Shown here piece by piece: positions 1-44,379 of a DNA stretch of 44,379 nt (positions are counted from its first letter, which is position 1; the number at the start of each line of letters is the position of its first letter). Source of the DNA: Clostridiales bacterium (GTDB lineage: Bacteria; Bacillota; Clostridia; Christensenellales; JAISNN01); NCBI GenBank assembly GCA_031275485.1, contig JAISOS010000040.1, positions 1 through 44,379 of the forward strand, in the 5' to 3' direction. Both the position numbers and the translations under genes were made by a program. Below the pieces are notes generated by a model, which worked only from the letters and a program-made list of their open reading frames with translations, ran no database searches and was not told the origin of the DNA.

Positions 1-610
1 CCTCCCGTTTTCGTTGCGTTTTTTTGTTCTGAGTGATATAATTTTTTTGCGTAGCTTCTTTGCTATGCGGGATAACGTTGCCTGCTTGTGCCGTTTATGA
101 AAACGCGCCTGAACTTTCGGCGTAGATTTCCGCGAGCGAAGCGCGGAAACGCGTTTCGCAAGCCTCGTTTATGTCCCCCCCTTGTCCTCCGTTTGTCCTC
201 CTTGTATAAATGAGATTAAATATTTGTGAACAGTATAAAAGGGCAGAAAAGAGCTATTATTCATATAATAGCGTCAATTTCAATTCCTATAAGTGAATAT
301 AAAAGAGAAAAAGAGTTATCAAAAGAGAATAATTGTATTCTTGGAATTGAAGAGAGGCATAAAACTGACGATAAAACCTCTTGTTTTTTGCGTATAAATC
401 ATTTATAATAAAAGTGTAAAATTCGGAATCCGCATTCATAGACGCCGGCGTGTTTTTTATTCGTGGACGAACGAAACTGCGAGAGAGTCTTTTTGCGGCG
501 CGTTCCGTCGTTGCCTCGCAATGCGGAAACCGTAGATTTTTCGCCCGGTATTTTATTAGGACAAGTACAAGCCGGATTCGGATAAAAAACAAAAAAAGCG
601 GTAAAAAACT
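1..610. other. Intergenic region with one weak AT-rich ORF
   Basis: No convincing gene lies before the CDF transporter. An open frame at 226-408 (60 codons, GTG start, lysine- and glutamate-rich, AT-rich) has no recognisable family and no clear ribosome binding site, so I do not call it a gene, though it could be a remnant. The stretch from about 200 to 420 is clearly more AT-rich than its surroundings. A promoter candidate at 381-409 is listed separately. I looked for a yybP-ykoY manganese riboswitch before the CDF gene and did not see its conserved core. Confidence 0.4.
381..409 (+). promoter_or_regulatory. Candidate sigma-A promoter upstream of the CDF transporter
   Basis: TTGTTT at 381-386 and TATAAT at 404-409 are separated by 17 bp. 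Transcription from here would give a leader of about 195 nt before the start codon at 611. The -35 box is a partial match and the -10 box is perfect. Confidence 0.45.
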
Positions 611-1480
611 ATGAAAGAAAAATCGCGTATAAATGGTATGCTTCGCGTTGCGGCGGCGGGACTTTTGGTCAATCTGGTTTTAAGCGGCGTAAAGCTTTAT
701 ATCGGGCTGTCCGCGAACAGCATAAGCATTTTTTCCGACGCGGTTCATAATTTTTTGGACGCGCTTTGTTTCGGTATAATAATTTTCGGCTTTTGCGTTA
801 TGAAAAAGAAACCGACGGCGCGTCTGCCTTTCGGCTACGGAAGGGTTGAATATCTCGCGGGCTTTTTGACCTCCGTAACGGTTTTCCTCGCGGGAGTATG
901 GTTTTTGTATTCGGCTTTGGAGAGGCTTTTCTATCCGTTTTTGCTGGTTTTTTCCCGGCTGAATTTCTGGCTGATAGCGGCGAGCGCGGCGGTCAAACTG
1001 CTGACTGCGTTCTATTTCCGTTATAAAAACCGTGCTCTGCGCTCTGACGTTTTGCGTTCCGCGTCCGCCGACGGTTTTTTGGATTCCGGCATAACGCTTA
1101 TGACGCTTGTCGGCTTCGGGCTTTACAGATACGCGGCGCTGAGATTGGACGCCGCGATAGGCATAGTCATAAGCATAGTCATAATAGTTGAGGGCGCGAA
1201 ACTGCTGAAAGAAAGCGCGCGGATTCTGCTCGGCGGCTCTCCCGGCGCGGCGTTTACGGAAAGGGTAAGGCTCGCGGCGACGGAATACGGCGTAACGGAG
1301 ATAAAAAACGCGCGCCTTCACGACTACGGCGCAAATTGCAAGGAATTAATTTTGGAAACCGTATTTACAAACGCGCGAACCTGTGATATAATGGAAACGG
1401 AAAAAGCCGCGCGCGGGATTTCGGAAAGGCTTTCCGAAGAATTTGGAGCGGAAATAAATGTTTATATAGCGTTGCGGTAG
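611..1480 (+). CDS. Cation diffusion facilitator metal exporter, manganese-type motif
   Basis: This 289-residue protein belongs to the cation diffusion facilitator family of proton-coupled divalent metal exporters in the cytoplasmic membrane. The family signature SISIFSDAVHNFLD spans residues 37-50 in transmembrane helix 2, followed by further hydrophobic helices to about residue 195 and a cytoplasmic C-terminal domain of about 85 residues. The transport-site positions read D43-x3-N47 in helix 2 and D154-x3-D158 (ADGFLD) in helix 5. The DxxxD of helix 5, instead of the HxxxD of zinc exporters, is the pattern of the manganese-exporting group, so Mn(II) export is inferred. Length is normal. The ATG at 611 precedes the first helix by about ten residues, and no strong ribosome binding site is visible. 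It stands alone, with the phosphoesterase 125 bp downstream. Confidence 0.88.
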   Translation: MKEKSRINGMLRVAAAGLLVNLVLSGVKLYIGLSANSISIFSDAVHNFLDALCFGIIIFGFCVMKKKPTARLPFGYGRVEYLAGFLTSVTVFLAGVWFLYSALERLFYPFLLVFSRLNFWLIAASAAVKLLTAFYFRYKNRALRSDVLRSASADGFLDSGITLMTLVGFGLYRYAALRLDAAIGIVISIVIIVEGAKLLKESARILLGGSPGAAFTERVRLAATEYGVTEIKNARLHDYGANCKELILETVFTNARTCDIMETEKAARGISERLSEEFGAEINVYIALR

Positions 1481-1605
1481 GGCTTTGCGCGCGTATACGC
1501 GTATATATTATACCGTTTATGTTCTTTAAAAAGCGGCGTATGAAAATTATGATATAAAAAATTAAACTGCGCCTCTTCTTTGGCGTTGTGAAAAAGGGGG
1601 ATTTT

Positions 1606-2808
1606 ATGAAATTGAAAACGAGACGGCGTCTAAAAAAAGCGTGGAAAATCACTGCGACGGTATTAGGCTCGCTCCTTGTTGTCGGGCTTGTTTGCGGCAT
1701 AATAGACGCGGTGGGAAACGACGCGAATATGAAGCTTGCCAAGAGCTTGAAGCCCGTCGAAAAAGCCGTCGTAATCACGCCCGAAAGGGACGATGAAACG
1801 GGATACGCGACATTTACGACGGACGGGGAATTTAAGATTTTACAGCTGACGGACGTACATATCGGCGGCGGCTTTATGTCGTTGAAAAAGGACTCTATGG
1901 CGATTAACGCCGTGGCGGATCTCGTGCATTTCGAGAAACCCGATCTCGTAATCGTTACGGGCGATATGGTCTATCCCGTACCGTTTCAGTCCGGCACGGT
2001 GGACAACCTTAAAGCTACTAAGCTTTTTGCTACGGCGATGGAAAGTCTCGGCGTGTATTGGACGGTTTCGTTCGGCAATCACGACACGGAGGTTTACAGT
2101 CTTTACGACCGCAAAGCTATCTCCGATTTTTATTCCGGCGGTAACTTAAAATACTGTCTTTACGAGGCTGGACCCGAAAGCGTAGACGGCTACGGCAACC
2201 AAATAATCAACGTGCAAAATTCGCTGGGGGTAATAACGCAATCGCTTGTAATATTCGATTCGCACGCCTACGTCAAGGGCTTTTTCCGCGATTATGACAA
2301 CATACATCAAAATCAAATAGACTGGTACGCCGCCGAAATCGCGCGTCTCGACGGGATCAACCGCGGACGCGGCGCGGTCGAGCCGTTCAAATCTCTCGCG
2401 TTTTTCCATATTCCGCTAAGGGAGCAAAAGGACGCGTGGTTTGAATACGCGGACAACGGCATGCGAGATACCGCGAACGTTAAGTTCCGCTACGGTTTCG
2501 CGGGAGAGACGGGCGTCGTCGTCTACTGCGGAATAGGCGAGGATAATCTGTTCGAGACTATGCTCGCGCTTGGCAGTACGCAGGGCGTATTCACGGGGCA
2601 CGATCACCTCAATAATTTTTCCGTAGACTACAACGGCGGTTCCGGCGAGCGGACTATCCGCCTTACCTACGGAATGAGCATCGACTATCTCGCTTATCCC
2701 GGCATCTATAAAAAAGTCGCACAGCGCGGCGGCACCGTCATTCTCATCCAACCGAACGGCGAATTCTCCTGCTTCGGCCGCCGCCTGTTCGACCACGGCG
2801 TGCTTTAA
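1606..2808 (+). CDS. Membrane-anchored calcineurin-like metallophosphoesterase
   Basis: This 400-residue protein is a calcineurin-like phosphoesterase. Metal-binding motifs appear in order: TDVH (D83, H85), GDM (D120), GNHD (residues 157-160), a histidine in FFHIPL, and GHDH (residues 331-334). Near the N-terminus, after a basic stretch KTRRRLKK, a single hydrophobic segment (about residues 14-33) predicts a signal anchor with the catalytic domain outside the cell. The ATG at 1606 is chosen because AAAGGGGG lies six to ten bases before it; the in-frame GTG at 1588 would put that purine run inside the gene. The natural substrate, whether a phosphodiester, a nucleotide or a wall-related compound, cannot be read from sequence. 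A perfect 19-bp palindrome begins 24 bp after the stop. Confidence 0.86.
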   Translation: MKLKTRRRLKKAWKITATVLGSLLVVGLVCGIIDAVGNDANMKLAKSLKPVEKAVVITPERDDETGYATFTTDGEFKILQLTDVHIGGGFMSLKKDSMAINAVADLVHFEKPDLVIVTGDMVYPVPFQSGTVDNLKATKLFATAMESLGVYWTVSFGNHDTEVYSLYDRKAISDFYSGGNLKYCLYEAGPESVDGYGNQIINVQNSLGVITQSLVIFDSHAYVKGFFRDYDNIHQNQIDWYAAEIARLDGINRGRGAVEPFKSLAFFHIPLREQKDAWFEYADNGMRDTANVKFRYGFAGETGVVVYCGIGEDNLFETMLALGSTQGVFTGHDHLNNFSVDYNGGSGERTIRLTYGMSIDYLAYPGIYKKVAQRGGTVILIQPNGEFSCFGRRLFDHGVL

Positions 2809-2832
2809 TATTGCGAGGATTTTTTAAGGATT

Positions 2833-2895
2833 ACGCGGGGGAAGCCTTTTGTTTGCAAAAGGCTTCCCCCGCGTCTCTTATCCGAAAGGTTTTGA
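2833..2895 (-). repeat. Family-1 palindromic element, perfect 19-bp hairpin
   Basis: Arms at 2833-2851 and 2856-2874 are exact reverse complements with a 4-nt loop. The outer flank (CCGAAAGGTTTT) is a decayed version of the family flank. The hairpin lies beside the phosphoesterase stop codon and the flank points into the spacer. Confidence 0.85.
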
Positions 2896-3379
2896 TAAAA
2901 TTTATCGGATTTATAGGACTTATTTCTCAACCGACGTTTGATAGATTCGGCAAAGCGCGGCGATAGGTTTGGAAACGGGTCTGTCTATTACGGACGAGCG
3001 GGTACGGCGGCGCGGTTCGGGTTTTTCGGCGAGCGGGGAAATTAGCCGTTAAACTCTGAAAACCTTTCGGCAACTTCATTGATCTCGCGTTTATCGCCCG
3101 TTTATTTTTTTGCTTTATTTTGATTGCAAATTTTCCGAAAAAAGGCTATAATATTTAAAAGGCTAAGATAAATAAGGGATCGGCGGCGGTTATTTATATT
3201 TGCGGCGTTCGCTGTACGCGGGCTTTTGCCATATTCCGCGTAAAATTTAAACGCGGCGGTCGGTTTGGGCGGAATCGTTAAAATACGTTAAAGTTTTTTT
3301 GAAAATAGGCGCGTGAAAATCTTTTTTCCGCAAACTCTTGCCGCTACGGACGGTTTAAACGGCGCCGTAATAAAACGCT
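2896..3379. other. Spacer without recognisable gene
   Basis: About 480 bp between two family-1 elements. No coding signal or RNA gene was recognised. It contains A/T tracts and GCG-rich stretches of the kind seen in other spacers of this window. Confidence 0.4.
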
Positions 3380-3445
3380 TAAAGTTTTTTGGAAAGGGTG
3401 CGGGGGTGGGGAAACCTTTTGCGAACAAAAGGTTTCCCCGCCGCG
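3380..3445 (+). repeat. Family-1 palindromic element upstream of the aminotransferase
   Basis: The flank AAAGTTTTTTGGAAAGGG (3381-3398) is followed by a GC-rich step and arms GGGGAAACCTTTTG (3408-3421) and its complement (3426-3439) with a CGAA loop. The hairpin ends about 35 bp before the start codon at 3475. Confidence 0.88.
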
Positions 3446-3474
3446 TAAAGCTCTTTAATAAAAAAGGAAAACCT

Positions 3475-4662
3475 ATGAATTACAATTTCAGCGACAGAAT
3501 GAACGGTTTGCAGGCGAACGCGATAAGGGAGATTTTCAAATATCTTTCCGACCCGTCGATGATTTCCTTTGCGGGCGGGATGCCGAGCGGGGACGCGTTT
3601 CCCGTAGAGATTTTGCGCGGCATATGCGAGGAGCTTTTTAAGGATAAGGACGGCATTCGCGGTATACTGCAATACGGCTCTACGGAGGGCTATGCGCCGC
3701 TTCGGGAGAGCGCGGCGGAGTTTGTAAAGAGAGTGGGGATAGCGGACGCTAGGGTCGAAAACACGCTGATAATTACGGGCGGTCAGCAGGGTATAGATCT
3801 CGCCTGCAAAATTTTTCTGAACAAGGGCGACTGCGTTCTGGTCGAGGATCCGACATATATCGCCGTATTGCATATACTGAAAACCTACGAGGCGAAAGCT
3901 TACGGCGTAAGGTCTGGACGCGACGGTATAGACACGGACGATTTGGAAGAAAAAATCAAAAAATACCGTCCGAAATTTATATATCTTGTGCCTACGTTCG
4001 GGAATCCGACGGGCAAGACCTATCCGATTGAAAAGCGCAAAAAAATTCTCGATACCGCTGTAAAGCACGGCGTAGTCGTATTCGAGGACGATCCGTACTC
4101 GCATTTGCGTTTTGGCGGTGACGCCGTGCCGTCTATTAAGAGTCTCGACTCGACGGGCGCCGTGATTTACAATACGAGCTTCAGCAAGATAATTTCGCCC
4201 GGCTTGCGTTGCGGCGCGTGCATAGCGGACGGGGAAATAATCTCCAAAATGACACTTTGCAAACAGGCGACGGACGTGCACACTCCGACGCTTTCGCAGG
4301 CGATAGCGGACGCGTTCCTGAGGGGCGGCTTTCTCGACGGACATTTAGAGAAAATTCTGCCCGTTTACCTCGGCAAAAAAAAGCTGATGCGGGCGGCGAT
4401 AGAAAAATATATGCCCGCCGATTTCAAATGTACGGACCCGAACGGCGGATTATTCATATTCGGCGAATTCGGGAGCGGGATCAACACGGCGGATTATTTT
4501 ATGAAAGCGTTGAAAAATAAGGTCGCATACGTGAACGGCGCGGACTTTTTCGCGGCGGGCGACGTATTTAGCACCGTTCGCCTTAATTTCAGCAACGGTT
4601 CCGGCGCGCAAATCGAAAGCGGAATAAAAGTCTTGGGTAAAATATTTAAGGGCGAAATATAA
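3475..4662 (+). CDS. PLP-dependent aminotransferase, 2-aminoadipate/MocR-like class I
   Basis: This 395-residue fold-type I aminotransferase resembles the LysN/2-aminoadipate and MocR-related group but has no DNA-binding domain. Visible motifs are FAGGMPSGDAFP near residue 30, GGQQGIDLA in the cofactor phosphate region, PTFGNPTG (substrate carboxylate and PLP contacts), EDDPY, and SFSKIISPGLRCG, whose lysine should form the Schiff base. It probably transfers amino groups between a hydrophobic or dicarboxylic amino acid and 2-oxoglutarate in the cytoplasm; the exact substrate is not determinable. The frame stays open upstream to 3313, but that part translates the palindromic repeat, so the ATG at 3475, with AAAAGGAAAA just before it, is the supported start. 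tyrS follows after 343 bp. Confidence 0.87.
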   Translation: MNYNFSDRMNGLQANAIREIFKYLSDPSMISFAGGMPSGDAFPVEILRGICEELFKDKDGIRGILQYGSTEGYAPLRESAAEFVKRVGIADARVENTLIITGGQQGIDLACKIFLNKGDCVLVEDPTYIAVLHILKTYEAKAYGVRSGRDGIDTDDLEEKIKKYRPKFIYLVPTFGNPTGKTYPIEKRKKILDTAVKHGVVVFEDDPYSHLRFGGDAVPSIKSLDSTGAVIYNTSFSKIISPGLRCGACIADGEIISKMTLCKQATDVHTPTLSQAIADAFLRGGFLDGHLEKILPVYLGKKKLMRAAIEKYMPADFKCTDPNGGLFIFGEFGSGINTADYFMKALKNKVAYVNGADFFAAGDVFSTVRLNFSNGSGAQIESGIKVLGKIFKGEI

Positions 4663-4693
4663 GGCTTACGCGAGAGGAATCTTTATTTTGCGT

Positions 4694-4835
4694 CAAGGCT
4701 TACGCGGCGGAAACCTTTTGCGGACTTATCGGACGATAGGCAAAGTATTCGTTGCGGCGGAAACGCGTCTTTATTACGTATGTTCCGACAAAAAAGTCTC
4801 GCCGTAGCTTTAAGTTGCGCCCGCATTTTTTTGCT
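4694..4835 (-). repeat. Expanded family-1 variant with inserted loop
   Basis: The left arm GCGGAAACCTTTTGCGGACT (4712-4731 region) and a right arm near AAAAAGTCTCGCCG are separated by about 75 bp instead of 4. The same expanded organisation, with shared blocks such as CTTATCGG and GTCTCGCCG, recurs after spoIIIAA at 22.75 kb, so this is a recognisable subtype. Confidence 0.55.
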
Positions 4836-4902
4836 TTTACATTCGCTTGTCAAATAAATTGTTAACGCGCGTTTTGCTTGAATGACGGTCATAAAAACAC
4901 AT

Positions 4903-4966
4903 TTAAGTTTTTTGGAAAGGTGCGCGGGGGGAAGAACTTTTATAAACAAAAAGTTTTTCCCCGCGA
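4903..4966 (+). repeat. Family-1 palindromic element upstream of tyrS
   Basis: AAGTTTTTTGGAAAGG at 4905-4920, then a GC step and an imperfect hairpin ending in CCCCGCG at about 4965, some 40 bp before the tyrS start codon. The stem has several mismatches compared with the copies at 2833 and 30634. Confidence 0.82.
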
Positions 4967-5005
4967 AAAAAAGTAAAAAAAACGGTAAAGGGAGAACGGA
5001 ATTTA

Positions 5006-6211
5006 ATGAACGTTATGGACACGCTGAGGGCGCGCGGATTTATAAAGCAGACGGTGTACGGAGATGATTTATACAAGCTTCTCGGCGAAGAATCCGTGAG
5101 CTTTTATATCGGCTACGACCCGACTGCGGACAGCCTGCACGTGGGGCATTATTTGACGCTTATGGCGGCGGGTTTTATGCAACGCGCGGGGCATAAACCG
5201 ATCATACTGATAGGCGGCGCGACGGCTATGGTGGGCGATCCGTCTGGCAGAACCGATATGCGCGGTATGCTGGCGAGGGAAGAACTTGAAAAAAATGTCG
5301 AACGCTTCAAAAAGCAGATGGAAAAATTCATTTCTTTCGAGGGCGAAAACGCCGCCGTAATCGTCAACAACGCCGATTGGCTTTTAAAACTGAATTTTAT
5401 GGATTTCATAAGAGATATAGGCGCGGAATTTTCCGTCAACAAAATGTTAGCCGCCGAATGCTTCAAGTCGAGAATGGAAAAGGGTCTGACGTTTTTGGAA
5501 TTTTCGTATATGTTGCTACAAAGCTACGATTTTTTCGAGCTGTTCGGGAAGTATAATTGCGTACTGCAATGCGGCGGCGACGATCAATGGTCTAATATGC
5601 TTTTCGGCGCAGATTTGATAAGAAAAAAACTGAGGAAGGACGCTTACGTTATGACCTTCGAGCTTTTGACCGCCTCCGACGGCAAAAAAATGGGCAAGAC
5701 GATGAAAGGCGCTCTCTGGTTAGACGCCGAAAAAACCGCTCCTTACGAGTTCTATCAGTATTGGCGCAACGTAGAAGACGCGAGCGTCGAAAAATGCATG
5801 AAGCTTTTGACTTTTATGGAACTCGAACGTATCGCGGAATTGACGAAATTTAAGGACGAGCGCATAAACGAGGCGAAAAAGACGCTAGCGTATGAGATAA
5901 CGAAGCTCATACACGGCGAGGAAGCGGCGCTTGACGCCGAAAAACAGGCTCTGGCGGCTTTTTCAAACGACGTCGACAATATGCCCGAGAAGTGTGTTCC
6001 TGGCGGTACGCTCAAAATTACGGACATATTATTCGCCGCTGGACTCGCGCCGTCCAAGGGCGAGGCGAGACGGCTTGTAGAAGGCGGCGGCGTCAGGGTT
6101 AACGATATAAAAATCGACGACGCGAATTACGCCGTAAGCGAGGCTCTTTTGGCGGAGGGTTTTATTCTGCATAAGGGCAAGAAGACGCATATAAGGGTCA
6201 AGGCGGAATAG
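5006..6211 (+). CDS. tyrS: Tyrosyl-tRNA synthetase
   Basis: This class Ic aminoacyl-tRNA synthetase (401 residues, normal length for TyrS1) charges tRNA-Tyr. The ATP-binding HIGH-type motif is HVGH at residues 45-48, after GYDPTADSL. The KMSKS loop reads KMGKT near residue 228. A C-terminal S4-like RNA-binding domain starts near residue 340 (AGLAPSKGEARRLV). The ATG at 5006 follows AAAGGGAGA. I looked for a T-box leader, which often regulates tyrS in this phylum, in the 343-bp upstream spacer and found neither the conserved T-box sequence nor a terminator helix; the spacer holds two palindromic elements. Neighbours are unrelated metabolic genes on the same strand. Confidence 0.96.
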   Translation: MNVMDTLRARGFIKQTVYGDDLYKLLGEESVSFYIGYDPTADSLHVGHYLTLMAAGFMQRAGHKPIILIGGATAMVGDPSGRTDMRGMLAREELEKNVERFKKQMEKFISFEGENAAVIVNNADWLLKLNFMDFIRDIGAEFSVNKMLAAECFKSRMEKGLTFLEFSYMLLQSYDFFELFGKYNCVLQCGGDDQWSNMLFGADLIRKKLRKDAYVMTFELLTASDGKKMGKTMKGALWLDAEKTAPYEFYQYWRNVEDASVEKCMKLLTFMELERIAELTKFKDERINEAKKTLAYEITKLIHGEEAALDAEKQALAAFSNDVDNMPEKCVPGGTLKITDILFAAGLAPSKGEARRLVEGGGVRVNDIKIDDANYAVSEALLAEGFILHKGKKTHIRVKAE

Positions 6212-6638
6212 ATACGGAGTTAATATTCCGACTAAACCGCGAGCGGGGAGCTTTTGAAGAAGGCTTTACTCCGCGCGGGGATAAAAAGGCGCGCATAAAA
6301 GGTCGAGGCGGAATAGATGCGGTATAAATATTGCGGAAATCTGTGCGCGTAAATCGATAGCGCGCGTTTTCGCGTATCTTTCGCGGCTTTTCTTATGCTT
6401 TTTGACGCATACGTAAGCGAAAAAACGGCGTGTAAAAATGCGGAAACGCATATAAAAATAGAAAAACGACGCTACGCGCCGTTAAAAAATGCGCTTAATT
6501 TTTTCAGAAAAAACGCGTATCAAAGCGAAGAGAACCGCGCTGTTGCGCGCTTGCGGTAAACCGTAAAAACGGCGGTTGCGCGGCTGCGGAAAAGCGCGCG
6601 AAACGCGCCTTAAAAACGCGCGTATAAGAAAACCGAAA
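6212..6638. other. Spacer with a decayed palindromic element
   Basis: A weak family-1 remnant lies at 6241-6282 (GCGGGGAGCTTTT, then AAGGCTTTACTCCGCG). The rest is A-rich and GCG-rich sequence without a recognisable gene. The reading frame upstream of the YigZ gene is open but arginine-rich and lacks a plausible start. Confidence 0.4.
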
Positions 6639-7256
6639 ATGAAAAATTATTTCAGCATAGAAAAGAAGACGGTTACGGAAACCGTAATCAAAAAATCGGT
6701 TTTTATAGCGGCGGCGGCGCCGATAAAGAACGCGGAGGACGCGGAGCTTTTTATAGACGCGGTACGGCGCGAACACCGCGGCGCGGCGCATAACTGTTAC
6801 GCCTATATCGTCGGCGAAAACGAGATGCGCTTTTCGGACGACGGCGAGCCGCAGGGGACGGCGGGGACGCCTATGCTTACCGTTCTGAAAAAGAAAGGTT
6901 TGGAAAAAATTGCCGTCGTCGTAACCAGATATTTCGGCGGGATAAAATTGGGTGCGCCGGGGCTGATTTCGGCATACGCGGTCGCGGTTCTGAATTGCAT
7001 CGAAGCGGCTGGCATAAAAAAATACGTACCTTTCCGCTCCGCAAGGCTACGTTTCGGTTACGCGGCGATAAGGATCGTCGACGGTGTGCTTAAAGGCTTT
7101 TCCGCCGTTATGGAAAACGCCGAGTACGGCGAGGATATACGCTATGAAACCGCCGTCGAGAACGAAAAATACGGGGCGTTCGTGAACGCGTTGAAAGAAC
7201 GCGCGGGCGGCGCCGTCGAAATAGAACACGGTTCCGTGAAACCGCGCGCAATTTGA
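6639..7256 (+). CDS. YigZ/IMPACT family protein
   Basis: This 205-residue protein has the full UPF0029/IMPACT N-terminal signature: RREHRGAAHNCYAY (residues 43-56), FSDDGEPQGTAGTPML (65-80) and VTRYFGGIKLGAPGL (95-109), followed by the usual small C-terminal domain. Family members are linked to translation regulation and binding of ribosomes or tRNA, but the bacterial function remains poorly defined. The start ATG at 6639 gives the normal family length; upstream in-frame codons are arginine-rich and add nothing conserved. It lies 111 bp before ilvE. The third glycine of the family motif GLGGL is altered here (GAPGL), a mild variation. Confidence 0.88.
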   Translation: MKNYFSIEKKTVTETVIKKSVFIAAAAPIKNAEDAELFIDAVRREHRGAAHNCYAYIVGENEMRFSDDGEPQGTAGTPMLTVLKKKGLEKIAVVVTRYFGGIKLGAPGLISAYAVAVLNCIEAAGIKKYVPFRSARLRFGYAAIRIVDGVLKGFSAVMENAEYGEDIRYETAVENEKYGAFVNALKERAGGAVEIEHGSVKPRAI

Positions 7257-7284
7257 GAGAGCGATAGGGAGAGGCGGGCTTATA

Positions 7285-7332
7285 TGGGCGAAACCTTTTC
7301 CCGGAATAAAAGGGTCCCCCCCCCGCATAAAA
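7285..7332 (+). repeat. Decayed family-1 element upstream of ilvE
   Basis: GGGCGAAACCTTTTCCCGG and AAAAGGGTCCCCCCCCCGC resemble the two arms but with many mismatches and a run of nine to ten C. It sits about 35 bp before the ilvE start. Confidence 0.55.
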
Positions 7333-7367
7333 TCGGTTCGCAAAAACAAAAGGAGAATAATATCATA

Positions 7368-8420
7368 ATGGAAATCAATTTGACGAAAAATAAAAAGGTC
7401 AAGCCGGACTTCGGGAATTTGGGCTTCGGCAAATATATGAGCGACCACATGCTCATAGCGGACTATGCGGACGGAGCGTGGGGCGAGCCGAAAATCGTGC
7501 CGTACGCGCCGTTCGCGATCGATCCCGCTTCTCAGATTCTGCATTACGGGCAGGGTATTTTCGAGGGAATGAAGGCGTACAAATCCAAAAACGGCGGTAT
7601 AACGCTTTTCAGACCGCGCGATAATTTTTTGAGAATGAATAAGAGCGCGGAGCGGCTTTGTATGCCGAAAATAGACGTCGATAAGACCTTGGACTCGCTG
7701 TATGAATTGGTTCGCGCGGAAAAGGACTGGATTCCCGACGCTGACGGCACTTCGCTTTACATACGGCCGGCTATGTTTTGTTCCGACGTGTATTTGGGGG
7801 TAAAGACGGGCGCGCATTACAGATTTTTCATTATAACCTGTCCGGTCGGCGCGTATTACGCGAACGGTTTGGAGCCGACGAAAATATTTATAGAAGACTT
7901 TTACACGCGGTCAAGCATAGGAGGCACGGGCGAGGCGAAATGTATGGGCAACTACGCCGCCAGCCTTATCGGACAGGAAAAGGCGCGCGAATTGGGCTTC
8001 GATCAGGCGCTTTGGCTTGACGCCAAGGACAAAAAATACGTCGAAGAAGTCGGCTCGATGAATATATTTTTCGTGATAGACGGCGTCGTCGTTACGCCCG
8101 CGCTCTCGGGCAGTATACTCGCGGGCATAACGCGCGACAGCGCGCTTGGACTGCTTAGGAAAAACGGCTATAAGACGGAGGAGCGTAAAATCTCCGTGGA
8201 CGAGCTTTTGACCGCGCAGGAGAGCGGCAGACTGAACGAGGCGTTCGGCACGGGTACGGCGGCGGTCGTCTCGCCGGTAGGCGAGATTGTGTTCAAGGGA
8301 AAAAGCTACCTTATTAACGGCGGCAAAATGGGAAAAATTTCCGGATTTCTCTACGACACGCTTACGGGTATACAGACGGGCGCGATAAAGGACGATTACG
8401 GCTGGACGGTAAGGCTGTAA
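7368..8420 (+). CDS. ilvE: Branched-chain amino acid aminotransferase
   Basis: This 350-residue fold-type IV PLP enzyme interconverts leucine, isoleucine and valine with their 2-oxo acids. Motifs are HYGQGIFEGMKAY (residues 59-71), GEAKCMGNYAASL with PLP lysine at about K191, EEVGSMN near 226-232 and GTGTAAVVSPVGE. The length and the GNYAASL signature match the type II bacterial and eukaryotic BCAT group. The ATG at 7368 is preceded by AAAAGGAGAATAATATCATA; an upstream in-frame ATG at 7284 lies within a decayed palindromic element and is rejected. No other ilv or leu gene is in the window, so the pathway context is missing. Confidence 0.95.
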   Translation: MEINLTKNKKVKPDFGNLGFGKYMSDHMLIADYADGAWGEPKIVPYAPFAIDPASQILHYGQGIFEGMKAYKSKNGGITLFRPRDNFLRMNKSAERLCMPKIDVDKTLDSLYELVRAEKDWIPDADGTSLYIRPAMFCSDVYLGVKTGAHYRFFIITCPVGAYYANGLEPTKIFIEDFYTRSSIGGTGEAKCMGNYAASLIGQEKARELGFDQALWLDAKDKKYVEEVGSMNIFFVIDGVVVTPALSGSILAGITRDSALGLLRKNGYKTEERKISVDELLTAQESGRLNEAFGTGTAAVVSPVGEIVFKGKSYLINGGKMGKISGFLYDTLTGIQTGAIKDDYGWTVRL

Positions 8421-8765
8421 AAACATATACGCGCGCGGCATAAAAAGCGAAGCTTAATAAGGCGAAAAGCGTTTAGCCCGCCCGCGGAAAAAGCGACGGT
8501 ATAGCGTGGAAAAAAACGCGGGTCTATACCGTAAAGACGAGAGTATAATAAGGCGGAAAAACGCATATTCGCCGCGGCATAGAAGTCGGCGTAATAAGGC
8601 GAAAGCGCGGTTTTTTGCCGTGGAAACGAGCGTGAAATAAGACGAAAAACGCGCGTCCGCAACGCAAAAAAACGGCGGAAAGATAATGCGGAAATTAAGA
8701 TAAAAAATGAAACGGAAATATATAAAAACAATAAAAATCAACGCGCTTTGCAAAACGGAGAATAT
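8421..8765. other. Spacer with degenerate short repeats
   Basis: About 345 bp of A-rich sequence in which variants of AATAAGGCGAAAA recur at roughly 8455, 8547, 8595 and 8636, and variants of GGAAAAACGCG recur between them. No coding signal was seen. It has no family-1 hairpin. Confidence 0.45.
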
Positions 8766-10058
8766 ATGCGTTACGCTGAAATGTCAAAAGAGAAATTAAA
8801 AGAACGCTTGGAGGAGCAGAGGATAAAATACGGGGAATTTAAAGCCGAAAATCTCAGGCTCGATATGTCGCGGGGCAAGCCCTGCCGCGAACAGCTGGAT
8901 TTGTCCGCGCCTATGCTCGACGTTTTGAGCGGCGCGTCCGATATGAAAACCGAAAACGGTTTCGACACGAGAAATTACGCGCTCTTAGACGGTATACCCG
9001 AAATAAAAAGGCTTTACGCCGACGTGTTGAACGTCAAAGAGGGACAGATTATCGCGGGCGGGTCGAGCAGTCTGAATATGATGTACGATACCGTGCAGAG
9101 GGGAATGCAGTTCGGCTTCGGGGGCTTTACGCCGTGGAATAAGCTCGAAAAGGTGAAATTCGTTTGTCCCGCGCCGGGATATGACCGTCATTTTGCCGTA
9201 ACGGAAACTTTCGGCATAGAGATGGTCGCGGCGGAGATGACGGAGGACGGACCCGATATGGACGCCGTCGAGAAAATATGCGGGGACGACGGGAGCGTCA
9301 AGGGCATTTGGTGCGTGCCGCGTTTCAGCAATCCGACGGGCGCGGTTTATTCCGACGAAACCGTCGGGCGGCTTGCGGCAATGAAAACCGCCGCGGAGGA
9401 TTTTCGGATTTTTTGGGATAACGCGTATTCCGTTCACGCCCTGAGGGACGGCGCGAGGGAGCTTGCCGATATATTGCCCGAATGCGAAAAGGCGGGGAAT
9501 CCCGACAGAGTCTTTATTTTCGCGTCTACCTCGAAGGTAACCTTCGCGGGCGGCGGCGTCGCGTTTTTCGCGTCGTCCGGGCGTAATATAAAAGAGGCGA
9601 AAGCTATTATGTCTATGCAGACCATAGGTCCCGATAAGGTCAACCAACTGAGGCACGCGCGGTTTTTAAAGGATAAGGAGAATTTGACCGCGCATATGAA
9701 AAAACACGCCGCAATTATCAAGCCGAAATTCGACGCGGTTTTGGAGATTTTGGAGAGAGAATTGTCGGGCTTGGGTATAGCCGAGTGGACAAATCCCGAC
9801 GGCGGGTATTTTATCAGCGTGAACGCGTTTGACTTTACGGCTAAAAGAGTCGTGGAATTGGCGGGGGACGCGGGCGTAATACTGACGCCAGCGGGAGCGA
9901 CTTATCCTTACGGCAGGGATCCGCGGGACAGAAATATCAGGTTCGCGCCTACGCTGCCGCCGCTTAGCGAGCTTGTTACCGCGTCGGAAATTTTCGTCCT
10001 GTGCGTGAAAATCGCCGCCGCGGAAAGACTTTTGGAAGCTGCGGAAAGCGGTGATTAA
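8766..10058 (+). CDS. Class I aminotransferase, aspartate aminotransferase subclass Ic-like
   Basis: This 430-residue PLP enzyme resembles the MocR-type aminotransferase domain family (PF12897), whose characterised members include aspartate aminotransferases of subclass Ic. Motifs include LDMSRGKPCREQLDLS near residue 36, AGGSSSLNMMYD, VPRFSNPTGAVYS, FWDNAYSVH and FASTSKVTFAGGG with the PLP lysine at about K257. The expected reaction is aspartate plus 2-oxoglutarate to oxaloacetate plus glutamate. ATG at 8766 follows ACGGAGAAT; another ATG at 8781 has a poorer ribosome site. It is the third aminotransferase in 6.6 kb, all on the same strand but widely spaced. Confidence 0.85.
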   Translation: MRYAEMSKEKLKERLEEQRIKYGEFKAENLRLDMSRGKPCREQLDLSAPMLDVLSGASDMKTENGFDTRNYALLDGIPEIKRLYADVLNVKEGQIIAGGSSSLNMMYDTVQRGMQFGFGGFTPWNKLEKVKFVCPAPGYDRHFAVTETFGIEMVAAEMTEDGPDMDAVEKICGDDGSVKGIWCVPRFSNPTGAVYSDETVGRLAAMKTAAEDFRIFWDNAYSVHALRDGARELADILPECEKAGNPDRVFIFASTSKVTFAGGGVAFFASSGRNIKEAKAIMSMQTIGPDKVNQLRHARFLKDKENLTAHMKKHAAIIKPKFDAVLEILERELSGLGIAEWTNPDGGYFISVNAFDFTAKRVVELAGDAGVILTPAGATYPYGRDPRDRNIRFAPTLPPLSELVTASEIFVLCVKIAAAERLLEAAESGD

Positions 10059-10442
10059 AAGACGTAAAAAAGCGGTTAAATGAAACGAAAACCGCAGTCC
10101 GTTGCTTTGGGAAAAGCGATAAAGCGTACGGAATAAAGGTGGCGGAAAAACATAAAAACGGTAGCTTTTTGAGAAAAAAGGCAATAAAAAGTGCGGGAAC
10201 GGCGGTTATTTTAACGTGAAAAGCACGTTAAAAATTGTGCGGGAAATTATATAAAATATGTAAAAAACGCGCGGAAAATTGTGTAAAAAACACGTAAAAC
10301 GCATGAAAGGCAAGTGAAAAACGCGCAAAAAAACATGTGGAAAAGCGTGTGAAAAATGTGAAAAAACGCATAAAAAACGGAGTGAAAAATTGCGTAAAAA
10401 ATGCGCGGAAAACGCGGTGAAAATTGCGGGGAGCGGGACGGA
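10059..10442. other. Low-complexity spacer before yraN
   Basis: From about 10205 to 10430 the sequence is a run of loosely repeated units such as GTGAAAAACGCG, GTGTAAAAAACACG and GCGGAAAATTG at 10-20 bp intervals. It looks like decayed slippage repeats and is not coding. No promoter with both boxes was recognised. Confidence 0.5.
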
Positions 10443-10796
10443 ATGAACGGGAACACGAGGCGCGAGGGCGTGGGCGGCGAGGTATTGGCGGCGGAATATC
10501 TTAAAAGCATAGGCTATAAGATTCTGGATACGAATTTTTCCGGCTGCGGGGGAGAAATCGACATAATCGCAAGGGACGGGGATTATATAGTTTTCGTCGA
10601 GGTCAAGGCTCGGCAAAGTTTGAAATTCGGACGGCCGATAGAGTCCGTTACGCCCTCGAAGACGAAAAGCATCGCGCGCGCCGCCGAGCTTTATGCCGCT
10701 TCCAAAAGCTTGTTCGGCAAGGATATGCGTTTCGATGTGATAGAGATTTTGCGCGGCGAGATTACGCATATAAAGAACGCTTTCGACGCTTGCTGA
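10443..10796 (+). CDS. YraN/UPF0102 family putative endonuclease
   Basis: This 117-residue protein is a UPF0102 (YraN) member. Conserved blocks are TRREGVGGEVLAAEYL, GCGGEIDIIARD and YIVFVEVKAR, which form the Asp and Glu-x-Lys pattern of a PD-(D/E)xK nuclease-like fold. A predicted-nuclease role in DNA processing is family knowledge; a specific biological role is not established. The start ATG at 10443 follows GGGAGCGGGACGG; the frame is open further upstream in low-complexity sequence that does not match the family. YraN is often next to rnhB in Firmicutes; here rnhB lies far away at 38.2 kb. Confidence 0.87.
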   Translation: MNGNTRREGVGGEVLAAEYLKSIGYKILDTNFSGCGGEIDIIARDGDYIVFVEVKARQSLKFGRPIESVTPSKTKSIARAAELYAASKSLFGKDMRFDVIEILRGEITHIKNAFDAC

Positions 10797-10814
10797 TTTG
10801 TTAAAGGGGATTCA

Positions 10815-10878
10815 TTCGGGGGAAACCTTTTCTCGGAAGAAAAGGCTTTCCACCGCGCCCCTTTCCAAAAGACCCCGA
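10815..10878 (-). repeat. Family-1 palindromic element after yraN
   Basis: CGGGGGAAACCTTTT and AAAAGGCTTTCCACCG form the hairpin, followed by CGCCCCTTTCCAAAAGACCCC, the reverse-oriented flank. It starts about 20 bp after the yraN stop and is paired with an opposite copy at 11080. Confidence 0.85.
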
Positions 10879-11079
10879 TGTAATATGCAATATGTATTAT
10901 GTATATATACGCTAAGTTAATAAACCGCGCGCCGCGGCGGCTTTGCACAAAAGACGGGAAACTCTTTGGAACACGCTCCGTCCGCTAACGGGGACGCTCC
11001 TTTTTAAAGAGAGAGGCTTTGACGATACGGTACTTCGTTTGATTTGAACGTACTTAGTTGAGATAAACCGAATAAAGCG

Positions 11080-11143
11080 TCGGTTTTTTTGGAAAGTGGG
11101 GCGGGGGAAAATCTTTTGTTCACAAAAGGTTCTCCCCCCGCGT
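11080..11143 (+). repeat. Family-1 palindromic element upstream of pyrK
   Basis: GTTTTTTTGGAAAG precedes GCGGGGGAAAATCTTTTG-TTCA and CAAAAGGTTCTCCCCCCGCG. It forms an inverted pair with the copy at 10815, enclosing about 200 bp. It ends about 50 bp before pyrK. Confidence 0.87.
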
Positions 11144-11193
11144 AAATCCCCATTCAAAAAATAAAATAAAAAATGAAAAAAGGAGGATTTTTA

Positions 11194-11964
11194 GTGAAAG
11201 AGCTTTTTTTGAACGTCAGAGAAAACGTCGAATTGCGCAAAGGCGTAGTAAAGATGAGGCTGTTCAGCGCGGGTTTGCCGGAGTTCAAACCGGGTCAGTT
11301 CATCAACATTTCGGCGGGTAGCTTCGACGGCATACTTTTGCGGCGTCCGATAAGCGTTTTCAAGCACGACGGCGAGGCGAAAACGATTGAAATCGTGTTC
11401 GAGATCAAGGGGCGGGGCACGACGTTTTTGTCGCGCTTAAAAGGCGGCGATCTGCCCGCCTCGCTGTTCGCGGGAAACGGCTTCACGGTGCCGGACGGCG
11501 TGAAAAGCGTCGCGCTGATAGGGGGGGGCTTGGGCAGTCCGCCGCTCTATTCGGTCATTGAAAAGCACCGCGCGAAGGGCGTGAAATTCTATACTTATCT
11601 CGGTTTCGCGTCGGAGAGCAAGACGATTCTCACCGACGATTTTGCCGCCGTGTCGGAGAAACTGACGGTTACGACGGACGACGGCTCTTACGGCGCTGGC
11701 GAAAAGGGTTTTGTTACGGACGCTTTGAAAAGAGACGTTTACGCGGGCGCGGTAAAACCCGACTTGATTCTCGCGTGCGGTCCGCCGCCTATGTTCGGGG
11801 CGTTGAAGGCTCTGAAACTGAATACGCCGACCTTTATTTCCGTCGAGGCGAGGATGGGCTGCGGAATAGGTGCGTGCTACGCGTGCGCGTGCGCGACCGT
11901 GGCGGGAAACAGGCGCGTCTGTACGGACGGTCCGGTGTTTAAATTGGAGGAGGTTATATTATGA
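11194..11964 (+). CDS. pyrK: Dihydroorotate dehydrogenase B, electron transfer subunit PyrK
   Basis: This 256-residue FAD and [2Fe-2S] protein passes electrons from PyrD to NAD in de novo pyrimidine synthesis. It shows a flavin-binding ferredoxin-reductase domain (RRPISVF), a nucleotide-binding stretch (ALIGGGLGSPPLYSV), and a C-terminal cluster with C223-x4-C228-x2-C231 and C243. C233 is an extra cysteine. Start choice: AAAGGAGGATTTTTA stands directly before GTG at 11194 with 7-nt spacing, so GTG is preferred over the ATG at 11173, which lies upstream of that ribosome site. The gene overlaps pyrD by 4 bp (ATGA), which indicates translational coupling and a heterotetrameric enzyme. Confidence 0.95.
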   Translation: MKELFLNVRENVELRKGVVKMRLFSAGLPEFKPGQFINISAGSFDGILLRRPISVFKHDGEAKTIEIVFEIKGRGTTFLSRLKGGDLPASLFAGNGFTVPDGVKSVALIGGGLGSPPLYSVIEKHRAKGVKFYTYLGFASESKTILTDDFAAVSEKLTVTTDDGSYGAGEKGFVTDALKRDVYAGAVKPDLILACGPPPMFGALKALKLNTPTFISVEARMGCGIGACYACACATVAGNRRVCTDGPVFKLEEVIL

Positions 11965-12878
11965 CGTACAATCCTATGGAGGTCAATATTTGCGGCGTTA
12001 GTTTTAAAAATCCCGTCATCGCGGCGAGCGGCACGTTTTCCTTCGGCTTCGAATTTTCTAAGCTGTACGATATAGACAGGCTGGGCGGAATTTCCGTGAA
12101 GGGACTGACGCGCGAAAGGCGCGAGGGCAATCCGCCGCCGCGTATAGCCGAAACCTACGGCGGAGTTTTGAACGGCGTCGGGCTACAAAATCCCGGAATA
12201 GACGTGTTTATAAACAATATGATGCCGTTTTTGGAGACGAAAAGAACCGTCGTCATAGCCAATATTGCAGGAGATACCGAGGCCGACTATTGCTATATGG
12301 CGGAGCGGCTGTCGGAAACTAAGGTTTCGATTATCGAGCTGAATATATCCTGTCCGAACGTAAAGCGGGGAGGGTTAGCGTTCGGCGTAAAACCGGAGGA
12401 CGTCGGCGCGATTACGAAAGCGGTCAAAAAATACACCAAAAAGCCGCTGATGGTCAAACTGTCTCCCAACGTCGCCGATATAGCCGAAAACGCGAGAGCG
12501 GCGGAGGCGGGGGGCGCGGACGCGCTGTCCCTTATCAATACGGTGAGCGGTATGGCGGTGGACGCCGAAACGCGCCGCCCGATATTAAAAAACGTGACGG
12601 GCGGACTGTCCGGTCCCGCGATAAAGCCTATCGCGCTCGCTATGGTCTGGAAGGTCTATAACGCCGTAAAAATCCCGATAGTCGGCATGGGCGGAATTAT
12701 GAGCGCGTCGGACGCCGCGGAATTTATTTTGTGCGGCGCGTCGGCTGTGCAGGTCGGAACGGCGAATTTTGCAAACCCTTTGAGCGCGCCGCAAATAGCG
12801 GACGGACTCAGGAGATACGTAGATAAACACAAATTGAGAGATATTTCGGAATTAAAGGGCCGGCTGATCGTAGATTGA
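11961..12878 (+). CDS. pyrD: Dihydroorotate dehydrogenase B, catalytic subunit PyrD
   Basis: This 305-residue FMN enzyme of class 1B oxidises dihydroorotate to orotate. It shows the N-terminal NPVIAASGTF block, GGISVKGLT, ELNISCPNVKRGG with the active-site cysteine C131 typical of class 1 enzymes, and C-terminal IVGMGGI and GASAVQVGTA phosphate-binding segments. Its start codon overlaps the pyrK stop and GGAGGTTATATT precedes it. Only pyrK and pyrD of the pyrimidine pathway are in the window. The 262 bp after it carry repeated AAAACGGCTTTAAAAAG units before the convergent PH-domain gene. Confidence 0.96.
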   Translation: MTYNPMEVNICGVSFKNPVIAASGTFSFGFEFSKLYDIDRLGGISVKGLTRERREGNPPPRIAETYGGVLNGVGLQNPGIDVFINNMMPFLETKRTVVIANIAGDTEADYCYMAERLSETKVSIIELNISCPNVKRGGLAFGVKPEDVGAITKAVKKYTKKPLMVKLSPNVADIAENARAAEAGGADALSLINTVSGMAVDAETRRPILKNVTGGLSGPAIKPIALAMVWKVYNAVKIPIVGMGGIMSASDAAEFILCGASAVQVGTANFANPLSAPQIADGLRRYVDKHKLRDISELKGRLIVD

Positions 12879-12889
12879 TCGGCGGGCGG

Positions 12890-13100
12890 TTTTCAGTTGC
12901 GGCGCAAGGGTGAAAAACGGCTTTAAAAGGCAAAATATTACCGGATAAACCGCGGTAGGTTTACTCTAAAAAACAGTCTTAAAAAAGTAAAAAAACGGGT
13001 GATTTTTTAATAAATTGTGGCGGAATATTCTTAAAAAACGGCTTTAAAAAGCCTAAAAAACAAGCCGTTATCCGTATCGAATCGGAACGTAAATCGATGA
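12890..13100. repeat. Degenerate AAACGGCTTTAAAAAGCC-type repeats
   Basis: Short units such as AAAAACGGCTTTAAAAGG recur at about 12913, 13036 and 13104, several of them self-complementary. They are probably slippage products of one small hairpin. Confidence 0.4.
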
Positions 13101-13122
13101 GAAAAACGGCTTGAAAAAGCCG
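13101..13122 (-). terminator. Rho-independent terminator for the PH-domain gene
   Basis: On the minus strand, CGGCTT, TTTC, AAGCCG is followed by TTTTTC, 19 bp past the stop codon of the bPH2 gene. The stem is only 6 bp, but position and T tract fit. Confidence 0.5.
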
Positions 13123-13140
13123 ATAAATTATCGGTTAATT

Positions 13141-13833
13141 TTACGGTACGGCGCGCCGTGAAAAACGGTCTGAAGTAAAAACGTTTTTTAATCGACCGTT
13201 ATAGCGCGTACCGTAGCCCGGATTTGTGTCGGGGCGCAGCGCGTTCGGGTATTCGATATCGGTCTGAATATCCGCGACGATTTTTTGTACGCGCTTAAAG
13301 ACCTCGTATACGTCCGTCAAATCCAAAAGCGAGTCCGCGCTCGTACGCGACTTGACGGTTATGTCGCCGACTTTGAAAAGCTTGTCTATAACGCCCACCC
13401 TAAGCTGTACGTTGGAAATTTCTTTGTAGTAAACGCTTTTGAAATTGACGCCTATAACGCCGGTGCAAATGACGATACGCGTATTCGTCAGGGCGTATTC
13501 CGTATTTCCGCACCGTCTGCCCGCCGACAGACCCATGCCTATACACAGCCGCACGGGGAACAGGTGAACCGCGAAAAATAGGACGAAGAATACGGAGAGA
13601 GTGCCGCCGAATGTATCAAAAAAGCCGGCGGAAATTATCGTATCTATGAAAAAGCCGTCAAAAATCAACCAAATCAGACCTATCGGCAGTAATGGGAGAC
13701 AAGAATTTAGGATAAAAGCCGGTTTGAGAGGCTTGCCGCGCCAAATAACCTGCTCGGTCGGCGCAAACATATCATCCATCGAGTCTGCGGGACTGCCGCC
13801 GTATCCGTCGAATCGATCTATTACTTTTTTCAT
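13141..13833 (-). CDS. Membrane protein with bacterial PH (bPH2) domain
   Basis: This 230-residue protein has two hydrophobic segments (about residues 38-60 and 75-100) followed by a bacterial pleckstrin-homology-type domain. The recognisable stretch is NTEYALTNTRIVICTG, then a beta-rich region with YYKEISNVQL and VGDITVKSR, as in DUF304/bPH2 proteins. About 40 polar residues follow at the C-terminus. The upstream segment WRGKPLKPAF is also common in this group. The start ATG follows AAGGAGCGCGCGAT. Function is unknown; such proteins sit in the cytoplasmic membrane. It is one of four minus-strand loci in the window and converges on pyrD. Confidence 0.8.
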   Translation of the reverse strand: MKKVIDRFDGYGGSPADSMDDMFAPTEQVIWRGKPLKPAFILNSCLPLLPIGLIWLIFDGFFIDTIISAGFFDTFGGTLSVFFVLFFAVHLFPVRLCIGMGLSAGRRCGNTEYALTNTRIVICTGVIGVNFKSVYYKEISNVQLRVGVIDKLFKVGDITVKSRTSADSLLDLTDVYEVFKRVQKIVADIQTDIEYPNALRPDTNPGYGTRYNGRLKNVFTSDRFSRRAVP

Positions 13834-13884
13834 ATCGCGCGCTCCTTAAAATTTACGGCGTATTTTTTATTTTATCTGTTCCGG

Positions 13885-13914
13885 ATCATATCGTAAGCCG
13901 CTTGAAATATACAA
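13885..13914 (-). promoter_or_regulatory. Candidate promoter for the PH-domain gene
   Basis: Reading on the minus strand, TTGTAT and TATGAT are 18 bp apart, placing transcription start about 45 bp before the ATG at 13833. The -35 box matches only partly. Confidence 0.35.
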
Positions 13915-13970
13915 TATTTTTACGCGGACGTATGACGAGAATATTAAAAAAAATTTTCGGAGGGGAAATT

Positions 13971-14132
13971 ATGGCAAAATATATTTGTTCGGTATGCGGG
14001 TATACGCACGACGAGGCGCAGGGCGACGCCGACGCGGGAATTGCCGCCGGAACGGCTTGGGCAAAGATTTCCGACGATTACGCATGCCCCGTTTGCGGCG
14101 CGGATAAAGCGGCGTTCGAAAGGCTGGAGTAG
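13971..14132 (+). CDS. Rubredoxin
   Basis: This 53-residue iron protein has two CxxC knuckles, CSVCGY near residues 6-11 and CPVCGADK near residues 39-46, which bind one iron. The spacing and the WAKISDDYACP stretch are standard for rubredoxins. It is a small cytoplasmic electron carrier used in anaerobes, for example in oxidative-stress reduction or fatty-acid and flavoprotein redox reactions; the partner is not evident here. The ATG at 13971 follows CGGAGGGGAAATT, a strong ribosome site. An upstream in-frame start would add an unrelated basic peptide. The gene diverges from the PH-domain gene. Confidence 0.95.
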   Translation: MAKYICSVCGYTHDEAQGDADAGIAAGTAWAKISDDYACPVCGADKAAFERLE

Positions 14133-14191
14133 CCGGAGGATTTTTTTTAGATAAAAAAATCTGCAGGTGAGATCTTTATTGCTTACGGAAG

Positions 14192-14230
14192 CACCCTCTC
14201 GCGCTCCTTTCCGAAAAACTTCGGCGGTGC
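14192..14230 (-). repeat. Half family-1 element after rubredoxin
   Basis: CTCGCGCTCCTTTCCGAAAA and then ACTTCGGCG reproduce the outer flank of the element in reverse orientation, while the hairpin arms are almost lost. Confidence 0.55.
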
Positions 14231-14519
14231 GATAGGTTTCGTCCGCGGCTTGACGGTAAATAGCTTTCAGGCTGTTTTCGCGTAACGGCATACGTTTTTT
14301 TGACGGCGTATAATCCCCGCGTTATGCCGAAAAAACGGCGCGACGTCGCGCCGAAAGCGGCGGAAGATACCGTAGGCACGGTATGAAAGAGAATGCGTTA
14401 TGATAACGCCGTTAAAGACTCGGCAAAAAAGCGCGGCCCGCGGCGCTTGGCGTGTTTCGCTATAAAGATTTAGGCGACGCTTCGGTTTTTGAATAGAATA
14501 TTAAAAAAGAGGATGTCTT
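14231..14519. other. Spacer without recognisable gene
   Basis: About 290 bp between a half element and the spoVG terminator hairpin. GCG-rich, with no coding or RNA signal that I can support. Confidence 0.35.
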
Positions 14520-14524
14520 TTGAA

Positions 14525-14577
14525 AAAGAACGCGCAAGAAAGCCTTTTCTTTATAAGAAAAGGCTTTCTTGCGCGCA
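14525..14577 (-). terminator. Perfect 21-bp hairpin, probable spoVG terminator
   Basis: Arms 14531-14551 and 14555-14575 are exact reverse complements with a TAT loop. On the minus strand the hairpin is followed by TTCTTTTTC, so it can terminate spoVG, whose stop is 35 bp away. Its core AAGCCTTTTC resembles the family-1 stem without the G/C run. Confidence 0.65.
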
Positions 14578-14611
14578 ATCTAAAAAACAAAAGACGTTTC
14601 CCGCGTATTTT

Positions 14612-14929
14612 TTATTCCTCAAATTGCTCCGCTTGTCCGCCGGGTTCGCGCTCGGCGAGTTCGGCGTCCTCTTGGACCGCTTGGTCATAGGCGTCGAGTA
14701 TGAGCGCGCAAAGGTATTTGCGCACTTCGGATTTGATAGGGTGAACGATGTCGCGATATTCGCCGGAAGGTCCTTTTCTGCTCGGCATAGCGACAAAACT
14801 GCCGTCGCTGCCGTCGATGATTTTTATGTCGTGTACGGCAATACTGTCGTCGATGATGACGGACGCGACGCCTTTCAGCTTGATATCGCCTTTTTTTACT
14901 AAACGTATGCGAATGTCTGTGATGTTCAT
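14612..14929 (-). CDS. spoVG: Septation/sporulation regulator SpoVG
   Basis: This 105-residue protein matches SpoVG, a small nucleic-acid-binding regulator affecting asymmetric septation, capsule and virulence genes in Firmicutes. Signature blocks are MNITDIRIRLV at the start, IKLKGVASVIIDD, FVAMPSRKGPSGEYRDIVHP and the alpha-helical tail around EVRKYLCALILDAY. The last 20 residues are acidic and variable. AAGGCGG is found 7 nt before the ATG. In many Firmicutes spoVG is near purR and glmU; here it is divergent from murC and follows rubredoxin. A promoter is visible at 14981-15009. Confidence 0.95.
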   Translation of the reverse strand: MNITDIRIRLVKKGDIKLKGVASVIIDDSIAVHDIKIIDGSDGSFVAMPSRKGPSGEYRDIVHPIKSEVRKYLCALILDAYDQAVQEDAELAEREPGGQAEQFEE

Positions 14930-14980
14930 TTGTGAACCGCCTTATTGCTGTATATTGAAAGATTGAATTGCTTTTGTAAT

Positions 14981-15009
14981 ATTATAATACATTTCAAAGA
15001 AAATTACAA
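14981..15009 (-). promoter_or_regulatory. Candidate spoVG promoter
   Basis: On the minus strand TTGTAA and TATAAT are separated by 17 bp. Transcription would start about 45 bp before spoVG. It resembles a sigma-A promoter; the sigma-H pattern known for Bacillus subtilis spoVG was not recognised. Confidence 0.55.
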
Positions 15010-15031
15010 TACGTTTTGAAAAAAATATAAT
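15004..15031 (+). promoter_or_regulatory. Candidate murC promoter sharing its -35 with spoVG
   Basis: TTACAA at 15004-15009 and TATAAT at 15026-15031 are 16 bp apart. The same six bases, read on the other strand, are the spoVG -35 box. A 20-bp direct repeat (TTGAAAAATATAATAAAAAC type) covers 15016-15057 and provides a second TATAAT. Confidence 0.35.
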
Positions 15032-15185
15032 AAAAACTTGAAAAATATAATAAAAACCCCGTAAGCTTTCATTGCGGAGGCATTTTCGCGGCGTTTACGC
15101 TTAAAAAAAACCGCGAAAACAAGAGAAAGCGCGCGGTAAAAATTATTTGTAAATTAAATCCGCGTTTTTGAATAAATTATACTGT

Positions 15186-16733
15186 ATGAAAAAGGATTAT
15201 CTAAAAAAACGGATTCATTTTATAGGCGTGGGCGGGATAAGCATGAGCGCGCTCGCCGCGTATACGCTTTCGGAATGTACGGTCAGCGGATCGGATATAC
15301 GCTTTAACGCTCTTATGAAAAAATTGCGCGGCGGCGGCGCTTACGTTTACGAGGGACGCGACGGAGATATAGCCGCTTCCGCCTCCGCCGTCGTGTACAC
15401 CTCCGCGATAAAGTCCGACGACTCCGAGCTTGCCGCCGCGAGAAACGCGGGCGTGCCGTGCGTAAAACGGAGCGAATATTTGGCGTCCGTCGCCGCCGCG
15501 CACGGAAAATGCGTCGCGGTAGGCGGAATACACGGAAAATCCACGACGACGGCGTTACTTGCCGCCGTTTTTAAGAACGCGGGTATGAGCTTCAGCGCGC
15601 ATGTGGGCGCGGAGGCGGTCGACATAGGCGGGAATTATTTCGGCGGCGGACGCGATTTGTTCGTCACGGAGGCGTGCGAATATATGGGCAGCTTTTTGAC
15701 GCTCGAGCCGGACGTCGCCGTCGTTTTGAACGTTGAAATGGACCATCCCGACTGCTACGAGAATGAAAACTGTGTTTCTTTGAATTTCCGCCGATTCGCG
15801 GAGCGTATCAAAAAGGGGGGAACTCTCGTCGTAAACGCCGACGAAAAATACGCGGGGTTGTACGCGGGCTTGGACGCGGACGTCGTAACTTTCGGCATAG
15901 AAAAGGGCGACTATTCGGCGCGGAACGTCCGACCGTCTCCCTGCAAGGGGCGTTATATGTTCGATTTTTTCATAGGCGGCGAATACGTAGGCGAGGTCGA
16001 CTGCGCGCTCTCCGGCGCGCATAATATCTACAACGCGCTGGCTTGCGCCGCCGCCGCGCTTCTGAGCGGCGCGGACAGACGTTCCGTCCTATATACCTTG
16101 GAGAATTTTCGCGGCGTAAAAAGACGTTTCGAGCGAATAGGGCGTTACGGAGGTTGCGAAATTATAAGCGATTACGCCCATCATCCCAGCGAGATCGGAG
16201 CGGTTGTAAAATCGGCGCGGGAGACGTTCGGAGGTAAGGTTTCGGTCTGCTTTCAGCCGCATACATATTCGCGCACCGCGAAGCTTTTCGAGGAATTTAA
16301 GGAGTGCTTTGCGGATGCCGACGCGCTTGTACTTTACAAGGAATATTCCGCGAGAGAAACGCCGGATTGCGGCAGGAGCGCGTACGATTTGTACGAGGCT
16401 ATGAGGGAATATTCCGTTTACGAAATTACGGGCGGCGGGAATAGCAAGGGTAATTCGGACGTGATTGCGGCGGAATATTCCGCTTGCGGGGAAAGCGGAG
16501 ACGGCGCGGACGGGATCGCGGAGGGATGCCGCTCTTGTGCAATGTCCGACGGGAGCGAGAGCGAGAATAATCCGCGCGAAACCGGGAGCGACGGAAAAAA
16601 AACGAAACCGTCCGTGCTTTACGCCGGCGAAATAAACGAATTAAGGAGTCTGATACGCGAGAGGGCAAAGGATAGTTCCTGCATACTTTTGCTTGGCGCG
16701 GGCGATATGGCGGAGGACGTCGGCGGACTGTGA
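15186..16733 (+). CDS. murC: UDP-N-acetylmuramate-L-alanine ligase MurC with C-terminal insert
   Basis: This 515-residue cytoplasmic ligase adds L-alanine to UDP-MurNAc using ATP. It shows the N-terminal Rossmann motif IHFIGVGGISMSALA (from about residue 10), the ATP loop GGIHGKSTTTALL (residues 113-125), HPDCYEN, DYAHHPSEI and CFQPHTYSRT. The family is usually about 440-480 residues; the excess lies at about residues 416-476, a hydrophilic stretch rich in Gly, Ser, Asp and Glu inserted between YEITGGG and VLYAGEINEL in the C-terminal domain. The ATG at 15186 lacks a clear ribosome site but matches the usual N-terminus. No other mur or division gene is adjacent; murG is at 30.7 kb. Confidence 0.94.
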   Translation: MKKDYLKKRIHFIGVGGISMSALAAYTLSECTVSGSDIRFNALMKKLRGGGAYVYEGRDGDIAASASAVVYTSAIKSDDSELAAARNAGVPCVKRSEYLASVAAAHGKCVAVGGIHGKSTTTALLAAVFKNAGMSFSAHVGAEAVDIGGNYFGGGRDLFVTEACEYMGSFLTLEPDVAVVLNVEMDHPDCYENENCVSLNFRRFAERIKKGGTLVVNADEKYAGLYAGLDADVVTFGIEKGDYSARNVRPSPCKGRYMFDFFIGGEYVGEVDCALSGAHNIYNALACAAAALLSGADRRSVLYTLENFRGVKRRFERIGRYGGCEIISDYAHHPSEIGAVVKSARETFGGKVSVCFQPHTYSRTAKLFEEFKECFADADALVLYKEYSARETPDCGRSAYDLYEAMREYSVYEITGGGNSKGNSDVIAAEYSACGESGDGADGIAEGCRSCAMSDGSESENNPRETGSDGKKTKPSVLYAGEINELRSLIRERAKDSSCILLLGAGDMAEDVGGL

Positions 16734-16806
16734 TTATTTGCCTCTGCGGGAGAGCAAAGGGCCGCTTTCCGCGTTAAGCGCGGGCGGGACGTCGGCGAAT
16801 TGCGGT

Positions 16807-16976
16807 TACAGCCGTTACGAATCGGCGTTTAGCCGAAAGATAAGCGTTGAATTTTTTACCGTAAGCGGTCGGAGGGTTCTTTTCAGTATTCGGGCAATAC
16901 GAAAAAAGATTCTTGTTACCGCCCGCGGCAAAAGGGATGCGTTCGGATTGCTCAACGCCGATTCGTAACGGCTGTA
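16807..16976. repeat. Family-2 long inverted repeat element, copy A
   Basis: The outer 23 bp at 16807-16829 and 16954-16976 are exact reverse complements (core GCCGTTACGAATCGGCG), and the interior also folds imperfectly around the centre TATTCGGGCAATACG. It starts 74 bp after murC. Three related copies occur in the window (17803, 24852, 32540). Confidence 0.75.
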
Positions 16977-17131
16977 TTTTGCCGCGCGCACGCGGACGCG
17001 GCCGAACGGAAGGCTCTCTTAAAAAAAGAGGCGGCTTTTTTCGTTCGCTAATGGTAAGCCGTAAAAGAATCGCCGTAAGGCGGGGCGGCTGAAAATTTTA
17101 AAAAAAAATTACGTTAGCTTACGCTAATTAT

Positions 17132-17160
17132 TTGACGGAAGCGTTTTTTTATGGTATCAT
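17132..17160 (+). promoter_or_regulatory. Sigma-A promoter for the DUF3793 gene
   Basis: TTGACG at 17132-17137 and TATCAT at 17155-17160 are 17 bp apart, close to consensus. The leader would be about 75 nt. It follows a GTTAGCTTACGCTAAT stretch with imperfect dyad symmetry that could be an operator. Confidence 0.6.
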
Positions 17161-17242
17161 TATACGCGAATCGGGTTTAGCTTAAGCGTAAAAGGCGAAA
17201 CGCCGGAAAAACATAAGGGCGAAACGCCGCAAAGGATGAAAT

Positions 17243-17788
17243 ATGAGCGAAACGGAATTGACGGTAGGCAGGCATTGCGCCGCAGCGCTTGCCGGAATTA
17301 AGCCGGCGTGTATTGTGAATTGCGCCGTGCGCGGCGAGAAGCGTATCGCGGAAATTGCGGACGGATTCGCGAAGAAAGGCGCCGACGTGAGCTTCGAGGT
17401 GCTGAAAAAATATAAAAGCCGCTTTTTACTGATGGTATACAGAAAATCCGTTCTTGAAAAGCACCTTTTAAAGAGTGAAAACGGCGGCTTTTTGAGGACT
17501 TTCGGCTATCCGGAACGCGTTAGCGCGGACGCGTATGTCGGCGCGCTCAAAGAAAAGTTCAAAGGCGGGGATTTTCCGCACGAGATAGGCATATTTCTGG
17601 GCTATCCGCGCGAGGACGTCGAGGGTTTTATCGCCGACCCGTCGGCTTATGAGGTATGCGGACCTTGGAAGGTGTACGCCGGCGCGGAGGAAAAGAAGCG
17701 CGTATTCGAACGCTATAAAAGGTGTTCGGAAAATATCTGCGGCAGACTTCTTAACGGATGCGGCTTGAACGGTATTTTTTCGAAATGA
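17243..17788 (+). CDS. DUF3793 family protein
   Basis: This 181-residue protein has the DUF3793 pattern: an N-terminal HCAAALAGIKPACIV, a middle LLMVYRKSVLEKHL, the highly conserved FPHEIGIFLGYPREDVEGF and then CGPWKVYAG. No catalytic function is established for the family. It is commonly found in anaerobic Firmicutes near flavodoxin or metal-transport genes, and here the next gene, 321 bp downstream on the same strand, is a flavodoxin, which suggests a redox or metal-related role by association only. ATG at 17243 follows AAAGGATGAAAT. A good promoter lies about 80 bp upstream. Confidence 0.85.
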   Translation: MSETELTVGRHCAAALAGIKPACIVNCAVRGEKRIAEIADGFAKKGADVSFEVLKKYKSRFLLMVYRKSVLEKHLLKSENGGFLRTFGYPERVSADAYVGALKEKFKGGDFPHEIGIFLGYPREDVEGFIADPSAYEVCGPWKVYAGAEEKKRVFERYKRCSENICGRLLNGCGLNGIFSK

Positions 17789-17802
17789 GATTATGCGAAA
17801 TA

Positions 17803-17935
17803 CGGCCGTTGCGAATTGAAACGCGGCGGAGATTGGGGGCGGATTTTTGCCGCAAAGCACTGAAAGATTCTTTTTCGTATTCGGGCAATAAAAAAGACGG
17901 AGCTAATCTTTTCACAATTCCGATTCATAACGACT
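17803..17935. repeat. Family-2 element, copy B
   Basis: The centre GATTCTTTTTCGTATTCGGG (from about 17864) repeats the core of copy A, and the ends GGCCGTTGCGAATTG and CCGATTCATAACGAC resemble its terminal arms imperfectly. It fills much of the spacer between DUF3793 and flavodoxin. Confidence 0.6.
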
Positions 17936-18109
17936 ATAAAAACGCGGTAGGTTACGCCCGCGGCTTGATTTGTTTCGTCTTTTTAGGCTGAAAGACAGGT
18001 ATATATTTTTTTGAAACGGGACGGCTTAATCTCCGAATTTTTAAAAACTTAAAATAACCGCAACGCATAAGCGGAGCGAAAAGAAATTTTTTTACAAGGA
18101 GTTATATAT

Positions 18110-18520
18110 ATGAAAACGGTTATAGTATTTTGGTCCGGAACGGGCAATACCGAGGCGCTCGCTCAATCGGTCGCCAAGGGCGTTCAAGCTGCGGGAGGGT
18201 CTGCGGACGTGTTCAAGGTCGGCGAAATTACTCCCGAACAGGCGGCGGCCTACGATAAAATCGCGCTGGGATGTCCGGCAATGGGCGCGGAGGAGCTGGA
18301 AGAAGCCGAGTTCGCGCCTTTTTACGACGCGCTTGAGCCGCTATTGAAAGGCAAAACGGTTGGGCTTTTCGGTTCTTACGACTGGGGCGACGGGGAATGG
18401 ATGCGGCTCTGGGAGAAGCGTGCCGCCGACGCGGGGCTGAACGTCGCCGCCACGCTTACCGTGCAGTCCGCCGAGCCCGGCGTCGGCGAATCCGTGGCGT
18501 TCGGCAAGAAACTTGCGTAA
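18110..18520 (+). CDS. Flavodoxin
   Basis: This 136-residue protein is a short-chain flavodoxin. The FMN phosphate-binding loop is WSGTGNTEALA at residues 8-18, a cofactor loop is seen at GCPAMGAEELEE, and FGSYDWGDGEWM follows near residue 90, as in clostridial flavodoxins. It carries electrons between redox enzymes in the cytoplasm and often replaces ferredoxin under iron limitation. AAGGAG lies 7-8 nt before the ATG. It follows DUF3793 on the same strand, and a perfect family-1 hairpin starts 24 bp after its stop codon. Confidence 0.95.
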   Translation: MKTVIVFWSGTGNTEALAQSVAKGVQAAGGSADVFKVGEITPEQAAAYDKIALGCPAMGAEELEEAEFAPFYDALEPLLKGKTVGLFGSYDWGDGEWMRLWEKRAADAGLNVAATLTVQSAEPGVGESVAFGKKLA

Positions 18521-18544
18521 CGCCGCGCGCGGGGGGATTTTTTA

Positions 18545-18608
18545 CGGGGAGAAGCCTTTTGTTCACAAAAGGCTTCTCCCCGCGCCCCTTTCTAAAAAAC
18601 TTCGGCGT
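18545..18608 (-). repeat. Family-1 palindromic element after flavodoxin
   Basis: Perfect 17-bp arms (18545-18561 and 18566-18582) with a TTCA loop, followed by CGCCCCTTTCTAAAAAACTT and CGGCG. One of the best-preserved copies. Confidence 0.9.
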
Positions 18609-18880
18609 TTTAATAATTCCGTTCAAGCCTCGCGCCGCGTTTGAGAAATCGTATTAATATTTGAAAGATTGCATTAATAGCCGAAAGCGCGGAATTCGCA
18701 GGAGATTTTTACGGTCGTCGGGCGGTTTTTTGAAAGCGCGCCGGCGTTTTGCTTGCGCAAGACCGGTTCGTAACGGTCGGCGACGCAAATAAGCGCGAAA
18801 ATACAGCCGTTTAAAACTGCGGGAATAAGTTCTAAGCTTTTTGCGGAACACAAAAAGCGCCGCGCCGTTTTTTCCTTTAA
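18609..18880. other. Spacer without recognisable gene
   Basis: About 270 bp between the element after flavodoxin and a terminator-like hairpin. No coding or RNA signal was recognised. Confidence 0.35.
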
Positions 18881-18914
18881 AACCCTTTTTTCGACAAAGG
18901 GCTTTATTTTTTTT
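18881..18914 (+). terminator. Candidate intrinsic terminator upstream of spoIIAA
   Basis: CCCTTT and AAAGGG form a 6-bp stem followed by a T-rich tail (CTTTATTTTTTTT). It would insulate the spoIIA genes from upstream transcription. An extended -10-like TGCTATCAT follows at 18926-18934, without a clear -35. Confidence 0.4.
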
Positions 18915-19086
18915 ACCGCAAAAAATGCTATCATATCGGAGGACGCGAAAAAACCGCGGGATACGGAAGATAATAAAAAAAATAAGAAGAGGATAATCCG
19001 CGCCACGCGCGGCTTGGGCGTTCCGTAAAAAACGCGAACGCGCGCGGCGTAAAAAGCATAGTATAAAACGGAGTTGGGGTATATAG

Positions 19087-19392
19087 ATGACGGCTTACGG
19101 AGAATTTTCGGGCGGCAAGCTTATTTTTTATTTTTCAGGCGAATTGGACGAGAGCAATATACGCGTCGCGGCGGCGGAGCTCGACGGAAAAATCGCCGAA
19201 AATCCGACGGCGGTCATTTTAGATTTTTCCGAATTAAGCTTTATCGACAGTACTGGCATAGGCATGTTACTGGCGCGGTACGGGCGCCTGAAAAAAGCCG
19301 GAATTCCTCTGTACGCGAGGGGCTTAAAGGGACAGACGGAAAAGGTTTTTCGAATGAGCGGGCTTTTGGGAATCATAAACGTTTTGAGATAG
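19087..19392 (+). CDS. spoIIAA: Anti-sigma F factor antagonist SpoIIAA
   Basis: This 101-residue STAS-domain protein frees sigma F by binding SpoIIAB in the forespore. The phosphorylation segment is FIDSTGIGMLLARYG, with the regulatory serine at S55, and GLKGQTEKVFRMSGL is the usual C-terminal helix region. It is slightly shorter than the Bacillus subtilis protein (117 residues). Identity rests on the STAS signature plus the order spoIIAA-spoIIAB-sigF. Unusually, 313 bp separate it from spoIIAB, whereas these genes normally overlap or nearly touch. The ATG at 19087 is preceded by GGAGTTGGGG. Confidence 0.93.
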   Translation: MTAYGEFSGGKLIFYFSGELDESNIRVAAAELDGKIAENPTAVILDFSELSFIDSTGIGMLLARYGRLKKAGIPLYARGLKGQTEKVFRMSGLLGIINVLR

Positions 19393-19705
19393 CGGATTTT
19401 ATCGGAGCGTATTCGCATAAAGCGCAAACGGCGCGTTTTTTGCGCTTATTCGCTCCTTTCGGCTCCGTTGTTTCCCCGCGTGCCTTTAAACGCCTCGAAA
19501 AGCGTAAAAAACCTCCCGAAATCCTCCCGTTTCCGTTTGCGCGAGAACGCGTCTTAAGAATCGCGGACATTTTGGGATAGGGAATTTTTCTTGCGTTAAA
19601 GCGGCGGATTAAAAAACTACGGAGACTTTTTAATCCGGGCCGCGGAGTTAAAAGCGATAAAAGCTATGAAATAAAGTATACGGAAAAAACGGAAGGAGTT
19701 AATAT
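19393..19705. other. Spacer inside the spoIIA cluster
   Basis: 313 bp with no hairpin of family 1 or 2 that I recognise and no coding signal. The frame on the plus strand across 19074-19580 is open but arginine-rich and overlaps spoIIAA, so it is not called. Confidence 0.4.
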
Positions 19706-20164
19706 ATGGCGCTGTTAAACCAAATGAAAATGACCGTCCTCGCGAAATCTGGCAACGAATCCTTTATACGGAGCACCGTCGCGGCTTTTTGCGTGCCGTT
19801 GAATCCGACCTTGGAGGTCATAAACGACATAAAAACCGCCGTTTCGGAGGCTGTAACCAACGTTATCGTACACGCCTACGACGAGCCGGAAAAAAATTTT
19901 ATATTCGTCGAGACGGAATTATTCGACGGCTATGCGTCAATAATCGTCGGAGACGCGGGGCGCGGCATAAGGGACGTCGAGGAGGCTATGCGACCGATGT
20001 TTACCTCCAAGCCGGACAAGGAGCGTAGCGGTATGGGCTTCACGTTTATGCAGACATTTACCGACGAATTGATTGTGGAAAGCGCGGAGGGCGCGGGTAC
20101 AACCGTGAAAATGAAAAAATACATAACGAAAACGGAACGGTCCGCCGAAAACGGCGGACCGTGA
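19706..20164 (+). CDS. spoIIAB: Anti-sigma F factor and serine kinase SpoIIAB
   Basis: This 152-residue GHKL-fold kinase binds sigma F and phosphorylates SpoIIAA. The N box is EAVTNVIVHAY (near residue 49), the G1 box DAGRGI (near 78-83), and the G2-type segment RSGMGFTFMQTF (near 108-119). AAGGAGTTAATAT precedes the ATG. Length is normal, with a short tail of about ten residues (TERSAENGGP) encoded by the left and right arms of a perfect DNA palindrome that overlaps the stop codon. The partner sigF starts 215 bp later. Confidence 0.95.
   Translation: MALLNQMKMTVLAKSGNESFIRSTVAAFCVPLNPTLEVINDIKTAVSEAVTNVIVHAYDEPEKNFIFVETELFDGYASIIVGDAGRGIRDVEEAMRPMFTSKPDKERSGMGFTFMQTFTDELIVESAEGAGTTVKMKKYITKTERSAENGGP
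20137..20162 (+). repeat. Perfect 11-bp hairpin overlapping the spoIIAB stop codon
   Basis: ACGGTCCGCCG (20137-20147), AAAA loop, CGGCGGACCGT (20152-20162). There is no T tract after it, so it is not a canonical intrinsic terminator. It encodes the last residues of SpoIIAB. Confidence 0.75.
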
Positions 20165-20379
20165 AACGTGAAAATTACGAAAATTGCCGCGCCGCGAAAG
20201 CCGTTTAACGCTTGATAATAACGCTGAAAACGCGGACCGTTAAGCGTTTAGACCGGGAATATCGCGGCGTTACGGGAATTGAAACATTGAAAAACGGCAA
20301 GGCTGTAGAATAGCGTGAAAACGACCGGAAACGACGTGCGGAAAGGGGAATTACATATCAAGCGGGGGAACGGTGAAAT

Positions 20380-21096
20380 ATGCTTTCGCACGAGGAAACT
20401 ATGCGGCTTCTCAAACTTGCAAAGAACGGCGACGCCGACAGCAAGGCTTTGCTTGTCGAGCGGAATATGCCGCTGATAAAAAGCGTCGTCAGGCGTTACA
20501 GAAATAAGCGCGTCGAATACGACGATCTTATCCAAATAGGCGCGATAGGTATTATAAAGGCGATAAAAAATTTTAACGAGGACTATAACGTCCGATTTTC
20601 CACCTACGCCGTGCCTATGATTTCCGGCGAAATCAAGCGGTTTATACGCGACGACGGCGTCGTCAAGGTCTCGCGCTCTCTGAAAAGTCTCGCGATTAGA
20701 ATCGGCGTATTCATCGACGCGTACAAAAACGCGCACGGCAAGGATCCGGCCGTCCGCGAGCTTGCCGCCGAATTCGATATGAGCGAGGAGGACATAGTGT
20801 TCGCTCTCGACAGCTCTAAATTCCCGCTCTCGCTGTACGACAAGGCGGAAGGCGAGAACGGGCAATGCCTGATAGACAAGCTGGTCTGCGAGGACAATCA
20901 GGACGATATGATTGACAAAATGATGCTGAAAGACGTCATCGGACGGCTTCCCGAGCGCGAAAAAAAAATCATATTGTTCAGGTATTTCCGCGATAAAACG
21001 CAGAGCGAGGTCGCGGGCTTATTAGGCGTATCGCAGGTGCAAATTTCAAGGCTTGAGAACCGCATAATCGAAAAGATAAAAAAGGGCATAGTTTGA
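20380..21096 (+). CDS. sigF: RNA polymerase sigma-F factor, forespore-specific
   Basis: This 238-residue sigma-70 family protein is sigma F, the first forespore sigma factor. Region 2 is seen at YDDLIQIGAIGIIKAIKNF and RFSTYAVPMISGEIKRFIRD, region 3 at RSLKSLAIRIGVF onward, and region 4 at LPEREKKIILFRYF and SQVQISRLENRIIEKIKKGI. Assignment to sigF rather than sigG rests on position directly after spoIIAA and spoIIAB and before spoIIIAA. The ATG at 20380 follows GCGGGGGAACGGTGAAAT. A strong terminator lies 180 bp downstream, which separates it from the spoIIIA genes. Confidence 0.94.
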   Translation: MLSHEETMRLLKLAKNGDADSKALLVERNMPLIKSVVRRYRNKRVEYDDLIQIGAIGIIKAIKNFNEDYNVRFSTYAVPMISGEIKRFIRDDGVVKVSRSLKSLAIRIGVFIDAYKNAHGKDPAVRELAAEFDMSEEDIVFALDSSKFPLSLYDKAEGENGQCLIDKLVCEDNQDDMIDKMMLKDVIGRLPEREKKIILFRYFRDKTQSEVAGLLGVSQVQISRLENRIIEKIKKGIV

Positions 21097-21275
21097 GATC
21101 CGTAAAAACGCGTCCGCAGGGTCGCGGGCTTATCGGGCGCGCCGCGGATACGGATTTTAAGGCTGAGAACCGCTTAACCGGAAAGATAAAAAAGGGCTAC
21201 GCGGGAGAACGCTAAAAATTTCCGATCTGCGGAGGGGAGATTTCTTGGAGGCGCCCGGATAATCTAAAATTCCCT

Positions 21276-21319
21276 AAAATGAGTAAAATTACGCGTTCGT
21301 ATTTTACTCATTTTTTTTG
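21276..21319 (+). terminator. Intrinsic terminator after sigF
   Basis: AAAATGAGTAAAAT (21276-21289) and ATTTTACTCATTTT (21301-21314) are exact complements; the 11-nt loop can pair further (ACG/CGT). The downstream strand runs into TTTT. It closes the spoIIA-sigF unit. Confidence 0.8.
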
Positions 21320-21707
21320 CACGCCCGTAATACATTATACCGTTCGCGCGGACGCCGCGGAGAACCCGGCGGAATACGTTTTAATACGCGTTTAGAATAT
21401 GCCCCAATCGGGCTTTCAAGCGCATTAAAAAAACGCTCGCAAACCGCCGAAAACGCGTTGAAAATGTCGGAAAGCGCGCCGTAAAACGAGATTGGCGGCG
21501 CGTGAAACACGCTTGAAAGCGCGTTTTAAAACGATTTGAAAAACGTCCGGAATTCGCCGGAAATTTATCGGATTTCGGAAGTCGGCGGCAAAAGACGCGG
21601 TCGGCGCGGTTTCGGAAAGAGTCGTATAAAAACGCGCTTGGAATTTATATTGAAAAACGCATAAAAAATGCGCTTAAAATTTACCGTAAACGGAGATAAG
21701 CCGCGGC
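21320..21707. other. Spacer before spoIIIAA
   Basis: About 390 bp, A-rich with repeated AAACGCG and GAAAGCGCG units. A short dyad (ACGCTTGAAAGCGCGT) at about 21509-21524 was noted. No gene and no well-formed sigma-E-type promoter could be assigned with confidence. Confidence 0.4.
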
Positions 21708-22742
21708 GTGGAAAGGATACTTAAAACTCTTTTAAGGACGGGCGTATACGAAGCCGTATCGGGGAGCGGACGCGCGCCGGAAAGTCTGTATGAAATTCGG
21801 CTGAGAACGGGTAAGCCTTTGGTCGTCTGCGGCAAATTCGGAAGCGGAATCGTCGCGAAAGACGGGGGATTAAGCATAGCGTCTAAGAGTCGGAGCGTCT
21901 TTGAAAAAACCGTATCCGCGCGGGGCGATAACGCCGCTCAAAACGAAGCCGCGGCGAAAAACGACGGACCGGATATGACCGCCGCGAAAGATAAGAGCCT
22001 AACCGCCGCGCAAAAAACGCTAGGTTTCGAGCCGTTTATCATAAGCGCGGAGGATATAGAATATACTTTGGGAGTGGCGTCCGGACATTCGGTCTACGCC
22101 GTGTCGGACAAGCTTGTAAAAGGCTATATTTCCTTTTGCGGAATCAGGATAGGCGTGAGCGGCGAGGGCGTAACCGAGAACGGGCGGCTGACGGCGTTCA
22201 AGAATATAAACAGTCTGAACGTGCGTATTCCGCACGAGGTGAAAGGCTGCGCGGGCGGCGCTGCGCGTATCGTGGACGAAGGACCGAGAAATATACTCGT
22301 AATTTCGCCGCCCGGCGCGGGTAAGACCACGCTTTTGCGCGAGCTTACGCGGCTGTATTCCGAGCGGGCGTACTGCGTGCTACTGATCGACGAGCGCAAC
22401 GAGATAGCCGCCGTTTCGGACGGCGGAAGTCTTTTGGACGCGGGAGATTTTACGGATATTATATCGGGCGCGGAAAAACGGCTGATTTACGAGAACGTCA
22501 TACGCGCCATGCGCCCCGAAATGATAGTCGTGGACGAGCTTTTCGGCAGGGCGGACGCGGACAGCGTTTGCGACATAATCCGATCGGGCGTGCGCGTTAT
22601 GGCGTCTTTGCACGCCGACGGCTTGGACGCGTTGCGCGGCACCGAATTTGAAAAATTAAAAGACGTTTTCGATTATTTTTTGATATTGGAAAAACCCGGC
22701 GGTAAAATAGCGGTAATAAAAAAGGGGGATGCGCTTTTTTGA
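21708..22742 (+). CDS. spoIIIAA: Stage III sporulation ATPase SpoIIIAA
   Basis: This 344-residue protein is the cytoplasmic ATPase of the SpoIIIA-SpoIIQ channel between mother cell and forespore, related to secretion ATPases. Walker A is PPGAGKTTLL at about residues 201-210, the acidic LLIDERNE follows, and Walker B is MIVVDELFG. Compared with the usual length of about 310 residues there is a hydrophilic Ala, Lys, Asp and Asn-rich insert at about residues 46-104, before the conserved FIISAEDIEYTL. The GTG at 21708 starts the protein; GGAG lies 12 nt upstream, a rather long spacing. spoIIIAB follows only after 549 bp, which is abnormal for this operon. Confidence 0.93.
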   Translation: MERILKTLLRTGVYEAVSGSGRAPESLYEIRLRTGKPLVVCGKFGSGIVAKDGGLSIASKSRSVFEKTVSARGDNAAQNEAAAKNDGPDMTAAKDKSLTAAQKTLGFEPFIISAEDIEYTLGVASGHSVYAVSDKLVKGYISFCGIRIGVSGEGVTENGRLTAFKNINSLNVRIPHEVKGCAGGAARIVDEGPRNILVISPPGAGKTTLLRELTRLYSERAYCVLLIDERNEIAAVSDGGSLLDAGDFTDIISGAEKRLIYENVIRAMRPEMIVVDELFGRADADSVCDIIRSGVRVMASLHADGLDALRGTEFEKLKDVFDYFLILEKPGGKIAVIKKGDALF

Positions 22743-22749
22743 GATTGAG

Positions 22750-22985
22750 CGGAAGAAACCTTTTTTGAACTTATCGGGCGCGGCGGCAAACTGTTTGCGG
22801 CGGCGGGCGCGCGCGTCCTTGTTCGCGGATGTTTTGACAAAAGGTCTCGCCGCAACGTAAGCCGCGCCTGCGTTTTTTCGCCTTTGTTTCCTTACGAAAA
22901 TCCGCCGTCTTTCCGCAAAACGCCTGTCGACCGCCGCGGTATAAAGTTTCCACGTCCCTTTCCGAAAAACCCTCCGGCGTTTTAT
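22750..22985 (-). repeat. Expanded family-1 variant after spoIIIAA
   Basis: GAAACCTTTTTTGAACTTATC and later GACAAAAGGTCTCGCCGC form distant arms with about 75 bp between them, matching the variant at 4694. Further right CCACGTCCCTTTCCGAAAA gives the outer flank. The region between is GCG-rich. Confidence 0.55.
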
Positions 22986-23167
22986 ATAAAATAAAAAACC
23001 GAGGTTCCGTTCGAAACTGCGGAAACCGGTTCTATGCCTAATCGGAATTTTTTGTCCGGATAAGCGCGGAACGGACGCGTTTTTACCGCCGCGAACGCCT
23101 TTCCGCCGCATAGGGTAAAGCGGAAAAGTACTTTTCCGAACGGCTTGAAAACAAGCTCCGTTACGTA
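22986..23167. other. Remaining spoIIIAA-spoIIIAB spacer
   Basis: About 180 bp bracketed by two family-1 elements, with no gene seen. AAAAGTACTTTT at about 23124 is a perfect 12-bp palindrome. Confidence 0.35.
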
Positions 23168-23250
23168 ACGAAACGCCGAATCTTTTGGAAAGGGCGCGTG
23201 GAGGAAGTGGAGGAAAGCTTTTTATTCTGAGAAAAAGTTTCTCGCGAGCG
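23168..23250 (+). repeat. Family-1 element upstream of spoIIIAB
   Basis: CGCCGAATCTTTTGGAAAGG leads into a decayed hairpin (GGAGGAAAGCTTTTTATTC and GAGAAAAAGTTTCTCGCG). It ends about 40 bp before spoIIIAB. Confidence 0.7.
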
Positions 23251-23291
23251 TTTTTATATTTTTACAAAAAAACAAAAAAGGCGGGTGGCGT

Positions 23292-23795
23292 ATGCTTTCG
23301 GTAATAGCCGGCGCGCTGCTGTTTTTAGGTTCTCTTTACGGCGGCGTCAGCATAAGACATTATTACAAGACGCGCGCGCGCTACTTCGAGGAATTAAATA
23401 ATCTCTGCAATCTGCTTATAGACGAAATTATCCATCTGAAAACGCCGCTCTTAAAAATTCTTAAAAATTTTACTTCTATGAAAAAGGACGAATTTTCAAA
23501 ACACACCGACGCCTTCGCCGAGCTTTTGCGGCGCGAGGTACTCGCGGACAGGGAGAGCGTGCTCAAAATTTTGGATTGCGCCTATCTGAAAAAGGATGAG
23601 AGAATCATCGTCGCCGATTTCTTTATGATACTCGGACGCAGTCATTCGGATTCGCAGGAGGCAAACATAAAACACTACCGTAACAAGTTTCTCGAAGCGG
23701 GCGGAAAAGCCGAAGAGGCGTACAGAGTTAAAGGAAATTTGGCGTATAAATTGGGCATACTTTTGGGGATCGCGCTTATGATAATCGTCGCGTGA
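23292..23795 (+). CDS. spoIIIAB: Stage III sporulation protein SpoIIIAB
   Basis: This 167-residue protein is the inner-membrane platform component of the SpoIIIA complex, resembling GspF-type proteins. It has a short N-terminal membrane segment (LSVIAGALLFLGSLYGGVS), an alpha-helical middle with FEELNNLCNLLIDEI and a C-terminal membrane segment (YKLGILLGIALMIIVA). Length matches the family (about 170). The ATG at 23292 follows GGCGGGTGGCGT. It lies between spoIIIAA and spoIIIAC in canonical order, with 121 bp to spoIIIAC. Confidence 0.92.
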   Translation: MLSVIAGALLFLGSLYGGVSIRHYYKTRARYFEELNNLCNLLIDEIIHLKTPLLKILKNFTSMKKDEFSKHTDAFAELLRREVLADRESVLKILDCAYLKKDERIIVADFFMILGRSHSDSQEANIKHYRNKFLEAGGKAEEAYRVKGNLAYKLGILLGIALMIIVA

Positions 23796-23830
23796 GGCGC
23801 AATCGGCGGGATATATATTTTATGCGCGGA

Positions 23831-23899
23831 CGGGCGGCGCGTCCGTACCTTGAAAGCGGAGTACGGACCCCGAATAGGTACGGAAACGGCGCGTCCGTC
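23831..23899 (+). repeat. Nested direct and inverted repeats between spoIIIAB and spoIIIAC
   Basis: CGGCGCGTCCGT occurs exactly at 23835-23846 and 23887-23898. Between them GTCCGTAC (23841-23848) pairs with GTACGGAC (23861-23868), and GGTACGGA offers an alternative partner. This allows mutually exclusive hairpins in the leader of spoIIIAC. Confidence 0.55.
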
Positions 23900-23916
23900 C
23901 GTAAAAGGAGGACGGT

Positions 23917-24114
23917 ATGAACATAGACGTAATTCTGAAAATCGCCGGCGTGGGCATATTGACGGCGGTCATAAATATCGTGCTGAAAAAAAGCGATAAG
24001 GACGAAATCGCGACGTTTACGACGCTCGCCGGGTTAATTATAGTCATATTGATGGTTATAGATATGATCGGCGGATTGTTCGACAGCGTAAAATCTATTT
24101 TCAGGCTTTATTAA
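23917..24114 (+). CDS. spoIIIAC: Stage III sporulation protein SpoIIIAC
   Basis: This 65-residue protein has two membrane helices (about residues 5-24 and 33-55) joined by a charged loop KKSDKDE, exactly as in SpoIIIAC. It is a small subunit of the channel apparatus in the mother-cell membrane and resembles SpoIIIAD in its first half (KIAGVGILTAV). AAAAGGAGGACGGT precedes the ATG, a strong ribosome site. spoIIIAD follows after 208 bp. Confidence 0.92.
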   Translation: MNIDVILKIAGVGILTAVINIVLKKSDKDEIATFTTLAGLIIVILMVIDMIGGLFDSVKSIFRLY

Positions 24115-24322
24115 ACGCGTCGTAAATCGTGTAAAAGCCGTGATTTTGCGGTATAAAAAACAAATAAAAGCTATGGTTTTCGAAAAACGCGGTAAGGCGT
24201 AAAAATTGTTTAAGGGGTTCTAAATTTTCGTGATAAAAACGGGATACGGGCAAGGCAAAATCATCGCGAATTGTTAGAACCCGCATTGTTTGTTCAATAC
24301 GGTTTGCGCGGGGGGGCGGTTC

Positions 24323-24709
24323 ATGGATATTTTTAAGGTTGCGGGAGTGGGAGTTATCGGCGCGGTTATCGGCGTTTTTTTAAAGCACGGCAAGCCCGAA
24401 TTCGCGATTTTCGGCGTGATGGCGGCGGGGGTTATGATTTTGATTTTCGCGCTCTACTCGCTGACGGACGTGATCGGCGCGTTCGGCGCGTTAGTCGAAA
24501 AAACGAACATAGACGAACGCCTCTTTTCGGGAATTTTGAAAATCATAGGCATAGGCTATATCACCGAGTATTCCTCCGAGATTTGCAACGATATGAATTG
24601 CGGCTCAATCGCAAGTAAAATACAGCTAGCCGGTAAAATTACCGTTTTTTTAATGGCGGCGCCCGTTATGACCGCGTTTATAGATATAATTTCACGGCTG
24701 GCAATATGA
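24323..24709 (+). CDS. spoIIIAD: Stage III sporulation protein SpoIIIAD
   Basis: This 128-residue membrane protein begins FKVAGVGVIGAVIGVFLK, the helix it shares with SpoIIIAC, and continues with FAIFGVMAAGVMILIFAL and a C-terminal pair of helices, including GIGYITEYSSEICND. Length and order match SpoIIIAD. The ATG at 24323 is chosen over 24290 because the family starts directly with the first helix; the G-run GGGGGGGCGG upstream acts as ribosome site. A family-1 element begins 40 bp after the stop. Confidence 0.92.
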   Translation: MDIFKVAGVGVIGAVIGVFLKHGKPEFAIFGVMAAGVMILIFALYSLTDVIGAFGALVEKTNIDERLFSGILKIIGIGYITEYSSEICNDMNCGSIASKIQLAGKITVFLMAAPVMTAFIDIISRLAI

Positions 24710-24750
24710 GCGCGCGGGAGGGGAGGGGATTTTAGATTTTTTAAGTCGCG

Positions 24751-24814
24751 GGAAGAGAGGGGGGCTTTCATGAAAAAAAGGTTTTTCCCCGCGTCCCTTT
24801 CTGAAAAACTTTAA
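24751..24814 (-). repeat. Family-1 element after spoIIIAD
   Basis: GGGGGGCTTTCATGAAAAAAA and GGTTTTTCCCCGCG are a decayed hairpin; CGTCCCTTTCTGAAAAACTTT is a clear reverse flank. Paired with the copy at 25030. Confidence 0.75.
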
Positions 24815-24851
24815 TATTTAGATATTAATGCAGCCGTTAACGGAATATAAT

Positions 24852-25000
24852 TTCGCGGGCTAAACGCTGCCTTTTTCACTGCAAGCGGTAAAAGGAACCG
24901 TTTTTTCATATTGTCCGAATAGAAAAAAAGAATCTTTACAACCGCTTACGGCAAAAAAATTAAACGCTTATCTTTGCCCGATACCGATTTATAACGCTAT
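24852..25000 (-). repeat. Family-2 element, copy C
   Basis: In reverse orientation it aligns to copy A through AGATAAGCGTTTAATTTTTT, CCGTAAGCGGT, the centre CTATTCGGACAATATG and flanking AAAAAACGGTT. It sits between the two family-1 copies at 24751 and 25030. Confidence 0.65.
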
Positions 25001-25029
25001 AGTTTGAATAGATCCGTTAAAACGCGCAT

Positions 25030-25090
25030 TGAAGTTTTTTGGAAAGGGGCGCGGGGGAAGTCTTTTGTTCACAAAAGGTTTCCCCCGCGA
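25030..25090 (+). repeat. Family-1 element upstream of spoIIIAE
   Basis: A nearly consensus copy: GAAGTTTTTTGGAAAGGGGC, then GCGGGGGAAGTCTTTTG, TTCA, CAAAAGGTTTCCCCCGC. It ends about 33 bp before spoIIIAE, and its sequence is open in the spoIIIAE frame. Confidence 0.9.
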
Positions 25091-25121
25091 AAACTTTAAC
25101 AAAAAAAGTTTAGGTGATTGC

Positions 25122-26318
25122 ATGAATAAAAAACGCGGCGTAATTTTATTCCTTATTTTTCTCGCGGTTTTTACGTTCTTTACGTTTTCCGCAGTGCATG
25201 CCGCCGATTCGGATTCCGAAAAGAGCGCGGAGGAAATACGCGGGGAATTGGAAAAAAACGTGGGAAAACAGCTTGACGGCTTGGATCTTAGCGAATTGGA
25301 GGACTTTGTCAATTCTATTGACGGCGAGGGCGTCATAAGCGGCGGCGTTAAGGAATACATAAAAAAAATAATCGGCGGCGATTTGAGCGTCGGACCGGAG
25401 CCGTTTTTTGAAATCGCGGCGGATTTGGCGTTGCGCGATTTGGCCGCGATCGTGCCGATGATAGCCGCCGTAATCATAATCTGTCTGTTAAACGGATTCG
25501 TGTCGGGTATAACCTCGAATTTCCTGAAAAAGTCTACGCGCGAGACCGTGTTTTTTGTCTGCTACGCGCTGATAATCGTGATTTTATTGACGCGGGTCGT
25601 GAAATACGTCGAGTCCGTGGAAACGTTGCTGAACGATCTTTCGCGGCTTATGAATATAGTCTTTCCCGTGCTAATGACGCTTATGAGCGCGCTGGGCGGT
25701 AGCGTGGGAGCGGCGGCGTATCAGCCGCTTATGGCGGCGCTAGCCGTCGGCATAATATCGATAATCGACGCCGTGATAATGCCTTGCTTTATGGCGACTA
25801 TCATATTCTCGGTAGTCGGCAATATTTCGGAGACCGTGAAATTGGAGAGCTTCGGGAGCTTTTTTAAGAGCGCGGCGAATTGGTTGCTCGGGAGCGTTTT
25901 CGCGCTGTTTACGTTGTTCGTGACGGTCAAAGGCATAACGGGCGCGGCGATAGATTCGGTAACGGTTAACGCGGTCAAATTTGCCGTGTCGGGATACGTG
26001 CCCATACTCGGCGGTTATCTTTCGGACGGCTTCGATTTGATGTTGGGCAGTCTTGTGCTGATAAAGAACGCGGTGGGGCTTACGGGCGTGATCGTCATGC
26101 TCTCGACGGTACTCGCGCCTATCGTCAAAATAGCCGTATTCGCGCTCGCGCTGAAACTTACGGCGGCGATCGCCGAGCCTATCGCCGACAAGCGCGTTTC
26201 GCGTATGCTCTCGGGGCTGGCGTCGAATATGCGGTTGCTCGTCGCGGCGGTGGCGGGCACGGGCTTTATGTTTTTTCTGACGGTTATGCTGGTGATTATG
26301 ACTGCGAATATATTTTGA
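25122..26318 (+). CDS. spoIIIAE: Stage III sporulation protein SpoIIIAE
   Basis: This 398-residue polytopic membrane protein is the largest membrane subunit of the SpoIIIA complex. It begins with a signal peptide (GVILFLIFLAVFTFFTF, then SAVHAAD), an acidic extracellular stretch with SELEDFVNSI, and about seven or eight helices, including AAVIIICLLNGFVSG and the conserved VPILGGYLSDGFDLMLGS region. The ATG at 25122 is supported by the signal peptide starting there; an upstream in-frame extension to 25029 only translates the palindromic element. Length is usual for the family. spoIIIAF follows after 246 bp. Confidence 0.94.
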   Translation: MNKKRGVILFLIFLAVFTFFTFSAVHAADSDSEKSAEEIRGELEKNVGKQLDGLDLSELEDFVNSIDGEGVISGGVKEYIKKIIGGDLSVGPEPFFEIAADLALRDLAAIVPMIAAVIIICLLNGFVSGITSNFLKKSTRETVFFVCYALIIVILLTRVVKYVESVETLLNDLSRLMNIVFPVLMTLMSALGGSVGAAAYQPLMAALAVGIISIIDAVIMPCFMATIIFSVVGNISETVKLESFGSFFKSAANWLLGSVFALFTLFVTVKGITGAAIDSVTVNAVKFAVSGYVPILGGYLSDGFDLMLGSLVLIKNAVGLTGVIVMLSTVLAPIVKIAVFALALKLTAAIAEPIADKRVSRMLSGLASNMRLLVAAVAGTGFMFFLTVMLVIMTANIF

Positions 26319-26343
26319 TTATTTCGACGCGCCTCGTAATATT

Positions 26344-26527
26344 ACCGAAGTTTTTTGAAAGGGAATACGGGGGCAAAACTTTTATTCAAAAAGATTTGCC
26401 CGCAACATAAGTTAAAAAGAAGGCGGCGGCGTTTCTCCGAAGGCCGGCGGACGCGCCTCTTTTGTTCGCGGCGGGAGGAATACGGTTCGCCGGAAGTTTT
26501 TGAAAAAAGGCTTTTCCCCCGCGTAAG
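26344..26527 (+). repeat. Family-1 element with expanded second half, upstream of spoIIIAF
   Basis: GAAGTTTTTTGAAAGGG opens the element; GGGCAAAACTTTT and AAAAAGATTTGCCC form a first hairpin (26370-26402). After about 85 GCG-rich bases CGGAAGTTTTTGAAAAAAGG and CTTTTCCCCCGCG repeat flank and arm, so it looks like two copies partly merged. Confidence 0.6.
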
Positions 26528-26564
26528 CCAAAATAAATAAGTTGAAACAAAAAGGAGCGGGTAT

Positions 26565-27050
26565 ATGATCGCTTGGATAATTTCCGTCGCGGGAGTCTCG
26601 GTTTTAACCGTGCTTCTCGATATAATTCTTCCCGAAGGACAGATGAATAAATACGTAAAGGGTGTGCTTTCGGTCGTCGTCACCGTAGTGATAATTTCAC
26701 CCGCCGCCGGGCTTTTAAAGGACGGTTTGGATTTTGAAAGGCTGTTCGGCTTTGCGCGGAACGTTTACGCCGTAGATCAAAATTACGTGTACGCCGTCTA
26801 TGCGGACGCTTACGGCGCGGAGGAGGCGCGCATGAAAAGCCTCCTTAGCGGCGCCGGCATAAAAATCGAGAGTGCGGACATAGTTTTCGATCCCGCGAAT
26901 AAAAGAAAAATTTTGTATGTCAATATTTTTTTAAGACAATCCGTCATTGACGGAGATTCCGCGCATATAAATATTAGCGACGGAATCAAGAAATTGATTT
27001 CGGAGAAATACGCGTTAAATAGGAATGACGTCAGAGTTCTGATAATTTAA
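26565..27050 (+). CDS. spoIIIAF: Stage III sporulation protein SpoIIIAF
   Basis: This 161-residue protein has two N-terminal membrane helices (IAWIISVAGVSVLTVLLDII and GVLSVVVTVVIISPAAGLL) around the conserved LPEGQMNKYVKG loop, followed by a soluble domain with a ring-building-like pattern ending in YALNRNDVRVLI. This is the SpoIIIAF architecture; the soluble domain lies in the intermembrane space and may help form the channel. AAAAAGGAGCGGGTAT precedes the ATG. spoIIIAG follows after 89 bp, the shortest spacing in the cluster. Confidence 0.92.
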   Translation: MIAWIISVAGVSVLTVLLDIILPEGQMNKYVKGVLSVVVTVVIISPAAGLLKDGLDFERLFGFARNVYAVDQNYVYAVYADAYGAEEARMKSLLSGAGIKIESADIVFDPANKRKILYVNIFLRQSVIDGDSAHINISDGIKKLISEKYALNRNDVRVLII

Positions 27051-27139
27051 AGGCGGTTTGACGGTAAAGGATAATTCGGTAACGTCTGATAGAGCAAACG
27101 CGGTAAACGTCATAATATTATTCGATCGGCGGTTTTAGT

Positions 27140-27745
27140 ATGGTCAATCAGCTTGTGGGAAAAAAAGAGGGAGAATCCGCCGCGGCAAATCCGTCCGCGG
27201 TTTCGATCGGATTGCGCGAGGCTTTTAATAAAATTAAGTCGCTCAAATACTTCAAAATTATAGCGGCTTCGGTTTTGCTCGCCGCCGCGATTTTGATTTT
27301 CGCCGCCGTCTATCAGGGCTACGGCGGAAAAACGGTTGCGGCTACGGCGGCGGATCCGTTGAGGGATTTGGAAACGAGATTGGCGTCTATCCTGTCGGAC
27401 ATAGAGGGCGCGGGAAAAGTGAACGTCATGATAATGTATGACGGAGGAATGGAAATCGTTACGGCGGAGTCCAAAAGCATCACGACAAACAAAACTACCG
27501 ACACGAGCGGCGGCGCGGACAGAATAACCGAAAGCGCCACGGAGACGGGCACGCCGATTATAATCAACGAAGGCGGCGTTTCCAAGCCGATTATACTGAA
27601 AGAGGTGATGCCCGAGATTTTGGGCGTTATGATCGTGGCGGAGGGCGCGGGCAGCGTAACCGTCCGAACCGAGCTTGTCAAAGCCGCGTCGAAAATTCTG
27701 AACGTTAATCCCTCGTTGATCGAGATATTCACGATGAAAAAATAA
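27140..27745 (+). CDS. spoIIIAG: Stage III sporulation protein SpoIIIAG
   Basis: This 201-residue protein has a single membrane segment (about residues 40-58) and a large soluble domain. The segment LETRLASILSDIEGAGKVNV and the C-terminal PEILGVMIVAEGAGSVTVR are conserved ring-building-motif parts, and a variable loop rich in Thr and Ser (SITTNKTTDTSGGADR) lies between, as in SpoIIIAG where an inserted beta-structure forms a large ring between mother cell and forespore. The ribosome site is weak (GGCGGTTTTAGT). No cysteine or enzyme motif is present. Confidence 0.93.
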   Translation: MVNQLVGKKEGESAAANPSAVSIGLREAFNKIKSLKYFKIIAASVLLAAAILIFAAVYQGYGGKTVAATAADPLRDLETRLASILSDIEGAGKVNVMIMYDGGMEIVTAESKSITTNKTTDTSGGADRITESATETGTPIIINEGGVSKPIILKEVMPEILGVMIVAEGAGSVTVRTELVKAASKILNVNPSLIEIFTMKK

Positions 27746-28004
27746 AAAACGCCGGACCTTAGCGCGGCGGAGATATTCGCGGCGCGGGAACGGAAAGCTC
27801 GGGTAATTCCGTAATTTAGATATTTAAAAAATCGAACGGGGAGACGCGGCGCGGAAATAGAAAAAAGAAAAATTTCAAGTCGGATATTCGCGGCTCGGGA
27901 TAAAAATAAAGCGGAAATAAAAACGTCGAGCCTTTCGTGAGCGCGGTACCCAAAATTCAAAAAACAATAAATAAAAAAATAAAAGGAGTTATAAAAAGAT
28001 AATT

Positions 28005-28484
28005 ATGGCAGCCAATAAGAAAAAAATCATTATTTTGTGCACAATGGTGGTATTGCTGATAGCGTCCGGCTATCTCAACTACGTTTTGACCCAAAAATCG
28101 CCCGCGGATACGGGCGGCGCCGAAACGGCGGTTTCGTCGTACTTCGCGGCGGCGAAAGCCGAACGCCAAACCACAAGAAATCAGGAGATTGTTTATTACG
28201 ACGCCATAATAGCCTCGTCGTCGTCCTCCGCGACCGAAAAAGAAGCCGCGACAACCGCGAAAATGAAAATACTCGCCTTTATGGAGAACGAGAACGGCAT
28301 CGAAACCTTTCTTTTCGGAAAGGGCTACGCCGCGTCGATAGCGTCTTGCAGCGACGGCGGTATATACGTTACCGTCGCCGACAACGACCTCTCCGCCGTT
28401 AAAGTCGCGGAAATCAAGAACTTCATAATCGAGCATACCGATTATGTGCTGGGGCAAATCAACATAAGGTCTTATCCCGTATAA
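28005..28484 (+). CDS. spoIIIAH: Stage III sporulation protein SpoIIIAH
   Basis: This 159-residue protein has an N-terminal membrane helix (IIILCTMVVLLIASGYLNYV) and a soluble YscJ/FliF-like domain that in Bacillus subtilis binds forespore SpoIIQ across the intermembrane space. The end, KNFIIEHTDYVLGQINIR, is the conserved helix and strand of the ring-building motif. Length is shorter than the Bacillus protein (218 residues) because the linker after the helix is short. The ribosome site AAAGGAGTT is 16 nt from the ATG at 28005, longer than usual, and no closer start is available. Confidence 0.92.
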   Translation: MAANKKKIIILCTMVVLLIASGYLNYVLTQKSPADTGGAETAVSSYFAAAKAERQTTRNQEIVYYDAIIASSSSSATEKEAATTAKMKILAFMENENGIETFLFGKGYAASIASCSDGGIYVTVADNDLSAVKVAEIKNFIIEHTDYVLGQINIRSYPV

Positions 28485-28523
28485 CGTCTTATTGGGAATG
28501 GGGGCGGATGCGCGTTGAAAACG

Positions 28524-28592
28524 TGACGGGGGCGAAATCTTTTGAGAACGAAGGGTTTCGCCCCCGCGCCTTTTCAAAAAAACTTGGACGAT
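28524..28592 (-). repeat. Family-1 element after spoIIIAH
   Basis: CGGGGGCGAAATCTTTTG and AAGGGTTTCGCCCCCGCG form the stem, followed by CCTTTTCAAAAAAACTTGG. Starts 40 bp after spoIIIAH; faces an opposite copy at 28816. Confidence 0.82.
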
Positions 28593-28815
28593 TGTTTTCT
28601 AATACGCCGCGCGGCGAAAAATAAATTTCAGCTTCATTTTGATAGATTTATTTTTCAAAAAGCGTTATAATTAAAGCCGTAATCGGGACGGCGTCTAAGA
28701 AACGGCTTTATTCGGAAAATAAGAAATAAAAAGCGGGGCGTTCGCGCTCCGTATCGCTTTACGGACTCCGCGCCGAAAAGAGGGTAAAATTTGACGGAAA
28801 TATTAAATCGTTAAA
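28593..28815. other. Spacer between paired family-1 elements
   Basis: About 220 bp, mixed AT-rich and GCG-rich, no gene recognised. TTTGATAGATTTATTTTTC and TATAATT at about 28668 give a weak promoter-like pattern that I do not call. Confidence 0.3.
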
Positions 28816-28925
28816 TCTTTAAAGTTTTTCGTAAAGGCGCGCGCGGGGGGCTTTTGTTTGCTCGCAAAAGGTTCCAAAAGGTTCGGCGCGGAGTAAATCT
28901 TAACGCGAAAGGGTTTTCCCCGCGC
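28816..28925 (+). repeat. Decayed family-1 element upstream of yqzL
   Basis: AAAGTTTTTCGTAAAGGCGC begins it; GGGGGGCTTTTG and CAAAAGGTTCC follow, then a second AAAAGGTTC and finally AAAGGGTTTTCCCCGCG. It looks like an internally repeated, longer copy. Confidence 0.6.
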
Positions 28926-29081
28926 AAGTTTTTAAAAGAATACGCGAATATTTTTCGGTTTCCGGCACATTCTATTAGTGAACCGATAACGGCGCGATTG
29001 TTTTTGGGAACGCCTTTTAAGGACGGACCTAAAAGTAAAAGGGTCTTTGAAGGTTCGTCTAATAAAGGCGGGCAGTTTTTT

Positions 29082-29204
29082 ATGGGAAACGAAAAAAAGC
29101 TTTGGGACATTTTTGCGGCGACGGGAAATCCGTGCGTGTACAGGCTCTATAAGGCGGTGAATAACGCCGGAATGCCGACGCGTAGAAGATTAAAAGAAAA
29201 GTAA
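29082..29204 (+). CDS. yqzL: YqzL-like small protein
   Basis: This 40-residue protein (MGNEKKLWDIFAATGNPCVY at its start, then RLYKAV) matches the YqzL family pattern of a tryptophan-containing helix, a TG turn and a YL-YK helix. In Bacillus subtilis yqzL lies directly before recO; here recO is the next gene downstream, which supports the call. No function is established. The frame is open upstream to 28854 through the palindromic element and neighbouring sequence, but only the last 40 codons resemble the family, so ATG 29082 is chosen. Its C-terminus is basic and longer than in Bacillus. Confidence 0.75.
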   Translation: MGNEKKLWDIFAATGNPCVYRLYKAVNNAGMPTRRRLKEK

Positions 29205-29209
29205 AACGG

Positions 29210-29275
29210 GTTTTTTACCGCCCTTACCCCGCGCGACGGCGCGGAGCCGCGGCGGGGTAAGGAAAAAGGCGGTCT
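29210..29275 (+). terminator. GC-rich hairpin after yqzL
   Basis: CCTTACCCCGC (29222-29232) and GCGGGGTAAGG (29252-29262) pair exactly around a GCG-rich loop, and outer ACCGCC and GGCGGT can extend the stem. The U-tract is missing on the plus strand; on the minus strand TTTTTT-like bases are interrupted, so terminator function is uncertain. Confidence 0.45.
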
Positions 29276-29705
29276 AACGTATGTGCCGACGCGTAAAAAA
29301 AGCGGGCAACCGCCGCGCGATTCAGTTCGCGGCGATCGCCAGAGAAAAAATTAAACGTATTTTTACCGCCCGTATCGCGGCATTGCGCCGCTATGCGATA
29401 AGGAAAAGGCGGTTCCGTCGAACGCGGACCGTTAAAAACGGCGAGGCGCGAAAACGCGGAGCGGGGATTAAGCCCGTTCGCGGCGACAGGCTTAACAGCG
29501 GCGGCGCCGACGCCTTTCGTTTCGGCGGTTCGGCGGTTTGAGATAGATGACGGTCGGCGGCAAACGGAAAAAAGATATTGCGCCGGAGCGGTCCCAAACG
29601 GAAAAACCTTGCGGAAATTACGGCGGTAACGGCCGCTCGTGAAATTTACGGCGGCGACGGCCGCCGCTCTAAAATTCGCATGGAATAAAAATACGGAGAA
29701 TTATA
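29276..29705. other. Spacer between yqzL and recO
   Basis: About 430 bp, GCG-rich. An open frame at 29281-29541 encodes an arginine-rich product typical of chance frames in such sequence, so it is not called. Two near-identical segments, ACGGCGGTAACGGCCG and ACGGCGGCGACGGCCG, lie at about 29620 and 29649. Confidence 0.4.
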
Positions 29706-30506
29706 ATGGACGGAATTAAACTGAACGCGCTTTGCGTAAGGGCTGTCGATTATAAGGACAACAAGACGCTGCTCACCTTGTGCACGGCGGAGAAGGGTAA
29801 AATCAACGCTTCGATAAGAGGAGTCAAATCCGAAAAGTCAAAGCTGAGATTCGCCGCTTCTCTTTTGTGCTTCGGCGAATATATTCTGAACGAAAAAAAC
29901 GGCTATTATACCGTCGTAAATTGCACTCCGATAGACGGTTTTTACGAGGTAAGGAAGGACGTCGAGAGGCTTTACGCCGCGCTCGCCGCGATTGAAATTC
30001 TAGACAAAATTACGGAGGAAAATTCGGACGTTTCCGGGCTTTTGTTTTCCTGCTTAAACGCCTTGAAGGAAATCGCTTACGGAACGCCGCCGCTCCGCGC
30101 GCTTTTGGAATATACGCTGAAAACCGCCGCCGAATGCGGCTACGCCCTCAATTTGAAAATTTGTCCGAACTGCGGCGCGCCCGTCTCGCGCGAATATTTC
30201 GACGCGGAAAACGGCGGCGGAACATGCGCGGGATGCCGATCGCGGAACGCCGCGCCTATCTCGCGCGGGGCTTACGGATTGTTATACCGTATCGTATACG
30301 GCGTGAACGGAGAAGATAGCGGCGAAAATTTAAGCGGCGGGAATATTAACGGCTTAAAGGATAAAAGCGACGATGAAACGAAAAAGAATCAAGCGGATGC
30401 GGAGGAAAAATATACGCGGGAGGGGCTTAAATTAATGCATAAATATTTTTCCGTCTGCGCCGACGCGAGAATCAATGCGCTCGGTCAGCTTTTGACTCTG
30501 TATTGA
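29706..30506 (+). CDS. recO: DNA repair protein RecO with internal insert
   Basis: This 266-residue protein mediates RecA loading and strand annealing in RecFOR repair. The N-terminal OB fold covers LNALCVRAVDYKDNKTLLTL to about residue 80. A zinc-binding motif with CPNCG near residues 155-159 and CAGC near 175-178 follows, and the C-terminal helix ends with RINALGQLL. Between YGVNGEDS and GLKLMHKYF (about residues 200-238) lies a hydrophilic insert rich in Asp, Glu, Lys, Gly and Asn that ordinary RecO proteins lack. ACGGAGAATTATA precedes the ATG. It converges with murG. Confidence 0.92.
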   Translation: MDGIKLNALCVRAVDYKDNKTLLTLCTAEKGKINASIRGVKSEKSKLRFAASLLCFGEYILNEKNGYYTVVNCTPIDGFYEVRKDVERLYAALAAIEILDKITEENSDVSGLLFSCLNALKEIAYGTPPLRALLEYTLKTAAECGYALNLKICPNCGAPVSREYFDAENGGGTCAGCRSRNAAPISRGAYGLLYRIVYGVNGEDSGENLSGGNINGLKDKSDDETKKNQADAEEKYTREGLKLMHKYFSVCADARINALGQLLTLY

Positions 30507-30633
30507 CGCGTAATTTTACCGTAAATCCGACGCGGGGTCAGCCGTAATTCCAACCGTTATTTTATTGCGGACTTACGGCGCGGAGGCACAATTTTACCGT
30601 AGGGTTACGCTGAAGTTCACGAATTTTTAATTA

Positions 30634-30694
30634 TCAAAGTTTTTCGGCAAGGGGCGCGGGGAAAACCTTTTGTTCACAAAAGGTTTTCCCCGCA
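30634..30694 (+). repeat. Family-1 element between recO and murG
   Basis: CAAAGTTTTTCGGCAAGGGG flank, then perfect 17-bp arms 30656-30672 and 30677-30693 with a TTCA loop. It lies 34 bp from the murG stop codon with the hairpin on the murG side. Confidence 0.9.
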
Positions 30695-30728
30695 TAATTT
30701 TTAAGAAGAAAAAAAGAAAAAATAAAAA

Positions 30729-31844
30729 TCATACCTCCCGTTTATCCGCGATTCGGTATAAGAGCGAGGCGATTTTTTTGTTCGGATTTTCAAAGGCGGC
30801 GATCGGTTTCGGTTCGGGACGGGCGAGTAGCTCGGCGGCGTATCGGGGAAGGGTTTTTTCGTTCATATTTTCCTGCGGGAGAACCGCCGCGCCGTATTTT
30901 TTTGAGTAATATTCGGCGTTCAGGATTTGATCGCCCCGCGAGACGGTTTTTGGCAGGGGAATGAAAAGCGTTTTTTTGTTCAGCGCGAACAATTCCGCCG
31001 CCGTCGCCGCGCCCGCCCGCGAAATAACCGCGTCCGCCGCCGCGAAAAACAGTCCGATTTCGTCTACATAGCCGAATTGCCGGTAGTTCGCGCCGGTTAT
31101 GCCGGGGTTGCCGGTTTTTCCCGTCAGATGCAGAACATAGGCGAGGGAGGCGAGTGCGCCGAGACATTTGTAAACGCATTCGTTTATACTTTGCGCGCCC
31201 GAACTCCCGCCCGTAATAAGCAGCGCGCGCATGCCGTCCGGGATTCCGAGAGCGCGGCGGGCCGCTCCCTTTTCGTAACGGAAAAGCTCCTCTCTGACGG
31301 GCGCGCCCGTATGGATATATTTGCGGTTCGCGGCGTATTTTTCATTCTCGAAGCTCAAAAAAATCCGTTTGCAGAAGGGCGCGCAGAGTTTGTTCGCTGC
31401 GCCGAGCGTCATGTCCGATTCGTGAGCCACTACGGGAATCCTTAAGGCGCCCGCGGCAAGCGCGGACGGCAAGGCCGCGTAGCCGCCCTTCGAATACAAA
31501 ACGTCGGGCCGCAATTCCTTTAAAATCCGCGCGGCTTCCGCGACGGCGCGGGGCAATACGACCGGGATTTTGAGATTTTTCAAGGGTTTTGCCCTGTCGA
31601 ATTTGACCGCCGCCGTCGGATAAAACGGAACGCCGTACTTTTTGGCGAACGATTTTTCAAGCCCGCCGCTTTTTTCGTAAAAGCCGTCTCCCACGCTTTC
31701 GCTTTCGTCTCCCGTCTCCTTTCCGCTTTTGATCCCGCCGCCGATATAGTAGATTTTACCGAATAGTTTTCTTAATTCCGGGAGGAGAGAAATATTCGGC
31801 GTGATATGTCCGGCGGTTCCCCCGCCCGTCAATACTATCGTCAT
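30729..31844 (-). CDS. murG: UDP-N-acetylglucosamine transferase MurG
   Basis: This 371-residue glycosyltransferase adds GlcNAc to lipid I to make lipid II at the inner face of the membrane. It has the glycine-rich loop VLTGGGTAGHITPN at the very start, ARILKELRPDVLYSKGGYAA, a second glycine-rich segment LLITGGSSGAQSINE and the C-terminal UDP-GlcNAc site VISRAGAATAAELFAL followed by KTLFIPLP. The GT28 fold is clear. The ATG at 31844 is preceded by GAAAGGAGTATCTTTC, and upstream in-frame codons translate a palindromic element. It is the only peptidoglycan gene here and is not with murD, ftsW or murC. Confidence 0.93.
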   Translation of the reverse strand: MTIVLTGGGTAGHITPNISLLPELRKLFGKIYYIGGGIKSGKETGDESESVGDGFYEKSGGLEKSFAKKYGVPFYPTAAVKFDRAKPLKNLKIPVVLPRAVAEAARILKELRPDVLYSKGGYAALPSALAAGALRIPVVAHESDMTLGAANKLCAPFCKRIFLSFENEKYAANRKYIHTGAPVREELFRYEKGAARRALGIPDGMRALLITGGSSGAQSINECVYKCLGALASLAYVLHLTGKTGNPGITGANYRQFGYVDEIGLFFAAADAVISRAGAATAAELFALNKKTLFIPLPKTVSRGDQILNAEYYSKKYGAAVLPQENMNEKTLPRYAAELLARPEPKPIAAFENPNKKIASLLYRIADKREV

Positions 31845-31884
31845 GAAAGATACTCCTTTCGGAGATTTTTTGAAAACGGGATTT

Positions 31885-31950
31885 ATGCGGGGAAAACCTT
31901 TTCTTGGGAAAAAAGGTTTTCCCCGCGCGCCCTTCCAAAAGACCCCTGTC
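31885..31950 (-). repeat. Family-1 element in the murG leader
   Basis: Arms 31887-31902 and 31911-31926 pair exactly (GCGGGGAAAACCTTTT type) with an 8-nt loop; the flank CGCCCTTCCAAAAGACCCC lies further from murG. In murG direction the order is flank, hairpin, ribosome site. Confidence 0.87.
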
Positions 31951-32069
31951 ATTTTTTATACTCAAATTGCGCGGCTGACGTAAAAAGCGTTGTTTGCCGT
32001 CGTAATCCGCGTCATAGATAGACGTTAAGCGCCGCCGCCGGAAAGTATACCTGCCCGGCAAAAATTTTT
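31951..32069. other. Spacer start between divergent murG and pgk
   Basis: No gene recognised. The full murG-pgk spacer is about 880 bp, the longest in the window, and holds three repeat elements. Confidence 0.35.
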
Positions 32070-32193
32070 GTTTACGGAATTTTGAACGGCTTTAAAAGCT
32101 AAAAACCGTAGGAAAAGCGAACCTTGCGGCGTCGCCGCGCGGGGAACGTTTTCGATTGCTTTAAATCCTAAAAGCCGTCAAAATTCCGTAAAC
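32070..32193. repeat. Family-3 long inverted repeat
   Basis: GTTTACGGAATTTTGA(A)CGGC with following TTTTA at 32070-32094 pairs with 32169-32193, exact apart from one extra base. The interior also pairs (GAAAAGCGAACCTTGCGGCG with GCCGCGCGGGGAACGTTTTC, imperfect), so the whole 124 bp can form one long hairpin. No second copy was noticed in the window. Confidence 0.65.
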
Positions 32194-32539
32194 GGACACG
32201 GCTGAACGGTATTTAACCGCGAGGGAAACGTTTCGTCAATTTTGACGCGAAAACCGCGAAAGCCGCGAAAATCGCAAAAAAACCCGCGCCGTTTAATTTT
32301 TAACGTTGTTTTTGTTGCCATATTTTCGCCTTTGTGATATACTTTAATGCGTTATATATTCGGCGTGCTTTGATACGCTTAATTTGCCCTTAACTATATA
32401 ATTTTATTCCTTTTACAAGCGATATGTTACGGTTGCGGACGCGATACTTTGCCGAAATATATCACGGTACCGTAAAGCTTAACGGGTGTGAAGCGAATGT
32501 CGCGTATTATAGCCGTTGTTAAATATAAATAAAGACGCA
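32194..32539. other. Central murG-pgk spacer
   Basis: About 345 bp. TTGTTG (32312-32317) and TGATAT (32335-32340) with 17-bp spacing are a weak promoter candidate on the plus strand. No gene or known RNA was recognised. Confidence 0.3.
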
Positions 32540-32690
32540 ATCCGCGCGCCGCATTTTTCGAGGCGGACGGCAAAAAAAACCGTTTTTTCGTATTATCCGA
32601 ATTCCGAAATACGGAAAAGAACCTTTTCGTACCTTACGGCAAAAAATTCGACGGTTGTCTTCGCGCAATTCAAATTATCCGACAAATCAA
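32540..32690 (-). repeat. Family-2 element, copy D
   Basis: Reverse orientation relative to copy A. GAATTTTTTGCCGTAAGG, GGTTCTTTTCCGTAT, the centre ATTCGGATAATACG and AAAAAACGGTTTTTT align to the other copies. It ends about 35 bp before the pgk start. Confidence 0.6.
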
Positions 32691-32725
32691 TTCAATATAA
32701 TTAAACATGAACAGGAGTGTGTTTT

Positions 32726-33913
32726 ATGAACAAAAAAACCGTTAAAGACGTAAACGTAAAGGGAAAGACCGTTTTGGTAAGAGTCGATTTCAACGTACCG
32801 ATAAAAGACGGCGTAATCACGGACGCCACCCGAATAGAGGGAGCAGTTCCGACGATTCGATATCTCTCGAATAACGGAGCGAGGGTCGTGCTTTGCTCGC
32901 ATCTCGGGAGACCGAAGGGCGAATTCAATCCGAAATATACTTTGAAGCCCGCCGCCGAAAAGCTGAGCGAATATCTGGGCAAAAAAGTCGGGTTCGCCGC
33001 CGACGTTATAGGCGCGGAGGCGAAAGCCGCGAAGGCGGCTTTGAAGGACGGCGACATAGTTCTTCTTGAGAACCTGCGTTTCCACAAAGAGGAGGAGGCG
33101 AACGACAAGGATTTCTGCAAGGCGCTCTCGGAGGGTATAGACATGTATGTCAACGATGCTTTCGGCACCGCGCACCGGGCTCACGCGTCTACGGCGGGGG
33201 TGTCGCAGTACGGCTTTGTAAAGACCGCCGTCGCGGGTTTTTTGATTGAAAAGGAATTGGCTGTCATGGGGGGCGCGCTCGAGACTCCTAAGCGTCCTTT
33301 CGTCGCGATTTTGGGCGGCGCGAAGGTTTCCGACAAAATAGGTGTCATAAACAACCTTTTGGAAAAGGTGGACGCGCTGATAATCGGCGGCGCGATGGCG
33401 TACACCTTTATGAAAGCGCAGGGCAGGAGCGTGGGTTCGTCGCTTTGTGAAAACGACAAAATAGAGCTTGCGGCCGAGCTTATCAAAAAGGCGGAAATCA
33501 AAAAAGTCAAATTTCTGCTTCCCGTCGATAACAAAATCGCCGACGCTTTCGCGAACGACGCTAACCAAAAAATCGCCGAAGGCAATATCCCCGACGGCTG
33601 GCAGGGCTTGGACATAGGACCGAAAAGCGTAAAGCTTTTTTCCGACGCTATAAAGGACGCGAAAACCGTGATTTGGAACGGACCGATGGGCGTTTTCGAG
33701 TTCGAGAACTTCGCGGCGGGCACAAAGGCGGTCGCGGAGGCGCTGAGCAAGACCGACGCGGTTACGATTATAGGCGGCGGAGACAGCGCGGCGGCGGTTA
33801 CGCAGCTGGGGTATGCGGGCAAGATGACGCATATCTCGACGGGCGGCGGCGCGAGTCTGGAGTTTCTGGAAGGGCTGGAACTGCCGGGCGTGGCTTGTCT
33901 TAACGACAAGTAG
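32726..33913 (+). CDS. pgk: Phosphoglycerate kinase
   Basis: This 395-residue glycolytic enzyme transfers phosphate from 1,3-bisphosphoglycerate to ADP. It shows [14 protein letters not shown] at residues 16-29, [49 protein letters not shown] and the C-terminal nucleotide loop GGGDSAAAV. Length is standard. CAGGAG lies 8 nt before the ATG at 32726. TATAAT at 32696-32701 is a possible -10 box without a good -35. It starts a glycolysis group with tpiA and gpmI on the same strand; gapA and eno are absent. Its 3' end has been copied into the downstream spacer. Confidence 0.97.
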
Positions 33914-33935
33914 AATATCAAGAATCAAGAAGACA

Positions 33936-33999
33936 TTAAAGTTTTTTGGAGATGGGCGCGGGAGGAACCTTTTTGTTCGCAAAAGGTTCCTTTCCGAAT
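33936..33999 (+). repeat. Family-1 element directly after pgk
   Basis: AAAGTTTTTTGGAGATGGGC, then GCGGGAGGAACCTTTTTG and CGCAAAAGGTTCCTTTCCG. It is the main exception to the polarity rule because its flank, not its hairpin, faces the adjacent gene end. This unit is the left member of a tandem duplication. Confidence 0.85.
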
Positions 34000-34041
34000 A
34001 GGTCTTTAGGAAATTAGAATTTTTTGAACAATGAACTAGAC

Positions 34042-34110
34042 GGCGGCGCGGGTGCGGAATTTCCGGAAGGACCGGAATTGCCGGGCGCCGCTTGCCTGAA
34101 CGACAAGTAA
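34042..34110 (+). pseudogene. pgk: Duplicated 3' end of pgk
   Basis: These 69 bp read GGAGAEFPEGPELPGAACLN plus DK and a TAA stop, against [20 protein letters not shown] plus NDK at the true pgk C-terminus. The following AATATCAAGAAGACATTAGA also repeats the sequence after pgk. It is a decayed tandem copy of the gene end together with the adjacent family-1 element, with no start codon or function. Confidence 0.88.
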
Positions 34111-34129
34111 AATATCAAGAAGACATTAG

Positions 34130-34188
34130 AGTTTTTGGATAGGGGCGCGGGGGGAACCTTTTTGTTTGCAAAAGGTTTCCCCCGCGTA
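34130..34188 (+). repeat. Family-1 element upstream of tpiA
   Basis: AGAGTTTTTGGATAGGGGC, then GCGGGGGGAACCTTTTTG-TTTG-CAAAAGGTTTCCCCCGC. It is the right member of the pgk-end tandem duplication and ends about 35 bp before tpiA. Confidence 0.88.
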
Positions 34189-34220
34189 AACTTAAAAAAA
34201 TTTAAAAAGGAGTTTATCTA

Positions 34221-34976
34221 ATGAGCAGATTACCTATTATTGCGGGCAACTGGAAAATGAACAATACCGTCAAGGAAACGAAGGCGCTTTTGACCGAATT
34301 GCTGCCTCTTGTGAAAGACGCGGCGTGCGAGATCGTGATTTGCGTTCCTTACACCTCTATCGCGGCGGCGAAAAAGCTGATGCGGGGGACGAACGTCAAG
34401 CTCGGCGCGGAAAACGTCCATTGGGCGGAGAAGGGCGCGTTTACGGGCGAGATTTCGGCGGATATGCTGAAAGAATTGAAAGTGGCTTACGTCATAATCG
34501 GGCACAGCGAAAGACGGCAGTATTTCGGCGAAACGGACGAAACCGTAAATAAACGCGTCAAGGCGGCGCTCAGCCGCAAATTGAAGCCGATTATTTGCGT
34601 GGGCGAAACGCTCGCGGAAAGGGAGAGCGGCAGAACCGACGAGGTCGTAATCGGACAGACTAAGGGCGCGTTCGACGGAATCGCGAAAAGAGAGCTTAAA
34701 AATATCGTCATAGCCTACGAACCCGTCTGGGCTATCGGCACGGGCAGAACGGCGACGGCGGACGACGCGGACAACACGATCGCGGTCATCAGAAAGGCGG
34801 TAAAAAAGCTGTACGGGAGCGCGGCTGCGGAGGATATCAGAATTCAGTACGGCGGCTCGATGAACGCGAAAAACGCGGACGAGCTTATGGCGAAGCCGAA
34901 TATAGACGGCGGGCTTATCGGCGGTGCGAGTCTGAAAGCCGTGGATTTCGCAAAGATAGTTTCGGCCGCGAAATAG
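34221..34976 (+). CDS. tpiA: Triosephosphate isomerase
   Basis: This 251-residue TIM-barrel enzyme interconverts glyceraldehyde 3-phosphate and dihydroxyacetone phosphate. Catalytic residues are visible: N10 and K12 in GNWKMN, H95 in IIGHSERR, and E167 in YEPVWAIGTG. The phosphate loop is IQYGGSMNAKN with GGLIGGASL at the end. Length is normal. AAAAAGGAGTTTATCTA precedes the ATG. It lies between pgk and gpmI, as in many Firmicutes glycolytic clusters, but with 307 bp of element-filled spacer before it. Confidence 0.97.
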   Translation: MSRLPIIAGNWKMNNTVKETKALLTELLPLVKDAACEIVICVPYTSIAAAKKLMRGTNVKLGAENVHWAEKGAFTGEISADMLKELKVAYVIIGHSERRQYFGETDETVNKRVKAALSRKLKPIICVGETLAERESGRTDEVVIGQTKGAFDGIAKRELKNIVIAYEPVWAIGTGRTATADDADNTIAVIRKAVKKLYGSAAAEDIRIQYGGSMNAKNADELMAKPNIDGGLIGGASLKAVDFAKIVSAAK

Positions 34977-35222
34977 CGTATTATGCACGGCGGAAAAAGC
35001 GGGTATTTTACGGTGAGAAATATTTTACGGCGAAAAGACGGGGGTATTATACGGCGGAAAAACGCGGGTAAAATACTTTGAAAAACGGAGCGCCGCGCCG
35101 AAGAAAACTCCCGGTTGTTTTATGGAAAAAACGGGATGCGATACCGACGGAATAGTCGCTTTGCGGAATGTTTCCGCGTACGGGGCACGGCGTTTAAATT
35201 CGGAAAAAAGGGGAAATATATT

Positions 35223-36761
35223 ATGAAAAAAATTACGGCATTGTTGATTTTGGACGGGCTCGGCTATACGAAAGACGTTCGCGGAAACGCCGTCCGCGAG
35301 AGCGGTATCCCGTTTATTTCCGCTTTAAAAAGAGAATATCCCCACACCTATATAAAATGCGGCGGCGAGGCGGTGGGACTGCCGAAGGGGCAGATGGGCA
35401 ACAGCGAGGTAGGGCATACGAATATCGGCGCGGGCAGAATCGTGTTTCAGGAACTGGTAAAGATTTCCCTAGCGATAGAGAACGGCGAATTTTTTAAAAA
35501 CGCCGAGATTAAAGCCGCCTTAACCGCCGCGAAAAACGGAGGCAAAAATCTCCACCTTATGGGTCTGCTCAGCGACGGCGGAGTGCACAGCCATATGGAA
35601 CATTTGTTCGCGCTTTTGAAATTCGCGAAAAGAGAGGGCGTGAAAAACGCGTTCGTGCATTGCTTTTTGGACGGGCGCGACGTGCCGCCGAGTTCGGGCA
35701 GAGAGTATATCGTCAAGCTTGAAAATTTTCTTAAAGAGATAAATTACGGCAAAATCGCCTCGGTCATGGGCAGGTATTACGCTATGGATAGGGACAACCG
35801 CTGGGAGCGCGTCGAAAAAGCCTACAAGGCTATCGCGGACGGTGACGGATTGTTCACCGAAACGGCGGAAAACGCGGTCGCTTTGGGAACCGCTACGGAC
35901 GAATTCGTCGTGCCCGCCGTAATCGTCGGAGACGGCGCGCCCGTAGGGAAGGTGGAGTCCGGCGACATCGTGATATTCTATAATTTCCGTCCCGACAGAG
36001 CGCGCGAGCTTACGCGGGCGTTCGCCGAAAAGGATTTTCCGGGATTTGTCAGGGCGCGGGGATATTTGGGCGTGAAATACGTCTGTTTCACGCAGTACGA
36101 TGCGAGATTTTACGAGTTTGAAAATTTATCCGTCGCCTTTAAGCCGCAGAGTATGTCAAACCTTTTGGGGCAGGTCGTGAGCCGGAACGGGCTTACTCAG
36201 CTCCGTATCGCGGAGACCGAAAAGTATGCGCACGTAACCTTCTTTTTTAACGGCGGGGTCGAGGAACCGTTCGCGGGGCAGGACAACGTTTTAATTCCGT
36301 CGCCCAAGGTCGAGACCTACGACTTAAAGCCCGAAATGAGCGCATACGAGGTCGCTGACAAGGCGGCGGGTCTTATCGATTCGGGAAAGTACGATTTTAT
36401 GGTGCTGAATTTCGCCAATTGCGATATGGTCGGGCATACGGGGGTGATGAGCGCGGCGGTCGCCGCCGTTACGGCGGTCGATAAATGCGCGGAGAAGGTT
36501 GTGAACGCGGTTTTGAAAAACGGCGGGCAAGCGATAATCACGGCGGACCACGGCAACGCAGAACAGATGTACGACGAGAACGGGGAGCCGTATACGGCGC
36601 ACACGGTATTTAATCCCGTGCCGCTGATTGTCGTCGGCGTGAACAAAAATATTAAGCTTCGCGGCGACGGTACGCTCGCCGACGTCGCGCCTACGCTTTT
36701 GGAGATGATGGGCATAGAGCAGCCTGCGGAAATGACGGGAAAAACGTTATTTGAAAAATAA
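35223..36761 (+). CDS. gpmI: 2,3-bisphosphoglycerate-independent phosphoglycerate mutase
   Basis: This 512-residue manganese enzyme of the alkaline phosphatase superfamily converts 3- to 2-phosphoglycerate. It has LLILDGLGY at the start (metal aspartate), MGNSEVGHTNIGAGR with the phosphoserine at about S61, DGRDVPPSSG, GRYYAMDRDNRWER, and the metal ligands in NFANCDMVGHTG and ITADHGNAEQM. Length is standard (about 510). The ATG at 35223 follows AAAAGGGGAAATATATT; an upstream frame to 35115 is basic and not conserved. In spore formers this enzyme is pH-sensitive and important during sporulation, which fits the genome. Confidence 0.97.
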   Translation: MKKITALLILDGLGYTKDVRGNAVRESGIPFISALKREYPHTYIKCGGEAVGLPKGQMGNSEVGHTNIGAGRIVFQELVKISLAIENGEFFKNAEIKAALTAAKNGGKNLHLMGLLSDGGVHSHMEHLFALLKFAKREGVKNAFVHCFLDGRDVPPSSGREYIVKLENFLKEINYGKIASVMGRYYAMDRDNRWERVEKAYKAIADGDGLFTETAENAVALGTATDEFVVPAVIVGDGAPVGKVESGDIVIFYNFRPDRARELTRAFAEKDFPGFVRARGYLGVKYVCFTQYDARFYEFENLSVAFKPQSMSNLLGQVVSRNGLTQLRIAETEKYAHVTFFFNGGVEEPFAGQDNVLIPSPKVETYDLKPEMSAYEVADKAAGLIDSGKYDFMVLNFANCDMVGHTGVMSAAVAAVTAVDKCAEKVVNAVLKNGGQAIITADHGNAEQMYDENGEPYTAHTVFNPVPLIVVGVNKNIKLRGDGTLADVAPTLLEMMGIEQPAEMTGKTLFEK

Positions 36762-36789
36762 AAAAAGCGGATTTTTTTATTTTAAAAAT

Positions 36790-36835
36790 TTTTGCGTGGA
36801 ATGAACAAAAGGTCCCCCCCGCGTCACTTTCCCAA
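36790..36835 (-). repeat. Decayed family-1 element after gpmI
   Basis: GAACAAAAGGTCCCCCCCGC and then GTCACTTTCCCAAAACCTCGG keep the right arm and the flank; the left arm is lost. It begins about 30 bp after gpmI. Confidence 0.6.
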
Positions 36836-37177
36836 AACCTCGGTATTTTTATGCTTGCGTAAATAGGCATTGTGAGAGTAAAGTGAAAGCCTTTGGAAAA
36901 CGGGGTTGAAAACCGTTGAAAAAATGCGACGGGAAACCGTTGAAAAAGCGGTTTAAAATGTGAGAAAACGAGGTCGAAAGCGCAGAACACAGGATAAAAA
37001 CCGCTAAAAATGAGGTGAAAATTACTGAAAACGCGGCTTAGAAACGCAAAAAATATGTTTTCACATTGTGAAAACGCGGGAAAAACGGCGAAACGACAAG
37101 GTCGAGAACCGCCGAAAACGCGCTTTTGTATTGCGTAAAGCGTAGCTCGTTACGTTGAAGGATAAAAACGAAATAAA
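36836..37177. other. Low-complexity spacer before trmL
   Basis: About 340 bp of A-rich repeats with units such as TTGAAAAACGG, GTGAAAATT and GAAAACGCGG every 15-30 bp. No gene or clear promoter was recognised. Confidence 0.45.
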
Positions 37178-37684
37178 ATGCGGTACGATACAAATATAAT
37201 TAATATAGTTCTGTACGAACCGGAAATTCCGCAGAATACGGGAAATATCGTGCGTACCGCCGTTGCGACGGGCGGCGCGGTGCATCTTATAAAGCCGCTC
37301 GGTTTCGAGATTTCCGACAAACGTTTAAAGCGCGCGGGTTTGGACTACTGGAAAGACGCGAAAATCTTTCTTTACGAGGATTTCGCCGATTTTAAGTCGA
37401 AAAATCACGGACGCTGTTTTTTTGCGTCCACAAAGGCGGCGAAGCGCTACGACGCGGTTAGATACGAGAACGGCGATTGTATTATATTCGGTCCCGAATC
37501 ACGGGGCTTAGACGAGAAATTGCTACGGGAGAACTACGCCGCCGCCGTCCGCATACCTATGGTTAAAAATAACCGCTCGCTCAATCTTAGCAACAGCGTC
37601 GCCGTCATCGTCTACGAGGCGCTGAGACAATGGAATTTTTTGGGGCTGGAAACGGAGAGCGGTTTTTTTAAGAAGGATTTTTAA
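37178..37684 (+). CDS. trmL: tRNA (cytidine/uridine-2'-O)-methyltransferase TrmL
   Basis: This 168-residue SPOUT-class enzyme methylates the ribose of wobble base 34 in leucine tRNAs using S-adenosylmethionine. The three family motifs are LYEPEIPQNTGNIVRTA near residues 12-28, IIFGPESRGL near 102-111, and RSLNLSNSVAVIVYEALRQ near 133-151, which forms the trefoil knot. Length (about 155-165) is normal. The ATG at 37178 follows GAAGGATAAAAACG, a weak ribosome site. It is isolated from other tRNA-modification genes; a family-1 hairpin follows directly. Confidence 0.94.
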   Translation: MRYDTNIINIVLYEPEIPQNTGNIVRTAVATGGAVHLIKPLGFEISDKRLKRAGLDYWKDAKIFLYEDFADFKSKNHGRCFFASTKAAKRYDAVRYENGDCIIFGPESRGLDEKLLRENYAAAVRIPMVKNNRSLNLSNSVAVIVYEALRQWNFLGLETESGFFKKDF

Positions 37685-37687
37685 AAG

Positions 37688-37752
37688 ATACGCGGCGGAA
37701 ACCCTTTGTTTACAAAAAGTTTCCGCCCGCGTTCCTTTCAAAAAATTTCAAA
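37688..37752 (-). repeat. Family-1 element after trmL
   Basis: CGCGGCGGAAACCCTTTG-TTTA-CAAAAAGTTTCCGCCCGCG, then TTCCTTTCAAAAAATTTC. It begins within a few bases of the trmL stop. Confidence 0.82.
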
Positions 37753-38164
37753 TTTTAACGATTTTGTTTAAAATGCGGCGCGAATAAACGGGTCTTTCTT
37801 GTGAAAAATCAGGTTTTTGCCGTGTTCAAAAGGGCAGGTTTCGCCGCGTTCTAGTTTAAAGGAGGCGGCGAATAAGGGAATAAGGCGAGATTTTCTTTCA
37901 AACAGGGGAATTTTTGCCGCGAACGGTACTGCGGTTAGTTCGATATACGCGCGCCGAAAAAGTCCTCCGGTCGGATTTGTGGATAAAACGCCGTGAAAAA
38001 TTCGGAGTAAAGATCCGAAAAATCAAAAAAGTTGAAAAATACGCCAGAAATCGCTTGACATAGACGACGACGTATAATAGAAAAGCTCTATTAATAGGGG
38101 AATAATTGGGGAAATATCCTTATCGCAACCCCGCCTTAAAAAAAGAAACGACAGGAAAAAAACT
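37753..38164. other. Spacer before rnhB with odd promoter-like boxes
   Basis: No gene seen. TTGACA at 38055-38060 and TATAAT at 38073-38078 are perfect boxes but only 12 bp apart, too close for a standard sigma-A promoter. CTATTAATAG at 38087-38096 is a perfect 10-bp palindrome just downstream. Confidence 0.45.
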
Positions 38165-38899
38165 ATGAGAGATAATGCGGATTTGGTGGCGTTTGACAGG
38201 GAATATCTGAAAAGGGCGCGCGAATTAATTTTTTGCGGCATAGACAAGTCGGAGCGCGAATTGTCAATGGACGGCATAGACGGGGCGGAGCGCGGGTCAA
38301 GATTGCGCGTCGGCGGGGACGAAGTCGGGTGCGGGTTATTAGTCGGCGGTATGGACGAGGCGGGGCGCGGACCTCTTGCGGGACCTGTGGCGTGCGCGGT
38401 TGCGGTGATGCCGTTGGACGACGGGCTTATTGTCGGCGGCGCGGACGACAGCAAGAAAATTCCCGAAAAAAAACGCGAAATACTCTATGAGGCGATTGTA
38501 AAAAACGCCCTTTATTACAATATTCAATTTGTTTGGCAGGACGAAATCGACGGGATAAATATACTTAACGCTACTAAAAAGGGTATGCGCGCCTGCTTCG
38601 ACGCGTTGCCCGTAAAGCCCGACATATTGTTGATAGACGCCGTTAATCTCGATATAGCGGGCGGCGTCGCCATAATAAAGGGCGACGCCAAAAGCTATAA
38701 TATCGCCTGTGCCTCGATACTCGCCAAGGTCGAAAGAGACCGCCTTATGCGCCGGTACGACGCGGAATATCCGGGTTACGGCTTCGCGAGGCATAAGGGC
38801 TACGGCGTAACCGCGCATTACGAGGCGATTGCGCGGCTCGGAATAACGCCGCTGCACAGAAAGACGTTTTTATCGGGATTTAAGAACCTTTTTTTATGA
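38165..38899 (+). CDS. rnhB: Ribonuclease HII with repeated active-site segment
   Basis: This 244-residue enzyme removes RNA from RNA-DNA hybrids and misincorporated ribonucleotides. The functional core begins GGMDEAGRGPLAGPVACAV (from residue 61; D64 and E65 catalytic), with ADDSKKIPEKKRE, DAVNLDI and IACASILAKVERDRLM containing further acidic and basic residues, and HKGYGVTAHYEAI. Before the core, residues 25-60 form three imperfect tandem copies of the same segment: GIDKSERELSMD, GIDGAERGSRLRV and GGDEVGCGLLV. The first follows the usual N-terminal helix ending LIFCG, exactly where the active-site motif should start. Upstream ribosome site is weak. Confidence 0.93.
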   Translation: MRDNADLVAFDREYLKRARELIFCGIDKSERELSMDGIDGAERGSRLRVGGDEVGCGLLVGGMDEAGRGPLAGPVACAVAVMPLDDGLIVGGADDSKKIPEKKREILYEAIVKNALYYNIQFVWQDEIDGINILNATKKGMRACFDALPVKPDILLIDAVNLDIAGGVAIIKGDAKSYNIACASILAKVERDRLMRRYDAEYPGYGFARHKGYGVTAHYEAIARLGITPLHRKTFLSGFKNLFL

Positions 38900-39249
38900 A
38901 TTGAAACGCGCGTCTTTCGCACCCTTGCGGGTTCTTTCGCGTCTTTCACCTTTGTTCCCCTTGTTAACGGTCTTGCCGTTAATTGCGGAAAACGTCTTTA
39001 AAACCGCAAAAGCCTTTCGCAAATCCGACGTCTTAACTCATGAAAACGGGTTTAAAAAAATAAAACGGCGCGAAACGGGAATAAAAACGCGTAACGATGA
39101 ATGCGGACGTGTCGGATCTGGTCTGAAAACGGCGCGTCGGCATACTAAGAGCTTTCGGAACAGACGCGGATAAGCCTTTTCGCCGAAAAGGCTTATCCGC
39201 CAAGGCTTTGACAAGGCGAAACGGGAATAAAAACGGGGAGAGATAAACG
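38900..39249. other. Spacer before the MFS gene
   Basis: About 350 bp. Contains a perfect 15-bp hairpin at 39166-39200 and two exact copies of GCGAAACGGGAATAAAAACG at about 39071 and 39217. No gene recognised. Confidence 0.45.
39166..39200. repeat. Perfect 15-bp hairpin related to family 1
   Basis: GCGGATAAGCCTTTT (39166-39180), CGCCG loop, AAAAGGCTTATCCGC (39186-39200). The GCCTTTT core matches family 1; the flank and G run are missing. Confidence 0.65.
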
Positions 39250-40638
39250 ATGAACGAACGGGACTTGCGCTCGGACAAAGCATCCGAAAAAACGGGCGGA
39301 ACGTTTGAGGAAACACACAAAGAGACGGGAGCGGAAAACGCCTCTTTTTCGGAATCGGACAATGCGTCCGAAGGAGCGGGAAAAATATCCGAAAAGATCG
39401 GCGGGTCTTCCGAAAAGGCGGGCGCGGGCGCGCGCGGGCGTCGGAACGCCGCGCTGTTTTTGGGCGGGCAGGGAGTGTCGATGTTAGGCTCTATGCTCGT
39501 GCATTACGCGATAATGTGGAATCTTACGTTGGAAACGCGGTCCGGCTCGGTGATGATGCTGTTCGCCGTCGCCGCGCTCCTTCCCATAGTTTTTATATCG
39601 CCGTTCGCGGGCGTTTGGGCGGACAGGTACAACAAAAAATATCTGATAAACATTTCGGATTCGTGCATAGCTGCGGTCACGCTTCTTATGTCCGCGCTGT
39701 TTTTTTTCGGGATACGCGATATTTGGCTCTTGTTCGCCTGCGCGGTCATGAGGAGTTTGGGTCAGGGCGTGCAGGCGCCGTCCGTCGGCGCGCTCCTCAC
39801 CGAAATCGCGCCCGTCGATAGACTAAAAAAGCTCAACGCCGCGAACGCGGGAATACAAGCGCTCTGCAGTTTTGCCGCGCCTATGCTGTCGGGCGTAATC
39901 CTCTCTTTTATGAGAATAGAGGCGGTTATGGCGCTAGACGTGGCGACCGCCGCGATAGGCGTAAGCGTGGTGTTTTTCTTTGTCAAAACGCCGAAAAAAA
40001 CGCCGAAAAAATCAGGCAAAGACGTCGCCGGATATTTCCGCGAGATGAAAGAGGGAGCTCTGTACGTCGTAAAACATAAGTTTTTACTCAAGTTTATGGC
40101 TTTCGCCCTGCTTTTCAACCTCATACTTTCGCCCGCCACTGTGCTTGTACCCCTTCAAGTCGCGCGCAACTTCGGCGCGGAGGTGTGGCGGCTGACGGTT
40201 ACCGAGAGCGCGTGGTCGGCGGGGATGGTATTGGGCGGCGTAATTTTAAGTATTTGGAAGGGCTTTAAAAATCATACGTTCTCGATTTCCGTCGCGGCGG
40301 CGGTGTTCGGAACGGGGCTTGTTTGGCTTGGAATCGTCCGTGATATGTGGATTTATGCCGCCGTAAACGCCGTTATGGGTCTGTCTGCGCCGATGTTCCA
40401 GACGGCGACGGTCACGTTGCTCCAAACTAAAACCGACGCGGAATATGTCGGGCGCGTGTTCGGCGTTTTCACGATGATATCGAGCGCGGCGATACCGCTC
40501 GGAATGGTGCTGTTCGGTCCGCTTGGCGATGCAATTTCTATAGATTATATCTTTATCGCGACGGGCGCGCTTATGCTATTGTCGGGACTGCTATTAAATT
40601 TCAGTAAAACTATGAGAAAAGCGGGAGAACCGATTTGA
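39250..40638 (+). CDS. MFS-type efflux transporter with repetitive N-terminal tail
   Basis: This 462-residue protein is a major facilitator superfamily member of the MFS_3/enterobactin- and macrolide-exporter-like group, with about 12 membrane helices. The conserved loop after helix 2 reads PFAGVWADRYNKK near residues 118-130, and LGQGVQAPSVGALL and EYVGRVFGVFTMISS are typical of this group. A hydrophilic tail of about 64 residues precedes the first helix; it contains loosely repeated SEKTGG, SEKIGG and SEKAGAG units and is absent from ordinary members. The substrate cannot be predicted. GGGGAGAGATAAACG precedes the ATG. No regulator is adjacent. Confidence 0.87.
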   Translation: MNERDLRSDKASEKTGGTFEETHKETGAENASFSESDNASEGAGKISEKIGGSSEKAGAGARGRRNAALFLGGQGVSMLGSMLVHYAIMWNLTLETRSGSVMMLFAVAALLPIVFISPFAGVWADRYNKKYLINISDSCIAAVTLLMSALFFFGIRDIWLLFACAVMRSLGQGVQAPSVGALLTEIAPVDRLKKLNAANAGIQALCSFAAPMLSGVILSFMRIEAVMALDVATAAIGVSVVFFFVKTPKKTPKKSGKDVAGYFREMKEGALYVVKHKFLLKFMAFALLFNLILSPATVLVPLQVARNFGAEVWRLTVTESAWSAGMVLGGVILSIWKGFKNHTFSISVAAAVFGTGLVWLGIVRDMWIYAAVNAVMGLSAPMFQTATVTLLQTKTDAEYVGRVFGVFTMISSAAIPLGMVLFGPLGDAISIDYIFIATGALMLLSGLLLNFSKTMRKAGEPI

Positions 40639-40670
40639 GTTTTTTAGGGGGAGGGGAAGCGATGTTTATA

Positions 40671-40735
40671 CGTGGGGAAACCTTTTGCGTGCAAAAGGTT
40701 TCCCCACGCGCGCCCTTTCCCAAAAAACTCCGTCT
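40671..40735 (-). repeat. Family-1 element after the MFS gene
   Basis: Perfect 18-bp arms at 40671-40688 and 40691-40708 (CGTGGGGAAACCTTTTGC and complement) followed by CGCCCTTTCCCAAAAAACTC and CG. It begins 32 bp after the stop. Confidence 0.9.
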
Positions 40736-40934
40736 TTATTATTATATTTATTACGCTTTCAAACGCGGCGTTGCCGGGCTTCGAACGCCGTTAAAAAAAA
40801 AGAACGGCGCGGACGGTAAAACCGTCCGCGTAAGCGTTGCGCTTTATAAACGGAAGCTGAATTCGGCGTAAATTTGGCGTCGATTAAAATCGCAATTTTC
40901 AAATAAAAATTATCCGACGGGAGCGTGAACGAGG

Positions 40935-40963
40935 TTGACATTTACGCTTTTTTCTTTTATAAT
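40935..40963 (+). promoter_or_regulatory. Consensus sigma-A promoter for bioY
   Basis: TTGACA at 40935-40940 and TATAAT at 40958-40963 are separated by exactly 17 bp. This is the only perfect consensus promoter I found in the window. Transcription would start near 40970, about 33 nt before the bioY start. No BirA-type operator was recognised. Confidence 0.8.
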
Positions 40964-41002
40964 CTAAGTTATGAATACTGATACGGATACGGAGTTATGA
41001 AT

Positions 41003-41674
41003 ATGGACACGGATATGAACGAGGGCGCGAATGTGAACGAGGACGCGGATATGAATATGAATGAAAATAAGACTGCGGATACGAATCGGCGCGGCTTGAC
41101 GGGGAAAAAAAATACGGGCGGCGGACGAGAAATAGCGTTTTGCGCGCTGTTCGCGGCGTTGATAAGCGTCGGGTCGTACATTAAGATACCGCTTCCAGGC
41201 GTGCCCGTGACGCTGCAATTTTTATTTACCAACCTTGCGGGAATAATGCTCGGCAAAAAATACGGCGCGGTTTCCGTGGGGGCGTTCGTCGCGCTGGGGC
41301 TTATCGGTTTGCCCGTTTTTTCGGGCGGCGGCGGCATAGGCTATGTCGTAATGCCGTCGTTCGGCTACATTTTGGGCTATTTGGCGGGCGCGTATTTGGC
41401 CGGACTGATTACGGAAAGGTTTAAAAGCCTTTCTTTAAAGTCGATTCTTACCGCGAGTTTCGCAAACCTCGCCGTGGTTTATCTGTTCGGCGTAACGTAT
41501 TTTTATTTCATTTCCGAGTTTTATATCGGGAACGCGGCGGACGCGAAAACCCTGCTCGTAAATTGTTTCCTTATATTCCTTCCGGGCGATATATTGAAAA
41601 TTCTTTTGAGCGCGCTCATTTTGAAAAAGGGAGGAGCTTTTTTTAAAAAAAATATACGGGGAAAATTTTTTTGA
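41003..41674 (+). CDS. bioY: BioY family biotin transporter substrate-binding subunit
   Basis: This 223-residue membrane protein is BioY, the substrate-binding S component of biotin ECF transporters. The core has about six helices with the conserved REIAFCALFAALISVGSYI, PLPGVPVTLQFLFTNLAG, GLPVFSGGGGIGYVVMPSFG and YILGYLAGAYLAGL. The first 40 residues are a hydrophilic Asp, Asn and Met-rich tail with repeated DMN, NED and MNMNEN units, unusual for the family. ATG 41003 is preferred over 40997 because GGAG lies 8 nt before it. No ATPase or EcfT gene is adjacent, so it may use a shared energising module or work alone. Confidence 0.93.
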   Translation: MDTDMNEGANVNEDADMNMNENKTADTNRRGLTGKKNTGGGREIAFCALFAALISVGSYIKIPLPGVPVTLQFLFTNLAGIMLGKKYGAVSVGAFVALGLIGLPVFSGGGGIGYVVMPSFGYILGYLAGAYLAGLITERFKSLSLKSILTASFANLAVVYLFGVTYFYFISEFYIGNAADAKTLLVNCFLIFLPGDILKILLSALILKKGGAFFKKNIRGKFF

Positions 41675-41712
41675 TGAAAAGATTTTTTCCAACACTCCTT
41701 TCCGAAAGGCTT
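41652..41712 (-). repeat. Family-1 element overlapping the end of bioY
   Basis: ACGGGGAAAATTTTTTTG and GAAAAGATTTTTTCC form a decayed stem followed by CTCCTTTCCGAAAGGCTTT. It encodes the last residues of BioY (RGKFF) and so lies partly in coding sequence. Confidence 0.7.
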
Positions 41713-41802
41713 TGTTAATAGGAGCGCGCGCGGCGGCAAGCCGGCGTTGGGCAGCGGGCGACGAAACGGACGGCGCGAAGCCGAAAAACGCGGGCATAGC
41801 GC

Positions 41803-41831
41803 TTGATTTGAGCGGAACGATCGCTTATAAT
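41803..41831 (+). promoter_or_regulatory. Sigma-A promoter for trmD
   Basis: TTGATT at 41803-41808 and TATAAT at 41826-41831, 17 bp apart. The leader would be about 130 nt. It shows that trmD here is transcribed on its own. Confidence 0.6.
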
Positions 41832-41967
41832 AACGACGTCCGTTTTTTTCGCGCCGCCGTCATGATCGCTAAAAACCGCTAATTTTTTGTAAAGGAGCGG
41901 CGGGAGGAGAGGGATGCCGTCGTCTCCGCATAAATTTTAAAAAACCTTAAATAGGAAGAAAAATTAT

Positions 41968-42672
41968 ATGAAAATAGACGTATTAACGCTTTTTCCGGAG
42001 CAGTTCGGAATTTTGAGCGGCGGAATAATAGGCAAGGCGATTAAAGAAAAGCGGTTTGAGGTGAACGTCGTAAACATCCGTGATTTTTCGCCGGATAAGC
42101 GCAGGCGGTGCGACGACGCGCCCTTTGGCGGCGGGTCGGGAATGGTTATGACGCCGCAACCGGTACGCGACGCGATAGGCGCGGCGGATCCGTCGCACGA
42201 GGCTTTGAGAATTTATATGTCGCCTTGCGGCGCGGTATTGACGCAGGAAAAGGTGAAAAAATTAGCCGAACGGGAACCGAAGCGGCTTTTGTTGCTTTGC
42301 GGTAGCTATGAGGGCGTGGACAGACGCGTCATAGACCTCGACACGGACGAGGAGATCTCGATAGGAGATTATATACTGACTAGCGGCGAGCTACCCGCGC
42401 TGGTGCTGATAAACGCCGTCGCGAGATATATTCCGGGCGTACTCGGCAACTCGGAATCGCTGACGGAGGAATCCTTTTCGGACGGGCTCCTGGAATATCC
42501 GCAATATACCCGTCCTCGAGTGTTCGGAGGAATTAGCGTTCCCGAAACGCTCCTTAACGGCAATCATAAGGAAATCGCCGAATTTAGGCGCGCGCGCCAG
42601 CTTGAAATAACGCGCAGAAACCGCAAAGACCTATACCGCAAATATTTAAAAAAAACGGGAGATAAGAGTTAA
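41968..42672 (+). CDS. trmD: tRNA (guanine-N1)-methyltransferase TrmD
   Basis: This 234-residue SPOUT enzyme methylates G37 of tRNAs, preventing frameshifts. Motifs are DVLTLFPEQF at the start, RRCDDAPFGGGSGMVM near residue 47, LLLCGSYEGVDRRV near 110, SIGDYILTSGELPALVLINA (about 131-150) and RYIPGVLGN, which build the trefoil knot and SAM site, then PQYTRP and GNHKEIAEFRR. Length is standard. AATAGGAAGAAAAATTAT precedes the ATG. The usual neighbours rpsP, rimM and rplS are absent, so the gene is detached from its common operon. Confidence 0.96.
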   Translation: MKIDVLTLFPEQFGILSGGIIGKAIKEKRFEVNVVNIRDFSPDKRRRCDDAPFGGGSGMVMTPQPVRDAIGAADPSHEALRIYMSPCGAVLTQEKVKKLAEREPKRLLLLCGSYEGVDRRVIDLDTDEEISIGDYILTSGELPALVLINAVARYIPGVLGNSESLTEESFSDGLLEYPQYTRPRVFGGISVPETLLNGNHKEIAEFRRARQLEITRRNRKDLYRKYLKKTGDKS

Positions 42673-42699
42673 TAGGAATGGGAATTTCTTTAATTTTTG

Positions 42700-42765
42700 C
42701 GAAGGAAATCTTTTGCGGATTTATCGGAGGATGCGGCAGAACGTTCGCGGCGGCGCGTCTTTAGC
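42700..42765. repeat. Remnant of the expanded family-1 variant
   Basis: AAATCTTTTGCGGATTTATC, GGAGGATGCGGCA and CGTTCGCGGCGGCGCGTC align to the left half of the expanded copies at 4694 and 22750; the right half is missing. It marks the left edge of the AT-rich accessory end. Confidence 0.45.
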
Positions 42766-42796
42766 TTTAATCTTTTGATAGTTCTAAGTTTGCGTT

Positions 42797-43102
42797 ATGA
42801 TTTTGCTTGACCGGTATGACTTTTTATCACACAGATTTAGAACTGTATATTATTTAACGCGAAAAATAAGCGGAGTGCAAAACCAAAAAATATACGGGGA
42901 GCTTATCGACACGGGCTGGGAAATAGAAATTATACCGCTTAACAACAAAATTTATATAGTTCCGGTTAATTATACCTCGACTGAAATAAAACAGTTCGAC
43001 CCGCAATATGAGGGTTGGGCGATAGCCGACACGGACGGAAATTTGTATCTCGCAAGCAATCGCAAAAACTTTTATAATATAGCGATTTATTTTAAGCGGT
43101 AA
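42797..43102 (+). CDS. Hypothetical small protein
   Basis: This 101-residue predicted protein has no family that I recognise. It appears soluble, with no membrane segment or signal peptide. It is beta-rich with tyrosines and isoleucines (EIIPLNNKIYIVPVNYTSTE) and ends YNIAIYFKR. Codon and base use are more AT-rich than the core genes, in line with the following segment. No ribosome binding site is evident before the ATG at 42797. It converges with the membrane-protein frames on the other strand, almost touching them (stop codons abut at 43102/43103). It may be an accessory or phage-linked gene. Confidence 0.5.
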   Translation: MILLDRYDFLSHRFRTVYYLTRKISGVQNQKIYGELIDTGWEIEIIPLNNKIYIVPVNYTSTEIKQFDPQYEGWAIADTDGNLYLASNRKNFYNIAIYFKR

Positions 43103-43354
43103 TTATTTTAGCAATCTGTACTTAGCGGCTTGAAATTCCTCATCTGAAAGTTTGCCCTCATTGTGCAATTTTGAAGGGTTTTCTATTTCGGAGGATAAAT
43201 TATATCGTGGTTTTGGTTTAGCGGTTTTGGGCTTTTTTGATATAGAAAATATGTCAAGTAGAATTAAAATAGTTGTTAATATGACAAGCAAAATAATATA
43301 TTCAGTTGAAAGATTGCCATTATACAATAGAAGTCTATTTTTTAAAACTCGCAA
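43103..43354 (-). CDS. C-terminal part of a frameshifted membrane protein with SHOCT domain
   Basis: The frame encodes a membrane helix (STEYIILLVILTTILILLDI), a basic linker with KKPKTAKPKPRY and a C-terminal SHOCT domain, IENPSKLHNEGKLSDEEFQ then AAKYRLL. As an independent gene it would need a TTG start at 43354 with no ribosome site. The same frame stays open upstream with no ATG, encoding another helix (LIYFVKLLYFLIFISDAIL), up to an A8 run at 43429-43436 where the frame of the next upstream minus-strand ORF ends. One base change in that run would join them, so this is probably the distal half of one gene. SHOCT domains are small helical modules of unknown oligomerising role. Confidence 0.6.
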   Translation of the reverse strand: MRVLKNRLLLYNGNLSTEYIILLVILTTILILLDIFSISKKPKTAKPKPRYNLSSEIENPSKLHNEGKLSDEEFQAAKYRLLK

Positions 43355-43425
43355 AATTGCATCAGATATAAAAATTAAAAAATATAATAATTTTAAAACA
43401 AAGTATATTAGTGTTTTTTTGCGCT

Positions 43426-43686
43426 TTATTTTTTTTCGATTAATAAAATTATAATTGTTATGATTATAAAAAAAAGAAACACAAGTGAAATAAGTGTTAA
43501 AAAAATCGTTTCATAAAATATAGAATATGTATCATTAGGATATTGATTTGTTAAAACAGTAATTTTGAACATATTCCCTGTAAAAAATATCACGGTAGCG
43601 GCAACACAAAGCAAGATAATAATAACCTTGGGAAGATACTGTTTAACGCGTTCATTTTTAAAAAACGCAAGTAATTTATCTTTCAT
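43426..43686 (-). CDS. N-terminal part of the same membrane protein
   Basis: This 86-residue frame starts at an ATG preceded by AAGAGGTTTTTT and has a cytoplasmic start (KDKLLAFFKNERVKQYLP) and two helices (KVIIILLCVAATVIFFTGN and TIFLTLISLVFLFFIIITII). It ends EKK-stop directly at a run of eight A on the coding strand. A -1 shift there continues as KIKRKTLIYFVKLLYF and leads into the SHOCT frame. The complete product would have four helices and a C-terminal SHOCT domain, about 190 residues. A clear promoter lies upstream. The segment is strongly AT-rich compared with the core genes, suggesting recent acquisition. Confidence 0.6.
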   Translation of the reverse strand: MKDKLLAFFKNERVKQYLPKVIIILLCVAATVIFFTGNMFKITVLTNQYPNDTYSIFYETIFLTLISLVFLFFIIITIIILLIEKK

Positions 43687-43704
43687 AAAAAACCTCTTTT
43701 TTTA

Positions 43705-43733
43705 AGTATAGCACTTAATTTTGCGGAGGTCAA
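43705..43733 (-). promoter_or_regulatory. Sigma-A promoter for the SHOCT membrane protein
   Basis: On the minus strand TTGACC and TATACT are 17 bp apart, giving a start about 10-15 bp before the ribosome site of the frame starting at 43686. Confidence 0.7.
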
Positions 43734-43746
43734 TAGAAAAATGCAA

Positions 43747-43771
43747 AAAAACGTCCGGGCGGGGCGTTTTT
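43747..43771 (+). terminator. Terminator-like hairpin before the phage-like gene
   Basis: AAAAACG and CGTTTTT flank TCC and GGG with a GGGCG loop; the A and T runs make it terminator-like on both strands. It would insulate the divergent promoter and the phage-like gene. Confidence 0.45.
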
Positions 43772-43795
43772 AATATTTAAAAGGAGCGAAAAGCG

Positions 43796-44379
43796 ATGAT
43801 AATCACATTTAAGCAAGACGGGAGCGCGGTATTTTTACGCGGCGAGGCTCTGTACAAGGGCAGTAACGGCGTTAATAACGTCGTTGTGCGTTGGGAGGAC
43901 GGCGCGTCCCCCGGGGTTGAAAGCTTGGTCGTCGAAGTCGAAACGGCGCGTGCGGACGGTCAGGCGAGCGGGTTTGTGCCGTGTACGGTCAATTCGCAGG
44001 CGGAGGGTCTCGAATACTACCGCCGTCTTACGGGATGGGAGCTTGCCATCGAGGGCGAATTACGCGTGACGGCGCGGTGGTATCACTCCGACAATCCGAG
44101 CGTACAAGCGGCGGCGGCGGTTTTGGCGTACGTCAACAACGGCAGGATTTCAAATATCGCCTTGCCGGACGGCGGCGGTTATGATAATTATATCGAACAG
44201 CTGAAAGCCGCGCTCGAACAGGCGAACGACGCGGTGCAAAAAGCCGTCGCGCAGACGGCACAGACCTATGTCGATACGTTAAAGGCGCAGGGCGTGTTCG
44301 ACGCGGATGCGCAAAAAGCCGCGCTCGAACAGGCGCTATCAGCCGCGCAATCGAGTATATCCGCCGACGCTAAAACAAT
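43796..44379 (+). CDS. Phage tail or baseplate-like protein, 3' end outside window
   Basis: An open frame of at least 194 codons runs off the window. It starts MIITFKQDGSAVFLRGEALY and continues with a beta-rich N-terminal domain of about 125 residues, including LTGWELAIEGELRVTARWY, then a glycine turn and a long alpha-helical, alanine- and glutamine-rich region with repeated QKAALEQAL-like segments, predicted coiled coil. This layout resembles N-terminal domains of baseplate upper or tail-fibre proteins of phages infecting Firmicutes, though no exact family can be named. AAAAGGAGCGAAAAGCG precedes the ATG. Its GC content returns to the level of the core genes. It may open a prophage or tailocin module to the right. 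Confidence 0.55.
   Translation, partial: MIITFKQDGSAVFLRGEALYKGSNGVNNVVVRWEDGASPGVESLVVEVETARADGQASGFVPCTVNSQAEGLEYYRRLTGWELAIEGELRVTARWYHSDNPSVQAAAAVLAYVNNGRISNIALPDGGGYDNYIEQLKAALEQANDAVQKAVAQTAQTYVDTLKAQGVFDADAQKAALEQALSAAQSSISADAKT

Follow-up and report, generated by a model that had tools for sequence, protein, structure and literature searches.

Bacterial RNases HII (PF01351), among them the solved enzymes of Thermotoga maritima (2etj, 3o3f), Staphylococcus aureus (5y9p) and Escherichia coli (7uwe), share with the rnhB product described here their catalytic domain, invariant residues and fold, but they lack the insert of ~37 residues, made of decayed copies of strand beta-1 and the DEAGRG motif, that precedes the active site in the present protein. 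Many in-frame insertions are thought to start as tandem duplications, the copies of which are usually erased. Rickettsia palindromic elements are in-frame repeats that form inserts of ~100 nt in housekeeping genes, and the rnhB insert resembles them in frame, size and type of host gene; unlike those elements, which are defined by a dispersed family with a palindromic core, it has neither family nor palindrome, and its copies come from the host gene. Small tandem duplications of tens to ~100 base pairs, similar in size to those seen here, arise in flap-processing mutants (yeast rad27, E. coli polA), although in the present genome PolA with its 5'-nuclease domain is present, so that at most its activity could be altered. 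In Plasmodium, conserved proteins carry low-complexity inserts and many housekeeping enzymes are enlarged by loop inserts, as many are here; in contrast to Plasmodium, the present organism is a bacterium, tandem duplication in frame is evident in its inserts, and the trend is missing from one sister species. A literature search of partial coverage returned no description of the pattern reported here, in which a conserved enzyme still carries, beside its working active-site segment, three copies of that segment in decay.

The gene was found in a window of 44,379 nt, the whole stretch of DNA that was analysed, from an uncultured gut bacterium of the Clostridia, and is present in a single copy in a genome that also encodes an RNase HI (features in Table 1). 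Its product matches PF01351 over residues 62-235 (E 8e-33; 114 bits against a cut-off of 25.8), and its best NCBIfam model is ribonuclease HII (E 9e-67). All four catalytic acids of an RNase HII (D64, E65, D158, D174) and its GRG motif (G67-R68-G69) are there and are invariant in a 45-sequence alignment. An AlphaFold2 model gave the RNase HII fold, with a core pLDDT of >95 and E. coli RNase HII (7uwe_C) as the best PDB match (E 7e-20; TM 0.91, normalised to the target). Nearly all solved relatives align to the protein only from about residue 59 on, that is, from the fourth of the repeat units described below. The model has a helix at residues 4-23 and a strand, from unit 4, at residues 60-66, and the intervening residues 24-58 have low pLDDT (block means of ~41-70), so that in the model units 1-3 form a loop of low confidence outside a core that is ordinary and catalytically complete. 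The product is most likely an ordinary working RNase HII with a loose N-terminal loop, in which unit 4 would be the sole active copy.

Table 1 Features of the rnhB locus (positions in the window)
Feature	Position	Strand	Evidence or remark
rnhB, RNase HII, 244 aa, with in-frame insert	38165..38899	+	Pfam, NCBIfam, copy count
N-terminal helix (MRDNADLVAFDREYLKRARE), homologous to the N-terminus of genus relatives	38165..38224	+	Alignment; model helix 4-23
Exact 36-nt period, units 1 and 2 and end of helix codons (GGCGCGCGAATT / GGAGCGCGAATT)	38215..38294	+	Self-match score 20, lag 36; direct repeats
Unit 1, LIFCGIDKSERE, decayed: catalytic E and GRG glycines gone	38225..38260	+	25/36 nt as in unit 4
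Unit 2, LSMDGIDGAERG, decayed: catalytic E gone	38261..38296	+	26/36 nt as in unit 4; 36-nt lag to unit 1
Unit 3, LRVGG-DEVGCG, decayed: one-codon deletion, R to C; D-E kept	38303..38335	+	23/33 nt as in unit 4
Unit 4, LLVGGMDEAGRG, intact strand beta-1 and active-site motif	38336..38371	+	Invariant G62, D64, E65, G67, R68, G69

The sequence-only reading had described the segment between the N-terminal helix and the active-site motif as four motif-like units at residues 25-73 (38237-38383), namely GIDKSERELSMD, GIDGAERGSRLRV, GGDEVGCGLLV and GGMDEAGRGPLAG, repeated also in the DNA, and both the units and their coordinates proved exact. A better phase starts at the strand (LIFCGIDKSERE, LSMDGIDGAERG(SR), LRVGG-DEVGCG and LLVGGMDEAGRG), and the natural repeat unit is strand beta-1 plus the GxDEAGRG motif, i.e. 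the catalytic segment. At the DNA level, units 1-3 show 69-72% identity to unit 4. A direct repeat of 23 nt has copies at 38236, 38272 and 38347, the second and third being 87% and 78% identical to the first, and 38215-38258 recurs as 38251-38294 at a 36-nt lag that extends back into the last helix codons. Tandem Repeats Finder did not call an array in the region because the copies are too diverged; owing to the same divergence (~30%), the duplication breakpoints cannot be fixed. The full set of invariant motif residues is present only in unit 4, which bears out the earlier view that the last copy alone is intact. In units 1 and 2, almost every motif change is one base away from the intact codon, and nonsynonymous against synonymous codon differences to unit 4 number 8 to 1 in unit 1 and 6 to 3 in unit 2. 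Both units also have a derived GGG-to-GAG change (G to E) at a motif position that is G in unit 4 and in every relative, and this common change together with the exact 36-nt lag suggests that one decayed copy was itself duplicated, in agreement with the serial tandem duplication put forward from the sequence.

Translation might instead start within the insert. Its in-frame codons ATG 38267 and TTG 38303 each have GGAG ~12 nt upstream, and several of the solved RNases HII have just a few residues ahead of the motif; with such a start, the repeat would be mostly a decaying leader and the protein of near-normal length. We regard this as unlikely, as relatives of the genus begin with a sequence homologous to the upstream helix, AGGAAA precedes the helix's own ATG, and the frame is maintained across all units. 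The two codons could nonetheless give rise to truncated products in which part of the insert is missing.

The insert is absent from 111 related loci (~100 distinct, a few being counted twice), including those of four species of the same genus, each species being represented by one assembly. In these relatives the helix runs directly into a single motif, at a median of 14 residues from the helix signature and in none at a longer distance; in the present protein, unit 1 lies 15 residues from the signature and unit 4 lies 52, so the first unit sits where the active site normally begins, as had been noted from the sequence. All other sequences of the 45-sequence alignment share one gap over approximately residues 19-57. 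Since relatives are without the segment, it is not an ancestral domain, and among the genomes compared it is specific to the present species, itself read in a single assembly. As expected of an intragenic tandem duplication, the copies stand head to tail, resemble the adjacent host sequence and are missing in relatives.

The insert could alternatively be an accessory element under selection, with spare D-E-like motifs that serve to bind metal or nucleic acid or to control entry to the active site. This would fit its position immediately before the catalytic strand and the state of unit 3, in which D-E and GxG remain and four synonymous and three nonsynonymous codons set the unit apart from unit 4. 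With this near parity and the D-E retained, unit 3 may not be fully unconstrained. We nevertheless hold such a function to be improbable, given that no relative has the insert, that catalytic residues are lost from units 1 and 2, that the insert is without a fold in the AlphaFold2 model, and that unrelated enzymes of the same genome carry repeat-like inserts too.

An insert of random origin with a high content of G, D, E and R might look like the motif by chance, and many other inserts in the genome are indeed low-complexity and unlike their flanking motif. The likeness here is, however, far beyond chance. None of 20,000 protein shuffles of the insert reached its three-unit score of 63 (mean 14.3), and none of 5,000 codon shuffles reached its 73 identities to unit 4 (39.3 ± 4.4, maximum 58), while other rnhB segments gave at most 47. 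Against a profile built from 44 relatives only, units 1, 2 and 3 rank in the top 3.7e-4, 1.2e-4 and 1.6e-5 of the sampled proteome (for unit 3, a one-gap match among 11-mers), and among ~275,000 proteome 12-mers this gene alone has pairs of such hits within 37 residues. A pattern covering units 1 and 2 also matches unit 4 and nothing else in the 44 kb, with 0.02 matches expected from shuffles. A chance origin is accordingly scarcely credible. Equally far-fetched is a mobile element of the Rickettsia palindromic type landing in frame in coding genes, which the size of ~110 nt and the frame would suit, and which we rejected because the insert is single-copy in a genome holding no dispersed family (best other match 28 nt, E 0.02), has no inverted repeats that we could find, and matches the host gene itself.

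The origin that we favour, and consider very probable, is a series of in-frame tandem duplications, the extra copies of which then decayed, as one product of a species-level excess of such events. A stretch of ~36 nt encoding strand beta-1 and DEAGRG would have been duplicated serially in tandem, with the reading frame kept at each step. Unit 4, continuous with the catalytic domain, would have stayed under purifying selection, while the three upstream copies, as a free loop joining the N-terminal helix to beta-1, would have been stripped of the catalytic glutamate, the arginine or the glycines through point mutation and codon loss. The same excess of short duplications would also have given rise to repeat-like in-frame inserts in other conserved enzymes: frame-breaking duplications would be removed, and in-frame ones in loops would survive, with one copy conserved and the others decaying.

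Inserts and tandem repeats were compared across genome samples of ~0.1-0.95 Mb, with genome-wide counts in the present species taken from ~0.95 Mb of its 2.03 Mb and repeat density from 0.63 Mb. Degenerate tandem self-matches, counted at lags of 18-150, amounted to 26 per 100 kb here, 102 in the sister species G004, 12 in the sister species G003 and 2.5-16 in five order relatives, and shuffled sequence gave almost none at these lags. Within coding DNA, the density was 20.7 per 100 kb against 1.4-10 in the five order relatives. Lags within open reading frames were multiples of three in 82 of 94 cases, and those in noncoding DNA fell in all three phases.

Conserved proteins gave a similar picture. 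Expressed as inserts of at least 12 residues per 10,000 aligned residues in reciprocal-best pairs with genome G006, the insert rate was 11.65 here against 2.85 in G006, 20.6 against 0 for G004 (18 pairs only), 1.77 against 1.77 for G003 (35 pairs) and 2.70 against 2.03 for four pooled order relatives used as controls. The present species thus has ~4 times as many such inserts as order-level relatives; G004 exceeds it, and G003 is at the baseline. Half of 72 inserts (50%) showed tandem self-similarity in their DNA (score of at least 13), as against 8% of 212 control segments drawn from the same proteins (p = 6e-11 for the score distributions), and all 36 lags of the 36 self-similar inserts were in frame. 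The oddity in rnhB hence seems to be an instance of a habit, seen across the genome, of acquiring in-frame tandem-duplication inserts, and the sequence-only reading, supported at this locus, was incomplete in that rnhB is one of many genes with such inserts. By itself rnhB is a curiosity, and a genome full of similar inserts is the more interesting part.

In several of these other proteins, named here from our own reading of the sequence, the duplicated stretch appears to be a conserved segment of which one copy is good. They include one that we take to be UvrC (..GGGKAPVTGPKRS.. / ..GGGKATITCPKRG..), a presumed RNA methyltransferase (TGKGILRHIVARNF / DKGNLRYNAARNF), a protein that looks to us like a glycoside hydrolase (FEGFRGLIPKG / IERLRGLILKG) and a putative sugar-nucleotide transferase (YDFGKDLLPKLADGG and following). 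A presumed QueA has an insert of ~130 residues here and ~80 at the same site in G004, which is absent in G001, G002 and G003. The open frames of PolA, MutL and RecJ are the longest of the genus in G000 or G004. PolA of G000 (L219 from 12109, 943 aa) has loop inserts with in-frame repeats (DTDKTDKSGVAGNTDNTDKSG) after the 5'-nuclease domain. In G004, a young tandem duplication of 111 nt (L112 5433-5633, 80/90 identical) closely precedes the start of that species' own rnhB.

As to the cause of the excess, loss of mismatch repair or of a flap nuclease was considered and rejected: MutS, MutS2, MutL, the PolA 5'-nuclease, ExoVII, RecJ and RNase HI are all present in the genome, so that the excess does not stem from loss of any of the genes tested. 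Candidate causes are a factor that is altered instead of absent and weaker selection in a population confined to a host. We would put at about even the chances of a broader proposition, in which short tandem duplications arise, or are tolerated, at a strongly raised level in certain species of the genus, and dozens of their conserved enzymes, DNA repair proteins included, are growing by in-frame duplication of segments of their own, of which one copy is retained while the rest decay, as a running constructive-neutral experiment in a bacterium. Dozens of parallel cases in one genome and a sister species without the trend make a natural comparison, which informs what raises the rate of small duplications and how proteins absorb them.

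Further repeats were observed elsewhere in the window. The N-terminus of an MFS transporter (39250-39450) has an extension with the degenerate repeats SEKTGG / SEKIGG / SEKAGAG, with DNA lags of 84 and 105, and ahead of its start (39070-39247) a 32-nt stretch (GCGAAACGGGAATAAAAACG...) recurs 146 nt upstream in what resembles a decayed copy of the translation start region. Short degenerate units (ATGAATATGGACACGGATATGAACGAG...) are repeated at lags of 18, 26 and 36 at the start of a BioY-like gene (40967-41060), and an A/T-rich array of degenerate GTGAAAAACGCG-like units at several lags (24-145) occupies 10216-10423. Two adjoining stretches of 45-55 nt at 21009-21218 repeat at lags of 110-111, forming a degenerate duplication of ~110 bp. 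An exact 21-nt repeat (AAAGCCGCGCTCGAACAGGCG) with a lag of 111 lies in frame at 44204-44335 in an open reading frame of ~194 aa.
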